Origin: Selenomonas bovis DSM 23594
GTDB taxonomy: Bacteria > Bacillota > Negativicutes > Selenomonadales > Selenomonadaceae
Direction of reading: 5' to 3'
NCBI RefSeq assembly: GCF_000381005.1
Contig: NZ_KB908381.1
Span: 62,001 to 126,000 of the forward strand
Length of the DNA stretch: 64,000 bases
Under the pieces are notes generated by a model. That model saw only the letters and a list, made by a program, of their open reading frames with translations, had not been told where the DNA came from and made no database searches. Position 1 is the first letter of the stretch. Every line of letters starts with the position of its first letter. Shown here one piece after another: positions 1 to 64,000 of the stretch. The position numbers were made by a program, and so were the translations under genes.

Positions 1-3
1 CAT
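1..3 (-). CDS. Start codon of a gene running off the left edge
   Basis: Only the ATG (complement of 1-3) is inside the window. A purine-rich ribosome binding site (GGGAGG on the minus strand, about positions 12-17) precedes it, and the cobI stop lies 16 bases upstream. The gene is therefore very likely the next member of the cobI operon. Its product cannot be read from this window. Confidence 0.45.
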
Positions 4-19
4 AGCGAAAGCCTCCCTC

Positions 20-718
20 TCAATTGTGGCGCGTCAGAATCGTAGAAAGATAATTGAGGGGCTCGCCCTTGTGCGCCGAAATATCTCTGATGATGCGCTC
101 CTCCGGCAAACCGGCGCGACTCACCAGTACGGCCTGCTGGGAAAGGTCATGCGCCTCGAGGAGGGAGATCACCTCGTCTGCATTTTTATAAACCTTCATG
201 AGCACGACGTTATCCGCAGTGGAAAGCGCGCGCTCAATCTTCTCTTTTGGCGCCGTCGCGGGGATGACAGCGAGTACATCATCTCCCTCGACGATAGGAT
301 AGCCGACGCGGCTGCCGATGGCGGCGAAGGCGGGAACGCCAGGAATCGTCCGCACCTCGACATCTTCCTGCGCGAGCAAGCGATAGACATAGATGTACGT
401 GCTATAAAACATGGGGTCACCCAGCGTGAGAAACGCGACATTCTTCCCCGCGCGCAGGAGAGAAAGAATCTCCGCCTTATTCGCCTCCCAGGCGGAATCA
501 TCCTTCTCAAAGCCCTTGACCATCGGGAATACCTGATAAACGATCTCGATACCCGGCTTCAGATAGGGCCGTGCGATATGGAGCGCAACGCTGCCGTCCT
601 TCTTCTCCGTCTTCGGAGCGATGAGCACATCGGCCTCCTTGATGGCATGAATCGCCTTGACCGTCAAAAGCTCCGGATCGCCAGGGCCGACACCAATCCC
701 ATAAAATATACCGTCCAT
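20..718 (-). CDS. cobI: Precorrin-2 / cobalt-factor-2 C20-methyltransferase
   Basis: This 232-residue protein belongs to the SAM-dependent tetrapyrrole methylase family. It should methylate C20 of (cobalt-)precorrin-2, the first methylation after the uroporphyrinogen branch in cobalamin synthesis. The N-terminus carries the glycine-rich YGIGVGPGDPELLT motif of the family, and TLGDPMFYSTY near residue 100 is typical of CobI/CbiL. Length is normal. The ATG has AGGAGG 7 bases upstream. The gene has its own promoter and lies about 28 kb from the rest of the cobalamin genes. The neighbouring pathway genes use the anaerobic (Cbi) route, so the real substrate is probably the cobalt-containing form (CbiL activity); this is an inference. 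Confidence 0.92.
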   Translation of the reverse strand: MDGIFYGIGVGPGDPELLTVKAIHAIKEADVLIAPKTEKKDGSVALHIARPYLKPGIEIVYQVFPMVKGFEKDDSAWEANKAEILSLLRAGKNVAFLTLGDPMFYSTYIYVYRLLAQEDVEVRTIPGVPAFAAIGSRVGYPIVEGDDVLAVIPATAPKEKIERALSTADNVVLMKVYKNADEVISLLEAHDLSQQAVLVSRAGLPEERIIRDISAHKGEPLNYLSTILTRHN

Positions 719-776
719 GCAGAACCTCCTGTGCCTTGCAGTTCAGTGATAACTTTCATGCATTATTGACATTCTT

Positions 777-805
777 ATCTTACAACGTAATATTTCCAGT
801 GTCAA
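777..805 (-). promoter_or_regulatory. Promoter of cobI
   Basis: On the minus strand TTGACA (800-805) and TAAGAT (777-782) are separated by exactly 17 bases. The start codon is about 59 bases downstream of the -10. The resulting leader is short, and I see no cobalamin riboswitch B12 box in it. Confidence 0.75.
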
Positions 806-828
806 TCGAGCATCCCCTGCGCACCACT

Positions 829-3189
829 TTACTTCAAGAAAACGACCGTAGCGCCCGAACCGCCCTCATCCAGGTCGGCAAAAGCAAAGTGATCCACACT
901 CCTATGACGCTTGAGATATTCGTGAATCCCCTTGCGCAGCGCGCCTGTCCCCTTGCCATGAATCACCAGGATCTGCGTCAGGCCCGCCATCTGTGCATCG
1001 TCAATGAATTTTCCGACCACGACTTCCGCCTCATTGACCATAAGACCGCGAATATCGATTTCCCTGCTGACATGCGCGGTCTTTCTCAGGAAACCGCCCG
1101 TCGCATTGCTCTTGGCCGACTTTTCTTTCTCCGCGTGGCTCAGGAAACGGCAGCTTGCTGCTTTTTGCGTCGTGCGCAGGCTGCCGAGCTGGACGGTCAC
1201 ATCCCTGCCGGAGATTTCGACGACCGTCCCCTTCTGGTCAAGTTTTGGCAGATAGACGATATCGCCGACCATGAGCTTTTTCGCGTCAACCTTTTGGCCG
1301 AGATGCTTCTGCCCCATGATGCCGGGGCGCGCTGCGCTGGACGCTTCCTCCAAGCGCTTGCGCGCTTCCTGGATAGCCTGCTGACGCGCATGGATGCCCT
1401 GGTCGTCATATTGCTTTTTCAGAGAGTCAATGATATCCTCCGCCTCGCGCCGCGTGCGCCGCACGAGAGCTGCACTCTGCTCCCGCGCCTTGCGAATGAG
1501 CTCTCCCTTTCGTTTCGAAAGGTCTTCTTTAGCCGCCTCGACCTTTTGCTCGAGACGCGTCACGCGTTGCTGCCGTTCCGCAAGCTCCGCGTTATGCTGC
1601 TCGTAGACGAGTTTCTCCCGCTCCAGTTCGTTGACGACATGCTCGAACTGCGCATGATCCTCTTTCACAAGCTGCTGCGCGCGCAGGATAATCGCCTCCG
1701 ACAGCCCCAGTCGCCGACTGATGGCAAAGGCGTTGCTTGCGCCGGGAATGCCGATGAGCAGACGATACGTAGGACGCAGGCTCTTGACGTCAAACTCCAC
1801 GCAGGCATTCTCGATCCCCTCGCGCGTATAGGCGAACGTCTTGAGCTCGGAATAATGCGTGGTGGCCACCGTCGCTGCCTTGACGGCAAGCAGCCGCTCC
1901 AAGATTGCCATCGCGAGGGCAGCGCCCTCCTCCGGATCCGTACCCGCGCCAAGCTCATCGACCAGCACGAGATCGTCCGCTTCCACCTTGCTGAGAATGT
2001 CCACGATATGCGTCATGTGTGCGGAGAACGTAGAGAGACTCTGCTCGATGCTCTGCTCATCGCCGATATCCGCGTAGATATTCTGATAGACCGGCAGCGT
2101 GGAGTCCGGTGCTGTCGGCAGGAAACAGCCGCTCTGCGCCATGAGAACCAGGAGGCCGAACGTCTTCATGCTGACCGTCTTGCCGCCCGTGTTCGGCCCC
2201 GTGATGAGGAGCATCGTATACGCATCGCCGAGCTCGATGTCAATAGGAACGACGCGGTCCCGCGGGATGAGCGGATGACGTGCCTGTCGCAGGTGCGCAC
2301 GGCCTTCTCGGTTCATTACAGGCTGCTGTGCATCCATGTCCTCGGCCAGCTTTGCCTTGGCAAACGTAAAGTCGAAATCGGCCAGCACGGAAAGATTCTC
2401 CTGCAGGATGTCCTGCTGTCCGCCGATCTGCTGCGACAAGTCGCGCAGGATGCGCTCCACCTCGTGCTGCTCAGAGAGGACGAGCTGTTTGACATCATTG
2501 TTGAGTTCCACGATGGCCATCGGCTCGACGAAGAGCGTCGCGCCTGTCGCCGACTGATCGTGAACGATGCCTGGAAAAAAGCGGCGATACTCCGCCTTGA
2601 CGGGAATGACGTAGCGCTCATCACGCAGTGTCACGATGGCCTCTTGGAAATATTTCTGGTTCTCCGGCGCCCGCAGGGCCGCACCGACGCGCTCCTTGAT
2701 GCGGTTCTGTGTCGTCTGGATCTCCGTGCGAAGACGCCGGAGCTCGACGCTGGCATCATCTCGCAGACTGCCATGCTCGTCGAGCGTATTTTCGAGACGC
2801 CGTTCGAGCTGGCCGAGAATCTCGATGCCATGCGCCCATTCCTTGAGCGTCGGCGCCTCGATCTCGAGCCCCTTGAAGAATTCTTTCACGCTGCGCATCG
2901 CGTAAAGCGTGCTCCTGATGTCGACGAGTTCCTCCAGCGTGAGGACAGCGCCCATGTGGATCTTCTTGAGCAGCGGGCGCAGATCATGGATACCGCCAAA
3001 AGGAGGCGATGTCACGGCATGGATACGGACAGCCTCCGCCGTTTGCTCGAGCTGCTCCTCTACCTCCGCGTAGTCCGTGCTCGGCTGCAGGGAGCGTGCA
3101 CGTTCCTTGCCCAGCGACGAACCTGCGCGCGCGGCGAGCATCTCGCGTATTTTTTCGTATTCCAGTACCTTGTAGGATTCTTTTTCCAT
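829..3189 (-). CDS. mutS2: MutS2-type ATPase/nuclease
   Basis: This is a MutS paralogue of about 786 residues. Firmicutes MutS2 acts in ribosome quality control (splitting collided ribosomes) and has been linked to suppression of recombination. Order: N-terminal MutS core, ATPase with Walker A GPNTGGKTVSMK and the DELGAGTDPEEGAALA block, a long Lys/Glu/Arg-rich coiled coil, a KOW-like segment, and a C-terminal Smr domain (DIRGLMVNEAE, then HGKGTGALRKGI). I chose the ATG at 3189 (MEKESYKVLEYEKI), which matches family N-termini. A TTG four codons upstream touches the AAGGA site and is less likely. It lies 80 bases downstream of the U32 gene, probably in the same transcript. Confidence 0.93.
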   Translation of the reverse strand: MEKESYKVLEYEKIREMLAARAGSSLGKERARSLQPSTDYAEVEEQLEQTAEAVRIHAVTSPPFGGIHDLRPLLKKIHMGAVLTLEELVDIRSTLYAMRSVKEFFKGLEIEAPTLKEWAHGIEILGQLERRLENTLDEHGSLRDDASVELRRLRTEIQTTQNRIKERVGAALRAPENQKYFQEAIVTLRDERYVIPVKAEYRRFFPGIVHDQSATGATLFVEPMAIVELNNDVKQLVLSEQHEVERILRDLSQQIGGQQDILQENLSVLADFDFTFAKAKLAEDMDAQQPVMNREGRAHLRQARHPLIPRDRVVPIDIELGDAYTMLLITGPNTGGKTVSMKTFGLLVLMAQSGCFLPTAPDSTLPVYQNIYADIGDEQSIEQSLSTFSAHMTHIVDILSKVEADDLVLVDELGAGTDPEEGAALAMAILERLLAVKAATVATTHYSELKTFAYTREGIENACVEFDVKSLRPTYRLLIGIPGASNAFAISRRLGLSEAIILRAQQLVKEDHAQFEHVVNELEREKLVYEQHNAELAERQQRVTRLEQKVEAAKEDLSKRKGELIRKAREQSAALVRRTRREAEDIIDSLKKQYDDQGIHARQQAIQEARKRLEEASSAARPGIMGQKHLGQKVDAKKLMVGDIVYLPKLDQKGTVVEISGRDVTVQLGSLRTTQKAASCRFLSHAEKEKSAKSNATGGFLRKTAHVSREIDIRGLMVNEAEVVVGKFIDDAQMAGLTQILVIHGKGTGALRKGIHEYLKRHRSVDHFAFADLDEGGSGATVVFLK

Positions 3190-3269
3190 CTGTGATAACA
3201 AGTCCTTTTCGATTAGGAGAGGCCGCCTGCCGCGCCAAGCGGCGGGGACTTCCTTCCTGTGCTCATTTC

Positions 3270-5765
3270 TTATTCTACACCGCGGAAATAGTGGCCGCGT
3301 GTGATATTTTCTCCTTCGAGCCGGGCGATTCTCTCAGCCTGATCCTCGTGCTCCTGCTCCTTCATCGCGAGAACGCTGCGGTACGCGGCAACCGTTTGGG
3401 CGATTTCCTCCGCCGCCATGCTCTTGCCCTCGATGCGGATCCGCGCGATGCCGACGGGCCCGAAAGCCGCGGCATGCGGCAGCATGGAAAGCGGACGGCT
3501 GTTGAGGACATGCATGTGGCAGAACTGATCGGTAACGAGCGGGAAGAGAACATCCTTCCTATCCTTGAGGAAATATCTGCCCTTGACGCACGGCATCGAG
3601 CAGGCCTTTTCACCGCAATCACCGAGGAAGCTTCCCAGCGCGCAATACTCAGATACCATGAGTTCCAACGGCCCATGCACGATACACTCAAGCGGCAAAG
3701 GCGCAGTCGCCGCTAGGTGCTTGACCTGCTGCCATGTCAGCTCCGGGGAGAGCGTCGCACTCGCCACCCCGTGCGCGGCGAGGAATGCCAGCGTCTCGTG
3801 ATTGTAGGCGATCAGTGAGGCATCCGTATGCAGCGGGATCTCAGTCCGCGTCTGCGCAATCTCCAGTGTGCCGATGTTCTGGACATAGAGCTCATCCGGC
3901 GGGATTTCCCGGAACACATCGAAGAGCTCCAGCATTTCCTTGAGATGGCATTCACGGACAATCCTCGGCGTATTGAAATAGAGATTCTTCCGCTGTGCCT
4001 CCGCCAGTTCCCAGACGGCTTCGTACTCACTGCCAGCAATCTGCCTGTGCTGATACGAATCGCCGCCGAAGAGCACGCCATCCGCACCGGCCTCATAAGC
4101 AGCCTTTGCCTTCTCCAATGTATCAACCGATACGACGAGCTCGCTGCACCGATAGGTTGCGTGTTTTGCTGCCTGTTGCGGCTGCTGCATCGAGGACGTG
4201 GCAAGCGGCGGGCGCGCGAATGTCTTGAGGCGCGCCTCCTCAAGGGATGCCACAGCCTGGCGGCGCGCCTCGTTGATCTCGCTCATCGGCACCATGACAT
4301 CCCCCGCAATCTGCACGTGAAAATCGCGCAACGCGAATACACTGGTGCCGAGACGCTCCACCTGCTTGCGGATCACCGCCTCCGTCAGCGGTCGTTTCTG
4401 CGCGGCGACGCCGATGAACGAGGTCGCCGCTGAGGAATGATGCCCATCCTCATCCGTCATGGCGAGCCGCAGCGGCTCGCCAACGGCAGCCGTGACGCGG
4501 ACGTCCACCGGGATGCGGCGCAGCGGCGCGCCGTGTGTGTAGAACGATTTCGCACGTTGCATGAGCGCCCCATCGTAGACCTTGAAGACACGATCGTGCT
4601 CATGGACAGGCGCGGACAGAGGGAAGGAGACTGTCATACCGGGCGTTGCTTCCGTCACGCTCCTGCCGGTTTCATCACGCAGCTCCTCAATCGTCGCTGT
4701 CACGCGTCCGCCGACCTTCACCCATACATCGATCTGATCGCCAACAGCGAGCCTGCCGGAAAGCCGCAGGTTGACCAATCGGCTCTCACGCGCGAAGCGC
4801 ACGACCCGGCCGATCAGCAGGCCGCGATTATTGGGACGGCGATCGCTCATCATGGCGCGCCCGGGGCGTCGCTCGAGATAGGCCGTCGTGAAATCGCGAT
4901 TGAAAATCTGGGCGAGCCGCTCCTTTTCCTCAGGGAGTGCCTGATAATTGCTCCCTTGCTGCTTCATGCAGCGATCGAGTGCCTGCCGATACGTTTGAAC
5001 GACCGTGGCGACATACTCCGGACGTTTCATGCGGCCCTCGATTTTCAACGAAGCAATGCCAGTCGCGAGGAGCTCGGGCAGAATCTCAAGCGTGTTCATA
5101 TCCTTGGGAGAGAGCAGATATTTGCCCGCCGAAGCGCCGAGGACATCCTCTCCCGCCGCGTCTACAAGCGTATACGGCAGCCGACAGGGCTGCGCGCAGC
5201 GCCCGCGATTACCGCTGCGCCCCCCGATCATGCTGCTCATGAGGCATTGTCCGGAATAGCAGACACAGAGCGCGCCATGCACGAACGCCTCGATCTCGAG
5301 CGGCGTATGTGCGGCGATATAGCGGATCTCGGCTAGAGAAAGCTCCCGCGAGAGGACGACGCGCGTGAAACCAAGACGTTCCATGGCCTGCACACCAGCC
5401 AGATTGTGGATGGTCATCTGCGTGCTCGCATGTAGAGGCAGCCGCGGCACAATCTCTCTTGCCAGTGCCGCCACGCCCAGATCCTGCACGAGCACCGCAT
5501 CCACACCCGCATCGTACAGGAAACGAAGATACGCCGCCACTGCCGGCAGCTCCGCATCCGACACGATCGTATTCACCGTCACATGGACACGCACCCCGCG
5601 CAAGTGGGCAAACCGGACAGCCCACCGCATGGTCTCCTCATCAAAATTATCCGCATAGGCGCGCGCACCGAAATGGCTGCCCGCCAGATACACCGCATCC
5701 GCGCCAGCCTCCACGGCGGCGATGAATGCCTCTTTGCTCCCGGCGGGAGCAAGCAATTCTACCAA
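3270..5765 (-). CDS. U32 family protein, RlhA-like (tandem U32 domains)
   Basis: This 831-residue protein was formerly classed as peptidase U32. Relatives such as E. coli RlhA hydroxylate C2501 of 23S rRNA and use an iron-sulfur centre plus prephenate. The N-terminal domain begins LLAPAGSKEAFIAAVEAGAD and carries the U32 signature near residues 165-195 (HGALCVCYSGQCLMSS, then GNRGRCAQPCRLPY), with Cys residues suited to metal or Fe-S binding. A DUF3656-like middle follows. A second U32-like domain (about 545-800) has its own HGPLELMVSEYC and a Cys cluster (CGEKACSMPC). The start is TTG with AGGAGG 9 bases upstream; an ATG 7 bases further upstream is out of frame. Whether it modifies rRNA or is a protease is not shown by the sequence. 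Confidence 0.85.
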   Translation of the reverse strand: MVELLAPAGSKEAFIAAVEAGADAVYLAGSHFGARAYADNFDEETMRWAVRFAHLRGVRVHVTVNTIVSDAELPAVAAYLRFLYDAGVDAVLVQDLGVAALAREIVPRLPLHASTQMTIHNLAGVQAMERLGFTRVVLSRELSLAEIRYIAAHTPLEIEAFVHGALCVCYSGQCLMSSMIGGRSGNRGRCAQPCRLPYTLVDAAGEDVLGASAGKYLLSPKDMNTLEILPELLATGIASLKIEGRMKRPEYVATVVQTYRQALDRCMKQQGSNYQALPEEKERLAQIFNRDFTTAYLERRPGRAMMSDRRPNNRGLLIGRVVRFARESRLVNLRLSGRLAVGDQIDVWVKVGGRVTATIEELRDETGRSVTEATPGMTVSFPLSAPVHEHDRVFKVYDGALMQRAKSFYTHGAPLRRIPVDVRVTAAVGEPLRLAMTDEDGHHSSAATSFIGVAAQKRPLTEAVIRKQVERLGTSVFALRDFHVQIAGDVMVPMSEINEARRQAVASLEEARLKTFARPPLATSSMQQPQQAAKHATYRCSELVVSVDTLEKAKAAYEAGADGVLFGGDSYQHRQIAGSEYEAVWELAEAQRKNLYFNTPRIVRECHLKEMLELFDVFREIPPDELYVQNIGTLEIAQTRTEIPLHTDASLIAYNHETLAFLAAHGVASATLSPELTWQQVKHLAATAPLPLECIVHGPLELMVSEYCALGSFLGDCGEKACSMPCVKGRYFLKDRKDVLFPLVTDQFCHMHVLNSRPLSMLPHAAAFGPVGIARIRIEGKSMAAEEIAQTVAAYRSVLAMKEQEHEDQAERIARLEGENITRGHYFRGVE

Positions 5766-5784
5766 ACTTCATTTCCTCCTCATA

Positions 5785-5812
5785 TAAAAGCCGCCACATA
5801 TCTCGATATGGC
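5785..5812 (-). terminator. Terminator-like hairpin in front of the U32 start
   Basis: On the minus strand GCCATAT and ATATG(T)GGC form a short stem with one bulge, followed by GGCTTTTAT. It ends just before the AGGAGG of the U32 gene. It could end the upstream small RNA, or act as an attenuator or start-site hairpin for U32-mutS2. The stem is short and the U-run has only four bases. Confidence 0.4.
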
Positions 5813-5877
5813 AACGACAGTCCCTAGGACGCATGCTGATGACCGCAGCGATCATTTTAGAGCGTCATCATGCTTTC

Positions 5878-6053
5878 GGAATCACTGATTCATTCAGCAC
5901 TTCGTCTTCACACGTCTGCACTGTCTTCCATCGCCCTACAATCCTCAGCACAAAACGCAATGGAGCGTTTTGCCGCTACGCCTCTGGTTTATCTCCTAGG
6001 GAAATACAGCGCATCCGCGTAAATCCGGAGCACTTCATTGAATCAGCGATTCC
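5878..6053 (-). ncRNA. ssrS: Candidate 6S RNA (rod-shaped RNA)
   Basis: Read on the minus strand, this 176-nt stretch folds into a nearly continuous rod. The ends (6039-6053 with 5878-5892) form a 15-bp helix with a single G-U pair. Then 6016-6023 pairs with 5907-5914 (8 bp, two G-U). Next 6000-6012 pairs with 5918-5929 (about 12 bp, one mismatch). A large open bubble follows (5978-5999 opposite 5930-5946). A terminal hairpin (5947-5977) has an 8-bp CAAAACGC/GCGTTTTG stem. Closing helix, interrupted helices, central bubble and terminal stem-loop are the architecture of 6S RNA, which mimics an open promoter and sequesters housekeeping RNA polymerase. The bubble's CCCUAGGAGAUAA side resembles the E. 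coli 6S bubble strand as I remember it. I see no open reading frame here with a ribosome binding site. A covariance search was not possible. Confidence 0.55.
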
Positions 6054-6104
6054 TTTCAGCTATTTCTGCGCGAACACAACAGCCGCGCCTCTTTTCTTCA
6101 AGCC

Positions 6105-6133
6105 ATTATACAGGAAATATAAAAAACTTTCCA
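6105..6133 (-). promoter_or_regulatory. Promoter upstream of the 6S RNA candidate
   Basis: On the minus strand TGGAAA (6128-6133) and TATAAT (6105-6110) are spaced by 17 bases. Transcription would begin near 6098, about 45 bases before the rod. That interval contains a small GCGCG/CGCGC hairpin that may be removed by processing. U32-mutS2 could be read from the same promoter if transcription passes the RNA. Confidence 0.6.
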
Positions 6134-6158
6134 CAAAAAGCGTATGCGTTCAGGGATG

Positions 6159-6200
6159 CGCTGCGCCTGCGGCTTGCGCTCTTGGGGATTTACATAGTAA
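6159..6200. repeat. Dispersed 42-bp repeat, copy 1
   Basis: Plus-strand sequence beginning CGCTGCGCCTGCGGCTTGCG and ending in GGGGATTTACATA plus a few bases. A nearly identical copy lies at 9316-9357. Both copies sit directly downstream of a minus-strand terminator hairpin, in the same orientation to it, and upstream of the next minus-strand unit. No known element was recognised. Confidence 0.75.
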
Positions 6201-6233
6201 ACAGCCCTCTCTCCGAATCCGGAAAGAAGGCTG
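6193..6233 (-). terminator. Terminator of the lut operon
   Basis: On the minus strand CAGCCTTCTTTCCG and CGGAGAGAGGGCTG form a 14-bp stem (two G-U pairs) with a GATT loop, followed by TTTACTATG. It lies about 70 bases past the lutBA stop. Confidence 0.7.
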
Positions 6234-6302
6234 CTTCGATGGTGTCACGATGGGCTCATTCGAGATATCGCAGCCTAGCTGCATACTTCACTGTCCTTGT
6301 CA

Positions 6303-8471
6303 TCACGACTCAATATCTTCCGCAAGAATATCCGCGATATGGCGCACGCGAATCTCCGGTGCCTGCTGGTCGAGGCCGCCGCGCAGCTGCATCATGCAGG
6401 CCGGGCAAGCCACAGCTACGGTATCCGCGCCTGTCGCCTTGATGTTCTGGATCTTCTCCGTCAGCATCGGCAGGGAAATCTCGCTGTACTTGATGCCGAA
6501 CGCGCCTGCCATGCCGCAGCACTTATCAGGATTCTTCATCTCCACGAATGAAGTGCTCTTCGCCGTGGCCAGCAGCGCGCGTGGCTGTTCGAAGATGCCC
6601 AGACCCCGCTTCATGTGGCAAGAATCATGGTAGGTGGTTTTATGCGAACCATTCACATTCTGCAGGCGGCCCTGCTGCTCATATTTCTCTGCGACGAAGC
6701 TCGTGAACTCGCGCACCTTGCTCGCAAAGGCCTCCGCGCGTTTCTCCCAGACGGGATCTCCCCTGAAGAGCTCGCGATACGTATGAGAGAGCGTCTCCGC
6801 GCACGTCGGGCAGGCACTGATGATGACATCGGCCCCGCACGACTCGAATGCCTCGATGTTCTTCTTTGCGATCTTGCGCCCTGTATCGCGGTCGCCCATC
6901 CCCAGTACCGGCTTACCGCAGCAGCTCTGTTCCATCGGGAACAAGACCTCTGCGCCGAGATCCTGCAATACCTTGACCACAGAAACGGACGTACCCGGGA
7001 ACACGAAGTCGAGGTTGCAGCCAGAGAAGAACGCTACCTTCAAAGAACTCCGAGGATTCTTTTTCGCAAGCTCAGCATAGCGGTCACGGAACGGAACATC
7101 TGCGATGGCCGGCAGGCTGCGGCCTTTCGTCATACCCGCAAAGAAGAGCGGCAGATGACGGATGAAGCCTTTAGACGCCACTGGTTTCTGCGCGACAGAG
7201 CCCAAACGCAGAAGCGTATGGAAAATCTTGCGATTCGCGAGGATCTTCTGAAACGCAGCCCTCTCCGGCAGCGCCAATCCATGCTCTTTGACATACCGCG
7301 AACGCAGCTCATCAATGAGGTCCGGGATGGGAACCTTGCCTGGGCAGACAGTCGTGCAGCGGCGGCAACCGATGCAGAGATCGCTGAACTGGGAGAACGC
7401 GTCCATGTTATGCAGCAGACCGGTGAGGATCGCGCCGATACCGCCGGAGTAAATATGCCCATAGACGTGTCCGCCGACCAGTGTCCAGATCGGACAAACG
7501 TTTAGACAGGAGGCACAGCGTACGCACTGGTATACGGAATTCATTTTCTCATCATGCGCTGCGTCGAGGCGGCCGTTATCGAGCAGGATCACATATTGCT
7601 GGCGCTCTTCCTCGACCCATTTGCCATCTACCTTGTGGATGACGGGCGTCGGGCCGTCCACCATCGTCATATAGCTCGTCATGCGCTGGCAGGTGCCGTT
7701 GCGCGGCAGGAGACGCAGGATCTTCGCGGCATCCTCGACCTTCGGGATGAGCTTTTCATAGCCGATGAGCACGACATGGATCCTTGGCAGCGTCGTGACG
7801 AGGCGCGCATTGCCCTCATTCGTCACAAGGCCGATGGCACCATTCTCCGCAATGCCGAAATTCGCGCCCGTAATACCCATATCCGCCGAGAGAAACTCCT
7901 CACGCAGTACGCGACGCGCCGTCTGAATCATATAGGGAATATCCGGCGGCACCTCTTCCTTGAGCTCATGCGAGAAAAAGCCCGCGCACTGTTTCCTGTT
8001 CAGATGAATGGCCGGCATAACCATGTGCGACGGCTTCTGATCCGCCACCGCCAGCATCCACTCACCGAGGTCTGTCTCCCGGACATGCAGGCCGGCGTTT
8101 TCGAAGACCTCATTGAGATGAATCTCTTCAGACGCCATGGATTTCGACTTGACGATGCGCTTTACATTCTGCTCCTTGCAGATCTGCAGCAAATATTTCT
8201 TGACTTCATCTCCGTCCTTCGCACGGAAAAAATGACCGCCACGCGCCTTGATGGACGCCTCAAATTCATCTGCCACCTGTTCGATATGATGAACCGTCCA
8301 CTGTTTCATATCCCGCAAATCATCGCGCAGCCCCTCAATGCTGTCGACATTCGCATAGGAACGAAGGCGCGCCTCCGGATATTGGTCAGCAAAACGGCTC
8401 AAGGCATCCTGCAAGACCTCATCATGCAATTTCGTATCAATTTCTTTTTTCAGGTTACGCTGCTCAGCCAT
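6303..8471 (-). CDS. lutB: Fused lactate utilization protein LutB-LutA
   Basis: This 722-residue protein unites two subunits of the LutABC L-lactate oxidising complex. The N-terminal ~290 residues are a LUD domain. Two 4Fe-4S motifs follow (CVRCASCLNVCP and CIGCRRCTTVCP). The C-terminal ~230 residues are LutA-like, with two Cys-rich CCG domains (QSCCGKP with SACPTC; DKCCGMAG with ACPACM). LutB and LutA are separate genes in Bacillus subtilis, about 480 and 240 residues. The fused order B-A is unusual relative to that model. The ATG at 8471 has a G-rich Shine-Dalgarno and overlaps the lutC stop by 8 bases. The expected role is oxidation of L-lactate to pyruvate with electrons passing over Fe-S centres. 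Whether it runs in the oxidising direction in this fermenter is not visible. Confidence 0.88.
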   Translation of the reverse strand: MAEQRNLKKEIDTKLHDEVLQDALSRFADQYPEARLRSYANVDSIEGLRDDLRDMKQWTVHHIEQVADEFEASIKARGGHFFRAKDGDEVKKYLLQICKEQNVKRIVKSKSMASEEIHLNEVFENAGLHVRETDLGEWMLAVADQKPSHMVMPAIHLNRKQCAGFFSHELKEEVPPDIPYMIQTARRVLREEFLSADMGITGANFGIAENGAIGLVTNEGNARLVTTLPRIHVVLIGYEKLIPKVEDAAKILRLLPRNGTCQRMTSYMTMVDGPTPVIHKVDGKWVEEERQQYVILLDNGRLDAAHDEKMNSVYQCVRCASCLNVCPIWTLVGGHVYGHIYSGGIGAILTGLLHNMDAFSQFSDLCIGCRRCTTVCPGKVPIPDLIDELRSRYVKEHGLALPERAAFQKILANRKIFHTLLRLGSVAQKPVASKGFIRHLPLFFAGMTKGRSLPAIADVPFRDRYAELAKKNPRSSLKVAFFSGCNLDFVFPGTSVSVVKVLQDLGAEVLFPMEQSCCGKPVLGMGDRDTGRKIAKKNIEAFESCGADVIISACPTCAETLSHTYRELFRGDPVWEKRAEAFASKVREFTSFVAEKYEQQGRLQNVNGSHKTTYHDSCHMKRGLGIFEQPRALLATAKSTSFVEMKNPDKCCGMAGAFGIKYSEISLPMLTEKIQNIKATGADTVAVACPACMMQLRGGLDQQAPEIRVRHIADILAEDIES

Positions 8472-9084
8472 GAATGCTGCCCCCTTCCGCTCCGATGACA
8501 ACAATGAAGAACCTGCTCGGGCCATGAACACCGAGGCTCAGCACGCGTTCAATGTCAGCTGTGCGGCTCGGTCCCGTGATAAAGCCAAGATAGCCCTTCT
8601 GAAAGACACGGGACATCACTTGGAAGGCCGTCGTCACATTCTCTACCAAGGCATTGCGGTCGAGGAGAACGATATGTGCAGGCGGCAGCATGCCAACGAC
8701 ACGCGCCTCATAGGAGTACGTATCCACGCAGACGCTCCCCGTCTCCCCCACGCCGAACTCAGCTCTCGACAAGCCAAGGCCCGCCTGCGGGGCATGCTCT
8801 GCCACCTCGAACTTATCCCGAAAAACTTGCTTCCCCGCCTGTGCGAGTGTATCGCAGGCCAATGAGATCCCCCGATCTGTTTCTGTGCCCGCAGCGACAA
8901 CCATATCTGCCTTGACCTCATCGGCAATCTCCAAAACTTTTTGCGCGGCCGCAGTCTCATCTGGCACACAGAAAATCTCCGCAGAGGCAGCCTTTGCATT
9001 CTCTTCAAAATCTGGCCAATAGCTCCCATTGACCAACGCAGGGGAAAACGCCTCCGTTTTCCAGTCAGCACATACCTTCCTCAT
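8464..9084 (-). CDS. lutC: Lactate utilization protein C (LUD domain)
   Basis: A 206-residue LUD-domain protein, the third part of the LutABC complex. Recognisable features are GTETDRGISLACDTLAQAG in the middle, the AEFGVGETGSVCV segment and the C-terminal GPSRTADIE motif found in LutC/YkgG proteins. The ATG at 9084 was chosen because GAGGAG lies about 10 bases upstream; a GTG at 9093 would abut that site. It is the first gene of a two-gene operon with the LutB-LutA fusion. The two overlap by 8 bases, so translation is probably coupled. Confidence 0.88.
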   Translation of the reverse strand: MRKVCADWKTEAFSPALVNGSYWPDFEENAKAASAEIFCVPDETAAAQKVLEIADEVKADMVVAAGTETDRGISLACDTLAQAGKQVFRDKFEVAEHAPQAGLGLSRAEFGVGETGSVCVDTYSYEARVVGMLPPAHIVLLDRNALVENVTTAFQVMSRVFQKGYLGFITGPSRTADIERVLSLGVHGPSRFFIVVIGAEGGSIHG

Positions 9085-9350
9085 ACATTTCACTCTCCTC
9101 TTTCAAAAGGCGATTCTGAAATACAACATTATTATTTATCTCAGTATTATTCTTTTATTTCAGCTGTATTTCATTTATTTCTTATTATTCTGCTTAGTAA
9201 TGGGAAATTCCTGCTGGAAATGTAAAAAAAAAAAATATTTTCGTACAAAGCTACATGCACAAACGTCCACTTCGTGGACATTGTGCATCGCCCTTACAGT
9301 AAATCCAACCAATCACGCTGCGCCTGCGGCTTGCGTTCTTGGGGATTTAC
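9085..9350. other. Non-coding region upstream of lutC
   Basis: AT-rich from about 9110 to 9245, with a run of twelve A (T on the coding strand), then a strong hairpin (9255-9288) and repeat copy 2. The lut promoter should be here on the minus strand, but I could not place -35/-10 boxes with confidence. I see no gene. Confidence 0.6.
9255..9288. repeat. Inverted repeat / strong hairpin
   Basis: ATGCACAA pairs with TTGTGCAT (8 bp) and inside it GTCCAC pairs with GTGGAC (6 bp) around a TTC loop, with a small internal loop between. There is no U-run directly after it on either strand, so it is not an obvious terminator. It may be an operator or part of the lut leader. Confidence 0.6.
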
Positions 9351-9357
9351 ATAAGAA
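9316..9357. repeat. Dispersed 42-bp repeat, copy 2
   Basis: Second copy of the repeat at 6159-6200, same orientation, differing at a few positions (CTCTT to TTCTT, TAGTAA to TAAGAA). It begins at the U-tail of the cysE terminator. Confidence 0.75.
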
Positions 9358-9393
9358 AAATGCATGGCTCCTTCTCCATAAGAAACCATGCAT
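9351..9393 (-). terminator. Terminator downstream of cysE
   Basis: On the minus strand ATGCATGG pairs with CCATGCAT (8 bp, extended by partial pairing of TTCTT with AGAAGG) and is followed by TTTTTCTTAT. It is about 80 bases past the cysE stop. Confidence 0.75.
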
Positions 9394-9474
9394 CCCATTA
9401 GTAGTCAACCTGCAGAATGTATTTGAGTTGCAAAGCAGATGAGATCCGCGTTTCGTTGCAGCCACTCACCGCAC

Positions 9475-10437
9475 TTATATGATATAAAACCAAGCAGCAT
9501 CGGGATCGGCCTCAACTTCCTGGATTTCCTTGTGATCCTTATTGAAACGCAGTTCCTGGTTCTTGACGCTCACCTTCGTGCCAGCGGCAATCGATTTCGT
9601 CAAGAAGACATTGCCGCCGATGACAGCCCCCTTCCCGATGACGGTATCGCCACCAAGAATCGAGGCGCCAGAATAGATCGTGACGTAATCAGCAATGGTC
9701 GGATGGCGCTTCTTGTTGAACAGCTTGCGCCCGCCAGATGTCGATAACGCGCCGAGCGTCACGCCCTGATAAATCTTGACGTGCTCGCCGATCTCCGTCG
9801 TCTCGCCAATGACGATACCTGTGCCATGGTCGATCATGAAATATTTGCCGATGGTCGCTCCCGGATTAATATCGATACCCGTCTTGCTGTGTGCGAGCTC
9901 TGTCATGATGCGGGGAATCACCGGCACTTGCAGCTGATAGAGAACGTGAGCGAAACGATAAATCGTGATGGCATAAAGCCCAGGATAAGCAAATATGATC
10001 TCATCCGCACTCTCCGCCGCGGGATCGCCATCGAATACCGCGGCAACATCCGTCGCGAGATATTCTCGGATGGAGGGAATCTGCTGCAGAAACTTCAGCG
10101 TGATCCGCTGAGACTGTTCTCTCGTCTCTTCCAATTTCTTATCATCCGAGGCCTTCCCATAGCGCAGCGCGATGGAAATCTGCTTGTTCAACCGAAACGC
10201 TACATCCTCGATGACCATGGACAGATTGTTGCGGATGTCATAGATCCGGTAGTGCTTATCCTTAGAAAACCCTGGATAGGCGATGCGCACGAGTTCATTG
10301 ATCAACTCATAGATTACTTTCGTATCAGGCTGGTTGAATACATCGAGTTTATCAATCGACCGGCCCTGATCGTAATCAGCAAGAATCGCTTGCGTCGTTT
10401 CGTGGATTGCGGGAGAAATCAAGTCTTTCATTTTCAT
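9475..10437 (-). CDS. cysE: Serine O-acetyltransferase
   Basis: About 320 residues. It should make O-acetyl-L-serine from serine and acetyl-CoA, the first step of cysteine synthesis. The C-terminal half is a left-handed beta-helix of hexapeptide repeats: GIDINPGATIGKYFMIDHGT, then GIVIGETTEIGEHVKIYQGV, with the catalytic His in DHGTG. The N-terminal ~170 residues are helical and longer than in Bacillus CysE, resembling the long EpsC-type form. Two ATGs are possible (10437 and 10431), with CAGGTG just upstream. It follows the response regulator gene by about 36 bases, so it may share that operon's promoter. A link between the regulator and cysteine synthesis is only a guess. Confidence 0.87.
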   Translation of the reverse strand: MKMKDLISPAIHETTQAILADYDQGRSIDKLDVFNQPDTKVIYELINELVRIAYPGFSKDKHYRIYDIRNNLSMVIEDVAFRLNKQISIALRYGKASDDKKLEETREQSQRITLKFLQQIPSIREYLATDVAAVFDGDPAAESADEIIFAYPGLYAITIYRFAHVLYQLQVPVIPRIMTELAHSKTGIDINPGATIGKYFMIDHGTGIVIGETTEIGEHVKIYQGVTLGALSTSGGRKLFNKKRHPTIADYVTIYSGASILGGDTVIGKGAVIGGNVFLTKSIAAGTKVSVKNQELRFNKDHKEIQEVEADPDAAWFYII

Positions 10438-10473
10438 GCACCTGCTTTTCAATCATTACAGCCAAACATCCGT

Positions 10474-11166
10474 TCACGACGGATCATCATATTGGAAGCG
10501 ATAGCCAACGCCGCGCACCGTCTCAATCGCATCAGCAATATCGGGAGCGGCCGCGAGCTTGCTGCGCAAATGGCGCACATGCACATCGACCGTCCGTGTG
10601 TCGCCATAATACTCATACCCCCAGATGCGTGTCAGCAGCTCATCGCGCGAGTACGCCCGGCCAATATGTGTCAGGAAGAGCTTCAAAAGTTCATATTCCT
10701 TAGGCGTCAGAGACAGTTCCTTCCCCTTCAGCTTGACACTGTACGCAGCAAAATCCATCATCAGATCGCCGAGGCGAAGCGCGAGCTGTTGTTCCTGCTG
10801 CTTTGGCTGACTGCGTCTCTGCACCGCCTTGATGCGGGCCAAAAGCTCGCGCATCGAAAACGGCTTGGCAAGGTAATCATCCGCACCGAGCTCCAGTCCC
10901 AAGACCGTGTCGATCTCCTCAGCCTTCGCCGTCAGCATGATGATGGGGATATCCTTTGTCTTCTCAACCGATTTCAAACGCCGACAGACTTCAAAGCCGT
11001 CAAGCTTCGGCAGCATGAGATCCAGAAGAATGAAGTCTGCCTGCGGCGCTTTCGCCATCGCCTCTGCGCCGTCAGCCGCTGTCAATACCTCATACCCATG
11101 CCGGGTCAGCTGGAGCGTCAGAAGCTCACGAATGGAATCATCATCATCCACAGCAAGTATTTTCAC
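10474..11166 (-). CDS. OmpR/PhoB-type response regulator, no adjacent kinase
   Basis: A 230-residue two-domain regulator. The receiver has the acidic pocket (VDDDD), the phospho-acceptor Asp in LLDLMLPKLDG (about residue 53), the switch Thr in IMLTAK and the Lys in YLAKPF. The C-terminal winged helix ends in TVDVHVRHLRSKL and GVGYRF, as in PhoB/WalR. It should bind DNA when phosphorylated. The GTG start overlaps the upstream gene's stop as GTGA and has GGAGGG upstream. No histidine kinase gene is beside it, which is unusual. The partner instead is an unknown membrane-anchored protein. The target genes cannot be deduced. Confidence 0.9.
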   Translation of the reverse strand: MKILAVDDDDSIRELLTLQLTRHGYEVLTAADGAEAMAKAPQADFILLDLMLPKLDGFEVCRRLKSVEKTKDIPIIMLTAKAEEIDTVLGLELGADDYLAKPFSMRELLARIKAVQRRSQPKQQEQQLALRLGDLMMDFAAYSVKLKGKELSLTPKEYELLKLFLTHIGRAYSRDELLTRIWGYEYYGDTRTVDVHVRHLRSKLAAAPDIADAIETVRGVGYRFQYDDPS

Positions 11167-11849
11167 TGCTCTCCCTCCTGTTTTTCCAGGTGATAAAACT
11201 CTACCATATCGTGTATTCTATGAATCTCTTCTCTCGAAAGGTGCTGCGAGCGCCCCAGGCCGCTCTCCTGCTGATAATAGCGTAGCGATACATGCTGTGA
11301 GGCACCAATCTCCTCCAGCAGCGACTCTTCCTCCCTCGTTGCCGTATGAACGTAGTTCTCGGCAAGGTCCTGGGCGTCCATCGCCATCTTATCCCTGCGA
11401 TCCCGCGAGGAAAAAAACAGCGTATGCACACCGCTGTCCGTTGTGATCTCAAGGGCATCGCCGTGAATCCACGCCGTCTTCTGCGCATCATCAATATCAT
11501 AAAAATAGTACACATCGAATTTCAGCTCATACGCCATGCCATCTGAAACAACGAACGGTCGCAAGTACACACCCGGCTCCGGCTTTTTGGGATAGTCGAA
11601 CGTATAAAGCGTGATTCCCTTGCGGTCAACACACTTCATTTCACTGCGCAGTGCATCCGCCCGCTGCTGCCTGGCAGCACCTGCCGATTTTTTCTCCGCG
11701 GCTTTCCCCGACGCCGGCGCTGTATCACTCGCTTTCAGTGCTGGCGGCGGCGCCTTTTTCGTGGTATCTCCCAGATAAAGATAAACACCTGTACCTGCCG
11801 CGATCATCAGCAGATAAACACACAACGCAATGACGATGATTCTCCGCAT
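11163..11849 (-). CDS. Membrane-anchored protein of unknown function
   Basis: A 228-residue protein I do not recognise. The N-terminus has a hydrophobic stretch (IIVIALCVYLLMIAAG, about residues 4-24) that is either a signal anchor or an uncleaved signal. An Ala/Lys/Pro-rich linker (about 30-65) comes next, then a globular part rich in Tyr, Asp and Glu (DVYYFYDIDDAQ; DKMAMDAQDLAENYVH), presumably outside the cytoplasmic membrane. ATG 11849 has GAGGAG 7 bases upstream. It is the first gene of an operon with the response regulator and overlaps it by 4 bases, so it may sense or modulate the signal for that regulator. This is inference from position only. Confidence 0.8.
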   Translation of the reverse strand: MRRIIVIALCVYLLMIAAGTGVYLYLGDTTKKAPPPALKASDTAPASGKAAEKKSAGAARQQRADALRSEMKCVDRKGITLYTFDYPKKPEPGVYLRPFVVSDGMAYELKFDVYYFYDIDDAQKTAWIHGDALEITTDSGVHTLFFSSRDRRDKMAMDAQDLAENYVHTATREEESLLEEIGASQHVSLRYYQQESGLGRSQHLSREEIHRIHDMVEFYHLEKQEGEQ

Positions 11850-11896
11850 ATCCTCGCTCCTCACTTATGCGGGTTCCTCCCCTGCATACGGAGAAT

Positions 11897-11925
11897 ATTA
11901 TATCAGAGAACCGCTGATATGAAAA
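11897..11925 (-). promoter_or_regulatory. Promoter of the regulator operon
   Basis: On the minus strand TTTTCA (11920-11925) and TATAAT (11897-11902) are 17 bases apart, with an extended -10 (TGATATAAT). An inverted repeat ATATCAG/CTGATAT spans the spacer and the -10 and could be an operator. Confidence 0.7.
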
Positions 11926-11995
11926 CAGCACCGACGCGATGATTTCCTAAAACCTATGCAACATCTGGCAAAGAACCAAACGCATGATCCACCGC

Positions 11996-12025
11996 ACAAA
12001 AAAGAGCCCCCAAAGGGGGCTCTTT
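11996..12025 (-). terminator. Terminator of pckA
   Basis: AAAGAGCCCCC pairs perfectly with GGGGGCTCTTT (11 bp) around a three-base loop; on the minus strand a run of T follows. It lies 25 bases past the pckA stop. Confidence 0.92.
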
Positions 12026-12050
12026 GCTATGATGAGCAAATGGCGCAGAA

Positions 12051-13700
12051 TCAGAGCTGCGGGCCGGCTGCTACGAGAGCCTTGCCTGCTGCCGTATCCG
12101 TGTACTTCTTGGCGAAGTTGTCGATGAACATCTGAGCGAGGTGCTTTGCGCGCGCATCCCACTCGGACGCATCCTTGTAATCCCACTTGGACTTGGAAGG
12201 ATCCTTGTACGTATCCTTCGGATCGAGGACCTCCGTCGCAACGCCTTCGAGCTTCGTCGGAATCTCGAGGTTGAAGTACGGGATCTTCTTCGTCGGAGCC
12301 TTCGTGATGGCACCGCTGTGGATGGCGTCGATGATGCCGCGCGTATCCTTGATGGAGATGCGCTTGCCATAGCCGTTCCAGCCCGTGTTGACGAGATATG
12401 CCTTCGTGCCGTTCGCCTTGACGCGCTTTACGAGCTCCTCAGCATACTTCGTCGGCGGCAGCTCGAGGAATGCCTGGCCGAAGCAAGCGGAGAACGTCGG
12501 CGTCGGCTCCGTGATGCCGCGCTCCGTACCAGCGAGCTTGGACGTGAAGCCAGAAAGGAAGTAGTACTGCATCTGCTCCGGCGTCAGGATGGAAACCGGC
12601 GGCAGCACACCGAACGCATCTGCTGCGAGGAAGATAACGCTCTTCGCGGCCGGTGCAGCGCTGCGGTCGTTGACGAAATCCTTGACCGTGCTCTTGATGT
12701 GATCGATCGGATAAGACACACGCGTGTTCTCCGTGATGGATTTATCCGCAAAGTCGATCTTGCCGTTCTCGTCGAGCACGACGTTCTCGAGGAGTGCGTT
12801 GCGCTTGATGGCGCCGTAGATATCCGGCTCGGACTCCATATCGAGATTGATGACCTTTGCGTAGCAGCCGCCCTCGAAGTTGAAGATGCCGTCATCATCC
12901 CAGCCGTGCTCGTCATCGCCGATGAGCAGGCGCTTCGGATCCGTGGAGAGCGTCGTCTTGCCCGTGCCGGAAAGGCCGAAGAAGATTGCCGTATTCTTGC
13001 CCTGCTTATCCGTGTTGGCGGAGCAATGCATCGCAGCGATGCCCTTGAGCGGGAGGAAGTAGTTCATCATGGAGAACATGCCCTTCTTCATCTCGCCGCC
13101 GTACCAAGTGTTGATGATGACCTGCTGGCGCTCCGTAAGGTTGAAAACGACAGCCGTATCGGAATGCAGACCGAGTTCCTTGTAGTTCTCGACCTTTGCC
13201 TTGGAGGCATTGAACACGACGAAGTCCGGCTTGAAGTTCTCGAGCTCTTCCTCAGTCGGCTTGATGAACATGTTCGTCACGAAATGAGCCTGCCAAGCAA
13301 CCTCAACGATGAAACGAACTGCCATGCGCGTGTTCTTGTTCGCGCCGCAGAAACCATCAACGACGAAGAGGCGCTTATTGGAAAGCTCTTTCTTTGCGAT
13401 ATCCTTAACAGCAGCCCAAGCCTCTTTCGTGGCCTTGTGGTTATCGTTATGGTATGCTTCGCTATCCCACCAAACCGTGTCATGGGACGTCTCATCATCG
13501 ACGATGAATTTGTCCTTCGGGGAACGGCCCGTGAAGATACCGGTCTTAACATCAACGGCACCCAGCTCAGAGACCTGACCCTTCTCGTAGCCCGTCAGGC
13601 CATCCTTCGTCTCTTCTTCGAAGAGAACCTTGTAAGAAGGATTGTGGAGGATTTCCGTTACGCCAGTGATTCCGTACTGGCTAAGATCGACATTTGCCAT
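12051..13700 (-). CDS. pckA: Phosphoenolpyruvate carboxykinase (ATP)
   Basis: A 549-residue protein interconverting oxaloacetate + ATP and PEP + CO2 + ADP in the cytosol. In propionate- or succinate-forming Negativicutes it usually works towards oxaloacetate. Visible motifs are the nucleotide P-loop [11 protein letters not shown] (about residue 243), the metal and PEP region [12 protein letters not shown], and [11 protein letters not shown] near the N-terminus. Length is normal for the ATP-dependent family. ATG 13700 has GAGG about 10 bases upstream. It is a single-gene unit with its own promoter and a strong terminator. Confidence 0.96.
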
Positions 13701-13784
13701 TTGCTTTCAACCTCTTTCATTGAAAATCAACTAGTGCCCTCGCGGGAGTCTGCCTTCTTGTGGTTTTCTCCCCACACCGGTATT

Positions 13785-13813
13785 ATCTTAACTTATCGTG
13801 TCATAAATGTCAA
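13785..13813 (-). promoter_or_regulatory. Promoter of pckA
   Basis: On the minus strand the consensus -35 TTGACA (13808-13813) and TAAGAT (13785-13790) are 17 bases apart, giving a leader of about 80 bases. An 18-base Rex-like sequence overlaps the -35. Confidence 0.8.
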
Positions 13814-13824
13814 GGATTTCACAA
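13807..13824 (-). promoter_or_regulatory. Possible Rex operator overlapping the pckA -35
   Basis: TTGTGAAATCCTTGACAT on the minus strand fits the Rex consensus TTGTGAA-N4-TTCACAA in the whole left half and five of seven bases of the right half. Rex represses redox genes when NADH is low. Binding here would block the promoter. Confidence 0.35.
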
Positions 13825-13975
13825 GCTCATTTGATTCGCTCATATAATGCAGATTTCATTCACATCCGTGCGCAAACGCATATTATATAACACCAAGTCA
13901 AGTTCCATTCTGCTCGATTATGTTGTTATAATTCGGAAGTGTTATAGTTGTTTCGACTGTGGTCTTATTTATTCC

Positions 13976-15463
13976 TTATTGTTTCGCAAACGCAGCGACA
14001 AAATTTTTCATCTCGTCGCGGGCGCATACATCGTGATGGCGCACCGCCTTGTCCCGCAGAGAAGCCAGACCACGGGGAATCGGATTGTCATTGAGCTCTT
14101 GCAGCTTGTCGAGCATGGAAAACTCATCCATGCCATCGGTCGAGACGCCGAGTGCTGTCAGGACGCTCCCGTTGAATTTATACGGGCTAGCTGTCGAGAC
14201 AACGACCATCTCCCGCCGATCTGCGGTCTGCTTTTGATAATTCTCTGCGACACGCCACGCGACAGCTGTGTGGGTATCCGGGATATAGTGCTTCGTCTCA
14301 TAGGCCTTCCTGATGGTCGCTTTCGTTGCTTCATCATCCGCCCAATCAGCCCAGAAGGTCTTCTGGATATTCGCCAGCAGCTCTTTGCTGATGGTGTAGC
14401 TCCCTTGCTCCGCCAGCTGCCGCATCCAGGCTGCGACCTGTTCCGCGTTCCCCGCTGCATGATAGAGCAAGCGCTCCAGATTACTCGAGATCAGGATATC
14501 CATGGAAGGCGTAATGGTCTTGAAGAACTCGCGCTTGCGATTATACGTCCCTGTGCGCAGGAACTCCGTCAGGACATTATTTCGGTTGGAGGCACAGATC
14601 AGGCGGCCGACCGGCAAACCCATGCGCTTCGCGTAATATCCCGCAAGGATATCGCCGAAGTTCCCTGTCGGCACGCAGAAATTCACCTCGTCGCCATACG
14701 CGATGCGTCCCGCCGCGAGCAAATCCGCATACGCACTGAAGTAATAGACGATCTGCGGCACGAGACGCCCCCAGTTGATGGAATTTGCAGAGGAAAGCTT
14801 CACGCCATGCGACGCGAGCTCTTCGCCAAACGCCGCATCACTGAAGATACGCTTCACGCCGCTCTGCGCGTCATCGAAGTTGCCGCGCACGGCCGTGACA
14901 TTCACATTGCCGCCTTCCTGCGTCAGCATCTGCAGGCCCTGGATCCGGCTGACACCGCCCTGTGGGTAGAACACCATGATCTTCGTCTGCGCGACATCGC
15001 GGAAGCCTTCAAGCGCCGCTTTTCCTGTGTCGCCCGACGTCGCTACGAGAATCAGAACATCCGCCGTTTCTCCCGTCTTCGCGAGAGCCGTCTGCAGCAG
15101 CTGCGGCAGGAGCTGCAGCGCCATATCCTTGAAAGCGCTCGTCGGACCGTGCCAGAGTTCCAGCACGCTGCAGTCATCAAACATTTTCGTAGGCGCCTTG
15201 CGCTCCGTATCGAATTTTCCCATGCCATAGGCACGCGTCACACAGCCGCACAACTCTTCTTCGGTGTAGTCCGTGAGGAATTGCTGCAGGACAGCCACCG
15301 CACGCTCCTCATAAGAAAGGGAAACCAGTCCTTGGATGAATGCCGCGTCCACAGCAGGAAGTTCCTCTGGAACGAAGAGACCACCATTGGCCGACAGCCC
15401 CTGAATAATTGCCTCGGCAGAGGAAAGCCTCTCCCCGCCGCCGCGCGTACTGATATACTTCAA
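13976..15463 (-). CDS. thrC: Threonine synthase
   Basis: A 495-residue PLP enzyme converting O-phospho-L-homoserine to L-threonine. The pyridoxal Lys is in SAFKDMALQ (about residue 108) and the phosphate loop in VATSGDTGKAAL. The start is TTG at 15463, read as MKYISTRGG, the usual family N-terminus, with AGAGG 8 bases upstream. Upstream in-frame codons are not needed. It belongs to the long (about 500-residue) class found in enteric and many anaerobic bacteria. It is a single-gene unit with an unusually long leader (about 200 bases). Threonine made here also feeds the aminopropanol arm of cobalamin through PduX/CobD. Confidence 0.95.
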   Translation of the reverse strand: MKYISTRGGGERLSSAEAIIQGLSANGGLFVPEELPAVDAAFIQGLVSLSYEERAVAVLQQFLTDYTEEELCGCVTRAYGMGKFDTERKAPTKMFDDCSVLELWHGPTSAFKDMALQLLPQLLQTALAKTGETADVLILVATSGDTGKAALEGFRDVAQTKIMVFYPQGGVSRIQGLQMLTQEGGNVNVTAVRGNFDDAQSGVKRIFSDAAFGEELASHGVKLSSANSINWGRLVPQIVYYFSAYADLLAAGRIAYGDEVNFCVPTGNFGDILAGYYAKRMGLPVGRLICASNRNNVLTEFLRTGTYNRKREFFKTITPSMDILISSNLERLLYHAAGNAEQVAAWMRQLAEQGSYTISKELLANIQKTFWADWADDEATKATIRKAYETKHYIPDTHTAVAWRVAENYQKQTADRREMVVVSTASPYKFNGSVLTALGVSTDGMDEFSMLDKLQELNDNPIPRGLASLRDKAVRHHDVCARDEMKNFVAAFAKQ

Positions 15464-15677
15464 AAAAATCGCCTCTCTTTTATAATGATAGGAAATATGG
15501 TAGAATGATTCCATCATCCTGCGTCCCAGCCCACAGTTTCTGGCACAGGTGCAGCCGACGCTGTCCGTACAAAATGGCATCGCATCTTAGCGACGCACAA
15601 TGTCAAACGCAGTGCGTACGATCCTTCACGCTGATGATCCCGCACAAATGGCGTCTCCCAGGGGATAGACAGCTACT

Positions 15678-15706
15678 ATTATAACATCTGTAAAAATGTA
15701 ACTCAA
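15678..15706 (-). promoter_or_regulatory. Promoter of thrC (long leader)
   Basis: On the minus strand TTGAGT (15701-15706) and TATAAT (15678-15683) are separated by 17 bases. The -35 lies inside the plus-strand ribosome binding region of nadE. The transcript would have about 200 untranslated bases before the thrC TTG. I found no T-box core or recognisable riboswitch in that leader. Confidence 0.7.
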
Positions 15707-15719
15707 GAGGTGTATTTCT

Positions 15720-17648
15720 ATGTTGAACATCGCGATGGCACAGATGAAGGTTTCGCCCGGTCACCCAGATAAAAACGCGGAACGTATGCTGCAGATGATC
15801 GCTGAAGCCAAGCAAAAGAAGGCTGATGTCATCATCTTTCCGGAGATGTGCATCCCGGGATACCTGCTCGGCGATACATGGGAGCAGCCCGCTTTTCTGC
15901 GCGACTGCGAGAGCTACGGCGCCGACATCATCCGCGCTGCCGAGGGCATTGTCATCCTGTTCGGCAACGTTGCCATCGACTGGGAAAAGAAGAACAATGA
16001 CGGCCGCGTGCGCAAATACAATGCGCTCTTCTGCGCCCAGAATGGTCGTCTCATCGCACCGGACAACATGCCGTACCCCTTTATCATCAAGACGCTGCTG
16101 CCAAACTATCGTGAGTTCGATGATACCCGTCATTTTTTCAGCCTCCAGAAGCTCGCGCGGGAGATCGGCACGACGGCAGAGCGTCTCCTCTCCCCGCTGA
16201 CGCTCGACATCCACGGAGAGCGGTATCGCATCGGCGGTCTGCTCTGCGAGGACGGCTGGAGCGACGACTACAGCCTGACGCCGCTCACTGAGCTCAATCG
16301 CCACCACGATATCGACTTCTTCGTCAACATCTCCGCCTCCCCCTATACGCTGGGCAAGAACGAGAAACGCAACCGCGTCTTCGGCGCGGAAGCGAAGGCT
16401 GCGCATACGCCGCTTTTCTACGTCAACAACATCGGCCTGCAGAACAACGGCAAGACCATCTACACCTTCGATGGTTCCAGTACTGTCTATAACGCGAACG
16501 GGCGCGTCATCAGCGTCTGCCCTGCTTACGAGGAAACACTATGCTGCACAGAGCTTGCGCATATTGACGCACTGCCGGAGGTCACGCAGGAACACGCGCC
16601 TGCCATCGCGCATATCTACCGGGCACTCACCTATGGCATCCGCGAATTCCTCACTGGCATCCACATGAAGAAAGTCGTGATTGGTATCTCGGGCGGCATC
16701 GATTCCGCGGTGGCCGCTGCGCTCTATGCCAAGATCATCGCCCCGGAGAATCTATTGCTCGTCAATATGCCGAGCGTCTTCAACTCAAAGACAACGCGCA
16801 GCCTCTCCGAACAACTGGCGGAGAATCTCGGCTGTCAGTATATGATCGTCCCTATTCAGGAATCTGTCGACCTTACAAAAGAACAGCTGGAAACGCTCCC
16901 CGTCACCAATCTCGCAGACAAGTCAGCACATCACCTGCATGTTTCATCCTTTGTCATGGAGAACATCCAGGCGCGCGACCGCAGCGCGCGCGTGCTTGCA
17001 GGTGCCGCGGCCGCCTTCGGGGGCGGCTTTACCTGCAATGCCAACAAAGCGGAGACGACGGTAGGCTACTCCACACTCTATGGCGATCAGTCGGGATTCC
17101 TCGCGGCGCTTGCTGATCTTTGGAAGCACCAGGTCTACGAGCTCGCACACTACCTGAACGATACTATCTACGCCCGGGAAGTCATCCCGCAAGGCATCAT
17201 CGATATCGTCCCGAGCGCAGAGCTCTCCAGCGCGCAAAACGTAGATGAGGGAAAGGGCGATCCTATCCGTTATCCGTATCACGATTATCTCTTCCGTTCC
17301 TTCATCGAGCGCTGGCAGAAGGCTACGCCGGAGGACCTGCTGACTTGGTACACGCAGGGAACGGTCGAGGAAAATCTCGGCTGCTCCCCTGGCCTCGTGC
17401 AGAAATATTTCCCCACTGCCCAAGCATTTATCGAGGACCTCGAGCGCTGGTGGAACCTCTTTTCTGGCATGGCTATCGCCAAACGCATTCAGGCTCCCCC
17501 CATCCTCGCTGTGAGCCGCCGCGCCTATGGCTTCGATCACAGGGAAGCGCAGGACGGCCCGTACTACACGCGAAAATACCGTGAACTCAAAGCGAAACTG
17601 CTGTATCACAGCGACACCCTGCCAACAAGTGCATCCCCATCCTTCTAG
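15720..17648 (+). CDS. nadE: Glutamine-dependent NAD+ synthetase
   Basis: A 642-residue two-domain enzyme that amidates nicotinate adenine dinucleotide with ammonia taken from glutamine. The N-terminal nitrilase-like glutaminase (about 1-280) has the Glu in FPEMCIPGYL and the nucleophilic Cys in GGLLCEDGW. The C-terminal synthetase has the ATP pyrophosphatase loop SGGIDSAVAAALY (about residue 325). Length and order are normal for the glutamine-dependent form. The ATG has AAGAGGTG upstream. It is one of only three plus-strand genes and is followed by a perfect terminator hairpin. Confidence 0.96.
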   Translation: MLNIAMAQMKVSPGHPDKNAERMLQMIAEAKQKKADVIIFPEMCIPGYLLGDTWEQPAFLRDCESYGADIIRAAEGIVILFGNVAIDWEKKNNDGRVRKYNALFCAQNGRLIAPDNMPYPFIIKTLLPNYREFDDTRHFFSLQKLAREIGTTAERLLSPLTLDIHGERYRIGGLLCEDGWSDDYSLTPLTELNRHHDIDFFVNISASPYTLGKNEKRNRVFGAEAKAAHTPLFYVNNIGLQNNGKTIYTFDGSSTVYNANGRVISVCPAYEETLCCTELAHIDALPEVTQEHAPAIAHIYRALTYGIREFLTGIHMKKVVIGISGGIDSAVAAALYAKIIAPENLLLVNMPSVFNSKTTRSLSEQLAENLGCQYMIVPIQESVDLTKEQLETLPVTNLADKSAHHLHVSSFVMENIQARDRSARVLAGAAAAFGGGFTCNANKAETTVGYSTLYGDQSGFLAALADLWKHQVYELAHYLNDTIYAREVIPQGIIDIVPSAELSSAQNVDEGKGDPIRYPYHDYLFRSFIERWQKATPEDLLTWYTQGTVEENLGCSPGLVQKYFPTAQAFIEDLERWWNLFSGMAIAKRIQAPPILAVSRRAYGFDHREAQDGPYYTRKYRELKAKLLYHSDTLPTSASPSF

Positions 17649-17651
17649 ACA

Positions 17652-17692
17652 AAGAAAGCTGTGCAAAAGCAATGCTTTTGCACAGCTTTCTT
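17652..17692 (+). terminator. Terminator after nadE
   Basis: A perfect 19-bp stem (AAGAAAGCTGTGCAAAAGC and its complement) with a three-base loop begins 4 bases past the nadE stop. The descending arm ends CTTTCTT. It is symmetrical and could act on either strand. Confidence 0.85.
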
Positions 17693-17745
17693 ACGTTATG
17701 AGGCGTTTCTACCTCTCTCATCATGCATCCCCTTCGGAGGTATTT

Positions 17746-19056
17746 ATGTTTACATCCCCTGTCATCGGCATCATTGCCGAGTACAATCCCTTCCATAACG
17801 GCCACGCCTATCAGATCAGACGCGTCAGAGCACAATTTCCTAGGGCACAGATCGTCACCATCATGAGCGGCAGCTTCACGCAACGCGGGGAGGCTGCCAT
17901 CCTCGACAAATGGCAGCGTGCCGAACTCGCCGTCGAGAACGGCAGCGACCTCGTACTAGAACTCCCCTACGCCTTCGCTTGCCGGAGTGCGCAGCACTTC
18001 GCCGCAGGTGGCGTCAGAATGCTCTCTGCTCTCGGCTGTGCGACACATCTCGCCTTCGGTGCAGAGACAGACCATCTCGCCACACTCTCAGCCATTGCGC
18101 ACACCATCGATTCGCCTGAGATCCAGGCGGCGCTCCATATGGGAATTACGGGCGGCCTCCCGTATGCCGCGGCACTCACTTCAGCACTCACCGCATCTTT
18201 CCCAGACTGTGGCGACCTCGTGCACCAGCCAAACAACATTCTCGCCATCGAATACCTGCGCGCAATCCGCCAGTTCGCTCCCGGCCTGCAGCCCCTCCTC
18301 ATTCCGCGCTGTGGCGCTGGCTATCATGAACAGGCACTTTCCTGTTGCTATGCCAGCGCCTCAGGAATCCGTTCAGAGCTCACACATGCGAATCTGCCAG
18401 CACCTTTTGCCACAACTCCCCCCGATTGGAAGGTGCTTGCTGAAGTCATGCCACAAAACACGCTCGTTATGCTGAAAAGTATTTTCCCATCGCGCTACCC
18501 ACAGCAAGAGTTTCTGTATCGCGCATTGCTCGCCAGATTGCACGTGATGGCGGAGTGCGACTTACAAAATACCGCTGACATGCGCGAAGGGCTGGAGCAT
18601 CGCTTGCTCCGCGCTGTCCACATCGCTACCAGTTGGCAGGAATGTCTTTATCACCTGGGTACGCGGCGCTATCCTTTCAGTAGCCTCTCGCGCATACTAC
18701 TCCATATCCTCATGGGCTTCACGCAGAGAGAAGCCAAATATTGCGCCACCTGCGGTCCAGCCTATCTACGGGTGCTTGCCGCAAAAGCAGGCTCCGGCAC
18801 CTCCTTGCTGCATGCTGCCAAGCGCACTGCGCGCCTGCCCATCCTCACGAAAATCGGTAACTACCTGAACGACAAGGAGCGGCGAAAGCCCCTGAAAGAC
18901 TTATCGCCGCTTCAACGCATGTTATGTTTAGATCTGCGCGCCACCGAACTGCGGGAACTCACATTGCCACAGCCTGATCTCGCCAGCCGTGATTATCTCG
19001 AATCTCCCCGCATCAGCACACATCACATAGAAAAAACTTCTGATAAAAACTCCTGA
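17746..19056 (+). CDS. tmcAL: tRNA(Met) cytidine acetate ligase
   Basis: A 436-residue nucleotidyltransferase-fold enzyme (YlbM family). It activates acetate with ATP and acetylates the wobble cytidine of elongator tRNA-Met, which prevents misreading of AUA. The N-terminus has GIIAEYNPFHNGHAYQI with the HxGH motif, and ELPYAFACRSAQHFA follows. Length is typical (about 400-440). The ATG at 17746 has CGGAGG 5 bases upstream. Further upstream, in-frame codons run into nadE and were discarded. It ends 8 bases before the convergent lipid kinase gene, with no terminator between them. Confidence 0.9.
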   Translation: MFTSPVIGIIAEYNPFHNGHAYQIRRVRAQFPRAQIVTIMSGSFTQRGEAAILDKWQRAELAVENGSDLVLELPYAFACRSAQHFAAGGVRMLSALGCATHLAFGAETDHLATLSAIAHTIDSPEIQAALHMGITGGLPYAAALTSALTASFPDCGDLVHQPNNILAIEYLRAIRQFAPGLQPLLIPRCGAGYHEQALSCCYASASGIRSELTHANLPAPFATTPPDWKVLAEVMPQNTLVMLKSIFPSRYPQQEFLYRALLARLHVMAECDLQNTADMREGLEHRLLRAVHIATSWQECLYHLGTRRYPFSSLSRILLHILMGFTQREAKYCATCGPAYLRVLAAKAGSGTSLLHAAKRTARLPILTKIGNYLNDKERRKPLKDLSPLQRMLCLDLRATELRELTLPQPDLASRDYLESPRISTHHIEKTSDKNS

Positions 19057-19064
19057 ACTGCCGA

Positions 19065-19946
19065 TTAGGTAAAGCAGAAAACCTGCACAGCCCGCGGCAC
19101 TGTCTCTACTTTGAGCGGCAGTGCCGGCCCTGCCTCACCGTCGAGATCGCTTACCAGCGGCGCATCCGATGTTACCTCGAAGCTACTCGCCTGGATATGC
19201 AATATATGCGGATTCTCCAGTACAGAATGACCAGCTAGCAGCTCGGTACCCACGCGCATGAGCTGCGGTACATTTCCCTTGCGGATGGCTAGAAAATCCA
19301 GCATTCCATCATCGATGGCAGCGCAGGGGGCGACGTCATGCAGACTCGCTACTGTCGCACTGTTGACGATGACGAAAAGATAGCCGTCGAAGTCATATTC
19401 CCTGCCATCCGCTTTCACATGGAACTGCATGGCACGCATCTTAGGCAGCTCGCCGATGCCGCGCAAATAATACGCGAATTTTCCCAACGCATTCTTGAGA
19501 CGTGAGGGCACCTCATGCGCAATGCCTGTCATCATCCCCGCGCTCGCCACATTGATGAAATATTCCTCCCCCACGCGCCCGAGGTCTACCGCGCGCGTGC
19601 TACCCATAGCAATGGCATCAAAATAAGCATCAAAATCATCATTGATGTGCAGATACGTCGCGAAATCATTCGACGTGCCGCTGCCAATGATGCCGATAGG
19701 CAGGGAAATCCCGTGCCGCATCACGAGATTCACAATCTCATGCACCGTGCCATCACCACCGGCCGCGATAATGCCATCCGGTGCGGCCTCACGAACAAAT
19801 TCATGAAAATGGTGGTTATGCCGAAGCGTACGATATGGAATCACCATGCAGTTGCGCTTCTGAAATTCCTTGATGATCCAGTCTAGCTTCCGCTTGAACG
19901 CCGCGTGCCCAGACACAGGATTATAAGCGAGAACAAGACGTTTCAT
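19065..19946 (-). CDS. Diacylglycerol/lipid kinase family protein (YegS/DagK type)
   Basis: A 293-residue protein with a DAGK catalytic domain. The N-terminal NPVSG motif and AAGGDGTVHEIVN (about residue 60) form the nucleotide site, and GSGTSNDFA follows. The C-terminal half, with the SDLDGEAG segment, is the usual beta-rich domain. It should phosphorylate a membrane lipid such as diacylglycerol or an undecaprenol-type lipid; the substrate cannot be told. The ATG at 19946 has AGGAGG 9 bases upstream and overlaps the flippase stop as ATGA. Coupling to a lipid-carrier flippase hints at a role in envelope lipid turnover. Confidence 0.88.
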   Translation of the reverse strand: MKRLVLAYNPVSGHAAFKRKLDWIIKEFQKRNCMVIPYRTLRHNHHFHEFVREAAPDGIIAAGGDGTVHEIVNLVMRHGISLPIGIIGSGTSNDFATYLHINDDFDAYFDAIAMGSTRAVDLGRVGEEYFINVASAGMMTGIAHEVPSRLKNALGKFAYYLRGIGELPKMRAMQFHVKADGREYDFDGYLFVIVNSATVASLHDVAPCAAIDDGMLDFLAIRKGNVPQLMRVGTELLAGHSVLENPHILHIQASSFEVTSDAPLVSDLDGEAGPALPLKVETVPRAVQVFCFT

Positions 19947-21643
19947 TTTTCCACATCCTCCTGCGCCGCATTTTCTGCGGTTTCTTTTTTCGCCTTGAAC
20001 ACGCCGATGGCGCGTAAAAAGCGGATGCTGTAACGGCCGATCATAGGAATCCGCTGCATATCCTCTTCCAGAATGCCGCCGATGAGTATCATTACGAAAA
20101 TGTAGACAAAACAGCCGAAGAATACAGCCCCGAACGTCGAAACAGCACCGATGCCCCACCAACTCAAGGTGAAATCATAGAACCCCTTAACCGCCACAGC
20201 CATCACCGCAGACGAGGCGACCGTCTTGATCAGCTGCGGCATCTCCATACGATACCCGATAAACCTGTAAATGAAAAAGAGGTTGATAATCGCCGCAACG
20301 CCCATATCAGCCGCCGTAGCCCAGGCAGACCCCATGATGCCCAGCCAGGGAATCGCCGTAAGATTCCAGTTCAGGAAGACCTTCGCTGCCGCAGCCAAGA
20401 TCATGTTCACCATCGGAATCGTCGGATGGCCAAGTCCCTGGAGGATGGCCGTCGATACCTGATGCAAACCGAGCAGGACAATCGAAAACGCTGAAATCAT
20501 CACCGCAGGTCCCGCTCCGGGCGCATTATATATCAAAGAAGCAATCGGTGTCGCGAGGACAAAGACAACGATGAAGGCCGGGAAGCAGACGAAATTGGAA
20601 ATGCGGACAGACGCCGCCGTCTGTAAGTACACGCGCCCCATCTGCTTGAGCGCGCGCGCTTCAGAGATGATTGGCACGATGCTCATGGCCATGGAGGCCG
20701 TGAGGATGGTCGAGAGATTGACCAGCGGCACCGCCATGCCCGTGAGATAGCCGAACAACTCCGTCGCCTCATTGATACTGTATCCAGCAACCTCCAAGCG
20801 CTGCGGAACAATCATGAGATCGAGGTTTGAGACGACTGGCAGCATGAGACTCGAGGCGGAAACCGGCAGAGAGAGCATGAAGATGCGTTTCATGATTTTC
20901 GCAGCAGACTCCTGCCCCCCTCCCGGCGGTGGCGCAAGTTCCTTGCCGTAATCGCGCTCGATATCGCGGTCGAGTTTCCAATGGAAATAAACGAGGACGA
21001 TGAGTCCCGTGACCGCTCCCGCCAGTGCGCCAAGCGATGCGCCAGCGGCCGCGTAATCAAGTCCCCACGGCAGCAGGAGATCTGCGAGCAGGATCATCGT
21101 AACCACGCGGAAAATCTGCTCGACAATCTGGGAAACAGCCGTCGGCGTCATCCGCTGCCACCCCTGCAGGTAGCCGCGGGAGCTCGCCAGCAGCGTCACA
21201 AAGAAGACCGTCGGTGCCAGCACCTGTACTGCCATCTTAGCGCGCGCATCGCGGATAAAATGGAAATCAATCAGCCAATCTGCCGCAAAAAAGGTCAGCA
21301 CGGAAAAAATGATACCAGTGAGCAACATGAAGGTCATCGAAATGCGGAAGACACGCTTAGCCCCCCAGATATCTTTGAGGGCCACACGTTCCGCCGTAAT
21401 GATGGAAATCGCTACCGGCACGCCGGCCTGGGAAACCGTCATCGCGAGAAAATAAATGGGAAACGCCATCTGGTAAAGGCCGATACCCTCACCGCCCAAA
21501 ATCCGCGAAACAAAAATCCAATTCAAGGAACCGATAACCTTGACGACAAAACCGGCAATCGTAAGGATGAACGTTCCCTTCAGAAACGATTCGCCCTTGC
21601 TCGATTTCTGTTCAAGTGACTCTTGTGTATTGATGGAAAACAC
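19943..21643 (-). CDS. Polysaccharide/lipid II-type flippase (SpoVB/MurJ superfamily)
   Basis: A 566-residue integral membrane protein of the MOP superfamily with about 14 hydrophobic segments. It starts KGTFILTIAGFVVKVIGSLN and has GGEGIGLYQMAFPIY in the second segment region, typical of SpoVB-like transporters in Firmicutes. Such proteins flip undecaprenyl-linked sugars (lipid II or polysaccharide units) across the cytoplasmic membrane. The start appears to be GTG at 21643 with a weak AGGG just upstream. It is first in an operon with the lipid kinase. No glycosyltransferases are nearby, so the transported lipid is open. Confidence 0.88.
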   Translation of the reverse strand: MFSINTQESLEQKSSKGESFLKGTFILTIAGFVVKVIGSLNWIFVSRILGGEGIGLYQMAFPIYFLAMTVSQAGVPVAISIITAERVALKDIWGAKRVFRISMTFMLLTGIIFSVLTFFAADWLIDFHFIRDARAKMAVQVLAPTVFFVTLLASSRGYLQGWQRMTPTAVSQIVEQIFRVVTMILLADLLLPWGLDYAAAGASLGALAGAVTGLIVLVYFHWKLDRDIERDYGKELAPPPGGGQESAAKIMKRIFMLSLPVSASSLMLPVVSNLDLMIVPQRLEVAGYSINEATELFGYLTGMAVPLVNLSTILTASMAMSIVPIISEARALKQMGRVYLQTAASVRISNFVCFPAFIVVFVLATPIASLIYNAPGAGPAVMISAFSIVLLGLHQVSTAILQGLGHPTIPMVNMILAAAAKVFLNWNLTAIPWLGIMGSAWATAADMGVAAIINLFFIYRFIGYRMEMPQLIKTVASSAVMAVAVKGFYDFTLSWWGIGAVSTFGAVFFGCFVYIFVMILIGGILEEDMQRIPMIGRYSIRFLRAIGVFKAKKETAENAAQEDVEK

Positions 21644-21766
21644 CGCCCTGTATCGCGCAGGCTTCTAGCCTGAAATTTGCAAAATAGCGAGAACCCTATA
21701 AAGGGGCGCAAAATCATATAGCTTATGACCGCGAGAACCCCTATCATCCTAGTCCCCGACCTTTGA

Positions 21767-21772
21767 ATTATA
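21767..21772 (-). promoter_or_regulatory. -10 box of the flippase operon
   Basis: TGATATAAT on the minus strand is an extended -10 with consensus TATAAT. The -35 (TGGAAA, 17 bases upstream) is only a partial match. It would give a leader of about 120 bases. Confidence 0.55.
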
Positions 21773-21864
21773 TCATGCACGCAATAAGGTTTCCAGTAAA
21801 AATTGCAATACGAAGCCAACGGACAATACCGTCAAATGAGGCACGATACTTTCCAAAACAAATG

Positions 21865-21873
21865 TGATATAAT
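21865..21873 (+). promoter_or_regulatory. Extended -10 promoter of lptA
   Basis: TGATATAAT is an extended -10 on the plus strand; no good -35 is visible. Transcription would start near 21880, about 115 bases before the lptA ATG. Confidence 0.55.
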
Positions 21874-21930
21874 ATTTATATATATCTTGCAAATACCATA
21901 CACCTTTTGACATGCCAGTTTCTCAAAGGC

Positions 21931-21960
21931 TAAGAAGCTGCTGATTGACGGAGCTTCTTA
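21931..21960 (+). promoter_or_regulatory. Hairpin in the lptA leader
   Basis: TAAGAAGCT pairs perfectly with AGCTTCTTA (9 bp, 12-base loop) and is followed by TTATC, 34 bases before the start codon. It may be an attenuator or an RNA stability element. Confidence 0.4.
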
Positions 21961-21993
21961 TTATCAACGCTTCCTTGAGGAGGATGACCGATT

Positions 21994-22491
21994 ATGCGAC
22001 GCTTATGCCATTTCTTATTGATTTTCCTGTCCGTATTCTTTTTCCTCATTCCTCCTGTTGCAGCCGTATCTGCACCGCAAAAGCCAACGGTGAGCGCCGA
22101 TAACACCACATTTGACGAAACCACTGGCAGATATCACCTCATAGGGCATGTCACAGTCATCTTCGGCAACCGCATCACACAGATGGATGACGCGCAGGTC
22201 AGTGCGACGGAACTCGAAATCTGGGGCCAGGGAAATGTGCAGATGCATGTCGGCGATGATTTACACTTCTCCGCAGATGCCGTCTGTCTTGAGGGCTTCA
22301 CACCAGCTGCTGTGCTCTTCGGCCGTGTCACACTGCAGCGCCCTGGTCTCATTATCCGTGCGGAAAGCGCGAGCTGCAACTGGAACGAGCAAACCGTGAC
22401 GTTCTACGGACACGTCGTCAGCATCGAAAAGGGAAAAGAAACCGTGGCAGAAACACTGACCTACGACATAGAAGAAAACCGGATCAAGTGA
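21994..22491 (+). CDS. lptA: LptA/OstA-family periplasmic protein
   Basis: A 165-residue exported protein. A signal peptide (about residues 1-25, LLIFLSVFFFLIPPVAAVSA) precedes an OstA/LptA beta-jellyroll (about 35-160: VSADNTTFDETTGRYHLIGH and two further similar repeats). LptA bridges the periplasm and carries lipopolysaccharide to the outer membrane. Its presence supports a two-membrane Negativicutes cell. The ATG has GAGGAGG upstream. The gene is alone: no lptB, lptC or kdsCD adjoin it, unlike the enteric cluster. Some Negativicutes have several OstA-domain proteins, so this could be a paralogue rather than the main bridge protein. Confidence 0.78.
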   Translation: MRRLCHFLLIFLSVFFFLIPPVAAVSAPQKPTVSADNTTFDETTGRYHLIGHVTVIFGNRITQMDDAQVSATELEIWGQGNVQMHVGDDLHFSADAVCLEGFTPAAVLFGRVTLQRPGLIIRAESASCNWNEQTVTFYGHVVSIEKGKETVAETLTYDIEENRIK

Positions 22492-22540
22492 AACAAGCTC
22501 ATCGCATAACACTCAGTGGATCTTCATGTGTCCCGTGGTA

Positions 22541-22574
22541 CAAAAACAGCCGTTCTATGCAAAGAACGACTGTT
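22541..22574 (-). terminator. Terminator of the glyQS operon
   Basis: On the minus strand AACAGTCGTTCT pairs with AGAACGGCTGTT (one G-U pair) and is followed by TTTTTG. It also faces the end of lptA on the other strand. Confidence 0.85.
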
Positions 22575-22744
22575 GAGAATGGTACGATATCTGCTTTTTA
22601 TTATAATACTTTTCTACCTTAATTTTTTCAAGCAAATACAGCTTTAGTAAATAAGATCAGCGCAAAACCCTCTTACGCTTCTGCTTCCGCGTTGTATGCA
22701 TCACAACGAGACACTGCGAGTTCTTCGCAGGATAGGTATCCCAC
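22575..22744. other. AT-rich spacer
   Basis: Between the glyQS terminator and the small downstream reading frame. No gene or structure was recognised. Confidence 0.5.
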
Positions 22745-22942
22745 CTAGGACGCGGAATATCCACGGAAGCCAAGATCTTGGTAGATCATCACCACAGCCG
22801 CAGAACTCGCAGAGGCGCATTTCGCAAGATGATGTGCCGAACCCTCGGCGCTTTCTTCCAGATGCACGAACACATCGTCCGCCACCTGCCGCTCTGAGGA
22901 GAAAAACATTTCGTTTCCCAAGGGCATTTTCAAAAGCTGCAT
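22745..22942 (-). CDS. Small hypothetical protein downstream of glyS
   Basis: A 65-residue frame beginning MQLLKMPLGNEMFFSSERQV, with AGAGGG 6 bases before the ATG and only 13 bases after the glyS stop. The first 45 residues look like a genuine soluble, acidic protein (VADDVFVHLEESAEG). The end is Ala/Ser rich. It has no recognised family. Good spacing and a ribosome binding site favour a real gene co-transcribed with glyQS, but the composition gives no proof. Confidence 0.45.
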   Translation of the reverse strand: MQLLKMPLGNEMFFSSERQVADDVFVHLEESAEGSAHHLAKCASASSAAVVMIYQDLGFRGYSAS

Positions 22943-22955
22943 GGATAGCCCTCTC

Positions 22956-25016
22956 TCACGCCGTGACGAGCTTCGTGAAGTCTGCGACCTCGCGGATGAT
23001 GCCATCAACACCGCGCAGAAGCGCGAGACGGTTATCTTTTATTGCTTCATCCTTATCCATGACCATGACGTTGTCAAAGAAAGCGTCGATTGGCGCAGCA
23101 AGTTCGGTGAGGGCATCGATTGCGCCCTCAAAATCTTCCCCGCTGACAAGACTTTCCACTGCGCTTTTTGTCGATGTGTACGCCTGATAGAGCGCCATTT
23201 CCTCTGCAATATGAAAGCGCTCGGGATAAATCGTCTCTGCGGCGCTCTTGCGCGCGATATTCGCGACACGGACGAAAGCCTGCATCGACTGTGCAGCATC
23301 TTTCTGACCAGTAAAAGCGGTCACGGCGCGCGCACGCAGAAGCACGTTATAGATGTCATCGACATCGCCGAGGACAGCATCCGCGGCATCGTAACGAATT
23401 TGCTCGGCCTCAAGCACATTTCGGAGGCGCAGACGCAGGAATTCCGCCACATCCGCCTGCATCTTCGCGCGCTCCTCCGCCTCCGTGATACCATAGAGAT
23501 CCATGGCCTTCGCGACGAGGCGCGAGATGCTCAGATGATACTTCGCCTCAATCACCATGTGAACGAGGCCGAGTGCCTGGCGGCGCAGCGCGAACGGATC
23601 TTGCGAGCCCGTCGGAATCTTGCCGAGATGGAACGTACCGACGATCGTATCAATCTTGTCCGCCGTGCTCACAATGCGGCCCGCCGTCGTCTGCGGCTGC
23701 GCATCCCCTGCAAAGCGTGGCATGTAGTGCTCATCAATGGCAATGGCGACCTTCTCACACTCACCGTCAAGCTTTGCGTACTCGCGGCCCATGATGCCTT
23801 GGAGCTCTGTGAACTCCGTGACCATCCCCGTCACGAGATCTGCTTTTGAGAGGAGTGCCGCGCGTCTCGCGTGCTTGTGCGCCTTCTCATCGGCACCGAT
23901 TTCATCCGCGATGAAGTCCGCGAGCTGCGCGAGGCGCTCCGTCTTCTCGTACATCGTACCGAGCCCCTGCTGGAATACAACAGTCTTGAGCTTGTCGCGG
24001 TGTTCCTCGAGGCTCTTCTTGCGATCCTCATCAAAGAAGAACTGCGCGTCGGCCAGGCGGGCGCGCAGCACGCGCTCATTGCCGTGCTGGACCGTCTCGA
24101 GATATTCCTTGCCGCCGTTGCGCACGGTGATGAAGAGCGGCAGGAGCTTGCCCGCATCATCCTTGACCGGGAAATACCGCTGATGATCGCGCATCGGCGT
24201 GATGACCGCCTCCGGCGGGAGCTGCAGGTACTTCTCCTCGAACCGGCCGCAGAGCGCCGTCGGGTACTCGACGAGATAGAGCACTTCTTCGAGCAGGTCA
24301 TCTGTAATCTCCGCACGTCCACCGTTCTCCTTGGCGACAGCCTCGATTTGCGCACGGATCATCGCTTTGCGCTTCTCCGGATCGACGATGATGTACTGCG
24401 CTTCGCAGTCTTTCTCATAGTCGTCAGCCTTTGCAATCGAGAAGTCTCCCTGGGAAAGGAAGCGATGACCGCGCGAAACGCGCCCGGAGATGACATTGGC
24501 CACCTCGAACGGGATCACTTCGCTATCAAAGAGCGCAACGAGCCAGCGGATCGGACGGATGAACTTGAACTCCAGACTGCCCCAGCGCATGTTGTTCGGG
24601 AACGAGAGCGCACAGATGAGCTCCGGCAGGAGCGTCTTCAGAAGCTCTGCCGTCTCCTTGCCCGTCTCATGTACGACCGCGTAGACATAGCCGTCCTTCT
24701 CCACGAGATCCTCCGGCGCAACATGCTGGCCGCGTGCGAAGCCCTGCGCCGCTTTTGTCGGTTTGCCATCGGCGTCAAAAGCGATCTTGACCGACGGGCC
24801 GCGGTTCTCGCTCGTGACATCCGCCTGCTTTTCCGCGAGATCCTTTACGAGCAGCGCCATGCGGCGCGGCGTGCCGAGCGTGCGCACTGACGCGAATGCG
24901 ATGCGATTTTCCTGAAACGCTTTTTCCGCGCGCTCCTTGAGCTGAGCAAGGACGCCTGGCATCACATGCGCCGGGACTTCTTCCGTGCCGATTTCGAGTA
25001 ATAAATCCTTCGCCAT
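22956..25016 (-). CDS. glyS: Glycyl-tRNA synthetase beta subunit
   Basis: A 686-residue beta chain of the bacterial alpha2beta2 glycyl-tRNA synthetase. It binds tRNA-Gly and supports aminoacylation by GlyQ. It begins MAKDLLLEIGTEEVPAHV, the standard N-terminus. EVLYLVEYPTALCGRF and DHQRYFPV in the middle, the HD-like region and the C-terminal anticodon-binding helices are all present. Length is normal (about 690). The ATG at 25016 lies 1 base after the glyQ stop, so translation is coupled. Expression is controlled by the T-box upstream of glyQ. Confidence 0.97.
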   Translation of the reverse strand: MAKDLLLEIGTEEVPAHVMPGVLAQLKERAEKAFQENRIAFASVRTLGTPRRMALLVKDLAEKQADVTSENRGPSVKIAFDADGKPTKAAQGFARGQHVAPEDLVEKDGYVYAVVHETGKETAELLKTLLPELICALSFPNNMRWGSLEFKFIRPIRWLVALFDSEVIPFEVANVISGRVSRGHRFLSQGDFSIAKADDYEKDCEAQYIIVDPEKRKAMIRAQIEAVAKENGGRAEITDDLLEEVLYLVEYPTALCGRFEEKYLQLPPEAVITPMRDHQRYFPVKDDAGKLLPLFITVRNGGKEYLETVQHGNERVLRARLADAQFFFDEDRKKSLEEHRDKLKTVVFQQGLGTMYEKTERLAQLADFIADEIGADEKAHKHARRAALLSKADLVTGMVTEFTELQGIMGREYAKLDGECEKVAIAIDEHYMPRFAGDAQPQTTAGRIVSTADKIDTIVGTFHLGKIPTGSQDPFALRRQALGLVHMVIEAKYHLSISRLVAKAMDLYGITEAEERAKMQADVAEFLRLRLRNVLEAEQIRYDAADAVLGDVDDIYNVLLRARAVTAFTGQKDAAQSMQAFVRVANIARKSAAETIYPERFHIAEEMALYQAYTSTKSAVESLVSGEDFEGAIDALTELAAPIDAFFDNVMVMDKDEAIKDNRLALLRGVDGIIREVADFTKLVTA

Positions 25017-25017
25017 A

Positions 25018-25896
25018 TTACTTCTCCCCCCTGTGAAGCATCGGATAGCCGAGCTCCTCACGCTGTTTCAGATAGCACTCCGCGCAGAGACGCGCGAGCT
25101 TGCGCACGCGGCCGATGAAGGCCGCGCGCTGCGTCGCGCTGATGGCACCGCGCGCGTCGAGGAGATTGAACGTATGCGAGCACTTGAGAACATAGTCATA
25201 GGCCGGATGCACATACCCCTTGCCGATGACGCGCACCGCTTCCCTTTCGTACTTATCGAAGAGGTCGAAGAGCAGTGCCTCATCCGAGAGATCGAACGCA
25301 TAGACGGACTGCTCATACTCATTCTGGTGGAACACATCACCATACGTATAATCGTCCGTCCACTGGATATCATAGACGTTCTCGACGCCTTGGATATACA
25401 TGGCGAGCCGCTCGAGGCCGTACGTAATTTCCGATGCCACAGGCCGCACATCCTGGCTGCCGACCTGCTGGAAATACGTGAACTGCGTGATCTCCATGCC
25501 GTCGAGCCAGACTTCCCAGCCAAGTCCCCAAGCGCCGAGCGTCGGTGACTCCCAGTTGTCTTCCACGAAGCGGATGTCATGCTGCTTCGGGTCGATGCCG
25601 AGGCGCTCGAGGCTCGCAAGATAGAGCTCCTGGATATTGTCCGGAGACGGCTTCATGATGACCTGGAACTGGTGGTGCTGGTAAAGGCGGTTCGGGTTGT
25701 CTCCATAGCGGCCATCCGCCGGGCGGCGGGACGGCTCGACGTAGGCGACGTGCCACGGCTCCGGGCCGAGCACACGCAGGAACGTGGAGGGATTCATCGT
25801 GCCGGCGCCCTTCTCCACATCGTAAGGCTCGCCGAGAATGCAGCCCTGCTCATTCCAGAACTGCTTGAGCGTCAGGATGATTTCCTGAAATTTCAT
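25018..25896 (-). CDS. glyQ: Glycyl-tRNA synthetase alpha subunit
   Basis: A 292-residue catalytic chain of class II glycyl-tRNA synthetase. It starts [19 protein letters not shown] and contains [20 protein letters not shown] and [12 protein letters not shown], strongly conserved in GlyQ. The ATG at 25896 has GAGGAG upstream. Upstream in-frame codons belong to the T-box leader. It is the first gene of glyQ-glyS and is preceded by a T-box riboswitch and a consensus promoter. Confidence 0.97.
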
Positions 25897-25931
25897 AGGG
25901 ACATCTCCTCTGCTGAATGCTTGCAAGGCAA

Positions 25932-26142
25932 AACAAAAAGAGCCCCGCCCTGCAACAAAATCGTTACAGGGACGAGACTCGTCGCTGCGAGTTCCGCGGT
26001 TCCACCCTGATTGACTCCTCAAAAGGGAGCCCACCTCAAATTCTACGGTTGTAAGCTAAGCTCCAAGGTGCCCTTCACGCCTCTGACCGTCTCACACCCT
26101 CACGGCCTCGCTTCGGCAGCGCTACTTCTCCTCTTCATCGCT
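25932..26142 (-). promoter_or_regulatory. Glycine T-box riboswitch
   Basis: The minus strand carries the T-box core AGGGTGGAACCGCG (25995-26008). A terminator follows (25940-25978, a 16-bp stem with G-U pairs and an ATTTTG-type loop) with a T-run at 25932-25939. Upstream lie the Stem I sequences. The GGC at 26070-26072 is a plausible glycine specifier. Uncharged tRNA-Gly should stabilise the antiterminator and allow glyQS expression. Confidence 0.93.
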
Positions 26143-26148
26143 TTTTTC

Positions 26149-26177
26149 AGTCTAGCAAATCATATATCATCTGTCAA
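26149..26177 (-). promoter_or_regulatory. Promoter of the T-box-glyQS unit
   Basis: On the minus strand the consensus TTGACA (26172-26177) and TAGACT (26149-26154) are 17 bases apart. The leader would begin near 26142. Confidence 0.8.
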
Positions 26178-26193
26178 TAGTGGGCGCGGTACA

Positions 26194-26664
26194 TCATTGT
26201 GCGGTCTTGGCAATGTCGACCCAGCCCGCCGCCCCCGCGAACGCATAGAGTTCCTCCGGTGTCAGTCGGATGGCGCTGTGGTCGTTGCCAGCCGCCGGGT
26301 AAACTGTCTCGAAGCGGCGGAGCGAGGCATCGAGGTACACGGGAACGCCTTCCTTGAGGCAGAACGGACAGACGCCGCCCGGCGCGTGTCCGATATAACC
26401 CTCCACTGCGTCAAAGGGAATCATGCGCCCTTTCCTATGAAACGCCGCCTTGAACTTGTGGTTGTCCACGCGCACATCGCCGGCCAGCACCACGAGAAGT
26501 GGCGCATCGTCCACGAGGAACGTCAGGGATTTGGCAATCATGCCCGGCGTACAGCCCACCGCTTCCGCGGCCAGCTCGACCGTTGCCGTAGACTGTGCAA
26601 ACTCCAGGATTCGCTCCGCTTCTCCCAGCGATGAAAAATATGCTTTCACTTTCTCGATGGACAT
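26194..26664 (-). CDS. YbaK/EbsC-type aminoacyl-tRNA deacylase
   Basis: A 156-residue protein of the YbaK/ProX superfamily, which hydrolyses mischarged tRNA, typically Cys-tRNA(Pro). Conserved parts are the Lys in GMIAKSLTFLVDD (about residue 46), the GHAPGGVCPF loop and YLDASLRRFETVYPAAG. The ATG at 26664 has AGGAGGT 9 bases upstream. It follows the ABC-F gene closely in the reverse direction of coordinates and precedes the glyQS promoter. The exact substrate (Cys, Ala or other) cannot be told from the sequence. Confidence 0.88.
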   Translation of the reverse strand: MSIEKVKAYFSSLGEAERILEFAQSTATVELAAEAVGCTPGMIAKSLTFLVDDAPLLVVLAGDVRVDNHKFKAAFHRKGRMIPFDAVEGYIGHAPGGVCPFCLKEGVPVYLDASLRRFETVYPAAGNDHSAIRLTPEELYAFAGAAGWVDIAKTAQ

Positions 26665-26703
26665 GCTTATCTGACCTCCTGTCACCTTCTACACCTTCCA
26701 GGC

Positions 26704-28260
26704 TCAGACCACCTTCGTCGTCCAGCGCTCGATATTCCAGACAGTATCGACCCAGCCCTCGTAGAACTCCGGCTCGTGGGAGACGAGCAGCAGCGTTCCT
26801 TTGTACTCGCGCAGGGCGCGCTGCAATTCCTTTTTCGCCTCGACATCGAGATGATTCGTGGGCTCATCGAGCACGAGCAGGTTGACCGGCTGCTCAATGA
26901 TCTTCGCGAGCCGCACGCGTGCCGCCTCGCCGCCGGAGAGCGCGAGCATCTTTGTCGTGATGTGCTCATTGGTCAGCCCGCAGGCAGCGAGCGCCGCGCG
27001 AACCTCGAAGTTCGAGCGGCCGGGATATGCCTGCCAAAACTCCTCCAGCGCGGTATTCTGATTCCCCGCAGGACTCTCCTGCTCGAAATAACCGACGGAG
27101 ACAAAGTCCCCGCGCTCCACCGTGCCGGAGACCGGCGGCTGCATGCCGAGCAGTGTCTTGAGCAGCGTCGATTTTCCCAGTCCGTTCGTGCCGCGGATGG
27201 CGATCTTCCTGCCGCGCTCTACGCGGATGTCTACGGGCGTCGTCAGCGGCGTATCGTAGCCGAGCACCAGTCGTTTCGCCTCGAGCACAAACCGCGATGG
27301 CGTCCTGTCCACATCGAAATGGAAGTGCGCCTTCGGCCGCTGCGCGCGCTTCGTGAGGACCTCCATCTTGTCAAGACGCTTCTGGCGACTGTTCGCCATG
27401 CCGCGCGTCGCAACGCGCGCCTTGTTGCGCTGGATGAAATCCTTCTCGCGCGCAATCTCCGCCTGCTGGCGCTCGTAAGCCGCTGCCTCCTGCCTGCGCT
27501 TGAGCGCTGCCATTTCCTCGAAATGCTCATAGCTTCCCGTATAGCGCGTGAGCTTCAGATTCTCGACATGCCAGATGACATTCGTGACTGCATTGAGGAA
27601 CGGGACGTCATGCGAGACGAGGATGAACGCGTTCTCATAGTTCTGCAGATACGTCGTGAGCCAGGCAATATGCTCGGCGTCAAGATAATTCGTCGGCTCA
27701 TCGAGGATCAGGATGTCCGGATTCTCCAGGAGGAGTTTCGTCAGCAGTACCTTCGTTCGCTGTCCGCCCGAAAGCTCATCAACGCGCCGCTCCAGGCCCA
27801 CGTCGCGCAGTCCGAGCCCTCCTGCGACCTCCTCGATGCGCGCGTCGATCGTGTAATAGCCGCCCGCCTCCAGGAGGTTCTGGATATCGCCGACATCCTG
27901 CAACAGACGCTCCATCTCCTCGGGCGTCGCCTCACTCATCTTATCGTAGGCCGCGAGCATCTCTTTCTCCTGCTGCATCATCGTGTCAAATGCCGTGCGC
28001 AGCGTCTCACGAATCGTCATGCCCGGCACGAGCGAGGCATGCTGGTCGAGATAGCCGACGGAGGTGCGCCGCGCCCATTCCACGGTACCGGCATCCGGCG
28101 TCAGCTTCCCCGTCAGAATGGAGAGGAACGTCGTCTTTCCCTCGCCGTTCGCGCCGACCAGGGCGACATGCTCGCCCTTGAGCAGTCGGAAGGAAACATC
28201 TTCAAAAATCTCACGTCCGCCATAGCTGTGCGATACATGCTGTACATTCAAAATACTCAT
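26704..28260 (-). CDS. ABC-F family ATPase
   Basis: A 518-residue soluble protein with two ABC domains and no membrane segments. Domain 1 has Walker A GANGEGKTT, signature LSGGQ and ILDEPTNYLDAEH. Domain 2 has GTNGLGKST, LSGGE and VLDEPTNHLD. A charged helical linker lies between (about 245-310), as in ABC-F translation factors. Such proteins bind the ribosomal E site; some protect against antibiotics. The linker is not obviously of the long resistance type, and the sequence looks most like YbiT/YkpA-type housekeeping members. The ATG has AAGGAG 5 bases upstream. Confidence 0.9.
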   Translation of the reverse strand: MSILNVQHVSHSYGGREIFEDVSFRLLKGEHVALVGANGEGKTTFLSILTGKLTPDAGTVEWARRTSVGYLDQHASLVPGMTIRETLRTAFDTMMQQEKEMLAAYDKMSEATPEEMERLLQDVGDIQNLLEAGGYYTIDARIEEVAGGLGLRDVGLERRVDELSGGQRTKVLLTKLLLENPDILILDEPTNYLDAEHIAWLTTYLQNYENAFILVSHDVPFLNAVTNVIWHVENLKLTRYTGSYEHFEEMAALKRRQEAAAYERQQAEIAREKDFIQRNKARVATRGMANSRQKRLDKMEVLTKRAQRPKAHFHFDVDRTPSRFVLEAKRLVLGYDTPLTTPVDIRVERGRKIAIRGTNGLGKSTLLKTLLGMQPPVSGTVERGDFVSVGYFEQESPAGNQNTALEEFWQAYPGRSNFEVRAALAACGLTNEHITTKMLALSGGEAARVRLAKIIEQPVNLLVLDEPTNHLDVEAKKELQRALREYKGTLLLVSHEPEFYEGWVDTVWNIERWTTKVV

Positions 28261-28274
28261 GGTTTCTCCTTATC

Positions 28275-28314
28275 AAAAAAACCGCCGCTGAAGGCATCAG
28301 CCCCCAGCAGCGGT
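28275..28314 (-). terminator. Terminator after tRNA-Pro
   Basis: On the minus strand ACCGCTGCTG pairs with CAGCGGCGGT and a run of seven T follows. It begins 15 bases after the tRNA 3' end. Confidence 0.9.
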
Positions 28315-28328
28315 CTTATCATCATCAA

Positions 28329-28405
28329 TGGTCGGAACGACGGGATTTGAACCCACGACCTCTTCCACCCCAAGGAAGCGCGCTACCAAACTGCGCTACG
28401 TCCCG
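28329..28405 (-). tRNA. tRNA-Pro (anticodon GGG)
   Basis: On the minus strand a complete cloverleaf: acceptor CGGGACG with CGTTCCG, D arm GCGC..GCGC, anticodon stem CTTCC/GGAAG around TTGGGGT (anticodon GGG), T arm GTGGG..CCCGT with TTCAAAT, discriminator A and an encoded CCA. It stands alone, with its own promoter and terminator. Confidence 0.97.
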
Positions 28406-28415
28406 AACGAATGCT

Positions 28416-28444
28416 ATTATAACACGGTCTTGAGAGAAACGCAA
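28416..28444 (-). promoter_or_regulatory. Promoter of tRNA-Pro
   Basis: On the minus strand TTGCGT (28439-28444) and TATAAT (28416-28421) are 17 bases apart. The tRNA 5' end is 10 bases after the -10. Confidence 0.75.
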
Positions 28445-28463
28445 GATAAAATATTTGAGCGTC

Positions 28464-28524
28464 ACAAAATTTCTGCGTGTGTGGATGGATGCCGCTCTCC
28501 CACACACCGTCCATCCAGACACGC
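28464..28524 (-). terminator. Terminator of the cobalamin operon
   Basis: About 37 bases past the cobC stop, minus-strand GCGTGT and TGGATGGA (28524-28509) pair with TCCATCCA and ACACGC (down to 28475). That gives about 14 pairs broken by one mismatch. AGAAATTTTG follows. Confidence 0.7.
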
Positions 28525-28561
28525 CCGCACGCTGCTCCCTCTGGCTCTGGCGTCCGTCACC

Positions 28562-29170
28562 TCAAAGAGACAGATGCGCCGTGCTGTTGATGAGCTCGAC
28601 GGTGGTGCCTTCTTTTTCATAGCAAACGATATTCACCGCCGTGTTGAACTGGCGAATGGTCCATACATAGCGAAGATCCATGTGGAGCGCCGCCGTGAGG
28701 ATGGATCTGAGAATAGCGCCATGGGCGACAACAACGATCGTCTCACCGTCATGCTGAGCGACGAGTTCGTCGATGCAGGCAAGCGCACGTTTCTGCAGGA
28801 TCTGAAAGCTCTCGCCGTGCGGAATATCCAGCAGATCGGGGCGAGCGAAGAAATCATGCAGCGCCTCCGGCCATCTCTCGGTGATCTGCTCATAGGTCAG
28901 CCCTTCCCAATCGCCAAAGGAAAGCTCCCGGAGCGCCGCGCGCGGCTGGACCTCGAGTCCCTTCACCTCCGCAATGCAGGCAGCCGTTTCCAGCGCGCGC
29001 TTGAGATTGCTAGAGTAGACAGCATGCACCTTTTCTACGGGGAAATGCGCAGCCAGCTTTGCTGCCTGCTCCCTGCCAGCAGCCGTGAGTTCCACGTCCG
29101 ACTGCCCTTGATAGCGTCCCGCTGTGTTCCACTCCGTCTGTCCGTGCCGCACATAGATGATTTTTGTCAT
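28562..29170 (-). CDS. cobC: Alpha-ribazole-5'-phosphate phosphatase (CobC-type)
   Basis: A 202-residue histidine phosphatase. The catalytic RHGQTEWN motif is at residues 9-16; the second catalytic His is in VVAHGAILRS near residue 150. In cobalamin synthesis CobC removes the phosphate from alpha-ribazole phosphate or from adenosylcobalamin phosphate. On sequence alone it could be a phosphoglycerate-mutase-like phosphatase. Its place as the last gene of the cobalamin run, overlapping cobD by 4 bases (ATGA), makes the CobC role likely. The ATG at 29170 was preferred because it begins MTKIIYVRHG. Confidence 0.85.
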   Translation of the reverse strand: MTKIIYVRHGQTEWNTAGRYQGQSDVELTAAGREQAAKLAAHFPVEKVHAVYSSNLKRALETAACIAEVKGLEVQPRAALRELSFGDWEGLTYEQITERWPEALHDFFARPDLLDIPHGESFQILQKRALACIDELVAQHDGETIVVVAHGAILRSILTAALHMDLRYVWTIRQFNTAVNIVCYEKEGTTVELINSTAHLSL

Positions 29171-30264
29171 GATATCTGAGTCCTTTCCTGCAAGACTGCT
29201 CGCCACGCCGCAAGCAGCCGTTCATTTTCTTCCCGCTTCCGCACCGCAACGCGCAGGAATCCCCTGCCCATGCCCGGATAATTGCTGCAATCGCGCACGA
29301 GGATGCCACGCCTGCGCAGCCCCTCCACGCTTGCCGCCGCGTCCTCTGCATCGGCGAACGACACAAGCAGGAAATTCACGCCGGATGGGTAAACACGCAC
29401 ATCTGGCAGTGCAGCAATCTCACGTGTGAGAAAGGCGCTCTCCTCCGCTACCAGCGCACGCGTTTTCTCCTGATAGGCCGTCTCGCAAAGGGCAGCACAG
29501 CCAGCGGCCTGCGCAAGCACGTTGACGTTCCATACATCCTTGTGACGCTCCAACCTGCGGACGAGCGACGGCTGCGCGACGGCAAAGCCGAGCCGCAGTC
29601 CCGGCAGTGCGAAAAATTTCGTGAGGGAGCGGATGAGGAGCAGATGCGGCAGACGTGCTGCCTCATGCCTCAGGGTATAACGTTCCTCATCGCGGCGAAA
29701 ATCAAGGAATGACTCATCGACCACGAGGCCGCAGCCGATGGATGTCAGATGCTCTGAGAGCCACACGAGATCCTCCCGCAGGAACTTGGTACCTGTCGGA
29801 TTGTTGGGATTGCCGAGTATGAGCACATCCGCCCCCGTGCGCTGCGCCCCATCAAAGAGCTCGGCCGCAGAGAGAGAAAAACCGCGTCCCACAGGCAGCG
29901 GCAAATACTCGATCCCGCTCCCGGCCGCCAGCGCCGCCCGCTCATACTCACTGAAAGACGGCACCGGCAGGAGAACGCGTCTCGGCTGCAGCGCATGGAA
30001 GTACAGATAAAAAAGCTCTGCCGCGCCGTTGCCGAGAACGAGAGCATCCTGCGACACCTCGTAATGAGCAGAGAGCGCCGCACGCAGTTTCCGCGCCTGC
30101 GGATCAGGGTAATGAACGACAGCCTCCACCTGGGAAAGGATAGCCGTGCGAACGTGCTCCGCCAGTCCGAGCGGATTGATATTGGCAGAAAAATCAAGCC
30201 ACGACCTCCCCTCGCCGCATGGTTCATAAACATTCCCACCGTGGACAAAGCGTTCCACGCGCAT
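29167..30264 (-). CDS. cobD: Threonine-phosphate decarboxylase
   Basis: A 365-residue fold-type I PLP enzyme related to histidinol-phosphate aminotransferase. It decarboxylates L-threonine-O-3-phosphate to (R)-1-amino-2-propanol phosphate, the linker of the cobalamin nucleotide loop. The N-terminal HGGN and DFSANINPLG motifs are typical of CobD. GNPNNPTGT and the PLP Lys in RSLTKFFALPGLRLG (about residue 220) are clear. The ATG at 30264 (MRVERFVHGGN) has GGAAAGAGG upstream. It lies directly behind pduX, which supplies the phosphorylated threonine, so the two steps are adjacent. Confidence 0.93.
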   Translation of the reverse strand: MRVERFVHGGNVYEPCGEGRSWLDFSANINPLGLAEHVRTAILSQVEAVVHYPDPQARKLRAALSAHYEVSQDALVLGNGAAELFYLYFHALQPRRVLLPVPSFSEYERAALAAGSGIEYLPLPVGRGFSLSAAELFDGAQRTGADVLILGNPNNPTGTKFLREDLVWLSEHLTSIGCGLVVDESFLDFRRDEERYTLRHEAARLPHLLLIRSLTKFFALPGLRLGFAVAQPSLVRRLERHKDVWNVNVLAQAAGCAALCETAYQEKTRALVAEESAFLTREIAALPDVRVYPSGVNFLLVSFADAEDAAASVEGLRRRGILVRDCSNYPGMGRGFLRVAVRKREENERLLAAWRAVLQERTQIS

Positions 30265-30306
30265 CGCCTCTTTCCTTCCTGGACATACTATCAACTTCAC
30301 GCAATT

Positions 30307-31155
30307 TCATCCGATACTTCCTGTCAGAGAAATGCCGCCGGAGATGAGCCGACTCCGGCCGAGGTACGCGAGATCCGGCAGCATCACGCGCAGCCTCTCT
30401 GCCGCTGCCGCTTCATCCTGCTGCGGCAAAATCACGCCGATGACTGTGCCGCTATGTGCGGCTACCATGCCGAGTGCACAGCTTCTGCGTACAACCGACC
30501 GGATGGCCGCGAAATGCCGCTTGGGCAGAATCTCCTCATTCCAGCAGGAACTCAGCGTCGTCGCCGCCGCCAGCGCCTGCACGTTTTCCGTCAGGTGCCC
30601 GAGCAGACGTCCCCAATCATGTCGCGCCCTTTCACCTGAGCGGCGCATCTCCTCCGCATGGAAGGAGACCGTATCGACACAGCCTCCCGTATCAAAAAGC
30701 GCCAACGGCAGGGACGGCAGATCGCCATACCTTCGGAAAACCCGCCCCGTGACCTGGTTGAGCGCTACCACGCCCGGAAAAAACGTCGCATCCGTCGGCT
30801 CGATCTGCACAGCGATGTGCAGAATCTCCTCTGGAGAGAACGATCTGCCAAGTGCCGCGCTCGCAGCAGCAACGACCGCGGCGATATCAGCACTCGATGA
30901 TCCCATGCCCTTCCCCCTCGGCAGCTCGCTTGTCAGTTCCATCCCCCAAGGGAAGGTCCCCTGCCCCAAGGTATTCAGCGTGAGTTCCAACGCGCGCCGC
31001 GCCTTTTCACCGAGCCCCCGTAGCCCCTGCAACTCTCCTGATACGCGCACGCTGGTATAGCGGTCGATCGGACACGTCACGAGGAACGGCTCGCCGCGCA
31101 GCCAGCCCTGAACGAGCTCGCCGCAGGAGCCGGGAACGCGTGCGGTCAGTTCCAT
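30307..31155 (-). CDS. pduX: L-threonine kinase (GHMP family)
   Basis: A 282-residue GHMP kinase. It phosphorylates free L-threonine to L-threonine-O-3-phosphate for CobD. The N-terminus VPGSCGELVQGW is characteristic of PduX, and the GHMP nucleotide loop is PRGKGMGSSSAD (about residue 85). The ATG at 31155 is chosen because AAAGGA sits 11 bases upstream; an ATG four codons earlier touches that site. It overlaps the end of cobS. Free threonine from thrC could be the ultimate source. Confidence 0.9.
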   Translation of the reverse strand: MELTARVPGSCGELVQGWLRGEPFLVTCPIDRYTSVRVSGELQGLRGLGEKARRALELTLNTLGQGTFPWGMELTSELPRGKGMGSSSADIAAVVAAASAALGRSFSPEEILHIAVQIEPTDATFFPGVVALNQVTGRVFRRYGDLPSLPLALFDTGGCVDTVSFHAEEMRRSGERARHDWGRLLGHLTENVQALAAATTLSSCWNEEILPKRHFAAIRSVVRRSCALGMVAAHSGTVIGVILPQQDEAAAAERLRVMLPDLAYLGRSRLISGGISLTGSIG

Positions 31156-31940
31156 AGAAGCAGCCATCCTTTCAGGAATGGTGCGCTCCCCCAGAACACA
31201 GCCGCGCCCCAGAAGAGCAGCAACAGCAGCGTCTCCGTGAGCTTTTCCGTCGCGCCGTAGACATCTCCCGTCAAACCACCGAGCTTTGATGCCGCGTAGC
31301 GGTCAAAGAGCGTCGCCACGAAAAGCGCCGCCAAGCTGAGCAGGAGTGGCAGCGGCCCCCACGGCAGGATGCAGAACGCCGCCGTAACCGCCGCGATGCC
31401 CCGCGTCCGCCCGTCCGCCGCTGCGGCAAATGCCTTTCCCATACCCTCGGGCCGCGCATACGGGAAACAAGCAATGGCGTGCACCATCGCCATGCGACCG
31501 ACAACAGGCATGAGAAAAAGGGCCGGCAGGAGCACCGCCGACGCCGCCAGCAGATCCAACATGAGTGACCAATCGAGGAGCAGACAGACACCGAAGGCAA
31601 CGACGCCGAAGGATCCCGTGCGGCTGTCCTTCATGATCTCGAGCATACGCGTACGGCTGCGACCGGAAAAAAGCCCGTCCACCGTATCCATAAAGCCATC
31701 GCAGTGCAGACCGCCCGTCAAAAGGATCGGCAACAGGACGAGCACAGCGGCTCCCGTATGGGATATCCCGCCGTGCCAGGCACCAAGGAGCCATGCCGCC
31801 AGCAGATAGAGCGCGCCGAGTACAGCGCCGACGAGCGGGAAACAGCGCGTCGACCTGCCGAAGTCAGCCGCCGTCAGATCACGCTGCTCCACCAGATGGA
31901 TGCGCGTGAGGAATTGCAACGCGGTGAAAAATGAACGCAA
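31146..31940 (-). CDS. cobS: Adenosylcobinamide-GDP ribazoletransferase (cobalamin synthase)
   Basis: A membrane protein of about 264 residues joining adenosylcobinamide-GDP and alpha-ribazole (phosphate). FFTALQFLTRIHL at the N-terminus and LTGGLHCDGFMDTVDGLFSG with the acidic metal-binding residues are hallmarks of CobS. KDSRTGSFGVVA follows, and about six or seven hydrophobic segments are present. Several starts are possible. TTG at 31940 has GGAGG 7 bases upstream and gives the usual N-terminus. ATGs at 31955 and 31988 would add 5 or 16 residues. Confidence 0.92.
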   Translation of the reverse strand: MRSFFTALQFLTRIHLVEQRDLTAADFGRSTRCFPLVGAVLGALYLLAAWLLGAWHGGISHTGAAVLVLLPILLTGGLHCDGFMDTVDGLFSGRSRTRMLEIMKDSRTGSFGVVAFGVCLLLDWSLMLDLLAASAVLLPALFLMPVVGRMAMVHAIACFPYARPEGMGKAFAAAADGRTRGIAAVTAAFCILPWGPLPLLLSLAALFVATLFDRYAASKLGGLTGDVYGATEKLTETLLLLLFWGAAVFWGSAPFLKGWLLLWN

Positions 31941-31993
31941 ACGTCTCCCTCCCATAGGTTCCTGAGCGATACGCAAAAGCCACAGCATCAAGT

Positions 31994-32944
31994 TCAATAT
32001 TTCATAATCTCGAACACGAGGTACGCAGTGATGAGGAACAGCACTGTCGCCGTATACATCATGCGGATGCTCTCCATGATGTGATGTGGCGCCAGTTGTT
32101 CGATGGCATCCCCCATATAAGCGCGAAACGTCTTTTTGCCGAAATACGTATTGAAGCCGCCGAGGCGGATGTGCAGCGCCCCGGCCATCGACGCCTCCGC
32201 ATAGCCGCCGTTCGGACTCGGGTGCTTCGCCGCGTCCCTTCGCATGACGGCGAGCGCGTGACGCACATCAAAGCCGAGGAATCCGGCGCTCACGACGAAA
32301 AGGAGTCCCGTGATGCGCGCGGGGATATAGCTCAGCACATCGTCGAGACGGGCAGCCGCCCTGCCAAAATAAAGATATTTCTCGTTCTTGTAGCCGAGCA
32401 TCGAATCCATCGTATTCGCGGCGCGGTACAAAACCGCAAGCGGCATGCCGCCGATGGCGAAAAAGAACAGCGGCGCGATGATGCCGTCTGTCGTATTCTC
32501 AGCGATGGTCTCGACGGTCGCGCGAGAAATCTCCCCCGCATCGAGCTGCTCCGTCTCACGCCCGACAATCCAGCCGACGCGCTTGCGCGCGCCAGCGAGA
32601 TCGTCACGCGCCAGTAGCACATAGATCTCCCTGCCCGCTTTCGCGAGGCTTTTCGGAGAGATTGTAAACGACAACAAGAACGCAGAGACCAGGCTGCTGC
32701 CCCAGGCAAACGGCAGCTGATAGGAAAGATACAGAATGCACGCCGCCGCCTCATAGGAAAGCAACAGCACGAGCAGCACGAGCAGCGCCCCGCAGGCGAA
32801 TTTCCGCGCGTCCGAATCCTCTTTGCGGTACAGCAGGCGCTCGAAACCGCTGATGAGTTTCCCGATGAGGACGACCGGATGGAACCGCGACTGCGGATCG
32901 CCGACGATGGCGTCGATAAGGAAAGCGAGGATGGCAATCTTCAT
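31994..32944 (-). CDS. cbiB: Adenosylcobinamide-phosphate synthase
   Basis: A 316-residue integral membrane protein attaching aminopropanol (phosphate) to adenosylcobyric acid. FLIDAIVGDPQSRFHPVVLIG at the start and the TVETIAENTTDGIIAPLFF block (about 150) are diagnostic. HPSPNGGYAEASMAGALHIR follows near residue 245. Four or five membrane segments are evident. Its ATG overlaps the cobQ stop (ATGA). It uses the product of PduX-CobD encoded further along the same transcript. Confidence 0.95.
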   Translation of the reverse strand: MKIAILAFLIDAIVGDPQSRFHPVVLIGKLISGFERLLYRKEDSDARKFACGALLVLLVLLLSYEAAACILYLSYQLPFAWGSSLVSAFLLSFTISPKSLAKAGREIYVLLARDDLAGARKRVGWIVGRETEQLDAGEISRATVETIAENTTDGIIAPLFFFAIGGMPLAVLYRAANTMDSMLGYKNEKYLYFGRAAARLDDVLSYIPARITGLLFVVSAGFLGFDVRHALAVMRRDAAKHPSPNGGYAEASMAGALHIRLGGFNTYFGKKTFRAYMGDAIEQLAPHHIMESIRMMYTATVLFLITAYLVFEIMKY

Positions 32945-34485
32945 GCCCTTCCCTCCATGATGGCGGCCAGCTTCTCCATATCGAGGCTCTTGCGCACGGT
33001 CTCCGCCAGACGATCATAGGCGCGCTCCTTTTCCAAATGACGGTTGCGCTGGACGGGCAGCGGCCGCAATCCCTTGTGCAGCCGCAGCACATTGAGAAAC
33101 TGGCGGCGGAAGCTGTCGTGATCAAAAACGCCGTGCAGATAAGTGCCAAAGACCCGCCCATCCTCGCTGAGCGCTCCATCCCAGATATTCACAGCATTCT
33201 CTCCCTGGCGCGTCAGATGGAACGGATGACGCACCGGAGCGGTAAACTCCGTGCGCCCCATATGGATTTCATAGCCGCTGAGGCCTTTCCCCATCAGCAC
33301 GCCATCATAGAACTCCATGCCGGGGCAGTCCGCTGCCACCTGTACCGTGCGCTTTTCTTCCGCGAAAACCGTCTTCATCGGCAGATACCCGAGTCCCTTG
33401 ACCACATCGTGCGACGACTCCGTATGATGCGGGTCGGCAATCTCCTCGCCAAGCATCTGATAGCCGCCGCAGATGCCGACGAGCGGCGTGCCGCCGTCTA
33501 CGAGCTGGCGGATAGCCTGCGCGAGACCGCTCTCGCGCACGTGGAGGAGATCCTCCGTCGTATTCTTCGAGCCTGGCAGCAGTATGACATCCGGCGCGGC
33601 CGCGAGCAGTTCCTCCGCGTCGCGCACGTAAAGCACCTCGGCATCCGGCTCATCCGCGAGTGCGTCGAAATCCGTAAAATTCGATATCTTCGGCGTTTCG
33701 ACAACCGCGAGACGAAGTTCCTTCGTCTGCTTCTGCCGCTCTGCCTCATGCTCTTTCTCCTCCAGGGAGACCGAGTCCTCATCGTCAATGCCGAGATGCT
33801 CGAGATAAGGCACGATGCCGAGCACCGGCTTGCCCGTCTTTTGCTCAAGAAAATCGACGGCGGGCGTCATGAGCGTGACATCGCCGCGAAACTTATTGAT
33901 GACGAGTCCTTTGACGAGCGCACGCTCCTCTTCATCGAGCAGCTCGAGCGTCCCGACAAGCGCGGCGAGCGAGCCCCCGCGGTCGATATCGGCAATGAGG
34001 AGCACGGGCGCCTGCAGGTATTTGGCGACGCGCATGTTGACGATGTCATCCTCCTTGAGGTTGATCTCCGCCGGGCTGCCCGCCCCCTCGATGACGATGG
34101 TATCGAACTGTTGCTGGAGCCGGGTGAGTGCTGCTGTCACATGGCCGAAAAGCTGCACGGACTTCCCTTTGTGATACTCTCTCGCGCTCATGTTTCCGAT
34201 GGGCTTCCCATCGACAATGACCTGCGAGCAGGAATTCCCCGTCGGTTTCAAGAGGACGGGATTCATATCCACCATAGGCGCGAGTCCTGCCGCCTCCGCC
34301 TGTGCGACTTGGGCGCGTCCCATCTCGCCGCCGTCCTTCGTCACATAGGAGTTGAGCGCCATGTTCTGCGCTTTGAACGGCACGACGCGACGGCCCGCCT
34401 GATAAAAGATGCGGCAGAGCGCTGTCGCGAGAATACTTTTGCCGACATGGGAGCTTGTGCCCATGAGCATGATGGTTTCCGTCAT
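32941..34485 (-). CDS. cobQ: Cobyric acid synthase
   Basis: A 514-residue glutamine amidotransferase that amidates b, d, e and g carboxylates of adenosylcobyrinic acid a,c-diamide. The N-terminal dethiobiotin-synthetase-like domain has the P-loop MGTSSHVGKSILATALCR and PFKAQNMALNSYVT. The C-terminal GATase1 domain has LLPGSKNT and the catalytic Cys in VGICGGYQMLG (about residue 335). Length is normal. The ATG overlaps the cobU stop by 4 bases and has GGAGGA upstream. Confidence 0.97.
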   Translation of the reverse strand: MTETIMLMGTSSHVGKSILATALCRIFYQAGRRVVPFKAQNMALNSYVTKDGGEMGRAQVAQAEAAGLAPMVDMNPVLLKPTGNSCSQVIVDGKPIGNMSAREYHKGKSVQLFGHVTAALTRLQQQFDTIVIEGAGSPAEINLKEDDIVNMRVAKYLQAPVLLIADIDRGGSLAALVGTLELLDEEERALVKGLVINKFRGDVTLMTPAVDFLEQKTGKPVLGIVPYLEHLGIDDEDSVSLEEKEHEAERQKQTKELRLAVVETPKISNFTDFDALADEPDAEVLYVRDAEELLAAAPDVILLPGSKNTTEDLLHVRESGLAQAIRQLVDGGTPLVGICGGYQMLGEEIADPHHTESSHDVVKGLGYLPMKTVFAEEKRTVQVAADCPGMEFYDGVLMGKGLSGYEIHMGRTEFTAPVRHPFHLTRQGENAVNIWDGALSEDGRVFGTYLHGVFDHDSFRRQFLNVLRLHKGLRPLPVQRNRHLEKERAYDRLAETVRKSLDMEKLAAIMEGRA

Positions 34486-35060
34486 TGCTGTTCCTCCGCC
34501 AATTTTCGAAGATTCACGGGAATTCCCGCTACCGTGAGATATACGGCCTCTGCCTCCTGGGCAAGTCTCTGGTTTGCCCGCCCTGCCGCGTCGCGGTAGA
34601 GACGTGAGAGCCTGTGCTCCGGCACGATACCGGCGCCAACCTCGTTCGTCACGAAGACGCAGCGGACGCCGCCTGTGCGGACAGCGGCGATGAGGCGGTC
34701 GATCGCCGCATCCGCCTGCGCGTGAACCAAGGCCTCATCTGCGATCTGTTCCTCAGAAAACGAACAGAGCAGATTGCTCAGGTAGATCGTCACACAGTCG
34801 AAAAGAATCGTATCACGGTCCGACGCAGCCTTCGCGATGGCCTGTTCCGCGGCAAAAGGCGCCTCGTAGGTCCGCCATGTCTCAGGGCGCCGTCTCTTGT
34901 GCAACTCCACGCGATAGCGCATTTCGTCATCGAGCACCTGCGCCGTCGCGATGTAGGCGATTCGCCTCCCATGCGTGGCCACATAGCGCTCAGCGAATGC
35001 CGACTTGCCGCTGCGCGCACCGCCGGTCACAAGTATGATTTCTCCCCGCTCCTGCTTCAT
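34482..35060 (-). CDS. cobU: Adenosylcobinamide kinase / guanylyltransferase
   Basis: A 192-residue bifunctional enzyme that phosphorylates adenosylcobinamide and then transfers GMP to give adenosylcobinamide-GDP, substrate of CobS. The P-loop is TGGARSGKSAFAE (about residue 12). The guanylylated His lies in the RYRVELHKRRRP region, and FVTNEVGAGIVPEHRLSR is a family signature. The ATG at 35060 has AGGAGG 7 bases upstream and overlaps the cobB stop by 4 bases. Confidence 0.95.
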   Translation of the reverse strand: MKQERGEIILVTGGARSGKSAFAERYVATHGRRIAYIATAQVLDDEMRYRVELHKRRRPETWRTYEAPFAAEQAIAKAASDRDTILFDCVTIYLSNLLCSFSEEQIADEALVHAQADAAIDRLIAAVRTGGVRCVFVTNEVGAGIVPEHRLSRLYRDAAGRANQRLAQEAEAVYLTVAGIPVNLRKLAEEQQ

Positions 35061-36454
35061 CTGCCTGCCTCCTCCGCATACGCATGGCACTGCATAAGAA
35101 AATGCCGCGCCGCCTCCGGGCAGCCGGCGAAATGGATGTGCAAGTAGCTGCCGAGCGCCCTATATCGCTGCTGCCCCGCCTCATACTGTTCGCCGTTGCG
35201 CAGCTTCGTAAACATAAAGGGACGCGCTATCGCCGCCTGGCCGCTCTCTTTTGAGAAATGGAACTCATGGCCATGCAGAACCGTGCCCGCAGGGCCGAGG
35301 ACGCTCTCCTGGCGCAGGCAGGCCTCCACATAGCCGACCATCTGCAGCCGCTGCTGCATTGCTGCGCGGCCTGGAAAGACGCCGCACATCGCATGCGCCG
35401 TGCCGGCAAAGTCGACAAGCTCATCCATGAGATACATATAGCCGCCACATTCGGCGTAGATGGGCATGCCAGCAGCCGCTGCCTGCCGGATGCTTTGCCG
35501 CATGACAGTGTTCGCCGCGAGCTGCGCGGCAAACATCTCGGGGAACCCGCCGCCGATCAGCACACCGTCTACCGCTGGCAGCGCCTCGTCATGCAGCGGA
35601 CGGAAGGGAACGAGCGTCGCCCCCATCTCTTCGAGCACACGCAGACTCGTCGGATAGTAAAAGCTGAACGCCTCATCACGCGCTATGCCGATGCGCAACC
35701 CACGCCCCGGCTGCAGAGCGCGAGTCGCAGCGGAAAGCACCTTCTCCGTCCCGCTGATGTCAAGGGGGGCCGCGGCCTCTGCCAAATGCTGGATGGCAGG
35801 CAGATCCAGAGAAGACGCGACCACCTCTCCCATCCGTCGCACCTTGGCCGCAGCCTCGAGCTCCGTCGTCGGCGTGAGGCCGAGATGACGTTCTGGCAGC
35901 ACCAGGCCCGCATCGCGATGCACCGCGCCGTAGACAGGCAGATGGACGCCCGACATCGCCGTGCGGATCATCGCCTCATGCGTTGCAGAACCAAGGCGGT
36001 TGAGCAGTACGCCCGCGAGCGTCACCTCCGCATCATACACACGGAAACCGAGCGCAGTCGCCGCTGCCGAAGCTCCCATAGACTTCGCGTCGATGACGAG
36101 GAGCACCGGTGCATCGAGTTCCTTGGCAATCTCTGCCGTAGAACTCACGCCCTGCCGCCCGCCGTCGTAGAGTCCCATGACGCCTTCAATGACAGCGATA
36201 TCCGCATCTTCTGCTGTTGCTGCAAAGAGCGCGCGCAGGCGGGTTCTTGGAACGAGCCATGTATCGAGATTATGCGCCGGCCTGCCGCTCGCGAGCGCAT
36301 GGAATCCCGTATCGATGTAGTCCGGTCCCACCTTGTAAGACTGCACCTTGAGCCCCTGCGCCCGCAGCGCTGCCAAAAGACCTGTGACCAGCGTCGTCTT
36401 GCCCGCGCCGCTCTGCGTCGCCGCGATGACGAGACGCGGAATCTTCCGCTTCAT
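35057..36454 (-). CDS. cbiA: Cobyrinic acid a,c-diamide synthase (CbiA/CobB)
   Basis: A 465-residue glutamine-dependent amidotransferase acting on the a and c side chains of (cobalt-)cobyrinate. The ATP domain has ATQSGAGKTTLVTGLL and KVGPDYIDTGFH at the start. The GATase1 domain has IGGGFPEMFA and the Cys in YAECGGYMYLMDEL (about residue 335), with VGYVEACL beyond. Length is normal. The ATG has GGAGG upstream. Because neighbouring methylases are of the anaerobic pathway, the CbiA assignment is preferred over aerobic CobB. Confidence 0.94.
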   Translation of the reverse strand: MKRKIPRLVIAATQSGAGKTTLVTGLLAALRAQGLKVQSYKVGPDYIDTGFHALASGRPAHNLDTWLVPRTRLRALFAATAEDADIAVIEGVMGLYDGGRQGVSSTAEIAKELDAPVLLVIDAKSMGASAAATALGFRVYDAEVTLAGVLLNRLGSATHEAMIRTAMSGVHLPVYGAVHRDAGLVLPERHLGLTPTTELEAAAKVRRMGEVVASSLDLPAIQHLAEAAAPLDISGTEKVLSAATRALQPGRGLRIGIARDEAFSFYYPTSLRVLEEMGATLVPFRPLHDEALPAVDGVLIGGGFPEMFAAQLAANTVMRQSIRQAAAAGMPIYAECGGYMYLMDELVDFAGTAHAMCGVFPGRAAMQQRLQMVGYVEACLRQESVLGPAGTVLHGHEFHFSKESGQAAIARPFMFTKLRNGEQYEAGQQRYRALGSYLHIHFAGCPEAARHFLMQCHAYAEEAGR

Positions 36455-36475
36455 TTCCTCACTCCTCCGCCGCCG

Positions 36476-37111
36476 TCAAAAGCGCGTGTCATCGATATCG
36501 TACATGAGCGCATTGATTGCCGCCGCCGCGATGGGGCTGCCGCCCTTCGTGCCTTCCACCGTGATGTAGGGCACCAGCGTATTTTTACGCAATGCCTCCT
36601 TGGAATCTGCTGCGCCGACAAAGCCGACAGGGATGCCGACGATGCAGGCTGGCCGCACATCCTCCTCCGCCACGAGGCGCAGCACCTCGAAAAGCGCTGT
36701 CGGCGCGTTGCCAATGGCGACGATGTTGCCATCGAGCGCCCGACCGAACTGACGCATCGCCGCCATCGAGCGCGTGATGCCCTGCTGCTTGGCAGCGGCT
36801 GCAATATCCGCATCTGCAATCAGGCAATGCACTTCTCCACCGAAAGATGCGAGTTTCCGCTTGTTGATGCCCGTGCGGACCATTTCCACATCTGTGAAAA
36901 TTGACGCGCCGCCGCGCAGTGCCCCCTGAGCGGCGGCAATGGCCTGCGGGTGGATATGGATGAGCGGCGCGTACTCCACATCGCCCGCAGCATGGATGAT
37001 GCGCGAATAGATTTTCGTCTCGACAGGCCCGAGATGATAGGGCGCTAGGTGCGGCGCAATGATCTCCATACTGCGCTGCTCGATTGCCATAGGCTTCTTG
37101 ATATATTCCAT
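36476..37111 (-). CDS. cbiC: (Cobalt-)precorrin-8X methylmutase
   Basis: A 211-residue protein that moves the methyl group from C11 to C12, forming (cobalt-)cobyrinate (also called CobH). The catalytic His is in RIIHAAGDVEYA (about residue 40), and DVEMVRTGINKRKL and GIPVGFVGAADSKEAL are family signatures. Its ATG overlaps the cobK stop (TGATG). It lies between cobK and cbiA, matching the pathway order of reduction, methyl shift and amidation. Confidence 0.95.
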   Translation of the reverse strand: MEYIKKPMAIEQRSMEIIAPHLAPYHLGPVETKIYSRIIHAAGDVEYAPLIHIHPQAIAAAQGALRGGASIFTDVEMVRTGINKRKLASFGGEVHCLIADADIAAAAKQQGITRSMAAMRQFGRALDGNIVAIGNAPTALFEVLRLVAEEDVRPACIVGIPVGFVGAADSKEALRKNTLVPYITVEGTKGGSPIAAAAINALMYDIDDTRF

Positions 37112-37878
37112 CAGATTGCCTCCTGTTGCTTGAGGAAAGACAAGACCTCTCCATACGTATGTGCCAGATGCGGATAGGCGAGCTGCGGGCGGTCGATGAG
37201 CACGACGGGCAGACCGAGTTCCTTCGCCGCGGCGAGCTTCGTGTCCGTGCCGCCGACCTGACCGCTGTTCTTCGTCACGATGACCTCCGCCTGATAGCGC
37301 CGGAAAAGCTCCCGGTTGAGCGCCGTGCTGAACGGCCCTTGCAATGCGACGATCTGCGCCGGCGTGAGACCGAGCGCCTCACATAGAGCGAGCACCTCCG
37401 CTGTCGGCAGGACGCGCGCGATGAGCACCGCATCCGCAAGGGCCGGTGCTGTCGTGAACGCCTTCAGATTATGACTGCCCGTCGTGAGAAAGATGCGTCT
37501 GCCGAGCGCAGATGACTGCGAGGCAGCCTCCTCGTAGCTATGGACGATATGGATCTCGCCAGATAGCTCCGTGAGACTGCGCTCATAACGCAGATAAGGG
37601 ATGCCCAATTTCTTCGCTGCCATCATTGCGTTTTTCGATACATTGACCGCATAGGGATGGCTGGCATCCACGATGACCTGCACGTCATGTGACGCGGCAT
37701 AGCGGATGAGCGCCGCCTCGTCGAGCGGCTCTTCATTGATGACAAGCTTTCCGTCGCATGCGGCGAGGAGTTCCGCTCCGTAGCGGCTCGTAACAGAGGC
37801 CGCCACCTGATACCCCGCCGCCAGGAGCTCCTGCGCGAGTGCGCGGCCGTCCGCCGTACCCGCCGCAAGGAAAATCAT
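37111..37878 (-). CDS. cbiJ: (Cobalt-)precorrin-6A reductase
   Basis: A 255-residue NAD(P)H-dependent reductase (CobK/CbiJ). It starts MIFLAAGTADGRALAQEL, a typical nucleotide-binding N-terminus. VDASHPYAVNVSKNAM and LQGPFSTALNRELFRRY are conserved in the family, as is VTKNSGQVGGTDTKL near residue 210. The ATG at 37878 overlaps the cobJ stop (ATGA) and has AAGGAGG upstream. Upstream in-frame codons belong to cobJ and were discarded. Confidence 0.94.
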   Translation of the reverse strand: MIFLAAGTADGRALAQELLAAGYQVAASVTSRYGAELLAACDGKLVINEEPLDEAALIRYAASHDVQVIVDASHPYAVNVSKNAMMAAKKLGIPYLRYERSLTELSGEIHIVHSYEEAASQSSALGRRIFLTTGSHNLKAFTTAPALADAVLIARVLPTAEVLALCEALGLTPAQIVALQGPFSTALNRELFRRYQAEVIVTKNSGQVGGTDTKLAAAKELGLPVVLIDRPQLAYPHLAHTYGEVLSFLKQQEAI

Positions 37879-38630
37879 AGTCCGGCCTCCTTGGCGCCGT
37901 AACCGCGCGGCGTGATCATCCAGCCTTCGCGCACATACGTCTGCGAGTTGCCGATGATGACGAGCGAGAACATATTGATTTCCTCGTCGACGAAATCGCG
38001 CAGGGTGGAAAGCTGCTTCGCCTCTTCCTGCCGCGTTGCCGCCGTCACGATACCAACCGGCGTCGCGGGATCGCGATAGCGGAGCAGGATGTCGCGCACG
38101 ATCTCGATATTCTTCACACGCTTGCGGCTTTTCGGGTTGTAGAGCGCGATGACGAAATCGCCCTCTCCCGCCATCCGCACGCGCTTCTCGATCAGCTCCC
38201 ACGGTGTCAGGAGATCCGACAGGCTGATGACGGCGAAATCGTGCATGAGCGGCGCGCCGAGCAACGACGCCGCCGCATTGACCGCCGATACGCCCGCAAT
38301 CGTGCCGCCATATTCTGGACGCCGTTCCCTCGGAAGCTGCAGGATCAGCTCGAGCACGAGACCGGCCATACCGTAGACACCGGCATCACCGCTTGAGATG
38401 ACCACGGTCTCCCGCCCGTCCGTCGCCGAGCCGACAGCCATGCGGCAGCGGTCGATCTCCTGCATCATGCCCGTGCCGATGACATCCTTGCCGCCGAGCA
38501 GCGGCTGGATCAGCTTGATATATGTATGATACCCCGCGACAACCTGCGCGTGCTCGATAGCCGCGCGCGCGCGCGGTGTCATATCGAGAAGACTGCCCGG
38601 CCCGATGCCGATTACTGTGATTTTTGCCAT
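37875..38630 (-). CDS. cbiH: (Cobalt-)precorrin-3B C17-methyltransferase
   Basis: A 251-residue tetrapyrrole methylase performing ring contraction with C17 methylation (CobJ/CbiH). ITVIGIGPGSLLDMTPRA opens the protein. VISSGDAGVYGMAGLVLE (about 77) and ALYNPKSRKRVKN (about 165) are diagnostic. It overlaps the end of cbiG by 19 bases. In the anaerobic pathway this protein acts on cobalt-precorrin-3 and its product is opened by CbiG, encoded immediately upstream. Confidence 0.95.
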   Translation of the reverse strand: MAKITVIGIGPGSLLDMTPRARAAIEHAQVVAGYHTYIKLIQPLLGGKDVIGTGMMQEIDRCRMAVGSATDGRETVVISSGDAGVYGMAGLVLELILQLPRERRPEYGGTIAGVSAVNAAASLLGAPLMHDFAVISLSDLLTPWELIEKRVRMAGEGDFVIALYNPKSRKRVKNIEIVRDILLRYRDPATPVGIVTAATRQEEAKQLSTLRDFVDEEINMFSLVIIGNSQTYVREGWMITPRGYGAKEAGL

Positions 38631-39697
38631 ACCAATGCCACCGTCACTTTCTCAAATTTCGTTTTTCCGAGCGCCATGCTGCCGCCGGACGCTCCCGCCG
38701 CCGCCAGGGCGGCCGCCTCCGCGACATTGCCGACGCCGATGGTCTTCCTCACAAAGGGCGACTCCCTGAGCTGGTAGCGATCCACCATCGACTGCAAGAA
38801 ACCCCGCTCGTAAAATCGCAGGGGAATCCGACGCTTCTCCGCGACCTCCCGCAACCCAGCCTCATCTTTCTTCACCGTCGTCGTCGCGATGAGTTCCGGT
38901 GCCTCCGGCGGCAGTTCGATGCGCGCGAGCGCAGCGCACAGCGCCTGCTCGATTTCTCCCGCCTTCGTGCCTCTGCGGCAGCCGATACCTGCAATCAGGC
39001 GGCGCGGACACAGGCAAAGATGTCGTCCATCCTGCACCGGCACAGAGGTGACCAGAACCGGTACCTGCCCGCCGGCCTCCGCACGCGCTGCGACCTGCGC
39101 GATATCCCCAGCACACATCTGGACGAAAAGACCGAGCCGCCTCAGAGCGGAACGATAAAATGGCGCGAGACGAAGATGCGACTCCACACAATAAATGATC
39201 TCCCGTCCGGCAAGCAACGCGCGATTGACCGCGACAATGGCATCATGCGGCGTCGGCGAGAGTCCCAGGCACCCTGCCACGGCATCCGGCGCGAGCATGC
39301 CCTCGACATCCGTCGCCGTCGTGATGACAGCATCGCTGCCGAGCGCCAAGGCCAGATGCCGCGTGAGCATATTCGCACCGCCGACATGACCGGAAAGCAA
39401 GCTGATGACATGGCGCGCGCGCTCATCGAGCACGAGCACCGCAGGATCGACGAGCTTCCCCCGCAGGAGCGGGGCCACCGTGCGCACGACGATTCCCGTC
39501 GCCATGAGAAAGATCAACGCATCATAGCGAGAGAAATTCTCCCGCACGGCCTCTGCAAGCCGCAAAAAGCCCCGCGCCTCAGGATAAGATACGCGGCAAC
39601 GACTGCTCACAAAGACATCTGCCTCCGGCAGAACCGCTTGCACGCGCCGCGCCGTCAGCGCTCCCTGTGCTGTCAGTGCGAAGACTGCTGCCCTCAT
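38612..39697 (-). CDS. cbiG: Cobalt-precorrin-5A hydrolase
   Basis: A 361-residue protein that opens the delta-lactone of cobalt-precorrin-5A and releases acetaldehyde, a step found only in the anaerobic pathway. FLMATGIVVRTVAPLLRGK (about 85) and VISLLSGHVGGANMLTRHLA are N-terminal CbiG signatures. The C-terminal domain has GIGCRRGTKAGEIEQAL, with KKDEAGLREVAE and TIGVGNVAEAAAL after it. ATG 39697 overlaps the cobM stop. Its presence argues that the organism inserts cobalt early. Confidence 0.94.
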   Translation of the reverse strand: MRAAVFALTAQGALTARRVQAVLPEADVFVSSRCRVSYPEARGFLRLAEAVRENFSRYDALIFLMATGIVVRTVAPLLRGKLVDPAVLVLDERARHVISLLSGHVGGANMLTRHLALALGSDAVITTATDVEGMLAPDAVAGCLGLSPTPHDAIVAVNRALLAGREIIYCVESHLRLAPFYRSALRRLGLFVQMCAGDIAQVAARAEAGGQVPVLVTSVPVQDGRHLCLCPRRLIAGIGCRRGTKAGEIEQALCAALARIELPPEAPELIATTTVKKDEAGLREVAEKRRIPLRFYERGFLQSMVDRYQLRESPFVRKTIGVGNVAEAAALAAAGASGGSMALGKTKFEKVTVALVWQKSQ

Positions 39698-40452
39698 TGC
39701 TGCTGCGCCTTGCGGAACATGTGCGAGAACTCCGGTGCGTATAGACGGGAAAGCTCATAGTCTGCGTCAAGGCAGCGACTCACGACGATCATCGCCTGAC
39801 GGTCGATGCCCGCATCCTTCACCTGTTGTGCGATGGTCGTGAGCGTACCACGCACCGTTTTCTCATCAGGCCATGAGGCGCGCTGGACGACAGCGATCGG
39901 CGTCTCCGGCGCATAGCCGCCAGCGATGAGCTCCGCCGCGACCTTATCAAGCATAGACACCGAGAGGTAGATGCACATCGTCGCCTGATGCGCCGCAAGT
40001 CGTCGCAGGCTCTCCGCCTCCGGCACAGGCGTACGCCCCGCACCGCGCGTGATAATAAGCGTCTGGCTGATGCCTGGCAGCGTGTACTCCTGCCGGAGCG
40101 CCGCCGCTGCCGCGAAACACGAGCTCACGCCCGGCGTCACATCGAACGCGACACCGCGCTTCGCAAGCGCGTCCATCTGTTCCTGGATCGCGCCGTAGAC
40201 AGACGGATCTCCCGTATGCAGACGGACCGTCGTCTTCCCCGCGTGCTCCGCTGCCTCGATGACAGCGAGCACCTCATCAAGCGTCATACTCGCCGAATCA
40301 TGGACCTCCGCGTCCTTCCTGCAGAGCTTCAGCATCCCCGCGCTCACGAGCGATCCCGCATAGATGACGACATCCGCCTCCCCTAACAGACGTGCGCCGC
40401 GCACCGTAATCAGATCTGTCGCACCGGGACCGGCACCAACGATATGAACCAT
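39694..40452 (-). CDS. cbiF: (Cobalt-)precorrin-4 C11-methyltransferase
   Basis: A 252-residue tetrapyrrole methylase (CobM/CbiF). MVHIVGAGPGATDLITVRG, VRLHTGDPSVYGAIQEQ (about 80) and DVTPGVSSCFAAAAAL are clear family motifs, and VVQRASWPDEK lies near residue 195. The ATG has AAGGAGG 10 bases upstream. It is the first gene of the lower cobalamin transcript, directly behind a -35/-10 promoter. Confidence 0.95.
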   Translation of the reverse strand: MVHIVGAGPGATDLITVRGARLLGEADVVIYAGSLVSAGMLKLCRKDAEVHDSASMTLDEVLAVIEAAEHAGKTTVRLHTGDPSVYGAIQEQMDALAKRGVAFDVTPGVSSCFAAAAALRQEYTLPGISQTLIITRGAGRTPVPEAESLRRLAAHQATMCIYLSVSMLDKVAAELIAGGYAPETPIAVVQRASWPDEKTVRGTLTTIAQQVKDAGIDRQAMIVVSRCLDADYELSRLYAPEFSHMFRKAQQQ

Positions 40453-40689
40453 AGTGCAATGACCTCCTTATCATTCCTTTTGGCTATCCCTATTATACTA
40501 ATCTAGCAGGAAGAAGTCTATAAAAAGCGCAGCGTTTTCCATTCCGCCGACTGGCGAAACAAAAATGCCGATACGAGAAGGCATAATCGCACCTATATCT
40601 ACGCTTCCTGCACAGCGAAAGAGGATGTCTGCCCGTTGTCAGCGGCATCCATCCTCTCTGGCCAATAAACTTTTCTCCATGCGTTGTCT
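40453..40689. other. Intergenic region between cbiT and cbiF
   Basis: Starting from the cbiT side, this holds a strong hairpin (AGAGGATG/CATCCTCT, 40620-40660), then a 5-bp ATGCC/GGCAT stem followed by TTTTTG. The cbiF promoter follows. The sequence ATAGGTGC occurs, but the B12 box of cobalamin riboswitches is absent. I see no gene. Confidence 0.55.
40492..40520 (-). promoter_or_regulatory. Promoter of the cbiF-cobC transcript
   Basis: On the minus strand TAGACT (40515-40520) and TATAAT (40492-40497) are spaced by 17 bases, about 40 bases ahead of the cbiF ATG. Confidence 0.75.
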
Positions 40690-41268
40690 TCATCGCTTCT
40701 CAGCACGAACGATAAAGATGGGATTCTGTGCCTGTGCCATATCATATGGCCCGACCTGACGCAGGCGGTTGACCTGCACCTGGATGGCATCGTAAGTGTA
40801 CGCTGTCCGCTGCGCGCGGAAATAGTCGATGGCGCCAAGAAGCGTCTGCACTGTGATGCAGTTGAGCACGATGCGCCCGCCGCTGCGGAGTTTCCTATCT
40901 ACAGATTTGAGAATGGCCGCGAGCTGGCTGCCGCTGCCGCCGATGAGCACACAATCGCAGGGAGGGAGCTCTGCAATCCCGTCAGGTGCTTCCTTTTCCA
41001 GTACCGTGAGATTTGCAGTCTGGAATTTTTCCGCATTGGCGCGGATGAGCGCCACGGCCTCCGCTTTGCGTTCCAGCGCGTAAACATGCCCCTTGAGAGC
41101 CTGGCGCGCTGCCTCGATGGAGAGAGAGCCCGTCCCCGCGCCGATGTCATAAATGATATCCTTTGGATGGAGGCGCGCCTTCGCGATGGTGAGGATGCGC
41201 ACCTCCTGCTTTGTCATCGGCACATCGCCGCGCAAAAAATCTTCATCTGGAATCCCGATATCAGGCAT
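40690..41268 (-). CDS. cbiT: Cobalt-precorrin-6B C15-methyltransferase (decarboxylating)
   Basis: A 192-residue class I SAM methyltransferase that methylates C15 and removes the C12 acetate carboxyl. It begins MPDIGIPDEDFLRG, and MTKQEVRILTIAKARL follows. The SAM loop is YDIGAGTGSLSIEAA (about 40) and the catalytic-site region LIGGSGSQL. In aerobic organisms this domain is fused to CbiE as CobL; here the two are separate and adjacent. ATG 41268 has AAAGGAG upstream. Confidence 0.94.
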   Translation of the reverse strand: MPDIGIPDEDFLRGDVPMTKQEVRILTIAKARLHPKDIIYDIGAGTGSLSIEAARQALKGHVYALERKAEAVALIRANAEKFQTANLTVLEKEAPDGIAELPPCDCVLIGGSGSQLAAILKSVDRKLRSGGRIVLNCITVQTLLGAIDYFRAQRTAYTYDAIQVQVNRLRQVGPYDMAQAQNPIFIVRAEKR

Positions 41269-41312
41269 GTTGCCACTCCTTTCTTCTTTCCGTGAGAGCC
41301 ATCGGTCCCTCC

Positions 41313-41948
41313 TCAGCCTCGAACAACGATGACGCAGCTGCTTACAGGCGCGCACGTTACCGCCTCCTGTAACGTGAGCACGCGCACACTTTCGTCATCA
41401 TAAGAAAGACGGGAACAGATCGCGAAAAACGTATCTGGCGGCCAACCGCGTGTGAGCAGATCCGCCGCGATGGTCTGCGACGTATGAACGTGATCTGTCA
41501 GCAAACCAAGTAGCCGCCCCTTGCCATAAGTAAGCGCCTGGTCATCAGGCACGCGCCCATGAAAACTCAGGAGGCTGGCCCCATGCCAGGGCAGCGCCAG
41601 GCGCGCAAAAGCGAGCTGAAAGGAACTGATGCCTGGAATCACCTGCAGGCTTGATACGGAGAATCTGCGAAGCAATGCGTCAAGCAGGGAGTAATAGCCA
41701 GGATCTCCCGAGACCATGACGACGACATCGCTGTCCGCTAGACTGTTCTCAATAAAAGTAAGCACGCCTTCTATATCGCGCGTAATTGCACAGCAACGCT
41801 GCGATGCCCCGTCCTTGCGAGCATACTGCGCAAGGGCGCGCCGACCGCCGACCAGGCAGCGTGCCTGGTCGATGGCATGGCGCGCCTCCGGAATCATATA
41901 GGCAGGATTGCCCGGCCCTATGCCCGCGACAATGATGCGATGTTCCAA
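41313..41948 (-). CDS. cbiE: Cobalt-precorrin-7 C5-methyltransferase
   Basis: A 211-residue tetrapyrrole methylase responsible for C5 methylation. The N-terminal IIVAGIGPGNPAYMIPEA and VVMVSGDPGYYSLLDALL (about 92) are typical of CbiE. The end is hydrophobic. The start is TTG at 41948, with GGAGG 9 bases upstream, and it overlaps cbiD by 31 bases. It is directly followed by cbiT, its usual partner. Confidence 0.93.
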   Translation of the reverse strand: MEHRIIVAGIGPGNPAYMIPEARHAIDQARCLVGGRRALAQYARKDGASQRCCAITRDIEGVLTFIENSLADSDVVVMVSGDPGYYSLLDALLRRFSVSSLQVIPGISSFQLAFARLALPWHGASLLSFHGRVPDDQALTYGKGRLLGLLTDHVHTSQTIAADLLTRGWPPDTFFAICSRLSYDDESVRVLTLQEAVTCAPVSSCVIVVRG

Positions 41949-43039
41949 TGGTATCCGCCTCCAATCTCTCTTGCCGTCTCATCCATCCCCAGCACGCGTC
42001 CTGCAAGTGTCAGGAGCACCGTGCCGACGTGCAGCTTGCCGAATACATGACGCTCGCTGCGACAGCTTGCCTGTGCCGCCAGACGGCTGTACACACGCTG
42101 CAATCCCGCTGCGTCGATGACGGCGAGAGCATCCTCAGTCGTATTTGCCGCGAGAACCTGCCGTACTCCATCAGCGGTCAGACCAGCTGCCGCTGCATAA
42201 GCGGCCATCGTCTCGAGCCGCGCATCGGAGATACGGTTGTGCGTATAAAAATTCCCCGCTGCAACTTTAACGAGCTTGCCGATATGTCCGAAGAGCAGCA
42301 CGCGCTCGACCTGACGCTCCGCCGCGCGGTCGAGCATGAAGCCGATGAAGTTGCTTGTCTGGACGAGTGCTCCCCGAGGCAAGCCGCAGGCACAGGCGAG
42401 ATCCTCGCCAATCTTTCCTGGCACGAAGACGAGCGAAGAAACCCCCGCCGCGATAGCGACATCTATCTGTGGTACCAGGGAATTCTTGAAGCCCTCTTCT
42501 GACATGGGGCGAAGTACTCCTGTCGTGCCGATGACGGAAATTCCTCCTTCGACGCCGAGCACGGGATTGAGTGTCTGACGGGCAAGCTTCAGACCTGCGG
42601 GAATGGAAATCGTGACCTCGAGATCCGGCTCTGCCGTTATGCCTAGTGCTGATTGTGCTGCCTGTCGTATGAGCTTTTGCGGGCCCGGATTGATGGCCGG
42701 TGCGCCGACGGGCACGGAGAGCCCTGGCTTCGTCACGGTACCGATGCCCTCTCCTGCGCGGAAATGAAGCCCGCTCCCTGCCGGCAGTTCTCTCACGCGA
42801 GTAAAGACAGAAACACCATTCGTGATGTCAGGATCATCGCCCGAAAATTTTACGATTTCTGCCTCCGCACCGTCCTCTGTTGCCTGCACGCGCCGTACAG
42901 GAATGACGAGCGTCGTTCCATCCAAAGCGCTGAGCTTCACCTGTGCAGGCGTTCCTCCGCGCAAAAAAAGCAGGGCAGCCATGACACCAGCGGCTGCACA
43001 AGCCCCTGTCGTATAGCCTCCCTGCAATTTCTTCGTCAT
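41918..43039 (-). CDS. cbiD: Cobalt-precorrin-5B C1-methyltransferase
   Basis: A 373-residue protein that methylates C1 in the anaerobic route only. KLQGGYTTGACAAAGVMAAL (start), DPDITNGVSVFTRV and GEGIGTVTKPGLSVPVGAPA (about 100) are diagnostic, as is GTTGVLRPMSEEGFKNSL. ATG 43039 is preferred because AAGGGG lies 8 bases upstream; a GTG three codons earlier is possible. It starts only 24 bases after the YbhN-like gene, so it is probably read from the queC-folE2 transcript. Confidence 0.95.
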   Translation of the reverse strand: MTKKLQGGYTTGACAAAGVMAALLFLRGGTPAQVKLSALDGTTLVIPVRRVQATEDGAEAEIVKFSGDDPDITNGVSVFTRVRELPAGSGLHFRAGEGIGTVTKPGLSVPVGAPAINPGPQKLIRQAAQSALGITAEPDLEVTISIPAGLKLARQTLNPVLGVEGGISVIGTTGVLRPMSEEGFKNSLVPQIDVAIAAGVSSLVFVPGKIGEDLACACGLPRGALVQTSNFIGFMLDRAAERQVERVLLFGHIGKLVKVAAGNFYTHNRISDARLETMAAYAAAAGLTADGVRQVLAANTTEDALAVIDAAGLQRVYSRLAAQASCRSERHVFGKLHVGTVLLTLAGRVLGMDETAREIGGGYHWNIASLSRA

Positions 43040-43063
43040 GCCATTCACCCCTTCCCTTGCAGC

Positions 43064-44053
43064 TCAGTCCGTCAGCTGCCTGTTCAAGAAATCACGCCCA
43101 AAAACCGTCAAGGTATAATAAAGGCCGATGAGGAACGGAATATACTCCGCAATGAGTCGCCAGCAGACAGCAATGATGCCGACCGTCCCCGCGGGAACCG
43201 TATCCGAGAACAGGAGAACAAAGCCGCCCTCCGCGACGCCGGAACCACCCGGTGTCGGCGTGAAGTAAAGGAGCATGTTGAGAAAGATCATGCGCCCCAT
43301 CACGGTATACCAATCCGCGTCCCAGACACCGAGCCCTAACAGCAGACAAGGAACGACGGCGTAAATGCAGAGAAGATTCAGCCCTGATTCCGCGAAAACG
43401 AGCAACATGCTTCTCGGCGACTTGAGCAACAGGGAAATCGCGCTTTTCGTATCGCGGTAGAACGCGATGATCTTGCGGCGCTTCTGGAAAGAGAACTTCC
43501 GCGTAAGCCAGATAACCAAATAGTCGAGGAAGCCACGCCGCGCGCCCCAGACGATGAAGATGATGCCGAAAAACGCCAGCAACGTGATAAGCATGAGTGT
43601 CTCATTGGAAATTCCCGGCACAATGCCCCGGTCATGCAGCAAAATGAGCGGCATACAGCAAGCGAGAAAGAAAATCGACAGCAGTGTACGGACAATGACG
43701 AGCACCGCAGCCTTCCCTGTCGGCACGCCTGCATGGCGCAGGAACATGAGCTGTGCCACAGCCCCCCCTGTCGCCCCCGGCGTCAGGAGCGCGAGAAAGT
43801 AGTTGCCGAAAATAACCTGCACTGCCTCGTAGAGCGTGATGCGTTCATTGGATATTTTCACGAGATGCATGAGCCTGCTGCCATCAAAAAAGAGACCGAC
43901 GCCCACAGCGAACATCGCCAATGCCACAGACCATGGCTTGAACTCCGTGAGATTGCGGAAGGTATTGATATCCACGGTCGTATAGATGACAACACCGGAA
44001 ATCAACAACACAAGCAATATGAGAAAAAAGAAGCGTCGGTAAAACTTGTTCAT
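43064..44053 (-). CDS. YbhN/LPG-synthase-type membrane protein
   Basis: A 329-residue polytopic protein with about eight hydrophobic segments, from the lysylphosphatidylglycerol-synthase TM (UPF0104/YbhN) family. ALLTPGATGGAVAQLMFLRH (about 88) and the late YFTPTPGGSGVAEGGFVLLF are family signatures. It lacks the C-terminal cytoplasmic transferase of MprF, so lipid aminoacylation is not expected. Related proteins have been linked to lipid movement or flipping. It overlaps folE2 by 4 bases and precedes cbiD. Nothing explains why it sits between queuosine and cobalamin genes. Confidence 0.85.
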   Translation of the reverse strand: MNKFYRRFFFLILLVLLISGVVIYTTVDINTFRNLTEFKPWSVALAMFAVGVGLFFDGSRLMHLVKISNERITLYEAVQVIFGNYFLALLTPGATGGAVAQLMFLRHAGVPTGKAAVLVIVRTLLSIFFLACCMPLILLHDRGIVPGISNETLMLITLLAFFGIIFIVWGARRGFLDYLVIWLTRKFSFQKRRKIIAFYRDTKSAISLLLKSPRSMLLVFAESGLNLLCIYAVVPCLLLGLGVWDADWYTVMGRMIFLNMLLYFTPTPGGSGVAEGGFVLLFSDTVPAGTVGIIAVCWRLIAEYIPFLIGLYYTLTVFGRDFLNRQLTD

Positions 44054-44841
44054 GGACTGACAGTCTCCTCATGGCTCGCATAAGCATTATGATTGTGGAT
44101 GGACTCGAAGTTCTCGCATGCCACGGAAAAATGGGCAATGCCCGGCAGATCCCGCAGCGCAAGCACCACATCTCTCAGTATGTCTTCTACGAATTTCGGA
44201 TGATCGTAGGCTTCCTCTGTCACGTATTTCTCGTCAGCTCGCTTGAGCAACGGATAGATGGGCGCTGAGCCCTTCTGCTCGACGAGCGCGGCGAGATCCT
44301 CGATGTAGATGCACTCCTCACCCGCGTGGAAACGCACGTGCACGCGGCAGAGTGAACGCTGATTGTGTGCGCCATAGTCAGAAATCTCACGGCTACAGGG
44401 ACAGAGAGACGTAAACGGGACTTCGACGCCGAGCGTGAAGCAGAGCGGCTCGCCGCGGCGCATGCGTCCCGTAAAGCAGCAATCGTAATCGAGCAAGGAT
44501 TCCCTGCCGCTGACCGGCGCTCGTTTCCCAATGAAGTACTTGAAGGCGATTTCGACCTCTGCTGCCTGCGCGTCAAGCCGTTTCAGTGCTTCCCACAGCA
44601 TCGCCTCGAGTTCCGGCTCAGCGAGAGGTTTCTGGCTCCAAGGCATGAGGATTTCGAGGAAGCGCGACATGTGCGTGCCCTTGTATTCTTCGGGAAGTTC
44701 CACCGTGAAGCGGATGCGCGCGAGTACCGATTGGAAGCCGCCCTCTTTTGTCTTGATAAGGAAGGGCAGGTGCACGTTCTTCACGCCGACATGCTGGATG
44801 GCAATGCCTCGTTTATCCGTGCGGCTCTGTACATCCTGCAT
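44050..44841 (-). CDS. folE2: GTP cyclohydrolase IB
   Basis: A 263-residue type IB GTP cyclohydrolase (FolE2/COG1469) producing 7,8-dihydroneopterin triphosphate for folate and queuosine. Motifs are GVKNVHLPFLIKTK, VPFTSLCPCSREISDYGAH with the active-site Cys (about residue 150), and the late FESIHNHNAYAS with metal-binding residues. The ATG at 44841 overlaps the queC stop by one base (TAATG). Type IB enzymes can work without zinc, and pairing with queC suggests service to queuosine. Confidence 0.94.
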   Translation of the reverse strand: MQDVQSRTDKRGIAIQHVGVKNVHLPFLIKTKEGGFQSVLARIRFTVELPEEYKGTHMSRFLEILMPWSQKPLAEPELEAMLWEALKRLDAQAAEVEIAFKYFIGKRAPVSGRESLLDYDCCFTGRMRRGEPLCFTLGVEVPFTSLCPCSREISDYGAHNQRSLCRVHVRFHAGEECIYIEDLAALVEQKGSAPIYPLLKRADEKYVTEEAYDHPKFVEDILRDVVLALRDLPGIAHFSVACENFESIHNHNAYASHEETVSP

Positions 44842-45524
44842 TAGATATCCCTCGTCTCGTAGGCGATGGGATCCTCCACGCCAGCTTCGCGGAATCCCTC
44901 GAGACGGAGCTTGCAACTGTCGCAGACGCCGCAGGCTCTCTCGCCGCCCTTGTAGCAACTATGTGTAAATTTATAGGGCGCACCGAGTTTCACGCCGAGC
45001 TTCACGATTTCCGCTTTCGAGAGGTTCTGAAGCGGTGTCTCGATCGTGATGTGCTTTCCTTTCACAGCAGTCGCCGTTGTCGCATAGTCTGAAAGTTCCT
45101 GAAAGCGCTGGATGAATTCCGGCCGACAATCAGGATAGCCGGAGTAATCGACGGAATTCACGCCAATATAGACATGACTTGCGCCGAGCACCTCTGCATA
45201 GCCGACAGCATAGGAAAGAAAGATCAAATTGCGTGCCGGCACATACGTATCTGGTACATCTGTGCGGTGCGTATCCCCCTCCGGCACTTCGATTTTCTTA
45301 TCCGTGAGCGCAGAACCGCCGATGGCATCCATATTCGTCTCAATGATGAGATGGCGCTTGACCCCATAGAATGCAGCAATCTTTTTCGCACCTTCAAGTT
45401 CGATGCTATGACGCTGATGATAATTGAAGCTGATAGGATAGACGTCATATCCCTTGCTTTTGGCGACTGCCATGCAGGTGCAGGAATCAAGTCCGCCGGA
45501 TAAAAGAACAACTGCTTTTTCCAT
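44841..45524 (-). CDS. queC: 7-cyano-7-deazaguanine synthase
   Basis: A 227-residue ATP-pyrophosphatase enzyme forming preQ0 from 7-carboxy-7-deazaguanine, ammonia and ATP. VVLLSGGLDSCTCMAVA holds the PP-loop (residue 8 on). SFNYHQRHSIELEGA and YVPARNLIFLSYAVGYAE are family signatures. The zinc cysteines are in CYKGGERACGVCDSCKLR near the end. AGGAGG precedes the ATG. QueD and QueE are not in the window. Confidence 0.96.
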   Translation of the reverse strand: MEKAVVLLSGGLDSCTCMAVAKSKGYDVYPISFNYHQRHSIELEGAKKIAAFYGVKRHLIIETNMDAIGGSALTDKKIEVPEGDTHRTDVPDTYVPARNLIFLSYAVGYAEVLGASHVYIGVNSVDYSGYPDCRPEFIQRFQELSDYATTATAVKGKHITIETPLQNLSKAEIVKLGVKLGAPYKFTHSCYKGGERACGVCDSCKLRLEGFREAGVEDPIAYETRDI

Positions 45525-45536
45525 GCCAAATCCTCC

Positions 45537-46226
45537 TCATTCTTCTTCCTGTGCATGATCATGGCAGACATGCGGCTGCTCCGCCGCACGAATGGCGGCG
45601 ATGGCCTTCTGCACATCAGGCGTGCCATAGACTGCGCTGCCCGCCACGAGCACGTTAGCACCTGCAGATGTCACGAGCGCTGCCGTCTCTTCATTGATAC
45701 CGCCATCCACCTCGATGTCACAATCATAGCCCATATCATGGATGGTATGGCTCAGCATATGGATCTTGTCGAGCGTCGAAGCGATGAACTTCTGCCCGCC
45801 AAACCCCGGATTCACCGTCATGATGAGTACCATGTCAAGATCCTGCAGCAGTTCCTCGATCATCGCGAGCGACGTGCCGGGATTGAGTGCAATGGCCGCG
45901 CGGCAGCCAGCGTCGTGAATTTCCTGTACGATGCGGTGCGGATGCTTTGCCGTCTCGATATGGAAACAGATGATATCTGCTCCTGCCTCCGCAAAGGCCT
46001 TGATCTGCGTCTCCGGATGCTCGACCATGAGATGCACGTCGAATACGGCATCGGTCACTTTGCGCAGGGATTTTACAACGGGCGCGCCGATTGTAATGTT
46101 TGGAACAAAGGTGCCATCCATCACGTCGATATGGATATATTCCGCACCAGCAGCCACGACACGTTGAACTTCCGCACCGAGCTTGCTGAAATCCGCCGAG
46201 AGGATGGAGGGAGCGATCTTGATCAT
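45537..46226 (-). CDS. rpe: Ribulose-phosphate 3-epimerase
   Basis: A 229-residue TIM-barrel enzyme interconverting ribulose 5-phosphate and xylulose 5-phosphate. The N-terminal IAPSILSADFSKLG, HIDVMDGTFVPNITIG with metal ligands, MTVNPGFGGQKFI, and EVDGGINEETAALV are all conserved. Its ATG overlaps the rsgA stop (ATGA). The rsgA-rpe order behind a PASTA kinase is common in Firmicutes. Confidence 0.96.
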   Translation of the reverse strand: MIKIAPSILSADFSKLGAEVQRVVAAGAEYIHIDVMDGTFVPNITIGAPVVKSLRKVTDAVFDVHLMVEHPETQIKAFAEAGADIICFHIETAKHPHRIVQEIHDAGCRAAIALNPGTSLAMIEELLQDLDMVLIMTVNPGFGGQKFIASTLDKIHMLSHTIHDMGYDCDIEVDGGINEETAALVTSAGANVLVAGSAVYGTPDVQKAIAAIRAAEQPHVCHDHAQEEE

Positions 46227-47095
46227 TGATAATCCTTCTTTCTTGCTTGAATCTCCTGCAGAATGGCGAGATAGGCTTCATACCGTTCTGGCAGGATTTT
46301 TTTCTCTTGTACCGCCGCCTTGACGGCACAGTCCGGTTCATGACTGTGCGAGCAAGGGGCGAAGCGGCATTGGCCGAGATAAGGCCGCATCTCAGGGAAA
46401 TATGTCGGCAATGCCTGCGCTTCGATTCCCTCAAGTGTCATCGAACTGAACCCAGGGGTATCAACAATATACCCTTCCTTATATGGCAGAAGCTCTGCCA
46501 CGCGCGTCGTATGACGTCCGCGTTTGATTTTCTCGCTGACATGGCCAGTCGCGAGCGTGAGCGCTGGATCTATCGCATTGAGCAACGAGGATTTGCCGAC
46601 ACCAGACGGTCCGGCGAAGACGGTCACATGATGCGGCAACAGACGCGCGAGCGCTGAAACGCCATTTCCCTCGTGCGCTGATACCCGTAGGATGGGATAG
46701 CCAAGTGACTCATACGCTTCGAGGAAACCATCTGCCGCCGTGCCGAGCAGATCGCATTTATTGATACAGATGACAATGGAGGAAATGCCTGACCATTCAG
46801 CGAGCACGAGGAATCGACTGAGCAGCAATGGATGCAGGTCCGGTTGCGCAGCAGCAAAGGTCAGCACCGCCTGGTCGATATTCGCGACCGCAGGACGGCG
46901 CATGAGACTTGCGCGCGGGAGCAGGCGCTCGATCACGCCCGTTCCGTCAGGCAGGAGATCATACGCAACCAAATCGCCGGGGCAGATGACCTGGCGTTTC
47001 TTGAACTTGCCACGCAGCTTGCAGGTCACGAGGCCAGACGGCGCAAGGACATAGAAAAAACTATTATAAGCCTTCAGTACACGGCCCTGCTTCAT
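46223..47095 (-). CDS. rsgA: Small ribosomal subunit biogenesis GTPase
   Basis: A 290-residue circularly permuted GTPase that helps mature the 30S subunit. An N-terminal OB-fold (about 1-65) precedes the G domain. The G4-like motif NKCDLLG comes first, then P-loop FAGPSGVGKSSLLNAI (about 170), with DTPGFSSM after it: the permuted order. The C-terminal zinc site is CRFAPCSHSHEPDCAVK. AAGGGAG precedes the ATG. PASTA kinases phosphorylate RsgA in other Firmicutes, and that kinase gene is immediately upstream. Confidence 0.95.
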   Translation of the reverse strand: MKQGRVLKAYNSFFYVLAPSGLVTCKLRGKFKKRQVICPGDLVAYDLLPDGTGVIERLLPRASLMRRPAVANIDQAVLTFAAAQPDLHPLLLSRFLVLAEWSGISSIVICINKCDLLGTAADGFLEAYESLGYPILRVSAHEGNGVSALARLLPHHVTVFAGPSGVGKSSLLNAIDPALTLATGHVSEKIKRGRHTTRVAELLPYKEGYIVDTPGFSSMTLEGIEAQALPTYFPEMRPYLGQCRFAPCSHSHEPDCAVKAAVQEKKILPERYEAYLAILQEIQARKKDYQ

Positions 47096-47128
47096 GAAAA
47101 ACTCCCTTCTGTGCGACCTTTGGCAGCC

Positions 47129-48868
47129 TCAGCGCGTCTTGCTGCTCTCATTCTTCTTCGGCGGTTCTTTGGCCTCAGTTGCTTTCTGCTGCCTCTGTCC
47201 CTGTGCCTGCGGCTGCGCAGCGATGACGAGATCGACACTCGTGCCAGTTGTTACTTCGCTGCCACCAGCGATCGACTGGCTCAATACCGTACCGGCTGTC
47301 TGATTGCTCTCTTTCTTCGTGACATTACCGACATGTAGTCCTTTCGCTGCGAGTGCATTCTGTGCACCCTCGAGCGATGCGCCTGTCACATTCGGAACGG
47401 AGACCTTTTTCTCTTTCGGCCCCTTGCTCACGATAATGTCGACCTCCTGACCCTTGCTGACCTTGCTGCCCGCATGCGGGTCTTGCTGGATAACCGTTCC
47501 AACTTCCTCATCTGAGGCTTTTTCATACACATTGCCAAGCTTCAGCCCCATCTTCTTGAGCTTGGCTTCGGCATCGCTCTTAGAGAGGCCCTTGAGATCA
47601 GGCATTGTGAGCTCTTCCCCGCCCTTGCTCACGTAGATGGTCACGAGCCGCTCCTCCTTGACTTTGGAGCCGGCTTCCGGTGTCTGCGAGACAACCTGGC
47701 CAGGCGGCACATCGGCATCATACGTCTCCGCCACGTTGACGCGCAGCTTCTTATCTTCAAGAATCTGGCGCGCCAACGTCATCTGCTTGCCCACGACATC
47801 TGGCACGACGACCTCCTCCGTGCTCCAGAACTTGCCGAAAGAAAGGAAAGCACCCAGACCGAAGCCCAGCACGAGTACACAGAGAAGTCCGAAGATGAAT
47901 TTCTTGGAACGGAAGAATGAACGTTGCCCCTCTTCTGGTTCAGCAGGCAGCGGTCGGCCTTGATTCATATCGGAACGGCGTGAGGGAATGTCCCCCACCC
48001 GAGGCAGGACCTGCGTGGCATAAGGATCCGCCGCTGCGCCCTGCCCCCCCCCGAGAAGCTGTTCCGCCTGACGAATCGAACGCACGAGCTCGCCACTCGT
48101 TGGCCGCATGGCAGGATCCTTCGCCATCATGCGGGAGACGAGCGCCTCTACTACAGGAGGAACAGACGGGATGAGCTGCCGCACAGAGACAGGCTCCTCC
48201 TGCAGGTGCTTCATTGCAATGCTCACAGGCGTCTCACCAGTGAATGGTAATTGTCCCGTGAGCATCTCATAGAGGACGACGCCAAGGGAATAGACATCCG
48301 ATTTCGGCGTGATCAAGGAACCCTTCGCCTGTTCCGGCGAAAAATAATGCACGGAACCGATGACGTTGCCGCTGTACGTCATCGTCGATTCTGTCACGGC
48401 GCGCGCAATGCCAAAATCCGCCACCTTTGTATGACCATCCGGCATCACGAGGATATTGTGCGGCTTGATATCGCAATGCACGAGATTATGCGCGTGCGCA
48501 TTCGCGAGCGCATCCGCAATTTCCCGCGTAATCCGCAGTGCCTCTGGGACCGGAAGATGCCCCTCCTGCTTAATGAGCTCCTTGAGGGTACGTCCCGGCA
48601 CATATTCCATGACAATATAATGATCGTTGCCCGACACACCAACATCATAGATGTTGACGATATTCGGATGAGAGAGGCGCGCGGCCGCCTGCGCTTCCCG
48701 ATGAAACTTCTTGATGAATTCCTCATCGCTTTTGAATTGCGCATGCAGAATCTTCACGGCGACCGGGCGATCGAGCAGCTTGTCATGCGCTTTATAGACA
48801 TCCGCCATCCCGCCGCCGCCGACCATCTCTTGAAGTTCATAGCGCTGATCAAGAACACGGTTCGTCAT
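47129..48868 (-). CDS. prkC: PASTA-domain Ser/Thr protein kinase (PrkC/PknB type)
   Basis: A 579-residue transmembrane kinase. The catalytic domain (about 8-270) has the glycine loop VGGGGMADVY, the Lys in VAVKILHA, the HCDIKPHNIL catalytic loop and DFGIAR. A juxtamembrane linker follows. One membrane span (FIFGLLCVLVLGFGLGAF, about 330-350) leads to three extracytoplasmic PASTA repeats (about 362-560) that bind muropeptides or lipid II. The end is Lys/Glu rich. ATG 48868 has GGAG 7 bases upstream. It is last in a cluster with its phosphatase, FHA readers and wall enzymes, and is expected to tune wall growth and division. Confidence 0.95.
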   Translation of the reverse strand: MTNRVLDQRYELQEMVGGGGMADVYKAHDKLLDRPVAVKILHAQFKSDEEFIKKFHREAQAAARLSHPNIVNIYDVGVSGNDHYIVMEYVPGRTLKELIKQEGHLPVPEALRITREIADALANAHAHNLVHCDIKPHNILVMPDGHTKVADFGIARAVTESTMTYSGNVIGSVHYFSPEQAKGSLITPKSDVYSLGVVLYEMLTGQLPFTGETPVSIAMKHLQEEPVSVRQLIPSVPPVVEALVSRMMAKDPAMRPTSGELVRSIRQAEQLLGGGQGAAADPYATQVLPRVGDIPSRRSDMNQGRPLPAEPEEGQRSFFRSKKFIFGLLCVLVLGFGLGAFLSFGKFWSTEEVVVPDVVGKQMTLARQILEDKKLRVNVAETYDADVPPGQVVSQTPEAGSKVKEERLVTIYVSKGGEELTMPDLKGLSKSDAEAKLKKMGLKLGNVYEKASDEEVGTVIQQDPHAGSKVSKGQEVDIIVSKGPKEKKVSVPNVTGASLEGAQNALAAKGLHVGNVTKKESNQTAGTVLSQSIAGGSEVTTGTSVDLVIAAQPQAQGQRQQKATEAKEPPKKNESSKTR

Positions 48869-48884
48869 TTTACGTCTCCCCCAT

Positions 48885-50288
48885 TCATTCCATGCTGAGT
48901 ATGATCTTACGGGCAATCGGCGCGGCTGCTATACCGCCGCCGCCGCTGTTCTCCACAATGATTGCAAAGGCGATTCTCCTGCCATCGACATCCGCAGAGC
49001 CGATGAACCATGCGTGATCCCTGCCCTGCGAATTCTCAGCAGTTCCCGTCTTGCCGGCAACGCGTATGCCGCTGACGCGGGCAGCTGTCCCCGTGCCCTT
49101 TTGGACCACTTGTTCCATGTACCTCTCGATGAGTGCCGCGCGCTCCGGTGTCGTCGCGTCAAACCATTTTTTCGGCTGGCCTTCGCGCACTGTGACACCT
49201 CCCGGTGTAATGACGGAGTCGATGAGATATGGCTGCATGACCGTGCCATGATTGGCAAAGGCAGAGGCGAGAAGTGCCATCTCCATCGGCGAGACGAGCA
49301 GCGAGCTCTGACCGATGCCGACCTGCGCGAGATCGCCCTGTCCGAGCTTCGTAAACTCCGGCAGATGTGCCGCAGTTCCCGTAAAATCTCCAGTGATTTC
49401 CCGCGAAAAACCAAACCGCTCAAAACCGTCGCTCAGCTTCTTGCCGCCGAGGCGCAATGCCAGCGTACCGAAGGTCACATTGCATGATTCCTCGATGGCC
49501 TCTGCCAGCCGAACGCGGCCGTGCACCTCACCGTGGCTTTCGCGAATGGTCTGTCCGCCGCCCACATCGAGCGCACCGGTGCAGTCAAAGACCTCCGTCT
49601 CATCTGTTGCTCCCTGCGCCAATGCGATATCAGCAATGAGCGGTTTGATGGTCGAGCCGGGAGGATACATCCCGTAGACCGCCCGGTTCAGCAGCGGTCC
49701 CGCCTCCTGCTGACGTAGACGATCCCAGTCCATTTCTACAGCCGCCGGATCATAGGACGGGCAGCTGACCATAGCCAGCACGGCACCGGTCTCCGCGTCG
49801 AGCACCACGGCGGCACCGCGGCGCCCCGCGAAGGCATCATAGGCGGCCTGCTGGACATCCGCATTGACGGTGAGCTTCACATCATTGCCGCGGTCTGCCT
49901 GGAAGAGCTGTGCAATCGGCCCCAGGCGCGTAAGCGCCTCTGTCCTACCAAGCAAATCCTGGTTGGCATGAGCCTCCATGCCTGCGCTGCCAATCCGCTC
50001 ACCGATGTATCCTGTCACCGGCGCCATCGCAGCCCCCATGGGATAACTTCGCTGCGCGGGCGCTGTGCTCTGCGCGAGCGCCCGCCCTTTCGCATCGAGC
50101 AGGGAACCGCGCTGAATCTCTGCCTCTGCCTGCGCGTTACGCTGGTTCAGCGGATGATGTGCCAGACGATCTGCGCCGAAGCCCTGGAGGTAAATGATAT
50201 AGAGTGCCAGGAGGAGCAATAGGCCGAGCAAGAAAGCAGCGCTGTACAAGACATGCTGCTTCACCATGCGTTCTCGTTCTTTTTTCAT
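48885..50288 (-). CDS. Class B penicillin-binding protein (PbpA/FtsI type)
   Basis: A 467-residue transpeptidase. One N-terminal membrane anchor (about 12-32) is followed by a short dimerisation region (RGSLLDAKGRALAQS) and a transpeptidase domain. The catalytic motifs are SxxK in GSTIKPLIAD (about residue 213), SxN in EESCNVTF and KTGT in RVAGKTGTAEN. The pedestal domain is small, as in mycobacterial PbpA. It overlaps the SEDS gene by 4 bases. The two form a likely glycan polymerase-crosslinker pair for elongation or septation; which of the two is not decided by sequence. Confidence 0.93.
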   Translation of the reverse strand: MKKERERMVKQHVLYSAAFLLGLLLLLALYIIYLQGFGADRLAHHPLNQRNAQAEAEIQRGSLLDAKGRALAQSTAPAQRSYPMGAAMAPVTGYIGERIGSAGMEAHANQDLLGRTEALTRLGPIAQLFQADRGNDVKLTVNADVQQAAYDAFAGRRGAAVVLDAETGAVLAMVSCPSYDPAAVEMDWDRLRQQEAGPLLNRAVYGMYPPGSTIKPLIADIALAQGATDETEVFDCTGALDVGGGQTIRESHGEVHGRVRLAEAIEESCNVTFGTLALRLGGKKLSDGFERFGFSREITGDFTGTAAHLPEFTKLGQGDLAQVGIGQSSLLVSPMEMALLASAFANHGTVMQPYLIDSVITPGGVTVREGQPKKWFDATTPERAALIERYMEQVVQKGTGTAARVSGIRVAGKTGTAENSQGRDHAWFIGSADVDGRRIAFAIIVENSGGGGIAAAPIARKIILSME

Positions 50289-51577
50289 GCCGCATGCCCT
50301 CCTTTCCTCTGTGAGAGCACCGCCAGCAAGCCGAGAAGGAGGTAACTTGAGACCATCGAGCTGCCGCCATAGCTTACAAACGGCAGAGTAATGCCCGTGA
50401 GCGGCAGGAACTTCGTCACGCCCGCCATGATGATGAATGCCTGCAGCAGGAAAACGACGCTCACGCCAGCGGACAGGAGGATGCGCTCCATCGTCTCACC
50501 AGACAGGGCTGTGCGGATGCCAATAAGGAAAAACACGGCATATCCAAGCAGCAGCGTCAGGGAACCGATCAGCCCGAGTTCCTCCGCAATCGCGGCGAAA
50601 ATGAAATCCGTATGTACCTCGGGAATGAGTCCCGGATGACCATGGGCAAATCCAGTCCCCCAAACTCCGCCAGATCCGAAAGCAAAGAGCGACTGTACGA
50701 CCTGATAGGCCATGCCGTTAGGATCCGCCCAAGGGTTGAGCCAGATATCGAAACGAACGCGCACGTGGCCGAACAGCGCATAGCTGACTGCCGCAGCGGC
50801 GACGAATACAAGCAGGGCGATGAAAACATACGACCGACTACCTGTCGCCATATATGTCATGAAAACCGCAATGCCGAAAAAAAGCAAAGCCGAGCCGAGA
50901 TCTCTCGCCACAACAAACATGAGGATTGCCATGCCCCAAATGCAAAGAAGCGGCGCGATGAAGCGCAGGGGCGGCAGGCGAAACAGCAGAAAACGATGCT
51001 TTGCCGACGTCAGAACTTCCTCGTGGTCTGCAAGATATGCGGAGAGGAATAGCACGAGCAAAATCTTGCTGAACTCCGAAGGCTGCACCTGCACCGGTCC
51101 CAGCACCAGCCAGTTGCGGCTGCCGCCGATCTCTGTGCCGAAGAGCAAAGGCAATGCGAGCAGGACGAGGCAGGAAAGGCCGAGCATATATTGATATGAG
51201 GTCAATTCGACAATGCGCCGCCCGCAACGAAGGACGACTAGGAACGCCGCCATACCGATGAGCAGCCAACGCAGCTGCGGAATGAACAAAATGGGCTTGA
51301 GACGCGCAATCTCCACGAGTCCGACACTCGCGAAGAAAAAACTGAACGGCAACAGCCAGGGGGAAACGCGGCAGTGCAGCAGCATCGCCTGTAGGAACAT
51401 AGCCGCTGCAGCAACAGCTGCAACCCAGGGAAGATACGCCAACGGTTGCAATACGGACTGCGTCACCCCTGTCTGCGACGAGCGCAACGCGAGAACGCCT
51501 AGACCGAACGCGAGCAGCAAGAAGGAAAGCGCCAGCAACCCCCAGCTCATGCGCTGCGCTGAAATACGCTGACTCAT
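50285..51577 (-). CDS. SEDS family glycosyltransferase (FtsW/RodA/SpoVE)
   Basis: A 430-residue membrane protein with about 12 hydrophobic segments. It should polymerise lipid II into glycan strands together with the adjacent class B PBP. GGSRNWLVLGPVQVQPSEFS with the invariant Asn/Trp region (about 153-173), ARDLGSALLFFGIAVFM and GVTKFLPLTGITLPFVSYGG near the end are SEDS signatures. It is longer at the N-terminus than RodA, with two additional segments, like actinobacterial RodA encoded beside PbpA. Both neighbours overlap by 4 bases. Confidence 0.93.
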   Translation of the reverse strand: MSQRISAQRMSWGLLALSFLLLAFGLGVLALRSSQTGVTQSVLQPLAYLPWVAAVAAAAMFLQAMLLHCRVSPWLLPFSFFFASVGLVEIARLKPILFIPQLRWLLIGMAAFLVVLRCGRRIVELTSYQYMLGLSCLVLLALPLLFGTEIGGSRNWLVLGPVQVQPSEFSKILLVLFLSAYLADHEEVLTSAKHRFLLFRLPPLRFIAPLLCIWGMAILMFVVARDLGSALLFFGIAVFMTYMATGSRSYVFIALLVFVAAAAVSYALFGHVRVRFDIWLNPWADPNGMAYQVVQSLFAFGSGGVWGTGFAHGHPGLIPEVHTDFIFAAIAEELGLIGSLTLLLGYAVFFLIGIRTALSGETMERILLSAGVSVVFLLQAFIIMAGVTKFLPLTGITLPFVSYGGSSMVSSYLLLGLLAVLSQRKGGHAA

Positions 51578-52287
51578 GGAAACTTCACCACCACTGCCGT
51601 GATATTATCCTTGCCGCCCGCAGCATTCGCCGCATCGACGAGCGCACGCGCGGGATCCTCTGCGGAACCGCTGAGCAAGGACGCCACTTCCTCATCCGTG
51701 ACCATATTGGTCAAGCCGTCCGTCGAGAGCAGGACGGTATCGCCAGCCTTGATCTCAAAGCTCCCCGTGTCGATCTCGACCTCCTCCTCCACGCCGACAG
51801 CCCGCGTGAGGACATTCTTCCGCGGATGGATACGGGCTTCCGCCTGCGTGATGGAGCCATTCTCCACAAGTCCTTCCACATACGAATGATCCCGCGTCAT
51901 CTGCAGGAGTGTGCCGCGTCGGAAAAGGTAGAGCCTGCTGTCGCCGACGTGCGCCCAGACGCCCTTGTCGTCTGCATACGAGAAAACAGTCGCCGTCGTT
52001 CCCATACCCTCACAGGCGGGGAATTGCGACGCCTCCGCAAGGATTGCGGTGTTGGCAGCGCGTACGGCGCGGCGCAGGGATTCCTCTCCCCACGGCCGTG
52101 CCTCCGCCTCGAGGTACGACTGCACCGTCTGCACGAGCAGAGCACTTGCAACCTCGCCAGCTGCGTGACCGCCCATGCCATCCGCCACCAGGCAGACACC
52201 CGGCGCAAAACAGAGCGCACTGTCTTCATTCGTCGGCCGCACGCGCCCGACATCTGTGCACGCATAGCAAGAAGCCAACGTCCTCAC
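51574..52287 (-). CDS. stp: PP2C-type Ser/Thr phosphatase (Stp/PrpC/PstP)
   Basis: A 237-residue metal-dependent phosphatase that reverses PASTA-kinase phosphorylation. TDVGRVRPTNEDSALCF, VADGMGGHAAGEVAS with metal-binding Asp, GDSRLYLFRRG and LLSTDGLTNMVTD are the classic PP2C motifs. It has no membrane anchor, unlike mycobacterial PstP. The start is GTG at 52287, overlapping the FHA gene stop (GTGA). A TTG three codons later is also possible. Confidence 0.94.
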   Translation of the reverse strand: MRTLASCYACTDVGRVRPTNEDSALCFAPGVCLVADGMGGHAAGEVASALLVQTVQSYLEAEARPWGEESLRRAVRAANTAILAEASQFPACEGMGTTATVFSYADDKGVWAHVGDSRLYLFRRGTLLQMTRDHSYVEGLVENGSITQAEARIHPRKNVLTRAVGVEEEVEIDTGSFEIKAGDTVLLSTDGLTNMVTDEEVASLLSGSAEDPARALVDAANAAGGKDNITAVVVKFP

Positions 52288-52739
52288 CTCTCAAACTTCA
52301 ACGAAACGAACCCGATGCGGATGATATCCCCCGGCGTAAGATACGTACGGCCATCTATCTCCGCACCATTTACATACGTATGATTACGGCTGCCGAGATC
52401 CTCGAGAACATACTGATTGCCGCGCGCGGTGATCTGCGCATGATGGTGGGAGACATAGGCGTCAGGAATCACGATGTCGCAGTCCTCCCCGCGCCCGATG
52501 AGCAGCAAGTCGCTGAACGCATACCGGCGGCCAAGAAGCCCCGAGGACTCCCGCGCCTCCACGACAGACAGCACCGCCTCGTGCGGTGCCGCCTGCACCT
52601 GCTGCAGGGACGCGCGTTCACGCCGAAACTCCCCCGCCGTGATGCGGAGGAAGCGTGCGAGATAAGCGAGCAGGACCAACAGCATCCCATATTGGAAAAG
52701 AACGCTGACGGCCTTCAAGAAAAAAGCTGTCGATGGCAT
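52284..52739 (-). CDS. FHA-domain protein, membrane anchored (FhaB type)
   Basis: A 151-residue protein. An N-terminal hydrophobic segment (about 5-30) is followed by a basic linker and a C-terminal FHA domain (about 75-148: LLIGRGEDCDIVIPDAYVSH, then LGSRNHTYVNGAEI). FHA domains bind phosphothreonine, so it probably reads marks placed by the kinase encoded in the same operon. Size and order match actinobacterial FhaB (FipA), which links kinase signalling to division. GAGGTG precedes the ATG. Confidence 0.9.
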   Translation of the reverse strand: MPSTAFFLKAVSVLFQYGMLLVLLAYLARFLRITAGEFRRERASLQQVQAAPHEAVLSVVEARESSGLLGRRYAFSDLLLIGRGEDCDIVIPDAYVSHHHAQITARGNQYVLEDLGSRNHTYVNGAEIDGRTYLTPGDIIRIGFVSLKFER

Positions 52740-52748
52740 CGAATCACC

Positions 52749-53486
52749 TCATAGTACCTCGTAGAGCAGTATCGTGCTGCCAATCTGGATCTCATCGCCT
52801 GCCTGCAGACAGACAGACGTAACCGGGTGCCCATTGACGAAGGTGCCGTTCGTGCTCTCCGCATCGTGCAGTACATGGCGATGGCGCTCGTAGTTCACAT
52901 ATGCATGCAAGCGAGAAGCATTGGCATCTGTCAGGATGAAATCGTTCTTTTCCAGACGGCCGATATAAATCTGTTTCTCGCCTATGGCGAGGTACGAATC
53001 TTTATCCACGCCGCGCACTGCGGTGAGAGAAGCGATCTCATGCACGCGCGGCAGATTGAGTGGCCGCGCAAAATCCGCCCGATCAAGCACGATCGTATGC
53101 GGCTCGACAGCATCAGGAGGCGTTTCCACCTGCGAGGAAAACCGCGAGCGCACCCGCAGGACACCTTTTTTCTCTTTGCTTTTCTCCATCCGGATGGAGA
53201 GTGTCCCATCCATGAAACAATCTTCAAGTATCACCGTGCGCTCCACATCTGCATGAAGTTCATCGATAATGCGCTGCGCGCAGAGGCGCTCATAATCCGC
53301 CGCACCGACTTCAAGCGCATATTCATTGGGTACGACATGCCCGTCTGACGCTTTCCGCCTCTTCTGAACCAGTTCCCGCTGCAACGCCTTGCTGAGTTCT
53401 ACTGGCTCCAGATCGCTCGAAAAACGACGATTGAAAAACCCTTCGATGTGATTCTCCAAAAACGATTCCCATTTTGCCATGCCCAT
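52749..53486 (-). CDS. DUF3662 and FHA-domain protein (FhaA type)
   Basis: A 245-residue protein. The N-terminal DUF3662 domain (about 1-120: FLENHIEGFFNRRFSSDLEP, VPNEYALEVG) is joined by a linker to a C-terminal FHA domain (about 165-243). That domain has IGRLEKNDFILTDANASRLH and DAESTNGTFVNGHPV. The architecture is that of mycobacterial FhaA, which binds the pseudokinase and flippase MurJ; that partner is not encoded here. ATG 53486 has GGGAGG 9 bases upstream. It is first in the cell-wall signalling operon behind its promoter. Confidence 0.92.
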   Translation of the reverse strand: MGMAKWESFLENHIEGFFNRRFSSDLEPVELSKALQRELVQKRRKASDGHVVPNEYALEVGAADYERLCAQRIIDELHADVERTVILEDCFMDGTLSIRMEKSKEKKGVLRVRSRFSSQVETPPDAVEPHTIVLDRADFARPLNLPRVHEIASLTAVRGVDKDSYLAIGEKQIYIGRLEKNDFILTDANASRLHAYVNYERHRHVLHDAESTNGTFVNGHPVTSVCLQAGDEIQIGSTILLYEVL

Positions 53487-53532
53487 GAAAGCATGCCTCC
53501 CATTTGTAGCGACTCTCTGAAAATTCTCCCCT

Positions 53533-53561
53533 ATTATAGCAGAAATCTGTATCGCTGTCTT
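53533..53561 (-). promoter_or_regulatory. Promoter of the FHA-kinase operon
   Basis: On the minus strand AAGACA (53556-53561) and TATAAT (53533-53538) are 17 bases apart, with an extended -10 (TGCTATAAT). It lies between rlmN and the FhaA-like gene. It could drive everything down to rsgA-rpe and perhaps queC-folE2-cbiDET. Confidence 0.7.
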
Positions 53562-53585
53562 GCTCTTGCCTAGAATCAGCGTACA

Positions 53586-54641
53586 TCAGGCATCATCCTG
53601 TGCCTGCGGCAAATGTCGGTTGCGCAGCTGGCCGCAGGCCGCATTGATATCCGCGCCCATTTCCCGCCGCACTGTCACAGCGATATGATGCGCGTCGAGA
53701 TATTGCTCGAACGCCTCTACACGCTGCTGCGGCGGACGCAGCAGATGACGTTCTACCACAGGATTGATGGGGATGAGATTGACGCTCGCAAGCTGTCCGC
53801 GCAGGAGGCGCGTCAGCAGGCGCGCCTGCTCCAGACTATCGTTCACGCCATCGATGAGGATATACTCATATGTCACGCGGCGCTTCGTCTTGTCGCCGTA
53901 TGCCTTCCCCGCCGCCACAACCTCTGCCAGCGGATACTTGCGATTGATGGGCATCAGACGCGAGCGCAGCGCATCCTCAGGCGCATGCAGGGAGATAGAG
54001 AGGCTGATGGGGATGCCCTCCTCCGCCAGCGCGTAGATGCGCGGTACGATGCCGGAGGTAGAGAGCGTGATGCTGCGATAGCTCATGCCGAGCACATACG
54101 TCGCATGCACAAGGCGCAGGAAGGAAAGAACTTGATCATAATTCATCAGCGGCTCGCCGGAACCCATGAGCACCATCGTGTCCACCTTGCCGTTCTCCTG
54201 GCTGAGAAACCGCTCGATGAAGAGCACCTGCGCGAGCATCTCGCCCGCCGTGAGGTCGCGCGCCATGCCATGAAGAGTGGAAGCGCAGAAAGCGCAGCCC
54301 ATATTGCAGCCCGCCTGCGTGGAGATGCAGATGCTGTTGCCATACGGCTGACGCATGAGCACGGACTCCACCGCCGTGCCATCTGCAAACTCAAGCAAGA
54401 ACTTGCTCGTCTTGCCATCGGCAGAATGGAGGGCCGCCTTCTGCCGCGCCGTGGAAATCGTGAACTTTTCGTCGAGCGCAGCGCGCAGCTGCTTAGGGAG
54501 ATTGGTCATCTCCGCAAAAGAGCCCGCCCCTCGCTGATACAGCCACGCGGCAATCTGTTTGGCACGGAATGCCGGAACCTGCAGAGGCGAAAGCGCCTCT
54601 CCCAGTTCCTCGATGGTTAATCCGAAAAGATTTTTCTTCAC
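53586..54641 (-). CDS. rlmN: 23S rRNA/tRNA adenine-C2 methyltransferase
   Basis: A 351-residue radical SAM enzyme methylating C2 of A2503 in 23S rRNA and A37 in some tRNAs. The cluster motif CNMGCAFCAS is near residue 110, the GSGEPLMNYDQVLSFL segment binds SAM, and a Cys lies near the end (INAACGQLRNRH). The start is GTG at 54641 with AAGGA 7 bases upstream, overlapping the rsmB stop (GTGA). Length is normal. Confidence 0.96.
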   Translation of the reverse strand: MKKNLFGLTIEELGEALSPLQVPAFRAKQIAAWLYQRGAGSFAEMTNLPKQLRAALDEKFTISTARQKAALHSADGKTSKFLLEFADGTAVESVLMRQPYGNSICISTQAGCNMGCAFCASTLHGMARDLTAGEMLAQVLFIERFLSQENGKVDTMVLMGSGEPLMNYDQVLSFLRLVHATYVLGMSYRSITLSTSGIVPRIYALAEEGIPISLSISLHAPEDALRSRLMPINRKYPLAEVVAAGKAYGDKTKRRVTYEYILIDGVNDSLEQARLLTRLLRGQLASVNLIPINPVVERHLLRPPQQRVEAFEQYLDAHHIAVTVRREMGADINAACGQLRNRHLPQAQDDA

Positions 54642-55975
54642 TGCTGCTTCCTTTCCATCCTCGCGATAAAGAATCCATCCGTACCGTCTACCTGCGGATA
54701 GAGCTGCACCATGCTGCCTACGCGCGGCTGCGTCGGCAGGAAACTCCCCGTCTCGGCGAGGGAGAACTCCGGATGTGTCGCGAGGAACGCCTCCACGACC
54801 TCTTCGTTCTCCGCGCGCTCTATCGTACAGGTGCTGTAGACGAGAACGCCGCCCGGGCGGACAGCAGCCGCGGCGCTCGTCAGGATATCAAGCTGCAGCT
54901 GCGGCAGCTTTGCGATTGCCGCTTCGTCCTTCTTCCACCGCGCATCCGGCTTGCGCCGCAGGACGCCGAGTCCGCTGCAGGGCGCATCGACAAGCACGCG
55001 GTCTGCCTGGCTCTTGAAACGGCGACCGACGTCGCGCGCGTCGAGCAGTTCTGTATCGATGATGGAGATGCCAAGGCGCGCGGCATTTTCCTCGATTTTC
55101 GCCAGCTTATGCTCATAGATATCGCCGGCGACGATGCGGCCCTGATTCTTCATGAGCGCCGCGAGATGCGTCGTCTTGCCACCCGGTGCGCTGCAACAGT
55201 CGATGATGAACTCCCCCGGCTGGGGAGCAACGACATGTGCCACCTGCATAGAGCTCTCATCCTGTACCTGGAAAAAGCCCTTCTGCAGAGACGCCATCGC
55301 ACCTAACGCGCCATGCGAGCGGCAGAGGATTCCCTCGGGCGCCCAACGCGAGACCTCTGCCACCGCTCCCTCCGATGCGAGTGCGGAAAGCAGATCCTCC
55401 CGCGTCGTCTTCAGCGTATTCGTACGCAAAGAAAGCACGGCATCTCCATTGTCAAAAGTGCAGAGCGCACATGCCGCATCATAGCCGAACATCTTGACCC
55501 AACGTCGCACCAACCACTGTGGATGAAACGACCGCAGCGCCAGTTCTTCCGTCGCATGGCCTTTCCCCGACGGAAACGCGCACTTTTCCGGCGCGCGCAC
55601 CGCAGCACGCAGGACGGCATTCACGAATTTCACAATGCCGGGATGTCCGTATTTCTTAGCCAGCTCCACAGACTCATTGCAGGCGGCAGATGGAGGCACT
55701 TTATCCATATAGAAGAGCTGATAGAACCCCAGGCGCAGGATATTCCGGATCATCGGCGGAATCTTGCGGATGGGACGGTTGACATAATGGCGGATCATCC
55801 AGTCCAGCGTTCCGCCCGCCTTGACGGCGCCGTAAGAAAGTTCCGTGAGGAACCGGCGGTCGACTTCCGTGAGTTCCGCTTTCTTCAGGTTTCGTGCCAG
55901 CGCGACATTGGCGTAGGCTCCCTCTTCATTGACTTCACTCAGGATTCTTACGGCTAGGTTGCGTACCTTGTCCAT
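54638..55975 (-). CDS. rsmB: 16S rRNA (cytosine-967-C5) methyltransferase
   Basis: A 445-residue enzyme (Fmu/Sun). The N-terminal NusB-like RNA-binding domain (about 1-140: LAVRILSEVNEEGAYANVAL) is followed by a Rossmann methyltransferase. DCCSAPGGKTTHLAALM is the SAM motif (about 255), DAPCSGLGVLRRKPD holds one catalytic Cys, and VYSTCTIERAENEEVV the other. ATG 55975 has GAGGAGG upstream and overlaps the DUF116 gene by about 40 bases. Upstream in-frame codons lie within that gene and were discarded. Confidence 0.96.
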   Translation of the reverse strand: MDKVRNLAVRILSEVNEEGAYANVALARNLKKAELTEVDRRFLTELSYGAVKAGGTLDWMIRHYVNRPIRKIPPMIRNILRLGFYQLFYMDKVPPSAACNESVELAKKYGHPGIVKFVNAVLRAAVRAPEKCAFPSGKGHATEELALRSFHPQWLVRRWVKMFGYDAACALCTFDNGDAVLSLRTNTLKTTREDLLSALASEGAVAEVSRWAPEGILCRSHGALGAMASLQKGFFQVQDESSMQVAHVVAPQPGEFIIDCCSAPGGKTTHLAALMKNQGRIVAGDIYEHKLAKIEENAARLGISIIDTELLDARDVGRRFKSQADRVLVDAPCSGLGVLRRKPDARWKKDEAAIAKLPQLQLDILTSAAAAVRPGGVLVYSTCTIERAENEEVVEAFLATHPEFSLAETGSFLPTQPRVGSMVQLYPQVDGTDGFFIARMERKQQ

Positions 55976-56825
55976 CACCGGCCTCCTCTCTCTGTCCGGA
56001 TGTTCCCGGCAGAATGATTTCCGCAAGCTGCGCCCGTATGAGCGCCATATCGACATGGGTATTGTAACACGGCCCATTGGGGCGTATATTCAGTACGCCG
56101 ACCGCCGGCAAAGGATATACATCCTGGATACCGCTCATGAGGTCGCGCTCACAAGCAATCGCGAGCACAGCCTTAGGCCGTGTTTTGTAGACGATCTGAC
56201 GCGCGAGCGTGCCGCCCGTTGCCACGAAGAAGTGAAAGCCCATCTCGTCTGCCAACGTGACGAGCGCGCCGATGTCACAACGTCCGCAGCGCTTGCAGTT
56301 GTGCGGATCCCGTGTAATCTTGTGCGGGCAGCTGGCGAGCTGCAGGCAGTGTGGTGTCACGACGAGCAGCTTGTCCGCAGGTACGCGGATCTTCCGCCGT
56401 CGAAACAGCAGATTGCTCACCGCGATAAAGGAACCCTCGAGCCGACGCCGCTTGATGCCGAAGATGTGTCCTAGATAGACAGCAAACGGAAAGAGCGCAT
56501 TGATGAGCTCATACGTCTGCTTCTGCAAGACCGGCAGATACGGCCAACCACTCACGGCGAGAACCATATTGAAGATGCCAAAAAAGGCAAGAAGGATCAT
56601 AGCCGTGAACACGATGCCCAAAAGTGTCGGCAGCCACGGCTGGATGGCTGCCAGGCCTGGCACGCCGATATACCAGATGAGAAAGAGCACGAGCGCCATG
56701 CATACGCTCGTAAGGGAGAGCATACCGATGAAAAGTCGTTTTTTCGGCCGCCCCGCGATGACATCGCTGACCACCGCCGCCTTTGTCCTGGCATCTTTCC
56801 TGTGTTTCGATTTCTTTGCTTCCAT
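55935..56825 (-). CDS. DUF116 membrane protein
   Basis: A 296-residue protein of unknown function. A basic N-terminus and two hydrophobic hairpin segments (about 33-55 and 65-90) precede a cytoplasmic DUF116 domain (about 120-280). That domain has a Cys cluster (CLQLASCPHKITRDPHNCKR, then CGRCDIGALV) that may bind metal or an Fe-S centre, followed by FFVATGGTLARQI and AVLAIACERDLMSGI. It regularly lies between fmt and rsmB in Firmicutes. The ATG at 56825 has GGAG 8 bases upstream. Confidence 0.85.
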   Translation of the reverse strand: MEAKKSKHRKDARTKAAVVSDVIAGRPKKRLFIGMLSLTSVCMALVLFLIWYIGVPGLAAIQPWLPTLLGIVFTAMILLAFFGIFNMVLAVSGWPYLPVLQKQTYELINALFPFAVYLGHIFGIKRRRLEGSFIAVSNLLFRRRKIRVPADKLLVVTPHCLQLASCPHKITRDPHNCKRCGRCDIGALVTLADEMGFHFFVATGGTLARQIVYKTRPKAVLAIACERDLMSGIQDVYPLPAVGVLNIRPNGPCYNTHVDMALIRAQLAEIILPGTSGQREEAGDGQGTQPSRKNPE

Positions 56826-56904
56826 AGGAATTACTCCATCATGAAGATAATGCAACAATCATCAGCTTCGTGAACGCTTCACACTCAAAAGAGTGTAAGC
56901 TCTC

Positions 56905-57846
56905 TCAGTGCTCCTCGAAACGTGCCGGCAGCTGAAACGGATGGCCGTTGAGGTATTCTGCTGCCGTCATGCGTTTCTTGCCGGGAGCCTGCAGCTCGAC
57001 AATTTCGAGCACCTCGTCTCCGGCCGCTACGCGCAGCCCTGTCCTGCGATCCGCCGCAAGGATTGTCCCCGGCGTTGCTGCCGCTTTTTCCCCTGTGCAA
57101 CGCGTCTTCCAAATTTTGTATTTCTTGCCGCCGAGGAAGGTATATGCGCCTGGCCACGCATCGAGACCTCGCACGAGGTCGTGGATTTTTTTCGCGGGCT
57201 GCTGCCAATCGATATGACCTGTCTCCTTGTCGAGCATCGGTGCATAATTCGACGCTCCTGTCTGCGGCACGCGCACGAGCGTGCCGTCAGAAAGCGCCTC
57301 CAGTGTCTCACGCAGCACATCCGCCCCTAAGGCCATCAGGCCGTCATGCACCTCGGAAAGCGTCGTATCCTCGCCAATCGGAAATGTCCTCTTACGCAGC
57401 ATGTCGCCTGTATCGAGGCCCGCGTCCATGCGCATCGTCGTGACGCCTGTCTCCCGCTCGCCGTTGATGACGCACCACTGCATGGGTGCCGCGCCGCGAT
57501 AGTGCGGCAAGAGCGATGCGTGGACATTGATGCACCCATAGTCTGGGATATCGAGAATCCTCTGTGAGAGGATCTGCCCGAACGCCACGACGACGATGAG
57601 CTCAGGTGCGAGCGCCGCGAGCTGCTCCACGAATGCGGCCTCCTTGACCTTGACCGGCTGATAGACAGGCAATCCCATTGAGACAGCGAATGCCTTGACC
57701 GGCGATGGCGTGAGCTTCTGGCCGCGCCCGCGCGGCTTATCCGGCTGCGTCACGACACCGACGACCTCGCAAGTCTCATGGAGCATGGCAAGACACGGTA
57801 CAGAAAACTCAGGTGTCCCCATGAATACCACACGAAACTTCCTCAT
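56905..57846 (-). CDS. fmt: Methionyl-tRNA formyltransferase
   Basis: A 313-residue enzyme that formylates initiator Met-tRNA with 10-formyl-THF. VFMGTPEFSVPCLAML opens it, the formyl-donor site HASLLPHYRGAAPMQW lies near residue 108, and the C-terminal OB-like domain binds tRNA. Its ATG overlaps the def stop (ATGA). The def-fmt pairing of deformylase and formylase is common. Confidence 0.97.
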   Translation of the reverse strand: MRKFRVVFMGTPEFSVPCLAMLHETCEVVGVVTQPDKPRGRGQKLTPSPVKAFAVSMGLPVYQPVKVKEAAFVEQLAALAPELIVVVAFGQILSQRILDIPDYGCINVHASLLPHYRGAAPMQWCVINGERETGVTTMRMDAGLDTGDMLRKRTFPIGEDTTLSEVHDGLMALGADVLRETLEALSDGTLVRVPQTGASNYAPMLDKETGHIDWQQPAKKIHDLVRGLDAWPGAYTFLGGKKYKIWKTRCTGEKAAATPGTILAADRRTGLRVAAGDEVLEIVELQAPGKKRMTAAEYLNGHPFQLPARFEEH

Positions 57847-58310
57847 GCCTGCGCCCCCTTGTGCACGCTCTGCGCGATATCAATGAACAGCTGCCCGTCG
57901 AGATGATCGCATTCATGCTGGATGCAGCGCGCCAGCAATCCCTCTGCCGTCAAATGCTGCATCTTGCCGCGGCGATTCATGAACTCCACCTTGACGCGCG
58001 CCGCGCGTTCCACTTCTCCATAGATGTCAGGAACCGAGAGACAGCCCTCTGTATCCACAGCTGTCCCCTCCCGGTAGGTGATCACAGGATTGATGAGCTC
58101 GATGAGCCCATGATCGTCCTGTACATCGATGACCACTGCGCGCAGTTTGGCGCCTACCTGCGGCGCAGCCAAGCCCACGCCATCCGCGTTGTACATCGTC
58201 TCCGCCATATCATCGAGCAGTTTCTTCATCTTCTTGTCCACACGCTCCACCGGCAGACAGATTTCTTTCAAAACCGGGTCGCCCGCTTTTTTTATTTCCA
58301 GTAATGCCAT
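57843..58310 (-). CDS. def: Peptide deformylase
   Basis: A 155-residue metalloenzyme that removes the formyl group from nascent proteins. All three motifs are present: GVGLAAPQVG (about 44), EGCLSVP (about 88) and QHECDHLDG (about 130) with the metal-binding His-Glu-x-x-His. AAGAGG precedes the ATG. A TATAAT-type -10 on the minus strand lies about 25 bases upstream of the start. Confidence 0.97.
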   Translation of the reverse strand: MALLEIKKAGDPVLKEICLPVERVDKKMKKLLDDMAETMYNADGVGLAAPQVGAKLRAVVIDVQDDHGLIELINPVITYREGTAVDTEGCLSVPDIYGEVERAARVKVEFMNRRGKMQHLTAEGLLARCIQHECDHLDGQLFIDIAQSVHKGAQA

Positions 58311-58415
58311 AAAATCCTCTTCTTTCTTTATGAATTATACGTACCAACGTCATTTCTACAAACAGCGTGCATCGCGCCCTGAGGCAGGAACGACCTAGGC
58401 TCCTCATCCTGCAGC

Positions 58416-59228
58416 TTACAGACCCAGCTGATAAATCCTGTTCGCATTCTCAAAGAACACTTGATTCCAATGTGCCCTCGGGATAATCTCCTTCGTGAAA
58501 GCGATATAATCGCCGAGATTTGCCAGTGGCCAGTCAGTGCCGAACATGAATCTGTCATAGCGACCTAGATAAGCCAGCCATCCTTTCAGCCGCTCGATAT
58601 AGAACCGCTTCTCCTGCAGGAACGCGTCGAAATCCGTGATCTTCCCTTCCAGAATACCGGAGAGATCCGCCGTGACGTTCGGATTTTTTTCCAACACGGC
58701 CGCCGCATCGGTGAACCACGGCTCACCGAAATGGCACATAACGAACGAAACATCACGGAACCTCGTTGCCGCCTCATCCATCACCAACGGATGGCTGTAT
58801 TTCAGCAGAGCCTCCTCCGAAGCCGTAAGTCCCATGTGAACCGCAACCGGCTTGCCGCAGGCCGCGGCTATCTCATAGAGTGGTGAGAGTCTCTCGTCAT
58901 AAATATAAAAGGACTGATAGCCTGGGTAGAGCTTGATTCCCACGCAACCGCGCCGTGCCAGATGGCGGCGCACGAATTTCACAGAAGCCTCTGGCGCGGC
59001 AAAGAACGCCTCGATATCGCCGATGCCCACGCAGTAGCTCAGGAACTCAGGGTAGTGACATGCCACCTCAGAAACCGGGCGGTTGCCCATGACAATACCA
59101 TGCACGATACCGCGCTGTACATACTGCTCGCGCAGATGCTCCTCGCTGTTCTCATGATGTGCTGCACGCGCGATTTCATCGAAATAGGCGTCCTTTTCAT
59201 AATGAAGATGCGCATCAATGATCTTCAT
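58416..59228 (-). CDS. Amidohydrolase-family protein
   Basis: A 270-residue TIM-barrel hydrolase of the amidohydrolase-2 type. It has the metal-binding HxH in IIDAHLHYEKDAYFDEI, GIKLYPGYQ near residue 118, MCHFGEPWF and the late Asp in FMFGTDWPLANLG. Substrate is unknown; relatives include decarboxylases and lactonases. ATG 59228 has GGAGGGG 6 bases upstream and overlaps pepT by 14 bases, so it is coupled to the peptidase. A link to peptide or amino-acid breakdown is only suggested by this. Confidence 0.82.
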   Translation of the reverse strand: MKIIDAHLHYEKDAYFDEIARAAHHENSEEHLREQYVQRGIVHGIVMGNRPVSEVACHYPEFLSYCVGIGDIEAFFAAPEASVKFVRRHLARRGCVGIKLYPGYQSFYIYDERLSPLYEIAAACGKPVAVHMGLTASEEALLKYSHPLVMDEAATRFRDVSFVMCHFGEPWFTDAAAVLEKNPNVTADLSGILEGKITDFDAFLQEKRFYIERLKGWLAYLGRYDRFMFGTDWPLANLGDYIAFTKEIIPRAHWNQVFFENANRIYQLGL

Positions 59229-60483
59229 GGCCATCCCCTCCCACTGCTGCCGCATCCACCATGAGGTGCAGCACCGTTTCCGCCGCTGCCTTCAGAGAGG
59301 GAAGCGGCAAATACTCATACCGGCTGTGATAATTCAGGCCACCGGTAAAGATGTTCGGGCACGGCAAGCCGCGGTACGATAGCTGCGCGCCATCTGTGCC
59401 GCCGCGGATCGGCATGACTGCCGGTTCCACACCTGCCTCGCGCATGGCACGCGCGGCAAGCGCGACAACCTGCTCATGCGCAGGCATGATCTTGTCCCGC
59501 ATATTATAGTAGACATCCGGCATCGTAAGTTCTACAGTCTCAGCGCCATAACTGACATTGAAACAATCGGCGAGATGTGCAAGATATGCCTTACGCGCCT
59601 CGAACCTCTTACGGTCATGATCACGGACGAGCATGTGCATCGTACAACGCTCTACGGTACCCTCCAGCTTGTAAACGTGGAAGAATCCCTCACGCCCTTC
59701 CGTATATTCCGGCTTTTCGCCCTCGGGAAGCATAGCCTGCCATTTGGCAGCCATAGAGAGCGCATTGCGCATCTTCCCCTTTGCATCACCGGTGTGAACA
59801 TTGCAGCCATGAAAGACGACCACTGGATTCGAAGCGTTGAACGTCTCATACTCCAACCCGCCGATTGCACCACCATCCACAGTATAGGCGAAGGCAGCGG
59901 CGAACTTTTCTACATCGAAGCGCAGTGCGCTGCGCCCTGTCTCTTCATCCGGCGTGAAGGCGAGGCGTATCTTGCCGTGCCTGATTTCCGGATGGCACAA
60001 CAGATATTCCGCTGCACTCACGATGGCTGTAATGCCTGCCTTATCATCGGCACCGAGCAGCGTCATACCATCCGTGACAAGAATATCTTGGCCACGATAT
60101 GCGGCCAGCTCTGGAAATTCATGTGGAGAAAGCACGATGCCCTGCGCCGCATTCAGCACGATATCACCGCCGTCATAGGCAGTGACGACACGCGGTCGTA
60201 CAGGCCCGCCCGCCGCGTCGGGACTCGTATCGAGATGCGCGATGAAACCGACGACAGGAGCCTGCCCGCCGCCATTCGCAGGCAACGTAGCCATAAGGTA
60301 GCCATGATCATCGAGCGTGACTTCAGAGAGTCCAAGTTCTCTCAGCTCAGCCGCTAACGCCCGCGCGAAAATCATCTGCCCCGATGTCGAGGGGCAGATA
60401 TCCATTTTTTCCTCTGCCGACTGCGTATCGAAAGAAATATATTTCTCAAACCGACTGAGCAATTGTTCCATCGCGATCTGCAC
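59215..60483 (-). CDS. pepT: Peptidase T (aminotripeptidase)
   Basis: A 422-residue zinc peptidase of the M20B family that cleaves the N-terminal residue of tripeptides. Features are AHLDTSPDA (first zinc ligands), TLLGADDKAGI with the bridging Asp, FTPDEETGRSA with the catalytic Glu pair, FHGCNVHTGDAKGKM, and GGTDGAQLSYRGLPCPN. The start is taken as GTG at 60483 because GGGGGAAG is 5 bases upstream; ATG at 60471 lacks a good site. It has its own promoter. Confidence 0.94.
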   Translation of the reverse strand: MQIAMEQLLSRFEKYISFDTQSAEEKMDICPSTSGQMIFARALAAELRELGLSEVTLDDHGYLMATLPANGGGQAPVVGFIAHLDTSPDAAGGPVRPRVVTAYDGGDIVLNAAQGIVLSPHEFPELAAYRGQDILVTDGMTLLGADDKAGITAIVSAAEYLLCHPEIRHGKIRLAFTPDEETGRSALRFDVEKFAAAFAYTVDGGAIGGLEYETFNASNPVVVFHGCNVHTGDAKGKMRNALSMAAKWQAMLPEGEKPEYTEGREGFFHVYKLEGTVERCTMHMLVRDHDRKRFEARKAYLAHLADCFNVSYGAETVELTMPDVYYNMRDKIMPAHEQVVALAARAMREAGVEPAVMPIRGGTDGAQLSYRGLPCPNIFTGGLNYHSRYEYLPLPSLKAAAETVLHLMVDAAAVGGDGHEDH

Positions 60484-60549
60484 GCTATCTTCCCCCTTAT
60501 CCGCTCCATTGGGCTGCAATGACGCACTACAATGTCTCTACGTCGTTAC

Positions 60550-60578
60550 ATTATATCAAATTTGCTACTAGATGGAAA
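60550..60578 (-). promoter_or_regulatory. Promoter of pepT
   Basis: On the minus strand TTTCCA (60573-60578) and TATAAT (60550-60555) are 17 bases apart, with an extended -10 (TGATATAAT). Confidence 0.75.
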
Positions 60579-60641
60579 CAATCTCACGCCGTGTACCTCT
60601 TCCATCCAATGCGCTCTTGAGGTTGCAGTCCGTCTCCCACG

Positions 60642-60676
60642 AAAAAAGACAAGCAGACACCTGCTGTCTGCTTGTC
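60642..60676 (-). terminator. Terminator of the greA-lysS operon
   Basis: GACAAGCAGACA pairs perfectly with TGTCTGCTTGTC (12 bp, five-base loop), with six T following on the minus strand. It lies about 50 bases past the lysS stop. Confidence 0.93.
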
Positions 60677-60727
60677 AATAAGGAATTACTACTGCATCAG
60701 CAATCCCCAAAACATCAGCGCAATCAC

Positions 60728-62239
60728 TCAATCGAGCGGTTTCATGGTCGGGAACAGCAGGACATCGCGGATCGACGGCGCGTCCGTGAGGAGCATGACA
60801 AGGCGATCGATGCCGATGCCGACACCGCCCGTCGGCGGCAAGCCATATTCCATGGCCGTGATGTAATCGCGGTCCATGACGTGCGCCTCGTCATCGCCTG
60901 CCTCGCGCTGCTTGAGCTGATCGAGGAAACGTCCTTCCTGATCGATCGGATCGTTGAGCTCTGTAAAACCGTTAGCGAGCTCGCGGCCGTAGATGAAGAA
61001 TTCGAAGCGATCCGTAATTCGCGGATCCTCGGGATTGCGCTTCGCCAGCGGGGAAATCTCCGTCGGATGTCCCGTGATGAACGTCGGCTGCATCAGCGTC
61101 TCCTCCACCTTTTCTTCAAAGGCCTGATTGAGGATGCCGCCGATGCCGTGGCGCTCTTCATAAGGAACGCCGATCTCATCCGCCATGTGACGAGCTTCCT
61201 CAACGGTCGTGCAGGAAAGGAAATCCTTCCCCGTTGCCTCTTTTACCGCGTCATTCATGCTGATGCGCTTCACCTTGCTGAGGTCGATTTCCTCCCCTTG
61301 GTAGTTGATGACCGGCGTGCCGAGGACTTCCTTCGCCGCATTGACGACGAGTCCCTCCGTGATATCCATCATGTCCGTATAGTCCGCGTACGCCTGATAG
61401 AACTCAATGGTCGTGAACTCCGGATTGTGGCGGACATCCATGCCCTCATTGCGGAATACGCGTCCCATCTCGTAGACGCGTTCAAAGCCGCCGATGACGA
61501 GTCGCTTGAGGTTCAGCTCCGTCGCGATGCGCAGATACAGATCGATATCGAGCGCATTATGATGCGTGATGAACGGACGTGCCGCCGCGCCACCGGCAAT
61601 CGTCGAAAGCACCGGCGTCTCCACCTCGAGGTAATCCCGTGCATCGAGGTAACTGCGAATGGACTTGATGACATGGTTGCGCTTGCGGAACGTGTCACGC
61701 ACCTCGGGATTCATGATGAGGTCGAGATAGCGCTGACGGTAACGGATATCGACATCCTGCAGGCCATGGAACTTCTCAGGCAGCGGACGCAGCGATTTGG
61801 AAAGAAGGTCGAAATCTTCGACGCGCACCGTGACCTCGCCGCGATGCGTCTTGAATACGACGCCGCGGATACCAATGATATCACCAATATCGAGCTTGCG
61901 GAATTCTTCCTTATATTTCTTTTCGCCCAGCACATCAATCTTGAAATAGACCTGGATGTTCCCCGTGCGGTCGTTGAGCGTGCAAAACGAAGCCTTGCCA
62001 TGTCCGCGAATCGCCATGAGGCGGCCGGCAATGCGAACCTCCGTGCCCTCATCGTCTCCCTCAAGATGGTCGTAGTCGCGCTTGATCTCTGCCGCATGAT
62101 GCGTGACATCGTAGCGATGGCCGAACGGCGCGACGCCCATCTCACGGAACGCCTCCATCTTTTCCCGACGTACCTTCATCATATCATTGAGGTCTTCCTG
62201 CGGAGCCTGCTGCCCCTTTTTCTGCTTCTCTTCAGCCAT
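60728..62239 (-). CDS. lysS: Lysyl-tRNA synthetase, class II
   Basis: A 503-residue enzyme charging tRNA-Lys. An N-terminal OB-fold anticodon-binding domain (about 50-150) precedes the class II core with motif 1 ([18 protein letters not shown]), motif 2 ([20 protein letters not shown]) and motif 3 ([14 protein letters not shown]). The ATG at 62239 has GGGAG upstream; an ATG six codons earlier (62257) is also possible. It follows greA by about 40 bases, the arrangement seen in many Firmicutes. Confidence 0.97.
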
Positions 62240-62281
62240 TCTCTTGGTTGCTCCCATCTATCTGTAGTCTCAGGACCTGCT

Positions 62282-62758
62282 TCAGCCCTTGATTTCCTGA
62301 ATTTCGTACTTGATGACGCCTGCAGGCGCATGCACGTCGACGACGGAACCGACCTTCTGACCGAGCAGGGCCTGTCCGAGCGGCGACTCGTTAGAAATCT
62401 TTCCTTCGTCCGGATCTGCCTCCGTCGAACCGACGATCATGAAAGTCTCCGGCCCGTCCTCTGCGAACTCCTGATCGACGACGACGACCGTCGATCCCAT
62501 CTGCACGACATCACCGGCACCGGCCTTGATGATATCCGAATTGCGGATCTTTGCCTCGAGTTCCTGGATCTCACCCTCGAGGAACGCCTGCTCGTTCTTT
62601 GCATCATCATACTCAGAGTTCTCGGAGAGATCGCCGAGCGCGATGGCCGCTTTCAGGCGGTCTGCGATTTCGATACGCTTGACGCTCTTGAGGTAATTGA
62701 GTTTTTCTACAAGTTTATTATAGCCGTCTTCGGTCACAAGAACCTTTTTATCTGCCAT
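62282..62758 (-). CDS. greA: Transcription elongation factor GreA
   Basis: A 158-residue factor that rescues backtracked RNA polymerase. The N-terminal coiled coil carries GDLSENSEYDDAKNEQAFL with the acidic tip, and the C-terminal FKBP-like domain has ISNESPLGQALLGQKVGSVV. Length is exactly typical. ATG 62758 has AAGGGG upstream. It is co-transcribed with lysS. Confidence 0.97.
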   Translation of the reverse strand: MADKKVLVTEDGYNKLVEKLNYLKSVKRIEIADRLKAAIALGDLSENSEYDDAKNEQAFLEGEIQELEAKIRNSDIIKAGAGDVVQMGSTVVVVDQEFAEDGPETFMIVGSTEADPDEGKISNESPLGQALLGQKVGSVVDVHAPAGVIKYEIQEIKG

Positions 62759-62789
62759 GAAAAACGCCCCTTTGTCTTCGATTGTCAAC

Positions 62790-63056
62790 TTATTCATTAT
62801 ATTGACTTTCCTTTACCTTGTCAATGAGCGCCAATTTCCCGTCACGCGGCAGCTGCTTGATCTGCCACTCACGCCGCATCGCCTCTTCTTTGGAAGCAAA
62901 TACCTCCTCATAAACAAGGCGCACAGGACGACGCGGTTTCGTATATTTCGCGCCCTGTCCCGCATTATGTGCGGCGACGCGCTTCGCGACGTCGTTGGTC
63001 CACCCCGTATAGAGTGTGCCATCCGCGCAGCGTACGATGTAGGTATAAGCGCTCAC
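62790..63056 (-). CDS. GIY-YIG nuclease-domain protein (YhbQ type)
   Basis: An 88-residue protein made of a single GIY-YIG domain: YTYIVRCADGTLYTGWTNDV (a Y-Y variant of the GIY/YIG pair), Arg in KRVAAHNAGQGAKYT, and REWQIKQLPRDGKLALI. Stand-alone members are widespread; their role, possibly in DNA repair, is not settled. The start is GTG, overlapping the cyclophilin stop (GTGA). Confidence 0.88.
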   Translation of the reverse strand: MSAYTYIVRCADGTLYTGWTNDVAKRVAAHNAGQGAKYTKPRRPVRLVYEEVFASKEEAMRREWQIKQLPRDGKLALIDKVKESQYNE

Positions 63057-63643
63057 TTCGCCGTTTCATCTGCCGGGCAGATCGTCACATGCTTCATGAC
63101 GACATCCTCGAGCGGGCGGTCGGAAAAGTCCGTCGCGACCTTGCCGATCTTGTGCACGACGTCCATGCCTTTGACAACTTTGCCGAAAATCGTATGATGA
63201 CCGTTGAGCCACGGCGTCGCCGCAAGCGTAATGAAGAACTGGCTGCCACCCGTGTGCGGGCGTCCCGTATTCGCCATGGCGAGCACACCTTCACCCGCGA
63301 ACGTAAGCTCCGGCAGAAATTCGTCCTCAATCGTATAATCCGGGCCACCCATGCCAGTCCCCGTCGGATCGCCGCCCTGGATCATGAAGCCGTCGATGAC
63401 GCGATGGAAGATCACGCCGTCATAAAATCCCTTCTGCGCAAGATCGATGAAATTCTGCGTTGTAACGGGCGTCTTATCCTCAAAAAGTTCCAGCTCGATC
63501 GTACCGAGATTCGTCTCAATTACTGCCACACGGTTTGCCATAGTTCCTTCTCCCCTTTTCTGTGTATCAGCTGCAAAGCATGTCGCCGCCCCCAGGCAGA
63601 CGAGTGCCACGCATAGCAAAAGCATCCATATTTTCTTTTCCAT
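63053..63643 (-). CDS. Exported peptidyl-prolyl isomerase (cyclophilin type)
   Basis: A 196-residue protein with an N-terminal signal peptide (about 1-25; LLLCVALVCLGAATCFAA). A cysteine near the cleavage region could make it a lipoprotein, but the lipobox is not convincing. The cyclophilin domain (about 37-190) has FHRVIDGFMIQGGDPTGTG with the catalytic Arg and SQFFIT. It should fold proline-containing proteins outside the cytoplasm. It starts 3 bases after the MBL gene stop, with GGAG 14 bases upstream. Confidence 0.92.
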   Translation of the reverse strand: MEKKIWMLLLCVALVCLGAATCFAADTQKRGEGTMANRVAVIETNLGTIELELFEDKTPVTTQNFIDLAQKGFYDGVIFHRVIDGFMIQGGDPTGTGMGGPDYTIEDEFLPELTFAGEGVLAMANTGRPHTGGSQFFITLAATPWLNGHHTIFGKVVKGMDVVHKIGKVATDFSDRPLEDVVMKHVTICPADETAK

Positions 63644-63646
63644 ATT

Positions 63647-64000
63647 TTAACGAAATTCTCCTTTCTTGTCCAGAAAGACCAATTCTCTCGTCTCTCCCGG
63701 CGATGCGGGCGACCAAACAGGAATCGTTCGTCCGGGGGCAAAGAAATCCGCCGGTACCTCGAACTGTGGATAGCCGACATTGTGCATGGTTACGAGCGCA
63801 CGCACCCGCGTTGCCGCGCAAAATTCCTTCGCACCCTTCGCCTTGGACGCACCGAGTCGGCCATCCACAGGAAAGAACGCCACATCTGCCTCCATGTCCT
63901 CCAGCCGCCGCAGCTGCTTATGGAAACCATTCGCGGCCAGCTGGCGGTTCTCATGCGTATCTCCCAGCCAGTCCCACCAGTTGAAATCTCCCGCATGAAA
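63647..64000 (-). CDS. Metallo-beta-lactamase-fold hydrolase (C-terminal part)
   Basis: The C-terminal 117 residues of a gene entering from the right edge. The visible part begins with FHAGDFNWWDW, the His/Asp metal-binding region of UlaG-like MBL-fold proteins. DVAFFPVDGRLG follows, with the second conserved Asp, then ALVTMHNVGYPQFEV with a late His. The open frame continues without a start to the edge. It appears to be the first visible gene of the operon running to lysS. Substrate is unknown. Confidence 0.8.
   Translation of the reverse strand, partial: FHAGDFNWWDWLGDTHENRQLAANGFHKQLRRLEDMEADVAFFPVDGRLGASKAKGAKEFCAATRVRALVTMHNVGYPQFEVPADFFAPGRTIPVWSPASPGETRELVFLDKKGEFR

Follow-up and report, generated by a model that had tools for sequence, protein, structure and literature searches.

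A rod-shaped fold between two genes

Which kind of sequence forms the long rod encoded upstream of a U32-family peptidase gene in Selenomonas bovis DSM 23594? The stretch concerned covers positions 5878-6053 of the window, the 64,000 nucleotides of DNA that were analyzed here. It lies between the U32-family peptidase gene downstream (3270-5765) and the gene for an LdhH-type L-lactate dehydrogenase (quinone) large subunit upstream (6303-8531), both encoded on the minus strand. The intergenic gap (5766-6302) is 537 bp long, in line with the more than 500 bp given in the initial annotation, which had read the minus strand of this stretch as a 6S RNA.

Folding of the minus strand resulted in an end-to-end rod of -83.7 kcal/mol, compared to a mean of -47.4 kcal/mol for 200 dinucleotide shuffles, none of which folded as well (0/200, z -9.17), confirming the end-to-end pairing that had been described. 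The plus strand folds more weakly (-54.3 kcal/mol, z -5.0). All parts reported earlier, from the 15-bp closing helix through the inner helices to the apical hairpin, are present in the predicted fold, except that a series of smaller internal loops takes the place of the large bubble. A preference for the minus strand had been deduced from G-U pairs. Strand-symmetric self-alignment of the window copy indeed gave 9 G-U versus 2 A-C positions on this strand, a small count when taken alone, and the asymmetry is also seen among its relatives (see below).

The 17-spaced promoter proposed upstream was found as a sigma-70-like consensus match (TGGAAA-17-TATAAT, minus strand, 6133-6105) which agrees with the consensus at 10 of 12 positions; one such promoter was detected compared to a shuffle mean of 0.5. 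A promoter at this position could, judged from the sequence, place the stretch in the leader of the U32 gene. Inside the stretch itself no promoter was seen by eye, and a scan of positions 5700-6400 detected none within 5878-6053. A terminator-like hairpin with a T-rich tail, likewise a consensus match, is located on the minus strand between the stretch and the U32 start (5790-5815); two terminator-like hairpins were found compared to a shuffle mean of 0.5. The gap also contains a second dispersed repeat of about 45 bases (6158-6202), with 14 additional occurrences within 724 kb of the same genome; one of these is at window positions 9316-9353, and several are in direct pairs about 107-115 bp apart.

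A dispersed repeat with the features of a MITE

To judge from its sequence and surroundings, the stretch coincides exactly with a single copy of a dispersed repeat, a MITE, with a length of mostly 157-178 bp. This assignment rests on its dispersed occurrence, on 15-bp terminal inverted repeats and on a 4-bp target duplication. The end-repeat search located GGAATCACTGATTCA at 5878-5892 on the plus strand and GGAATCGCTGATTCA, read on the minus strand, at 6039-6053; directly beside the element ends the tetranucleotide TTTC is present on both sides (5874-5877 and 6054-6057). As is typical of a MITE, the element is short, multi-copy and without a transposase gene. With 176 bp the window copy belongs to a longer subclass (174-179 bp), and its minus strand is the one which adopts the conserved rod fold.

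The S. bovis genome contains at least 43 DNA matches to the stretch, self included (40 of 132 candidates were scored). A search for the 15-bp end repeats, allowing up to two mismatches, gave 112 + 121 sites, and the reversed pattern used as a control gave 0. Altogether, the DNA examined from this genome yielded 54 elements or fragments, 29 of them within the 724 kb of contigs C1-C3, and identical 4-mers flank 33 of the 54. Target duplications were surveyed for 181 elements collected from loci (175 distinct), of which 179 could be scored: 118 have identical 4-mers on both sides and 61 do not. The duplicated 4-mers are TTAA in 50 cases, CTAA/TTAG in 22, TAAA/TTTA in 13 and others in 33.

Past mobility is supported by two loci. 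In genome G025, an IS5-type insertion sequence is broken, and a copy with TTCA on both sides lies between its left part and its right end. In G035, a copy is present that is missing from the same locus in the close relative G079, the flanks being 96-97% identical; since the remaining spacer in G079 differs, this pair shows presence and absence of the element, not a clean empty site. A blastn search of plasmids and phages with one element gave no match.

A covariance model built from related elements (R1, see below) was used with strict filters to determine the distribution. In the family it matched 81 of 151 genomes and 20 of 30 genera, in the phylum 19 of 398 genomes and 14 of 267 genera. The end-repeat pattern identified at least 115 stretches in genomes of named species, many of them Selenomonas and Centipeda; it was also found in Dialister, in Ruminococcus and, perhaps owing to misbinning, in MAGs of other phyla.

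Insertion sequences with the same type of ends

Members of the IS5 group duplicate YTAR-type 4-mers. The transposase fragment from the G025 locus was used as a query and found matches in 12 of the 81 family genomes searched. Among the matches listed, at least three insertion sequences have ends of the element type and TTAA on both sides. The one in L189 (1085-2347) encodes an unbroken IS5-family transposase of 333 amino acids (NF033581, 318 bits), the one in L187 (1305-2539) contains a shorter open reading frame of 236 amino acids, and the ends of the one in L190 (1311-2538) are less alike. The element thus has its ends in common with autonomous elements of the IS5 family. This likeness is confined to about 15-25 bp at the ends and the interiors do not match, which rules out a simple deletion derivative of the insertion sequence.

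In the S. bovis genome, the G025 fragment gave 0 matches, which counts against mobilization in trans there by a transposase with matching ends. A search of this genome for transposases with PF01609 gave two matches, and the pair of ends was seen around neither.

The fold evolves on a single strand

In bacteria, MITEs are generally considered to be passive DNA. Unusually, the fold of this element evolves like that of an RNA. An alignment (A2) was made from 43 chosen elements of 157-162 nt that represent five subfamilies (25, 12, 3, 2 and 1 members); the window copy, as a member of the longer subclass, is not part of it. Since MAFFT misaligned the apical part when many distant families were included, the counts are based on A2. 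Its rows were oriented by the better-folding strand, a choice which inflates G-U counts for single sequences and less so for aligned homologues.

RNAalifold gave -75.06 for A2 with a covariation term of -9.09. Of the cells, 95.8% are paired, compared to 83.0% in shuffled alignments and 35-49% with slid partners. Two-sided changes occur in 31 of 54 pairs (shuffles: 23.3; 1 of 500 shuffles as high), and the covariation score is 0.440 compared to 0.203 for shuffled data. Covariation in the helices of relatives, which had been proposed earlier as a check, is therefore present beyond both the shuffled and the slid controls. On the strand used for orientation the cells comprise 281 G-U, 18 A-C, 1933 Watson-Crick and 80 other combinations, and counting only pairs with the respective class in two or more rows, 21 G-U pairs face 2 A-C pairs. 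The internal loops conserve their letters, including tandem G-A positions of the AGAUU/AAGAU type.

For the window copy, model R1, built from A2, reaches 125.1 bits on the minus strand and 29.7 bits on the plus strand. It also matches divergent families that are absent from A2, many of them far better on one strand (for instance L112 with 98.5 versus 34.9 bits); for L108, L062 and L137 the scores of both strands are nearly equal.

A homologous core behind different ends

Twenty sites of R1 matches were examined, and several have quite different inverted ends. A sister element with ends of the GAAACTGTTCC type and a homologous core is present in L066 (6032-6191) and L091 (3771-3937); in L066 it adjoins an element with GGAACC ends. 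When the ends were removed, 14 of 22 cores matched cores of the GGAA family at E values up to 1e-3, compared to 0 of 440 shuffles, and the other 8 cores gave no match at E 1e-3. Thirteen of the 14 match in the same orientation; the remaining one, L254, matches in the opposite orientation and was left out of the supporting evidence. Of the 13, L066, L091, L251/L252, L253 and L248 have other ends; in further cores conserved ends are short or lacking, and L261 may have arisen by decay of a GGAA-type copy. For L255/L256, which have TAGGGCGTGTC ends, the match to the core comes from the covariance model alone. A second model (R2), built from five cores of distant genomes, found matches in 15 of 25 sources, elements of the S. 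bovis genome included (L220, 42.5 bits), and no match in the other 10, the window copy among them. Taken together, the homologous core is found behind the GGAA-type ends, the GAAACTGTTCC ends and at least three further sets of ends, and elsewhere without conserved ends.

The genomic contexts of the core were noticed after the fact. In genomes G177 and G223, it is located on the sense strand within tRNA clusters and upstream of the 16S rRNA, the latter twice in G177 (L242:407-544, L244:291-419, L260:464-610). In L243, it lies between open reading frames that were read by eye as atp genes, and other distant matches are antisense by eye (L245, L259). A core without recognisable ends is found in sense orientation in L261 (435-544), between open reading frames read by eye as the ribosomal proteins L29 and S17.

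A possible, still tentative explanation for these matches is that the rod is a selfish RNA module which is carried by transposons with quite different ends and which might act on the transcription or processing of its carrier or recruit a host factor common to unrelated transposases. If the core is truly common to MITEs with unrelated ends, one RNA module would serve several transposase systems, and its host partner could be sought.

Probable selection on the fold during spread

To determine the level at which the fold is selected, distinct changes away from Watson-Crick pairs were counted in 104 copies from three sets. Changes private to one copy comprise 28 G-U, 36 A-C and 32 other mismatches, changes common to two copies 8, 6 and 8, and changes common to three or more copies 15, 3 and 18, respectively. 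In a comparison of G-U with A-C, the private changes differ from those common to at least three copies (Fisher p 0.003); when A-C is pooled with the other mismatches, the same contrast is not significant (p 0.21). The 160-bp class of the S. bovis genome alone shows no contrast, its shared changes being 11 G-U versus 9 A-C cells.

The orientation of the elements was counted in tandem gene pairs, genes being longest-ORF calls rather than annotation. Sense and antisense copies number 9 and 14 in the S. bovis genome and 29 and 23 at other loci, showing no orientation bias. The count for S. bovis started from 45 rows (3 far and 5 edge rows dropped, 2 overlapping a long ORF kept), the one for other loci (L059 and above, nearly all contigs of named genomes) 122 rows (9 far and 19 edge rows dropped, 18 of the 122 overlapping a long ORF kept); for the latter, 9 of 131 elements had been excluded beforehand on account of their length or a fold difference under 5 kcal/mol. 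Nor is there a bias to the G-rich strand, which is the one that folds in 10 of 23 cases on contigs C1-C3. Given the unbiased orientation and copy-private mutations that do not favor pairing, the fold seems to be important during the spread of the element rather than for each of its resident copies or for a host gene, as far as these small numbers go.

We therefore favor, with a probability of roughly three in four, the reading that the stretch is an inserted copy of a non-autonomous MITE with IS5-type ends whose one-strand fold is needed for its spread. An IS5-family transposase supplied in trans would move the element. The fold of one strand would be required during this process, as suggested by shared changes that favor pairing, private changes that do not, and copies that lie in either gene orientation. 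Changes that spread keep an RNA-type fold and private mutations look unconstrained, which points to a role of the folded strand in mobility itself and is relevant to the question of why certain jumping elements contain a structured RNA.

The folded strand might instead act as a single-stranded DNA hairpin in transposition or replication. That selection appears tied to spread, that orientation is unbiased with respect to transcription and that no promoter was detected within 5878-6053 are all compatible with this alternative, and G-T and tandem G-A pairs form in DNA too. G-U pairs are, however, favored more in RNA, IS5-type transposases are DDE enzymes which are expected to use double-stranded ends, and the folding strand has no bias to the G-rich strand. 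We consider a DNA hairpin unlikely, though it is the strongest competitor, and an RNA the more likely form of the folded strand.

Less probable still is an ordinary MITE in which the rod is a by-product of a long inverted repeat in duplex DNA and neither strand is selected. The lack of orientation bias to genes or to the G-rich strand and the lack of a preference for pairing among private mutations would fit this explanation. A palindrome in duplex DNA has no reason to prefer a strand, so that the excess of G-U over A-C in both cells and pairs of A2 argues against it, as do the conserved letters of the internal loops and the homologous core behind other ends.

The copy upstream of the U32 gene

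At the window locus, the copy would probably be passive in the leader of the U32 gene transcript. Adoption by the host as a regulatory leader of this gene is suggested by the sense orientation of the element and by the consensus matches for the upstream promoter and for the terminator-like hairpin between element and gene. U32 loci were fetched from six other genomes of the genus, and five of the six are without the element, among them G005, where the U32 protein is 77% identical and the adjoining gene differs. In G002, an element is located upstream of U32 in the opposite orientation (L178:4273-4433); with this orientation and its own duplication, CAAG, it looks like an independent insertion. 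A host-adopted U32 leader is thus not supported and is very improbable.

The 6S RNA assignment

The RNA-like rod of the minus strand withstood the analysis, being borne out by the covariation and the G-U/A-C asymmetry among relatives; its identification as 6S RNA did not. A search of positions 5700-6350 with the Rfam 6S model (RF00013), the comparison that had been suggested for this assignment, gave no match at E values up to 10, and none was found in the window at the gathering threshold. A clear 6S match elsewhere in the genome had been named as evidence against the assignment, and the single RF00013 match of the genome is indeed located on contig C11 (72349-72529, corresponding to L031:1501-1681) with 56.7 bits compared to a cut-off of 46.4. 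An isolated end repeat of the element is located about 600 bases from this match.

6S RNA is encoded by one or few gene copies and is not a dispersed repeat, and it contains a large central bubble that imitates an open promoter. The stretch, with its inverted ends, its target duplication and 43 DNA matches in the genome, is a dispersed repeat, and the covarying structure common to 43 relatives shows small internal loops in place of a large open bubble. In spite of the rod shape, a length near 180 nt and the promoter consensus upstream, we give practically no credence to the idea that the stretch traps RNA polymerase as a 6S RNA or as a paralogue of it. The case cautions that the copy number of rod-shaped intergenic RNAs needs to be checked before they are labeled as 6S.

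Comparison with known families and elements

In 17 relatives, the elements are not covered by any Rfam family at the gathering threshold, and neither these relatives nor the window gave a group I intron match at this threshold. In 18 further loci searched at E values up to 1, the only match to a core was a sub-threshold one to a microRNA family (L254, 22.1 versus 66.7 bits). Group II intron matches are located near an element in Dialister succinatiphilus (L106:3558-3861). The literature searched contained no paper recognised as describing this element, and a text search with the end sequence gave unrelated titles only.

The element and 6S RNA are both long rods that differ in RF00013 match, copy number and bubble. 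With IS5-family insertion sequences and their MITEs, the element has in common the 15-bp ends, a 4-bp duplication of the YTAR type and the insertion sequences found with ends of the same type; it differs from IS5-family insertion sequences in its interior, which is a conserved structured core.

The nearest description in print that we found, in the parts of the source that were available, is that of candidates for mobile or repeat sequences such as MRSC-65-2 (PMC11109978). These candidates are portrayed there as single long stems with strong covariation, often present in dozens of copies per genome and sometimes near a transposase gene; whether they function as RNA or DNA is left open, and inconsistent orientation is taken as a sign of mobility (PMC11109978). 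A long covarying stem and multiple copies are found in both MRSC-65-2 and our element. Compared via the UYCCGG repeat described for the former (PMC11109978), the two do not agree, the repeat being present in 0 of 42 subfamily consensuses of the element on either strand.

The repeats bcr1-bcr18 of the Bacillus cereus group are, in the portions available of two reports, described as MITE-like intergenic repeats, many of which lie inside transcripts and some of which are predicted functional RNAs (PMC3446304, PMC6542083). They are likened to the element by description only and differ from it in their hosts and in a mobility linked to a TTTAT motif (PMC3446304, PMC6542083). IStrons, according to the available part of their description, consist of a group I intron plus an insertion sequence and are DNA transposons that carry a structured RNA (PMC4227781). 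Both IStrons and the element are transposable DNA with a structured RNA, a probable one in the case of the element; the RNA of the IStron is a splicing intron (PMC4227781).
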